Of a stretch of DNA of 10,549 nucleotides, positions 1-10,549 are shown one piece after another; position 1 is the stretch's first letter; every line of letters begins with the position of its first letter. The translations under genes and the position numbers were made by a program. The DNA is from Thermoproteota archaeon (lineage in GTDB: Archaea; Korarchaeota; Korarchaeia; B14-G2). The notes under the pieces were generated by a model. The model was not told the origin of the DNA, made no database searches, and saw only the letters and a list, made by a program, of their open reading frames with translations. The DNA is taken from NCBI GenBank assembly GCA_003661385.1, contig QMWA01000046.1, positions 1 to 10,549 of the forward strand, written 5' to 3'.

Positions 1-285
1 CTTCTTAGCCATGTCTCCATAGGTTCCGAACTTGCCTGTCATAAACCACATACCGCCTATCTTTAGAGGCTCCCTTGGTATGGCTGGGGTAGCTGTTGGA
101 GTTGGGGCTGGAGCTGGAGCTGTCTTTGTCACAGTCACGGTTACAGTGGGAGCTGGAGCTGGGGCAGGAGGCTTCTTCCTGGATCCAGCTAGGTAGCCAG
201 CTACCCCACCAATGACTAAGCATGCTAGCCCTGTCCCAGCTAGCTTTAGGAAGTCTCTTCTTGTAGTCTTAGGCTCCTCTCCCAT
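1..285 (-). CDS. Tat-exported ABC transporter substrate-binding protein, branched-chain amino acid type (5' part, cut by window edge)
   Basis: The frame reads 95 residues from ATG at 283-285 to base 1 with no stop, so only the N-terminus is present. Residues 8-14 read TRRDFLK, a twin-arginine motif, followed by a hydrophobic segment at about 15-33, so folded export across the membrane is likely. Residues 39-70 are a Pro/Ala/Thr/Val-rich linker, as in stalks that hold archaeal binding proteins off the cell surface. From residue 74, LKIGGMWFMTGKFGTYG matches the first strand and ligand loop of the Peripla_BP_6 (LivJ-like) fold. Cys22 lies inside the hydrophobic segment in poor lipobox context (GLAC), so membrane anchoring is more likely than lipidation. 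The ligand is unknown; branched-chain amino acids, amides, urea or organic acids are all possible. The permease and ATPase genes would lie to the left. Confidence 0.85.
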   Translation of the reverse strand, partial: MGEEPKTTRRDFLKLAGTGLACLVIGGVAGYLAGSRKKPPAPAPAPTVTVTVTKTAPAPAPTPTATPAIPREPLKIGGMWFMTGKFGTYGDMAKK

Positions 286-313
286 GTAATCCCCATGCCC
301 TCTGCTAGGCGGG

Positions 314-329
314 CTTTTAACCTTTATAC
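314..329 (-). promoter_or_regulatory. Probable TATA region of the binding-protein gene
   Basis: On the minus strand this reads GTATAAAGGTTAAAAG, ending 28 bases before the ATG. It holds two overlapping TATA-like octamers in the only AT-rich part of the 77-bp gap to the divergent gene. The plus strand (TTTATAC) could equally serve the rightward gene. No strong ribosome binding site precedes the ATG, only GGGG. Confidence 0.45.
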
Positions 330-365
330 GTGGACTGTCGAATAAGTTGAGCTTAAGGTGGTGTG

Positions 366-440
366 TTGGCTAGAGGGAAGCCTCCATCACAGTATATCAG
401 TGAGCTTTCTCAGGTGGAGCCTGAACCAGTGAAGCTTTGA
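366..440 (+). CDS. Tiny ORF overlapping the nuclease-like gene, or its displaced N-terminus
   Basis: A TTG start at 366 (or GTG at 363) preceded by AAGGTGG gives about 24 residues ending PEPVKL, with TGA at 438-440 sharing its A with the ATG of the next ORF (TGATG), a classic coupled junction. The ribosome-binding-like GGTG sits about five bases before the TTG. Two readings are possible. It may be a short leader peptide coupled to the next gene. Or it may be the true N-terminus of that gene: one extra T in the TTT at 436-438 would give VKLLMESYL with no stop. The peptide matches no family I know. The proline- and glutamate-containing text looks like protein rather than chance, but it is very short. 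Confidence 0.35.
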   Translation: MARGKPPSQYISELSQVEPEPVKL

Positions 441-871
441 TGGAGAGCTACCTGAGGTGGAAGAGGAGCCTTATAGAGGACTTCATGGAGTCCATCAACC
501 TGATTCACAGAATGAGGGATAGGATACAGAGGGCCTTGGGGGGCTTGCCCCAGATGGTAGGGCAGTTTAGAGCTTATAGCCTAGAGGAGTACATAAGGGA
601 CCTGATTAAAGCTAGGGTTAAGCCTAAGCTGGGTGTCTACTGGAATGAGGATGTTGTAGTCTGGAGGAGAGGCGTGGAGGAGTGTAAGATGAAGTTTGAT
701 GTTGTAGTTGGGAGGGTGAGAGGTGGGGAGCTCGTTCCCTCGCTCATAGTTGAGGCTAAGGTGGACTTAGATGCACCTAGACTTAAGGCTCTGATGCTGA
801 GTAGCCTGCCCGTGGAGAGGGTGTATGAAACTAGGGGTGCTGCTCGTTTACGTGTGGTGGAATGCCAATAG
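440..871 (+). CDS. PD-(D/E)xK nuclease-like protein, frame-truncated
   Basis: The reading frame from ATG at 440 (a TTG lies just before it at 437) gives 143 residues. The N-terminal half is helical and charged. The second half carries a PD-(D/E)xK-type core: Asp87 in KFDVVVG and Glu105-Ala-Lys107 in SLIVEAKVD, two beta strands about 18 residues apart, with Glu50 as a possible extra metal ligand. This is the arrangement of archaeal restriction-nuclease-fold proteins of unknown target. After about residue 131 the sequence loses protein character (RGAARLRVVECQ), whereas the +1 frame there becomes strongly protein-like, so this ORF is probably missing its native C-terminus. It lies divergent from the binding-protein gene and upstream of the acyl-CoA synthetase. 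The family assignment rests on motifs alone; nuclease activity is inferred. Confidence 0.6.
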   Translation: MESYLRWKRSLIEDFMESINLIHRMRDRIQRALGGLPQMVGQFRAYSLEEYIRDLIKARVKPKLGVYWNEDVVVWRRGVEECKMKFDVVVGRVRGGELVPSLIVEAKVDLDAPRLKALMLSSLPVERVYETRGAARLRVVECQ

Positions 872-986
872 AGTGTGGAGGAGAATAGCTTTGGAGGCTT
901 TAGACGGGGTCTATGGGTTCAACTTGAGTGAGAAGCATGTTGATGCCTTCATAAGGGATGTGAGAAGCCAGCTGAAGCCTCTATAG
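825..986 (+). pseudogene. Displaced C-terminus of the nuclease-like gene (+1 frame)
   Basis: In the +1 frame from ATG 825, 53 residues are encoded, including VLLVYVWWNANRVWRR and ending SQLKPL before TAG at 984-986. A beta strand followed by amphipathic helices is what a PD-(D/E)xK fold needs after its EAK strand. Removing one G from the GGGG at 834-837 joins the frames as VYETRVLLVYVWW. An independent start at 825 has no good ribosome binding site, so a frameshifted single gene is the simpler reading. Whether the base is a real mutation or a sequence error cannot be decided here. Confidence 0.6.
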
Positions 987-1041
987 CAGCTTGTAGCAGC
1001 TCTACTGTGGTTAACATTTTGGAAGCTTATGGTCAATATTC

Positions 1042-1053
1042 TTTACTAAATAT
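1042..1053 (+). promoter_or_regulatory. Candidate TATA box of the acyl-CoA synthetase gene
   Basis: TTTACTAAATAT lies about 46-57 bases before the ATG at 1099. A start of transcription about 25 bases downstream would give a leader long enough to contain the ribosome binding site at 1086-1092. A second candidate, TATATA at 1071-1076, is spaced for a leaderless transcript beginning at 1099. Confidence 0.35.
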
Positions 1054-1085
1054 GGCTGTAATTGAACAGCTATATAGCAGATGTT

Positions 1086-1092
1086 GGAGGGG
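1086..1092 (+). promoter_or_regulatory. Ribosome binding site that fixes the synthetase start
   Basis: GGAGGGG lies six bases before ATG 1099. The longer frame beginning at ATG 1081 would place this site inside the coding region, so 1099 is the better start. Confidence 0.65.
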
Positions 1093-1098
1093 ATAGGT

Positions 1099-2742
1099 AT
1101 GCCAGCATACAGGTATGGGCTTCTGATAAAGCACATACTAGAGCACGTGTTGGTTAGAGCTCCTGACAAGGAGATAGTTTACAGGGATAAGGTGAGGTAC
1201 ACTTACAAGGGGTTCTATGAGAGAGTCTGTAAGTTGGCTTCCGTCCTTGAGGAGATTGGAGTCAAGAAGGGGAGTAAGATAGGGATCTTAGACTGGGATA
1301 CACACAACTACCTTGAGGCATACTATGCTATACCGATGATGGGCGCCATAATGCACACGATTAACCTCAGGCTTCCTCCTGAGCTGATACTCTATACCAT
1401 AAGGCATGCTGGCGACGACTTCCTCATGGTACGAGACGAGTTCTTACCGCTTATTGAGAGAGTCAAGGATAAGCTCGTTGGAGTAAAGGGGTTCATAGTC
1501 GCTAGCGAGAGCAAACAGGTGCCAGAAACACCGCTTGAGCCAGTCTACAACCTAGAGGAGATGATGGACAAGGCTTCACCGTCATATGAGTTCCCAGACC
1601 TCCCAGAGGACACCGATGCAACCATATTCTACACTACGGGGACGACTGGGATGCCTAAGGGCGTCATATTCACTCACAGGCAGATAGTCTTGCACACGTT
1701 TGCGATAGCACTCAGCCTATCAGGCTTCTACCCATCCCCGGTCACGATTACATCTAGAGATGTGCTCATGCCCTTGGTCCCATTCTTCCATGTCCACTCA
1801 TGGGGGCTTCCGTATGCTGCTACCCTGGGAGGCTGCAAGATGGTCCTCCTTGGGAGATATGACCCTGGGCTAGCACTTGAGATGATAGCTAAGGAGGGTG
1901 TGACGTTCAGCCACATGGTTCCCTCAATCCTCCACATGATAGTCAACCACCCGAGGGTCCATGAGTACAGGGATGCCCTATCGAGGTGGAAGGTAGTCAT
2001 TGGCGGTGCAGCTTTACCTAGGGGGCTTGCCGAGCAGGCTATGAGGCTTGGGATCAAGGTTATGGCCGGCTATGGGCTGTCTGAGACCTGCCCAGTGCTG
2101 ACGCTCTCGGTCCTGAAGGACTACATGGCTGAGTGGCCTGATGAGAAGAAGCTTGATGTGCTTATAAAGACCGGGATCCCAGCTCCGCTGGTCAAGCTGA
2201 GGGTTGTAGACAACCAGATGAGGGATGTCCCAAGGGATGGGAAGCACATGGGTGAGATCGTGGTCAGGGCACCATGGTGTACTAGAGAGTACTACAATGA
2301 CCCTGAGAGGACAGAAGAACTCTGGGCTGGAGGCTGGATGCATACTGGAGACGTGGCAGTGTGGGATGAGGAAGGCTACATCCAGATAACTGGGAGAGCT
2401 AAGTTCGTGATAAAGAGTGGTGGAGAGTGGATTCCCCCACTCATCCTAGAGAACCTGCTGAGCCTGCATCCAGCTGTCTCAGAGGTAGCTGTCGTAGGTG
2501 TGCCAAGCGACAAGTGGGGTGAGAGGCCTATAGCGATAGTAGCCACTAAGCCAGAGTATAGGGGGAAGGTGACAGAGGAGGAGCTGAGGAAGCACCTCGA
2601 GAAGGCGGTTGAGGAAGGCAAGATACTCAAGTGGTGGATTCCAGAGAAGTTCATATTCGTAGAGCAGATACCGAAGACAACAGTAGGGAAGATAGACAGG
2701 CTGAAGCTGATGGAAGAGTACAAGAAGATAAAGCTACCCTAA
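1099..2742 (+). CDS. Acyl-CoA synthetase, AlkK-type AMP-forming fatty/carboxylic acid-CoA ligase
   Basis: The 547-residue protein is a full-length member of the AMP-binding (ANL) superfamily. It would activate a carboxylic acid with ATP to an acyl-adenylate and then transfer it to CoA in the cytoplasm. Visible motifs in order are the phosphate loop TTGTTGMPKG at 179-188, FHVHSWGLPYAATLGG, which is characteristic of the medium-chain AlkK branch, YGLSE at 325-329, HTGD with ribose-binding Asp418, GRAKFVIKSGGEW from 432 at the domain hinge, and PKTTVGKIDR with catalytic Lys531 near the C-terminus. All key residues are present. The start at 1099 is favoured over 1081 by the GGAGGGG site and by the N-terminus MPAYRYGLLIKHIL, usual for the family. 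Chain length and substrate are not determinable. Together with the dehydrogenase and CoA-transferase at 4314-6728 it suggests acyl-CoA catabolism. Confidence 0.93.
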   Translation: MPAYRYGLLIKHILEHVLVRAPDKEIVYRDKVRYTYKGFYERVCKLASVLEEIGVKKGSKIGILDWDTHNYLEAYYAIPMMGAIMHTINLRLPPELILYTIRHAGDDFLMVRDEFLPLIERVKDKLVGVKGFIVASESKQVPETPLEPVYNLEEMMDKASPSYEFPDLPEDTDATIFYTTGTTGMPKGVIFTHRQIVLHTFAIALSLSGFYPSPVTITSRDVLMPLVPFFHVHSWGLPYAATLGGCKMVLLGRYDPGLALEMIAKEGVTFSHMVPSILHMIVNHPRVHEYRDALSRWKVVIGGAALPRGLAEQAMRLGIKVMAGYGLSETCPVLTLSVLKDYMAEWPDEKKLDVLIKTGIPAPLVKLRVVDNQMRDVPRDGKHMGEIVVRAPWCTREYYNDPERTEELWAGGWMHTGDVAVWDEEGYIQITGRAKFVIKSGGEWIPPLILENLLSLHPAVSEVAVVGVPSDKWGERPIAIVATKPEYRGKVTEEELRKHLEKAVEEGKILKWWIPEKFIFVEQIPKTTVGKIDRLKLMEEYKKIKLP

Positions 2743-2831
2743 CCCCCATTATTTATAGGTTAAGCATACTTTACTCCACACATTCACATCCTCATCCATT
2801 AGCTGCTACAGGAGCTCAGCATTGAGACATC

Positions 2832-2892
2832 AGCTGGCAGAATGTAAGGTTCAGGGGATAGCATTAGCAGCTGCTACAGAATGTGAGCTTCA
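2832..2892. repeat. Imperfect direct repeat pair
   Basis: The copy at 2832-2853 (AGCTGGCAGAATGTAAGG and on to TTCA) and the copy at 2869-2892 (AGCTGCTACAGAATGTGAGC and on to TTCA) match at most positions once a two-base gap is allowed. AGCTGCTACAG also occurs at 2801-2811, making a third partial copy. Function is unknown. Confidence 0.5.
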
Positions 2893-2964
2893 CCTGCTCT
2901 CATAGGAGAGCTCTGACAGCTCTGACATAGACCTTAAGCCCAGCCACCCTTTATCACTTTAGTA

Positions 2965-2996
2965 CCTAAAGGAATAGGGATATAAAATCCTTTAGG
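2965..2996. repeat. Inverted repeat with TATA-like loop
   Basis: CCTAAAGGA (2965-2973) and TCCTTTAGG (2988-2996) are perfect 9-bp arms around a 14-base spacer that contains GATATAAAA. It could be an RNA hairpin or a DNA-binding site over a promoter-like element; no gene follows closely on the plus strand. Confidence 0.6.
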
Positions 2997-3002
2997 CATA
3001 AA

Positions 3003-3023
3003 GCTCTAGCAGCATCCTAGAGC
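3003..3023. repeat. Short perfect hairpin
   Basis: GCTCTAG (3003-3009) and CTAGAGC (3017-3023) form a 7-bp stem with a 7-base loop, six bases after the previous inverted repeat. The tandem arrangement of two hairpins suggests structured RNA or paired protein sites, without further support. Confidence 0.55.
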
Positions 3024-3137
3024 AGACATAGGATCAGGGATTCCATAGCGGTAGCTTTGAATGCTCAGAGTGAACTAGCTCTTCATAGAGGAGGATGCAG
3101 AGGCTGTGAGAGCTAGCTAAAGAAGGCGATGATTGAG

Positions 3138-3151
3138 AGGTAAGCTTACCT
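3138..3151. repeat. 14-bp perfect palindrome
   Basis: AGGTAAGCTTACCT is self-complementary with no loop and lies 10 bases beyond the TAG at 3162-3164 that ends the reconstructed peptidase. The lack of a loop favours a dimeric protein site over an RNA hairpin. Confidence 0.55.
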
Positions 3152-3161
3152 TAGCCTCCAT

Positions 3162-3389
3162 CTATGGGGTGTAGATGATCAGCTTCATGCCTCCATTTAC
3201 CTTGCACTCTACTTTAGCCTTTAGGCTCCTGGCTTTAGAGAGGGTGTAGGCTAGCCAGTAGAAGTCTTCAGCTGAGATGGCTAGGTGTATGGTGTAAAGC
3301 ATGTAGGCTAGGATGTGGAGTGGGCCGCTGTAGAATGGGGGGGTCTAAGGCTGTGGTTGAGGTGGATGCGAGCAGTAAGGCAGCAGATA
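3162..3389 (-). pseudogene. Displaced middle and C-terminus of the HExxH membrane peptidase
   Basis: Beyond the TGA at 3390-3392 protein-like sequence continues. An alternate frame reads QLISAALLLASTSTTALD from 3395 down to about 3343, a membrane-like helix following SLAP. The original frame then resumes as FYSGPLHILAYMLYTIHLAI and continues with SAEDFYWLAYTLSKARSLKA to TAG at 3162-3164. The two switches fall at G5 (3396-3400) and G7 (3337-3343); adding one base at the first and removing one at the second restores a single frame of about 172 residues. The late His and Asp (IHLAISAED) fit the C-terminal conserved region I recall for DUF3267-type zincins. The frame is conserved overall, since 3680 to 3162 is exactly 173 codons including the stop. 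Confidence 0.6.
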
Positions 3390-3680
3390 TCAGCTGGGGG
3401 CTAGGGACACGGCAGCACACTTGGCTACAGATGTGCTCCTGTAGCCTGCTAGGAAGGCTGTCAGAGTAAGCTTCAGCCTCGTAACCTCCACCTTTAGGAG
3501 CTTCATGGCAGCTAGGTGAGCTAGCTCATGTAGGCCCCAGAGCCCTAGGGCTACTGGAATGAAGGTTAGCAGGTTTAATGTGAAGCTATAGCATAGCTTG
3601 GGCAGCATGAGGAAGCCCTGAAGCAGGGCTGCTAGCAGCAGAGCTGCTGCAAAAGCGAATATCAGGGTGATGTCGGTCAA
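3390..3680 (-). CDS. HExxH membrane zinc-peptidase-like protein (DUF3267-like), truncated by frameshift
   Basis: The N-terminal ORF encodes 96 residues. Residues 5-25 and about 33-49 are hydrophobic helices, the second running into GLHELAHLAAMKLL, where His51, Glu52 and His55 form a zinc-binding HExxH motif at the membrane, as in DUF3267 and related M50-type zincins. The family continues well past this point, so the TGA after SLAPS truncates the protein and removes the region expected to supply the third zinc ligand and the last helices. The start is TTG at 3678-3680, the only start codon after the upstream in-frame stop; no ribosome binding site is visible. It is divergent from the winged-helix regulator at 3765 across an 84-bp shared promoter region, which hints at co-regulation. 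Substrate is unknown. Confidence 0.6.
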   Translation of the reverse strand: MTDITLIFAFAAALLLAALLQGFLMLPKLCYSFTLNLLTFIPVALGLWGLHELAHLAAMKLLKVEVTRLKLTLTAFLAGYRSTSVAKCAAVSLAPS

Positions 3681-3723
3681 AGTAGGCTGCTTGGTGACTT
3701 AAGGCATAGGGTAGTTTGCTCTA

Positions 3724-3739
3724 AGCCTTTTAAAAGGCT
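3724..3739. promoter_or_regulatory. 16-bp perfect palindrome over the TATA box: likely operator/promoter
   Basis: AGCCTTTTAAAAGGCT is perfectly self-complementary and its centre TTTTAAAA is a TATA box. The centre is about 33 bases before the regulator's TTG start and about 51 before the divergent peptidase start. A dimeric winged-helix protein binding here would block TBP, so autorepression by the neighbouring regulator is a natural inference. Confidence 0.6.
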
Positions 3740-3753
3740 GCAGTAGCTTACAT

Positions 3754-3760
3754 GAGGTGG
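3754..3760 (+). promoter_or_regulatory. Ribosome binding site fixing a TTG start
   Basis: GAGGTGG ends four bases before TTG 3765-3767. It supports that unusual start for the regulator; the ATG at 3752 opens only a 14-codon frame. Confidence 0.6.
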
Positions 3761-3764
3761 CTTC

Positions 3765-4247
3765 TTGGCTCTGAACCTGGCTTACAAGCTCAGTAGGAGA
3801 GGGCTTCTAGTGCTGGGGTGGCTTCTTAAGCATGGTGCATGCGAGCTCAGTGAGGTAGCTAAGGGGCTTGGGCTCGATGTCAGTGAGGTCAGGGAGGCTC
3901 TCAGAGAGCTCACTCAAGAGGGTGTTGTAGATGAGAGCTACGGAGTATACTATGCTCTTCCAGTTCCAGGAAACCTGCTCCTTAAGCTCTCACTGGGCTT
4001 TGAGGTTAGCGAGGAGGAGTATAGGGAGTGCATAGAGTACCTGCTGGATAAGGCTTTCCTCGAGAAGACTGGGTTGAGCAGAGCTGAATACGAGAGAAGG
4101 TACCCTGAAAGCTACAGGAGGAAGGTGGTGGAGATCCTAGCTGAAGTAGAGGACAAGTATAGGCGTGAGCTCACAGAAATAAGAAGAAGGCTAGCAGAGC
4201 ACACATACAATAGGAGGAAGCCTGTGGGAAAGCAGCTGGAAAGCTGA
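3765..4247 (+). CDS. Winged helix-turn-helix transcriptional regulator with C-terminal coiled coil
   Basis: The 160-residue protein begins with a winged-helix DNA-binding domain at about residues 12-66: helix RGLLVLGWLLKHG, then ELSEVAKGLG, the recognition helix DVSEVREALRELTQEG, and a short wing ending DESYGVYYAL. This is the MarR/ArsR/TrmB-like fold common in archaeal regulators. Residues about 119-146 are a highly charged helix with heptad-like spacing, probably a dimerising coiled coil. No metal site or ligand-binding domain is recognisable between them. The start is a TTG supported by GAGGTGG. The promoter holds a perfect palindrome over the TATA box, which suggests autoregulation and control of the divergent peptidase gene. 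It is convergent with the CoA-transferase gene, 66 bases away. Confidence 0.8.
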   Translation: MALNLAYKLSRRGLLVLGWLLKHGACELSEVAKGLGLDVSEVREALRELTQEGVVDESYGVYYALPVPGNLLLKLSLGFEVSEEEYRECIEYLLDKAFLEKTGLSRAEYERRYPESYRRKVVEILAEVEDKYRRELTEIRRRLAEHTYNRRKPVGKQLES

Positions 4248-4279
4248 CCCCGTAGCAGCTGTTAGAGGCAGAGCCATGA

Positions 4280-4297
4280 GTGCTGGAGCCGGAGCAC
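4280..4297. repeat. Small hairpin between convergent genes
   Basis: GTGCT (4280-4284) and AGCAC (4293-4297) pair across an 8-base loop in the 66-bp gap between the regulator and CoA-transferase 3' ends. There is no T-run on either side, so it does not look like a standard archaeal terminator. Confidence 0.3.
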
Positions 4298-4313
4298 ATA
4301 GTATGCCGTGAAG

Positions 4314-5507
4314 CTAGATTACTCCCTCCTCTCTTAGCTTTGCTATCTCCTCCTGGCTGTAGCCCAGCAGTTCCTTGAGGACTTCCTCTGTGTGCTGGCC
4401 TAGCGTTGGTGGTGGTAGCTTTATCTCACAGGGTGTCTGTGAGAACTTCATTGGTGTGCCTATCTGCTTTATCTTGCCTGCCTTGGGGTGATCCATTTCT
4501 ATGAGCATCTCGCGGTGTAGCACCTGTGGGTCGCTGAATATCTCGTCCATGGTGTAGACTGGGCCAGCTGGAACCCTGTTCTCCTCTAGTATCCTCAGCC
4601 ACTCGTCTCTTGGCTTCTCTAGGAAGAGCTTCTCCAGCATTGGTATTAGCTGGCTTCTGTTCTTGACCCTATCTGGGTTTGTCTTGAAGCGTGGGTCGTC
4701 TGCTAGGTGCTCTAAGCCTACTGCCTTGCAGAAGCTCTGCCATATCCTGTCATTCGCCACTGCTAGGGTGAAGTACTTTCCGTCCCCTGCCTTGAAGCAC
4801 TGGTATGGGACTATGTTGGGGTGTGCTGACCCCATTCTAGGTGGGACCCTCCCTGTTGCGAAGTAGTTTGCTGCCATGTAGGTCATGAAGCTTACTGTGC
4901 TGTCTAGTAGGGCGATGTCTATGTACTGGCCTCTCCCAGTCTGCTCTCTGACCCTGAGAGCTGAGAGTATGGCTACTGCAGCGTACATCCCTGCTATCAG
5001 GTCTGTTATAGCTACTCCTATCCTGACTGGAGGCCTATCTGGCTCCCCTGTTATCCCCATGAAGCCACCCATGCCCTGTAGTATGATATCGTATGCTACC
5101 CGGTTTCTGTATGGGCCTGTCTGCCCGAAGCCTGTTATGGAGCAGTAGACTATCCTGGGGTTTATCTTGCTTATCGTATTGTAGTCTACTCCAAGCCTCT
5201 CTGCTACCCCGGGTGCGAAGTTCTCTATTAGGACGTCAGACTTCTCAGCTAGCTTGTAAACTATCTCCCGGCCCTTCTCTGTCTTGAGGTTCACTGTTAT
5301 GCTCTTCTTGTTCCTGTTTACTGAGAGGAAGTATGCTGCCTCCCCGTTTAGGAATGGTGGCCCCCAGCTTCGCGTGTCGTCTCCTCGGCCTGGTATCTCC
5401 ACTTTGATGACTTCAGCCCCGAGGTCTCCCAGGATCATCGTGCAGAATGGGCCTGTGAGTATCCTTGATAGGTCTAGGACTCTGATCCCCTTTAGGGGAG
5501 GGGACAA
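4314..5507 (-). CDS. Class III CoA-transferase (CaiB/BaiF family)
   Basis: The 397-residue protein is full length for the family. It moves CoA from an acyl-CoA donor to a free carboxylate through an aspartyl-CoA thioester. The N-terminus LKGIRVLDLSRILTGPFCTM and GDLGAEVIKVE form the CoA-binding Rossmann-like start. SVNRNKKSITVNLKTEKGR and DVLIENFAPG follow, and the catalytic aspartate is Asp169 in AITDLIAGMYAA. SITGFGQTGPYRNRVAYD is also typical. It starts at TTG 5505-5507; GGGGG at 5513-5517 lies five bases upstream and no in-frame ATG precedes the conserved N-terminus. It follows the acyl-CoA dehydrogenase stop by nine bases, so the two are one operon. Donor and acceptor are not predictable: formate/oxalate, carnitine, succinate and aromatic acid relatives all share these motifs. 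Confidence 0.92.
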   Translation of the reverse strand: MSPPLKGIRVLDLSRILTGPFCTMILGDLGAEVIKVEIPGRGDDTRSWGPPFLNGEAAYFLSVNRNKKSITVNLKTEKGREIVYKLAEKSDVLIENFAPGVAERLGVDYNTISKINPRIVYCSITGFGQTGPYRNRVAYDIILQGMGGFMGITGEPDRPPVRIGVAITDLIAGMYAAVAILSALRVREQTGRGQYIDIALLDSTVSFMTYMAANYFATGRVPPRMGSAHPNIVPYQCFKAGDGKYFTLAVANDRIWQSFCKAVGLEHLADDPRFKTNPDRVKNRSQLIPMLEKLFLEKPRDEWLRILEENRVPAGPVYTMDEIFSDPQVLHREMLIEMDHPKAGKIKQIGTPMKFSQTPCEIKLPPPTLGQHTEEVLKELLGYSQEEIAKLREEGVI

Positions 5508-5516
5508 AAGAACCCC

Positions 5517-6728
5517 CTACTTGTATGGCATGTACTCTCTGCCTAGGAGCTCTCTCCCTATGATTATCCTCATTATGTTCTGAGCTCCCTCTGCCCCGAT
5601 GCAGTAGGACATCACTCCTCTGAGGCCCATCTCCAGTGGGCACTCCTTCGTGTACCCGTAGGCTCCATGCCAGATCATCACATCCTTGATGAGGTCGAAT
5701 GCCCAGAGTGGAGCTACTAGCTTAGCCATGGCAACGTACTTGTTCACATCTGAGACCTTCATCTTGCCCTTGTAGAACTGGTCTACTGCCCAGGCTGCCC
5801 TGTACACGAGGAGCTTAGCTGCCTCAAGCTTGGTGGCTTGGTCAGCTAGGTTGAACTGTATGCCCTCGTACTTCGCTATGGGAACCCCGAAGGCTGTCCT
5901 CTGCTTTATGTACTCCATTCCAATCTCGAGAGCCTTCTCAGCTGCGCCAACGCAGGCTGCTGCAACGAACACCCTGGCTACGTTGAACCCCTCCATGGCA
6001 TAGTAGAAGCCTCTGTTCAGCTCCCCAACGATCCATTTCTCATCGACCTCCACATTGTCCATCTTGAAGGCGCCAGTTGAGATCCCCATCCTCCCCATGT
6101 CCTCGAACAGCGATGTTTCTATTCCCTTAGTCCCCTTTATCGGCAGTGCCACAAAGGTCATTCCCCTGTGCCCTAGCTCTGGCGCTGTCTTCACCAGGGT
6201 CATGTGGACTCCACCATACTTCAGCGCTTCCCTCACACCGCTTATATACGCCTTCTCTCCGTTTAGGATCCACTTTCCATCGACTTTCTTCATCGTGGTC
6301 TTCATCCCAGCTAGGTCGGAGCCTCCACCTGGCTCTGTGGTAGCTATCCCAACCCAAGCCTCTCCCTTAGTGAGCTTAGGCAGTATCTCCTCCTTCCACT
6401 CTGGCTTCCCATACTTGTCAAATATGTAGCTCCAGCCAGCCTGCACAAGGTAGTACACGGCAGTCGCACAGCTTATATCAGCTCTAGCAATCTCCTCAGC
6501 AGCTATAGCAGCTGTTACTGCATCAGCCTCGCTTCCACCATACTCTGAGGAGACCATGATCCCCATCAGCCCAAGCTTCGCCATGCCCTTAATGACAACA
6601 TCTGGTATCTCAGCCTTCTCATCTATCTCCCTAGCCCTAGGCTCAATCTCCTTCTCACAGAACTCGCGGACAGTCTTCCTAAACAGCTCCTGCTCCTCAG
6701 TAAAGCTGAAATCTGGCACAGCTAACAC
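5517..6728 (-). CDS. Acyl-CoA dehydrogenase
   Basis: The 403-residue flavoprotein would introduce an alpha-beta double bond into an acyl-CoA, passing electrons to an electron-transfer flavoprotein. The N-terminal helical domain (FSFTEEQELFRKTVREFCEK) is followed by the FAD/substrate motif ATTEPGGGSDLAG at about 129-141, WILNGEKAYISG at 153-164, the C-terminal helical domain with RTAFGVPIAKYEGIQF, and GYTKECPLE. The catalytic base position holds Glu380 in GAEGAQN, where most relatives have YEGT, so the glutamate is kept but the flanking Tyr and Thr are not. The chosen start is GTG 6726-6728: it lies 26-27 bases after the TATA box at 6751-6762, fitting a leaderless mRNA. A GTG at 6719 is the alternative. 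The 26 codons further upstream are not family-like. First gene of the operon with the CoA-transferase. Confidence 0.92.
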   Translation of the reverse strand: MLAVPDFSFTEEQELFRKTVREFCEKEIEPRAREIDEKAEIPDVVIKGMAKLGLMGIMVSSEYGGSEADAVTAAIAAEEIARADISCATAVYYLVQAGWSYIFDKYGKPEWKEEILPKLTKGEAWVGIATTEPGGGSDLAGMKTTMKKVDGKWILNGEKAYISGVREALKYGGVHMTLVKTAPELGHRGMTFVALPIKGTKGIETSLFEDMGRMGISTGAFKMDNVEVDEKWIVGELNRGFYYAMEGFNVARVFVAAACVGAAEKALEIGMEYIKQRTAFGVPIAKYEGIQFNLADQATKLEAAKLLVYRAAWAVDQFYKGKMKVSDVNKYVAMAKLVAPLWAFDLIKDVMIWHGAYGYTKECPLEMGLRGVMSYCIGAEGAQNIMRIIIGRELLGREYMPYK

Positions 6729-6750
6729 CCACAACCCCACTCCAAAGCCG

Positions 6751-6762
6751 TTAAAAACTTTA
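6751..6762 (-). promoter_or_regulatory. TATA box of the dehydrogenase-transferase operon
   Basis: On the minus strand TAAAGTTTTTAA lies in the 129-bp gap upstream of the operon. Its centre is 26-27 bases before GTG 6728, the spacing expected for an archaeal leaderless transcript. Confidence 0.6.
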
Positions 6763-6857
6763 CACCAGCACAGGAGGCCAGCAGCAAGAAGGCAGCTAAG
6801 AGACACACCACAGGCTAGGGATCCCAGCCAGTAGCCGAGCCCTAAGAGTACAGGAAC

Positions 6858-6982
6858 CTACTCCCAGTATGTGGGAGCTACACTCCTTCTTATCATGTCA
6901 GGTGGGTCGTCTCTGAACCTCCACAGCCCCTTAGCTGGGTCGACTATAGACAGCTTAAGAGCTGACGCTAGTACATCACTTA
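6858..6982 (-). pseudogene. Displaced C-terminus of the retropepsin-like gene
   Basis: Immediately past the TGA at 6983-6985, the neighbouring frame reads ISDVLASALKLSIVDPAKGL, then WRFRDDPPDMIRRSVAPTYW and a final E before TAG at 6858-6860. From memory, archaeal members of this aspartic-protease-like family end with a GLWRFRDDPP-type segment, so this is the missing C-terminus. One extra T in the TT at 6985-6986 would give GESEALISDVL without interruption. Confidence 0.7.
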
Positions 6983-7285
6983 TCAAGCCTCGCTTTCGCC
7001 TGCAGACACGACTGGAACAGCCTCAATGAAAGCCACCCTCCTGTCCTCAGCCTCCACCTCAACATGAATCCTCTCAGAGCACTTGACAAGAATAGCTACT
7101 CCACCAACAACATCATACTCCTGGATAATAGCTCCTGTCCCCGGAGGGTATAAGCCAAGCTCCTCAGCTAGCTTAGCTGGTAACAGTATTTCAGGATCCT
7201 CAGCCTCAAAGCCAGTGTTAACAAGAGCTGACGACTCTATCTCCCTCTTACCTCTCCTTATCCTTAGCCTCACCCTCACTCCCAT
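6983..7285 (-). CDS. Retropepsin-like (clan AA) protein, NTG in place of DTG, frameshifted
   Basis: The intact part encodes 100 residues. MGVRVRLRIRRG is the first beta hairpin, then SSALVNTGFEAEDPEILLPA matches the retropepsin-like active-site loop and following helix, with AEELGLYPPG after it. The expected catalytic Asp-Thr-Gly reads Asn23-Thr24-Gly25, so proteolysis is unlikely unless this subgroup uses Asn. The protein then stops early after SAGESEA; the rest is found in another frame at 6858-6982, giving about 142 residues when joined. The start is ATG 7283-7285 after GGTAGAGGC. It overlaps by 38 bases with a possible 43-codon gene upstream. A lost catalytic residue plus a frameshift together suggest a decaying or non-enzymatic gene. 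Confidence 0.6.
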   Translation of the reverse strand: MGVRVRLRIRRGKREIESSALVNTGFEAEDPEILLPAKLAEELGLYPPGTGAIIQEYDVVGGVAILVKCSERIHVEVEAEDRRVAFIEAVPVVSAGESEA

Positions 7286-7379
7286 ATGCCTCTACCTTAG
7301 ACTTCACTAAGTAGCCGAGAACCCTGCCTGGACGCAGCCTACCGATCCTCCTTCTCACACGCTGCCTCACCCTGAACAC
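7248..7379 (-). CDS. Possible small basic protein, leaderless GTG start
   Basis: GTG at 7377-7379 opens a 43-residue frame, MFRVRQRVRRRIGRLRPGRV followed by LGYLVKSKVEAYGSEGEAKD, that ends with TAA at 7248-7250. The GTG lies about 26 bases after the centre of a strong TATA box (7396-7409), exactly right for a leaderless transcript. The N-terminal half is very arginine-rich and could bind nucleic acid. It overlaps the retropepsin-like ORF by 38 bases in another frame, which weakens the case; the same TATA could serve that ORF with a leader of about 95 bases. No family recognised. Confidence 0.4.
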   Translation of the reverse strand: MFRVRQRVRRRIGRLRPGRVLGYLVKSKVEAYGSEGEAKDKER

Positions 7380-7395
7380 CAGCTTAAGATACCCA

Positions 7396-7409
7396 CGTGA
7401 TATATATTT
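7396..7409 (-). promoter_or_regulatory. Strong TATA box upstream of the small basic ORF and retropepsin-like gene
   Basis: On the minus strand AAATATATATCACG is the clearest TATA element in the window. It precedes GTG 7379 by leaderless spacing. Confidence 0.6.
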
Positions 7410-7413
7410 GCTT

Positions 7414-7444
7414 CTAGAGAGGCCTTAAGCAATGCCTCCTCTAG
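7414..7444. repeat. Ten-base-pair hairpin with one bulge
   Basis: CTAGAGAGGC (7414-7423) pairs with GCCTCCTCTAG (7434-7444) with a single bulged C at 7439 and a 10-base loop. It sits just upstream of the TATA box at 7396-7409 on the minus strand, between that promoter and the acylphosphatase-like gene. It could be a regulator site or RNA structure; there is no T-run. Confidence 0.45.
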
Positions 7445-7615
7445 CTAGAAGCCAGCTATATTGACTAGATGGCTTCCACACTCTCAGGCTTATGGGAGCA
7501 GCTAGTAGCTGTAAAGGGCCTTACACTCAGCTTAAGCTAAGTAAGAGCTTAGTAGACATCTAGCCAGCACTCAACTCCAGCAGCTGCTAGAGAACTCATA
7601 GCAGAAGCAGCTACA

Positions 7616-7670
7616 TTACTTGTGCTCTCCATGTGAGTCATCGCCCTTATTCTCCTCTTCTGAAAGCTCC
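7616..7670 (-). pseudogene. Displaced acidic C-terminal tail of the acylphosphatase-like protein
   Basis: Removing one G from the run of five at 7678-7682 turns KQGGG-stop into KQGEAKELSEEENKGDD followed by SHGEHK and TAA at 7616-7618. The alternate frame is rich in Glu, Lys and Asp and continues the charged coiled-coil character of the protein, whereas GGG-stop is abrupt. The tail is short, so this is less certain than the other frame breaks. Confidence 0.45.
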
Positions 7671-8138
7671 TTAGCCTCCCCCTTGCTTCCCGGAGATCAC
7701 CTTGAGCATCTCAAGCTCCCTGTCCTGCTTCCCCGAGATCTCCCTGAGCATGCTTAGCATCCCGTTTAGGACTTTGAGTGTTTTCTCCTGTGTTTCTATC
7801 ATTCTAGCTATGTAGGATACGCCTTTTGCTAGCTGTTCTAGCTGGAGGAGCATTACGTAGTCTCTTGCTTCCTGTATCTCGTCTGATGGGTAGCTTTCTA
7901 CGTCCATCCTGTCTACTTCGGCTGACTCTGGTTTCATGGCTTTTACAGAGTCGATTAGCTTTCTGAGCTTCTCTTCTGGGGCTTCTGCAAGGACTAATAT
8001 GGCTTGCTTGCCCTCTATGTGTATGTTGTGGGCTTCAAACTTCTGGATGCCTAGCCTGAAGGCTATGCTTGAGAGGAGGAGCCTGTATCCCACCTCATGC
8101 ACTCTGCTACCTACTATTACTATCTTGACTGGCATCAT
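7671..8138 (-). CDS. Acylphosphatase-like domain protein with C-terminal coiled coil
   Basis: The 155-residue protein has an acylphosphatase-like ferredoxin fold at about residues 3-85. VKIVIVGSRVHEVGYRLLLS aligns with the usual GRVQGVGFR loop, keeping the catalytic Arg19. Asn38 in FEAHNIHI is at the position of the catalytic Asn, and EGKQAILVLAEAPEEKLRKL supplies the third strand and second helix. The loop residues HE replace the usual QG, so hydrolysis of acyl phosphates is possible but unproven. Residues about 92-150 are a helical, heptad-like stretch (LEQLAKGVSYIARMIETQ and following, then two copies of ISGKQ), an unusual extension that suggests oligomerisation. The start is one of two tandem ATGs (8136-8138 or 8133-8135). 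The last residues are probably altered by a frame change at a G run. The gene stands alone between the kinase and the retropepsin-like gene. Confidence 0.7.
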   Translation of the reverse strand: MMPVKIVIVGSRVHEVGYRLLLSSIAFRLGIQKFEAHNIHIEGKQAILVLAEAPEEKLRKLIDSVKAMKPESAEVDRMDVESYPSDEIQEARDYVMLLQLEQLAKGVSYIARMIETQEKTLKVLNGMLSMLREISGKQDRELEMLKVISGKQGGG

Positions 8139-8262
8139 GGATGGTGTGCTAGGTTGGCTTAAGAGGGTGCTGTCAGCTAGTGTTGGGTTTATATCTCTAG
8201 GCTATGCTCTTAAGGGCTCTGTCCTCTTGGGCTTGCTCGAGTTAGCTAGATTCTTAGGGTGA
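8137..8262 (+). CDS. Doubtful small hydrophobic protein, divergent from the acylphosphatase-like gene
   Basis: ATG 8137-8139 opens a 41-residue frame, MDGVLGWLKRVLSASVGFIS followed by LGYALKGSVLLGLLELARFL and a G. It could be a single amphipathic or transmembrane helix pair. It fills the 107-bp gap between the acylphosphatase-like gene and the kinase 3' end, overlapping the start of one and the last bases of the other. There is no ribosome binding site or plus-strand TATA in the usual place, so it may be chance in a promoter region that must contain the minus-strand gene's own control sequences. Confidence 0.2.
   Translation: MDGVLGWLKRVLSASVGFISLGYALKGSVLLGLLELARFLG
8188..8200 (-). promoter_or_regulatory. 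Candidate TATA box for the acylphosphatase-like gene
   Basis: On the minus strand GAGATATAAACCC lies about 50-62 bases before the tandem ATGs. A weaker element, CTCTTAAGCC at about 8156-8165, has leaderless spacing. Confidence 0.4.
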
Positions 8263-9721
8263 TTGCTGTCTTAAGGAGCTTCCTCCACCTCTCGTATTTC
8301 TCTGTTGTGTCTCTTTTCCTGTGGAACACCTCTGCTGTTGGGATCTGGGGTCCTCTCCTCCACTTGCCTAGGGCTCTTCCTGCTATGAGGTATGCTCCGT
8401 ATGATGAGCCTGAGAGTAGTGCTGCTCTCTCGACTGGTAGGCCTGTTGTGTCAGCTATTGCCTGGAGTAGGAAGCTGTTTGAGGAGGCTTCTCCATCGCA
8501 CCTTATCTTCTTGGGCTTCCATGACTCTGTTCTCATGAGCTCGATTACTTCTGTTATCCTGAATGCTATTGCCTCTAGGAGAGCTTTTACTATGTCTTCT
8601 CTCGTTGTCGTGTTGGATATCCCGTATAGTAGGCCTGGAGCTTGGGTGTAGTATGGTGTGCCTAGTGCTGTGAACGCTGGTATCAGCAGCAGGGTCTCGT
8701 TTCTCGACTTGTATGCCATGTCTGATGTCTCCTTTACGTCGCTGTAGAGGCCTAAGTCCCTCATCAGCTCTATGGCAGCTCCACTGTAGGTTACCATGCC
8801 CTCTAGCATGTACCTCACTTCTCCTCTTAGCTTCCATGCTATGAGGGGGAGTAGGCCTGTTGTCGAGGCAGTAGGCTCCTCTCCTACGTTTAGGTCGATG
8901 AAGCTTCCTGTCCCATTAGTCACCTTTAGGCTTCCCTTCTCCCAGCAGCCTAGTGCGTATAGTGAGGCAGATTGATCTGCTATCACCCCTACCACTGGGG
9001 TTCCCTTGTACTCGCCGAATACCTCGTCTGATGGCTTTACAGCTGGTAGCATGTCCTCGCTGACCTCTATGAGGTCTAGGATCGTTCTACTCCAGCACAT
9101 GTAGAATATGTCGTATATTCCTGTCGCGGCTGCATTCGAGTAGTCTGTTGCATGCTCGCCTGTGAGCTTATACACTAGCCAGCTGTCTATTGTGCCGGCC
9201 TTCAGCCTGTATCTGCTGGCCTTCTCGCCAAGCTGGTCTAGCATCCACTTGAGCTTCACGCTCATGTGGCTTGACCTCAATGCGAGCTTTGACACTGTGA
9301 TAAGCCACTTGACTCTCCTGCTGGCTTTGAGCCCTGGTAGAGCGGCTGCAGCTAGGGATGTGAGCTTGCCTATGGCTCTTCCAGCCCTCAGCACTAGGCT
9401 TCTGTTCAGCTCTGCTGCAGTGGGCTCTGCGCGTGTATCCTGCCAGCCTACAGCTGGCATGATAGGCTTGCCTGTCTTCTCGTCCCAGAGGACAGCTGTG
9501 GCTCTCTGGTTTGTCATGGCTATGGCCTCGATCTCGTGCTTCTCTGCTGCATAGCTGACTAGCTTGATGCACTTCCTGGCTAGGTCCTCTGCGTCTATCT
9601 CAACCCACCCTGGCTGAGGCGTGTGCTTTCTTATGGGCTCCCTCACTAGCTTTACTAGCTTGCCCTCATCGTAGACAGCTAGCTTCACCATGGTGGTGCC
9701 TGCGTCTACGACAGCTATCAT
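8246..9721 (-). CDS. FGGY-family carbohydrate kinase, glycerol-kinase-like
   Basis: The 491-residue protein has the two-domain FGGY (ASKHA) layout and would phosphorylate a polyol or sugar with ATP in the cytoplasm. It opens with the phosphate loop VVDAGTTMVKLAVY. MTNQRATAVLWDEKTGKP and VGWQDTR resemble glycerol kinase, GTIDSWLVYKLTGEHATDY is the conserved mid-domain helix, and the catalytic base is Asp249 in GVIADQSASLYALG. TNGTGSFIDLNVGE is the second phosphate motif and LEAIAFRITEVIELMR with CDGEASSNSFLLQAIAD closes the fold. Two oddities: the glycerol-binding Arg-Glu of GlpK (NQRET) is Arg73-Ala74 here, and the stretch between WQD and KLKWMLD is about 25 residues longer than in E. coli GlpK. 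The substrate may therefore differ from glycerol. It overlaps the stop of the upstream iron-sulfur gene as ATGA. Confidence 0.88.
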   Translation of the reverse strand: MIAVVDAGTTMVKLAVYDEGKLVKLVREPIRKHTPQPGWVEIDAEDLARKCIKLVSYAAEKHEIEAIAMTNQRATAVLWDEKTGKPIMPAVGWQDTRAEPTAAELNRSLVLRAGRAIGKLTSLAAAALPGLKASRRVKWLITVSKLALRSSHMSVKLKWMLDQLGEKASRYRLKAGTIDSWLVYKLTGEHATDYSNAAATGIYDIFYMCWSRTILDLIEVSEDMLPAVKPSDEVFGEYKGTPVVGVIADQSASLYALGCWEKGSLKVTNGTGSFIDLNVGEEPTASTTGLLPLIAWKLRGEVRYMLEGMVTYSGAAIELMRDLGLYSDVKETSDMAYKSRNETLLLIPAFTALGTPYYTQAPGLLYGISNTTTREDIVKALLEAIAFRITEVIELMRTESWKPKKIRCDGEASSNSFLLQAIADTTGLPVERAALLSGSSYGAYLIAGRALGKWRRGPQIPTAEVFHRKRDTTEKYERWRKLLKTAITLRI

Positions 9722-10549
9722 AGCTCCATCACCACCAGCTCTATGATGTCTTTTGCCTTAAGTGCCATCTTGCAAGCTGGGCATGTGGTCACGACCTCAT
9801 AGGTGAAGTGGCTTCTCCTGGCTTCAGCTATCCTCTCAGCGTAGCCTCTATCAACTAGCCTATAGATGCCGCCGTAGCCGCAGCAGTACGTCTCATGCCT
9901 GCTGTATGGTGGCTCATGTAGCTTGAAGCCCATGCTCTCTAGCAGCCTGCGTGGCTCCTCGATTACATTCAGCCTCCTCGCTAGTATGCAGGGGTCATGG
10001 TAGGATATGTCTCCTCCTATCCTGATGGGCTTCAGCAGCTTCATGACGTGGTTTGCCTCTATGCCAAGCTTCCTCATGATGTAGATGCAGTGTGGGCAGC
10101 TGCTCACGATGCTCTTGTACCCGGAGGCTAGCTTCCTCAGCTCTTTAGCATGCTCCCTGAACTTCTCCCTGAACCCAAGCTCGTAGTATGGCATCCCACA
10201 GCACACCAGCTGGCTGCTCACAGCAAAGTCCACACCAAGCTTCTCCAGGGCTTCTACTGTGGGCTTGAAGAGCCCTGCCTCGAACGTCCTGCAGCCTGGG
10301 AAGTAAAGGATCTTCCCGTCTCGCTCCTCCCGCTCAGCCTCCCTCCTGGCTTCAGCCATGAGCTCCTCTGCCTTCCTAGCTGCCTCCTCAGCTAGCTTGC
10401 TCCTACGCCCCACTCTAGCTTCAGCCAGCTTCTCGCCTACGCTTATCTCCATTGGGCAGCTTGCCTTGCATGCGTCACATGGAAGGCAGTGGTATATCGC
10501 GTCGAACACCTCTTCCTCCATGAAGTATGCGAGCCTCATCTTCACAGAA
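9718..10549 (-). CDS. GlpC/HdrD-like iron-sulfur oxidoreductase subunit with two CCG domains (5' end probably off window)
   Basis: Counting from the GTG at 10543-10545, Cys20, Cys23, Cys26 and Cys30 (CLPCDACKASCP) bind a [4Fe-4S] cluster. A charged helix (about 40-75) follows, then two cysteine-rich CCG domains: FPGC with Cys85, VCCGMP (115-116) and CPHC (150-153), then DPC with Cys186, YCCGYG (221-222) and CPAC (255-258). This is the layout of GlpC, LutA, GlcF and HdrD/B subunits, which carry electrons from a flavin dehydrogenase to quinone or heterodisulfide-type acceptors. The frame stays open to the window edge, and family members usually have an earlier cysteine cluster, so the gene likely begins to the right. 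Coupling to a glycerol-kinase-like gene suggests a role with a glycerol-3-phosphate dehydrogenase, though another hydroxyacid oxidase is possible. Confidence 0.85.
   Translation of the reverse strand, partial: SVKMRLAYFMEEEVFDAIYHCLPCDACKASCPMEISVGEKLAEARVGRRSKLAEEAARKAEELMAEARREAEREERDGKILYFPGCRTFEAGLFKPTVEALEKLGVDFAVSSQLVCCGMPYYELGFREKFREHAKELRKLASGYKSIVSSCPHCIYIMRKLGIEANHVMKLLKPIRIGGDISYHDPCILARRLNVIEEPRRLLESMGFKLHEPPYSRHETYCCGYGGIYRLVDRGYAERIAEARRSHFTYEVVTTCPACKMALKAKDIIELVVMEL
9728..9733 (-). promoter_or_regulatory. Ribosome binding site inside the upstream gene's end
   Basis: GGTGAT on the minus strand lies six bases before the kinase ATG, within the last codons of the iron-sulfur protein gene. 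With the ATGA overlap it indicates coupled translation and fixes the kinase start. Confidence 0.65.

Follow-up and report, generated by a model that had tools for sequence, protein, structure and literature searches.

A probable recent pseudogene of a DUF3267-type membrane zinc peptidase, broken at two short G runs in a Korarchaeia contig

The window analysed here is an entire contig (C46; 10,549 bases) of a korarchaeal bin of 206 contigs and 1.74 Mb, 91% complete, and it carries on its minus strand a gene of a DUF3267/M50-like integral-membrane zinc metallopeptidase that is probably a recently inactivated one (pseudogene). Judged from its sequence, the interval 3680-3162 is one ancestral coding sequence, with frame 0 coding on both flanks. 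Since the N- and C-terminal parts are in frame 0 and the middle is in the -1 frame, the frame changes imply that, in net terms, one base was lost near a G5 run and one gained near a G7 run (Table 1).

The composition of the contig is typical of its bin. That it might be a contaminant was considered and rejected, because in tetranucleotide distance it ranks toward the low end of the contigs sampled. Across the bin contigs sampled (L011-L030 and L079-L098) the G+C content ranged from 0.465 to 0.582, and given this range strains or related species may be mixed in the bin. Within the window, the gene-free stretches 2743-3161 and 7286-7670 are rich in AGCT (29-31 per kb, versus 13-14 in the long genes), and AATT is nearly absent, with one copy in all. 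Moreover, the palindromic CTTTTAAAAG (3725-3735) lies between the broken peptidase gene and the divergent winged-helix regulator gene, and could possibly be a candidate TATA region common to both.

Table 1. Features of the 10,549-base window and of the broken peptidase gene
Feature	Position	Strand	Remark
Small gene, frame-broken near 842	437-986	+	Coding-frame change; ORFs 437-871 and 825-986
Acyl-CoA ligase	1081-2742	+	
Broken gene, DUF3267/M50-like membrane zinc peptidase	3162-3680	-	173 codons read as one frame
Open N half, 96 aa	3680-3393	-	Contains HELAH
G5 run (C5 on coding strand)	3396-3400	-	First frame change, net -1 base
TGA stop, frame 0	3390-3392	-	Just 3' of G5
Middle segment (QLISAALLLASTSTTALD)	3344-3395	-	DUF3267 homology only in -1 frame
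TAG stop, frame 0	3345-3347	-	Just 5' of G7
G7 run (C7 on coding strand)	3337-3343	-	Second frame change, net +1 base
C-terminal part	3165-3336	-	Frame 0 again; carries conserved Asp of ISAEDFYW
Winged-helix regulator	3765-4247	+	Divergent from broken peptidase gene
CoA-transferase	4314-5507	-	
Acyl-CoA dehydrogenase	5517-6740	-	
Clan AA aspartic-protease-like gene	6861-7285	-	One base missing near 6985-6998
Acylphosphatase-like protein	7671-8138	-	
Glycerol-kinase-like FGGY kinase	8246-9721	-	
Iron-sulfur/CCG protein	9718-10545	-	

The peptidase gene is 519 bases long, from a TTG start at 3680 to a terminal TAG at 3164-3162, and frame 0 is interrupted by exactly two internal stops, the TGA and the TAG. 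On the coding strand the G5 run lies 5' of the TGA and the G7 run 3' of the TAG, and 52 bases separate the two runs. A conserved SLAP motif immediately precedes the first joint, and the second joint lies in a loop ahead of the conserved Asp. The initial annotation had described a length that is a multiple of three, a frame that resumes after the second run, two stops in between and breaks at both G runs, and all of these points were borne out, as were the positions of the runs. The second frame change is unlikely to coincide with the G7 run by chance, because G/C runs of at least seven are scarce: the sampled stretches of the genome contain 24 in total.

Codon usage identified the coding frame on both flanks. 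In the N-terminal part the log-odds reached 36.5 bits in frame 0 versus -9.0 and 3.2 in the other frames, and in the part after G7 they reached 20.6 bits versus 3.0 and -4.6, so that frame 0 was ahead of the next-best frame by about 33 and 18 bits, respectively. For the middle (16-17 codons) the values were 1.4 bits in the -1 frame versus -3.0 in frame 0, a weak signal from a short segment. The two indels aside, the gene's codon usage shows no damage.

The middle is assigned to the -1 frame because homology decides where codon usage favours that frame only slightly. With the middle read in the -1 frame, the protein matched DUF3267 (PF11667) at 30.1 bits, above the cut-off of 27.1, over profile positions 4-103 of 108, whereas the frame-0 middle gave 19.2 bits, below the cut-off, and a masked middle 18.3 bits. 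The earlier claim that the middle helix exists only in the alternate frame was confirmed. A profile built from three relatives of the class gave 14.6, 10.6 and 10.7, respectively; the value of 14.6 was reached by none of 300 off-frame segments from other genes and by 4 of 300 shuffles. In the alignment with these relatives H51, E52, H55, P95 and D139 are invariant. The read-through protein has HELAH at residues 51-55, 5' of the break, a membrane helix after SLAP, and Asp139 3' of the break, and it is a putative zinc peptidase of DUF3267. The first reading, a membrane zinc peptidase whose reconstruction of 172 residues should be compared with both families, was upheld for DUF3267, with Peptidase M50 (PF02163) giving a weak match below the threshold (16.3 bits versus a cut-off of 27.2).

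Class relatives scoring above the DUF3267 cut-off have a single open frame through the same region, with no stops inside. As in a frameshift pseudogene, homology runs across the in-frame stops and whole homologues exist elsewhere. A protein search for near relatives in 61 genomes returned only the gene itself, as did a search of a collection of genome contigs, so no near relative provides the ancestral run lengths. Among the genomes searched the bin's own family had no other member, and the searches brought up no homologue that shares both joints.

The same contig contains two more small genes whose frames are broken. The gene at 437-986 contains SLIVEAKVD and is nuclease-like by eye only, and it matched no Pfam family and lacked homologues in the class. 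The aspartic-protease-like gene has whole homologues in a related genome (G017; 53% identity), where several whole and split copies occur, and four whole paralogues in its own genome (C187, C69, C13 and C87); these genes form a multi-copy family with decaying members. Elsewhere in the same genome (L020, G000:C10, minus strand, approximately 8800-9670), a cysteine-synthase-like gene changes frame at HYQTTG/REIIEQAGG, beside GAGAGAGA, and is possibly another pseudogene or error.

The frames, the stops and the homology are direct observations, and the order and cause of the two indels are what we infer: the polymerase would have slipped in two short G runs, removing one base net at G5 and adding one net at G7. 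Translation from 3680 would end at the TGA and leave a stub of 96 residues, which would keep HELAH but have neither the helix nor the conserved Asp expected to complete the zinc site, and nothing would be expected to read the downstream part. Although the frame returns after G7, no protein is restored, because both frame-0 stops remain. For the same reason the suggested repair by a second mutation is not supported: the TGA and the TAG persist in the resumed frame and no protein is regained. A +1 after a -1 can be explained without selection for restoring the gene. Indeed, a second indel of +1 or -1 compensates the first about half the time, and the contig has two more frame-broken small genes; the pair of changes is not, as had been supposed, odd for pure decay. 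With the peptidase gene, the contig has three broken small genes, all probably dispensable, and its metabolic genes are whole.

The main rival, possible if doubtful, is a sequencing or assembly error, by which the organism would have an intact gene and both G-run lengths would be miscalls in a poorly covered contig. Both frame changes are located exactly at G runs, the gene has no other damage, and two further frame-broken genes within the same 10.5-kb contig are what bad coverage would give. Intact codon usage is predicted by such an error always, and by decay only if recent. Furthermore, published work expects many singleton genes with a broken frame and homologues on either side of it to be sequencing errors (PMC3711429). 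Splits, however, are not in excess genome-wide: homologues from two relatives allowed 151.7 kb of coding DNA in the sampled stretches of the bin to be examined, and a single split event turned up there, compared with two in 192 kb of a single-contig relative (G002) and three in 124 kb of another relative (G009). Frame switches called by the codon model over the genome sample were too mixed with ordinary gene joints to be counted. Nor are other runs disrupted, as 17 of the 19 coding G/C runs of at least seven, and 139 of the 154 of length six, sit inside one open frame in the sampled stretches. The two exceptions among the longer runs, two C7/C8 runs in L084, were rejected as frame changes, since they are located near gene starts. 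The assembly has no systematic problem with G runs; the suspicion of sequence error raised by the initial annotation retains some force for this gene, and a general homopolymer problem in the sampled assembly does not account for it. The break of the aspartic-protease-like gene, moreover, is outside any long run, and the breaks of the window are all in small accessory genes, whereas the larger metabolic genes, approximately 2500 codons in all, are whole; this tally was made post hoc and deserves little numerical weight. Decay of dispensable genes is favoured because the assembly is clean and the breaks are confined to small accessory genes.

Readings in which the gene still yields its protein fare far worse. 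That it is phase-variable or recoded, with whole protein made in some cells or transcripts through slippage of DNA or RNA at these runs, is highly improbable: G runs are present at both joints, the product is a predicted membrane protein and codon usage is intact, but both runs are short, and class relatives that pass the DUF3267 cut-off are single-frame. Slippage at G7, once proposed as a switch, is excluded as a mechanism acting alone, since translation meets the TGA ahead of G7, and no length of that run yields a whole protein; one molecule would have to undergo two opposite slips. Neither on/off switching by one tract alone, as in a phase-variable contingency gene, nor a frame change conserved among homologues, as in a programmed frameshift gene, was found. 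A living gene in which double slippage, in transcription or replication, supplies a minority of whole peptidase under two-tract control would be an unusual control of an archaeal membrane protease; nothing here favours it, and we rate it as more improbable still. The least credible alternative is that both frame-0 stops are read through and decoded as residues. Apart from these stops frame 0 is open for 173 codons, but its middle is not helix-like and adds almost nothing to the DUF3267 score over the masked version; read-through was rejected, as the homology of the middle lies in the -1 frame.

Recent decay, the reading that we prefer, is nothing new in kind, being an ordinary frameshift break in a known family. 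The case matters little beyond annotation: an accessory peptidase has decayed (or been miscalled) in an archaeal class that is rarely sampled. That small genes are broken and metabolic genes whole within a single contig gives a modest indication of gene turnover in the lineage. In the literature on Korarchaeota pseudogenes we found nothing specific.

In comparison with known systems, the read-through protein resembles DUF3267 members in scoring above the cut-off and in having HExxH and a downstream Asp as in the class relatives, and it differs in that the gene is not open here, the 96-residue stub being the only possible product. With Peptidase M50 it shares HELAH in a membrane helix, which fits the N-terminal motif region, whereas the sub-threshold match covers only 37 residues. 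Lastly, the gene is like the singleton frameshifted genes described in the literature (PMC3711429) in its indels at short runs, its homologues on both sides and a frame change that is not conserved; it differs from them in having two opposite indels so close together, which is uncommon and not special.
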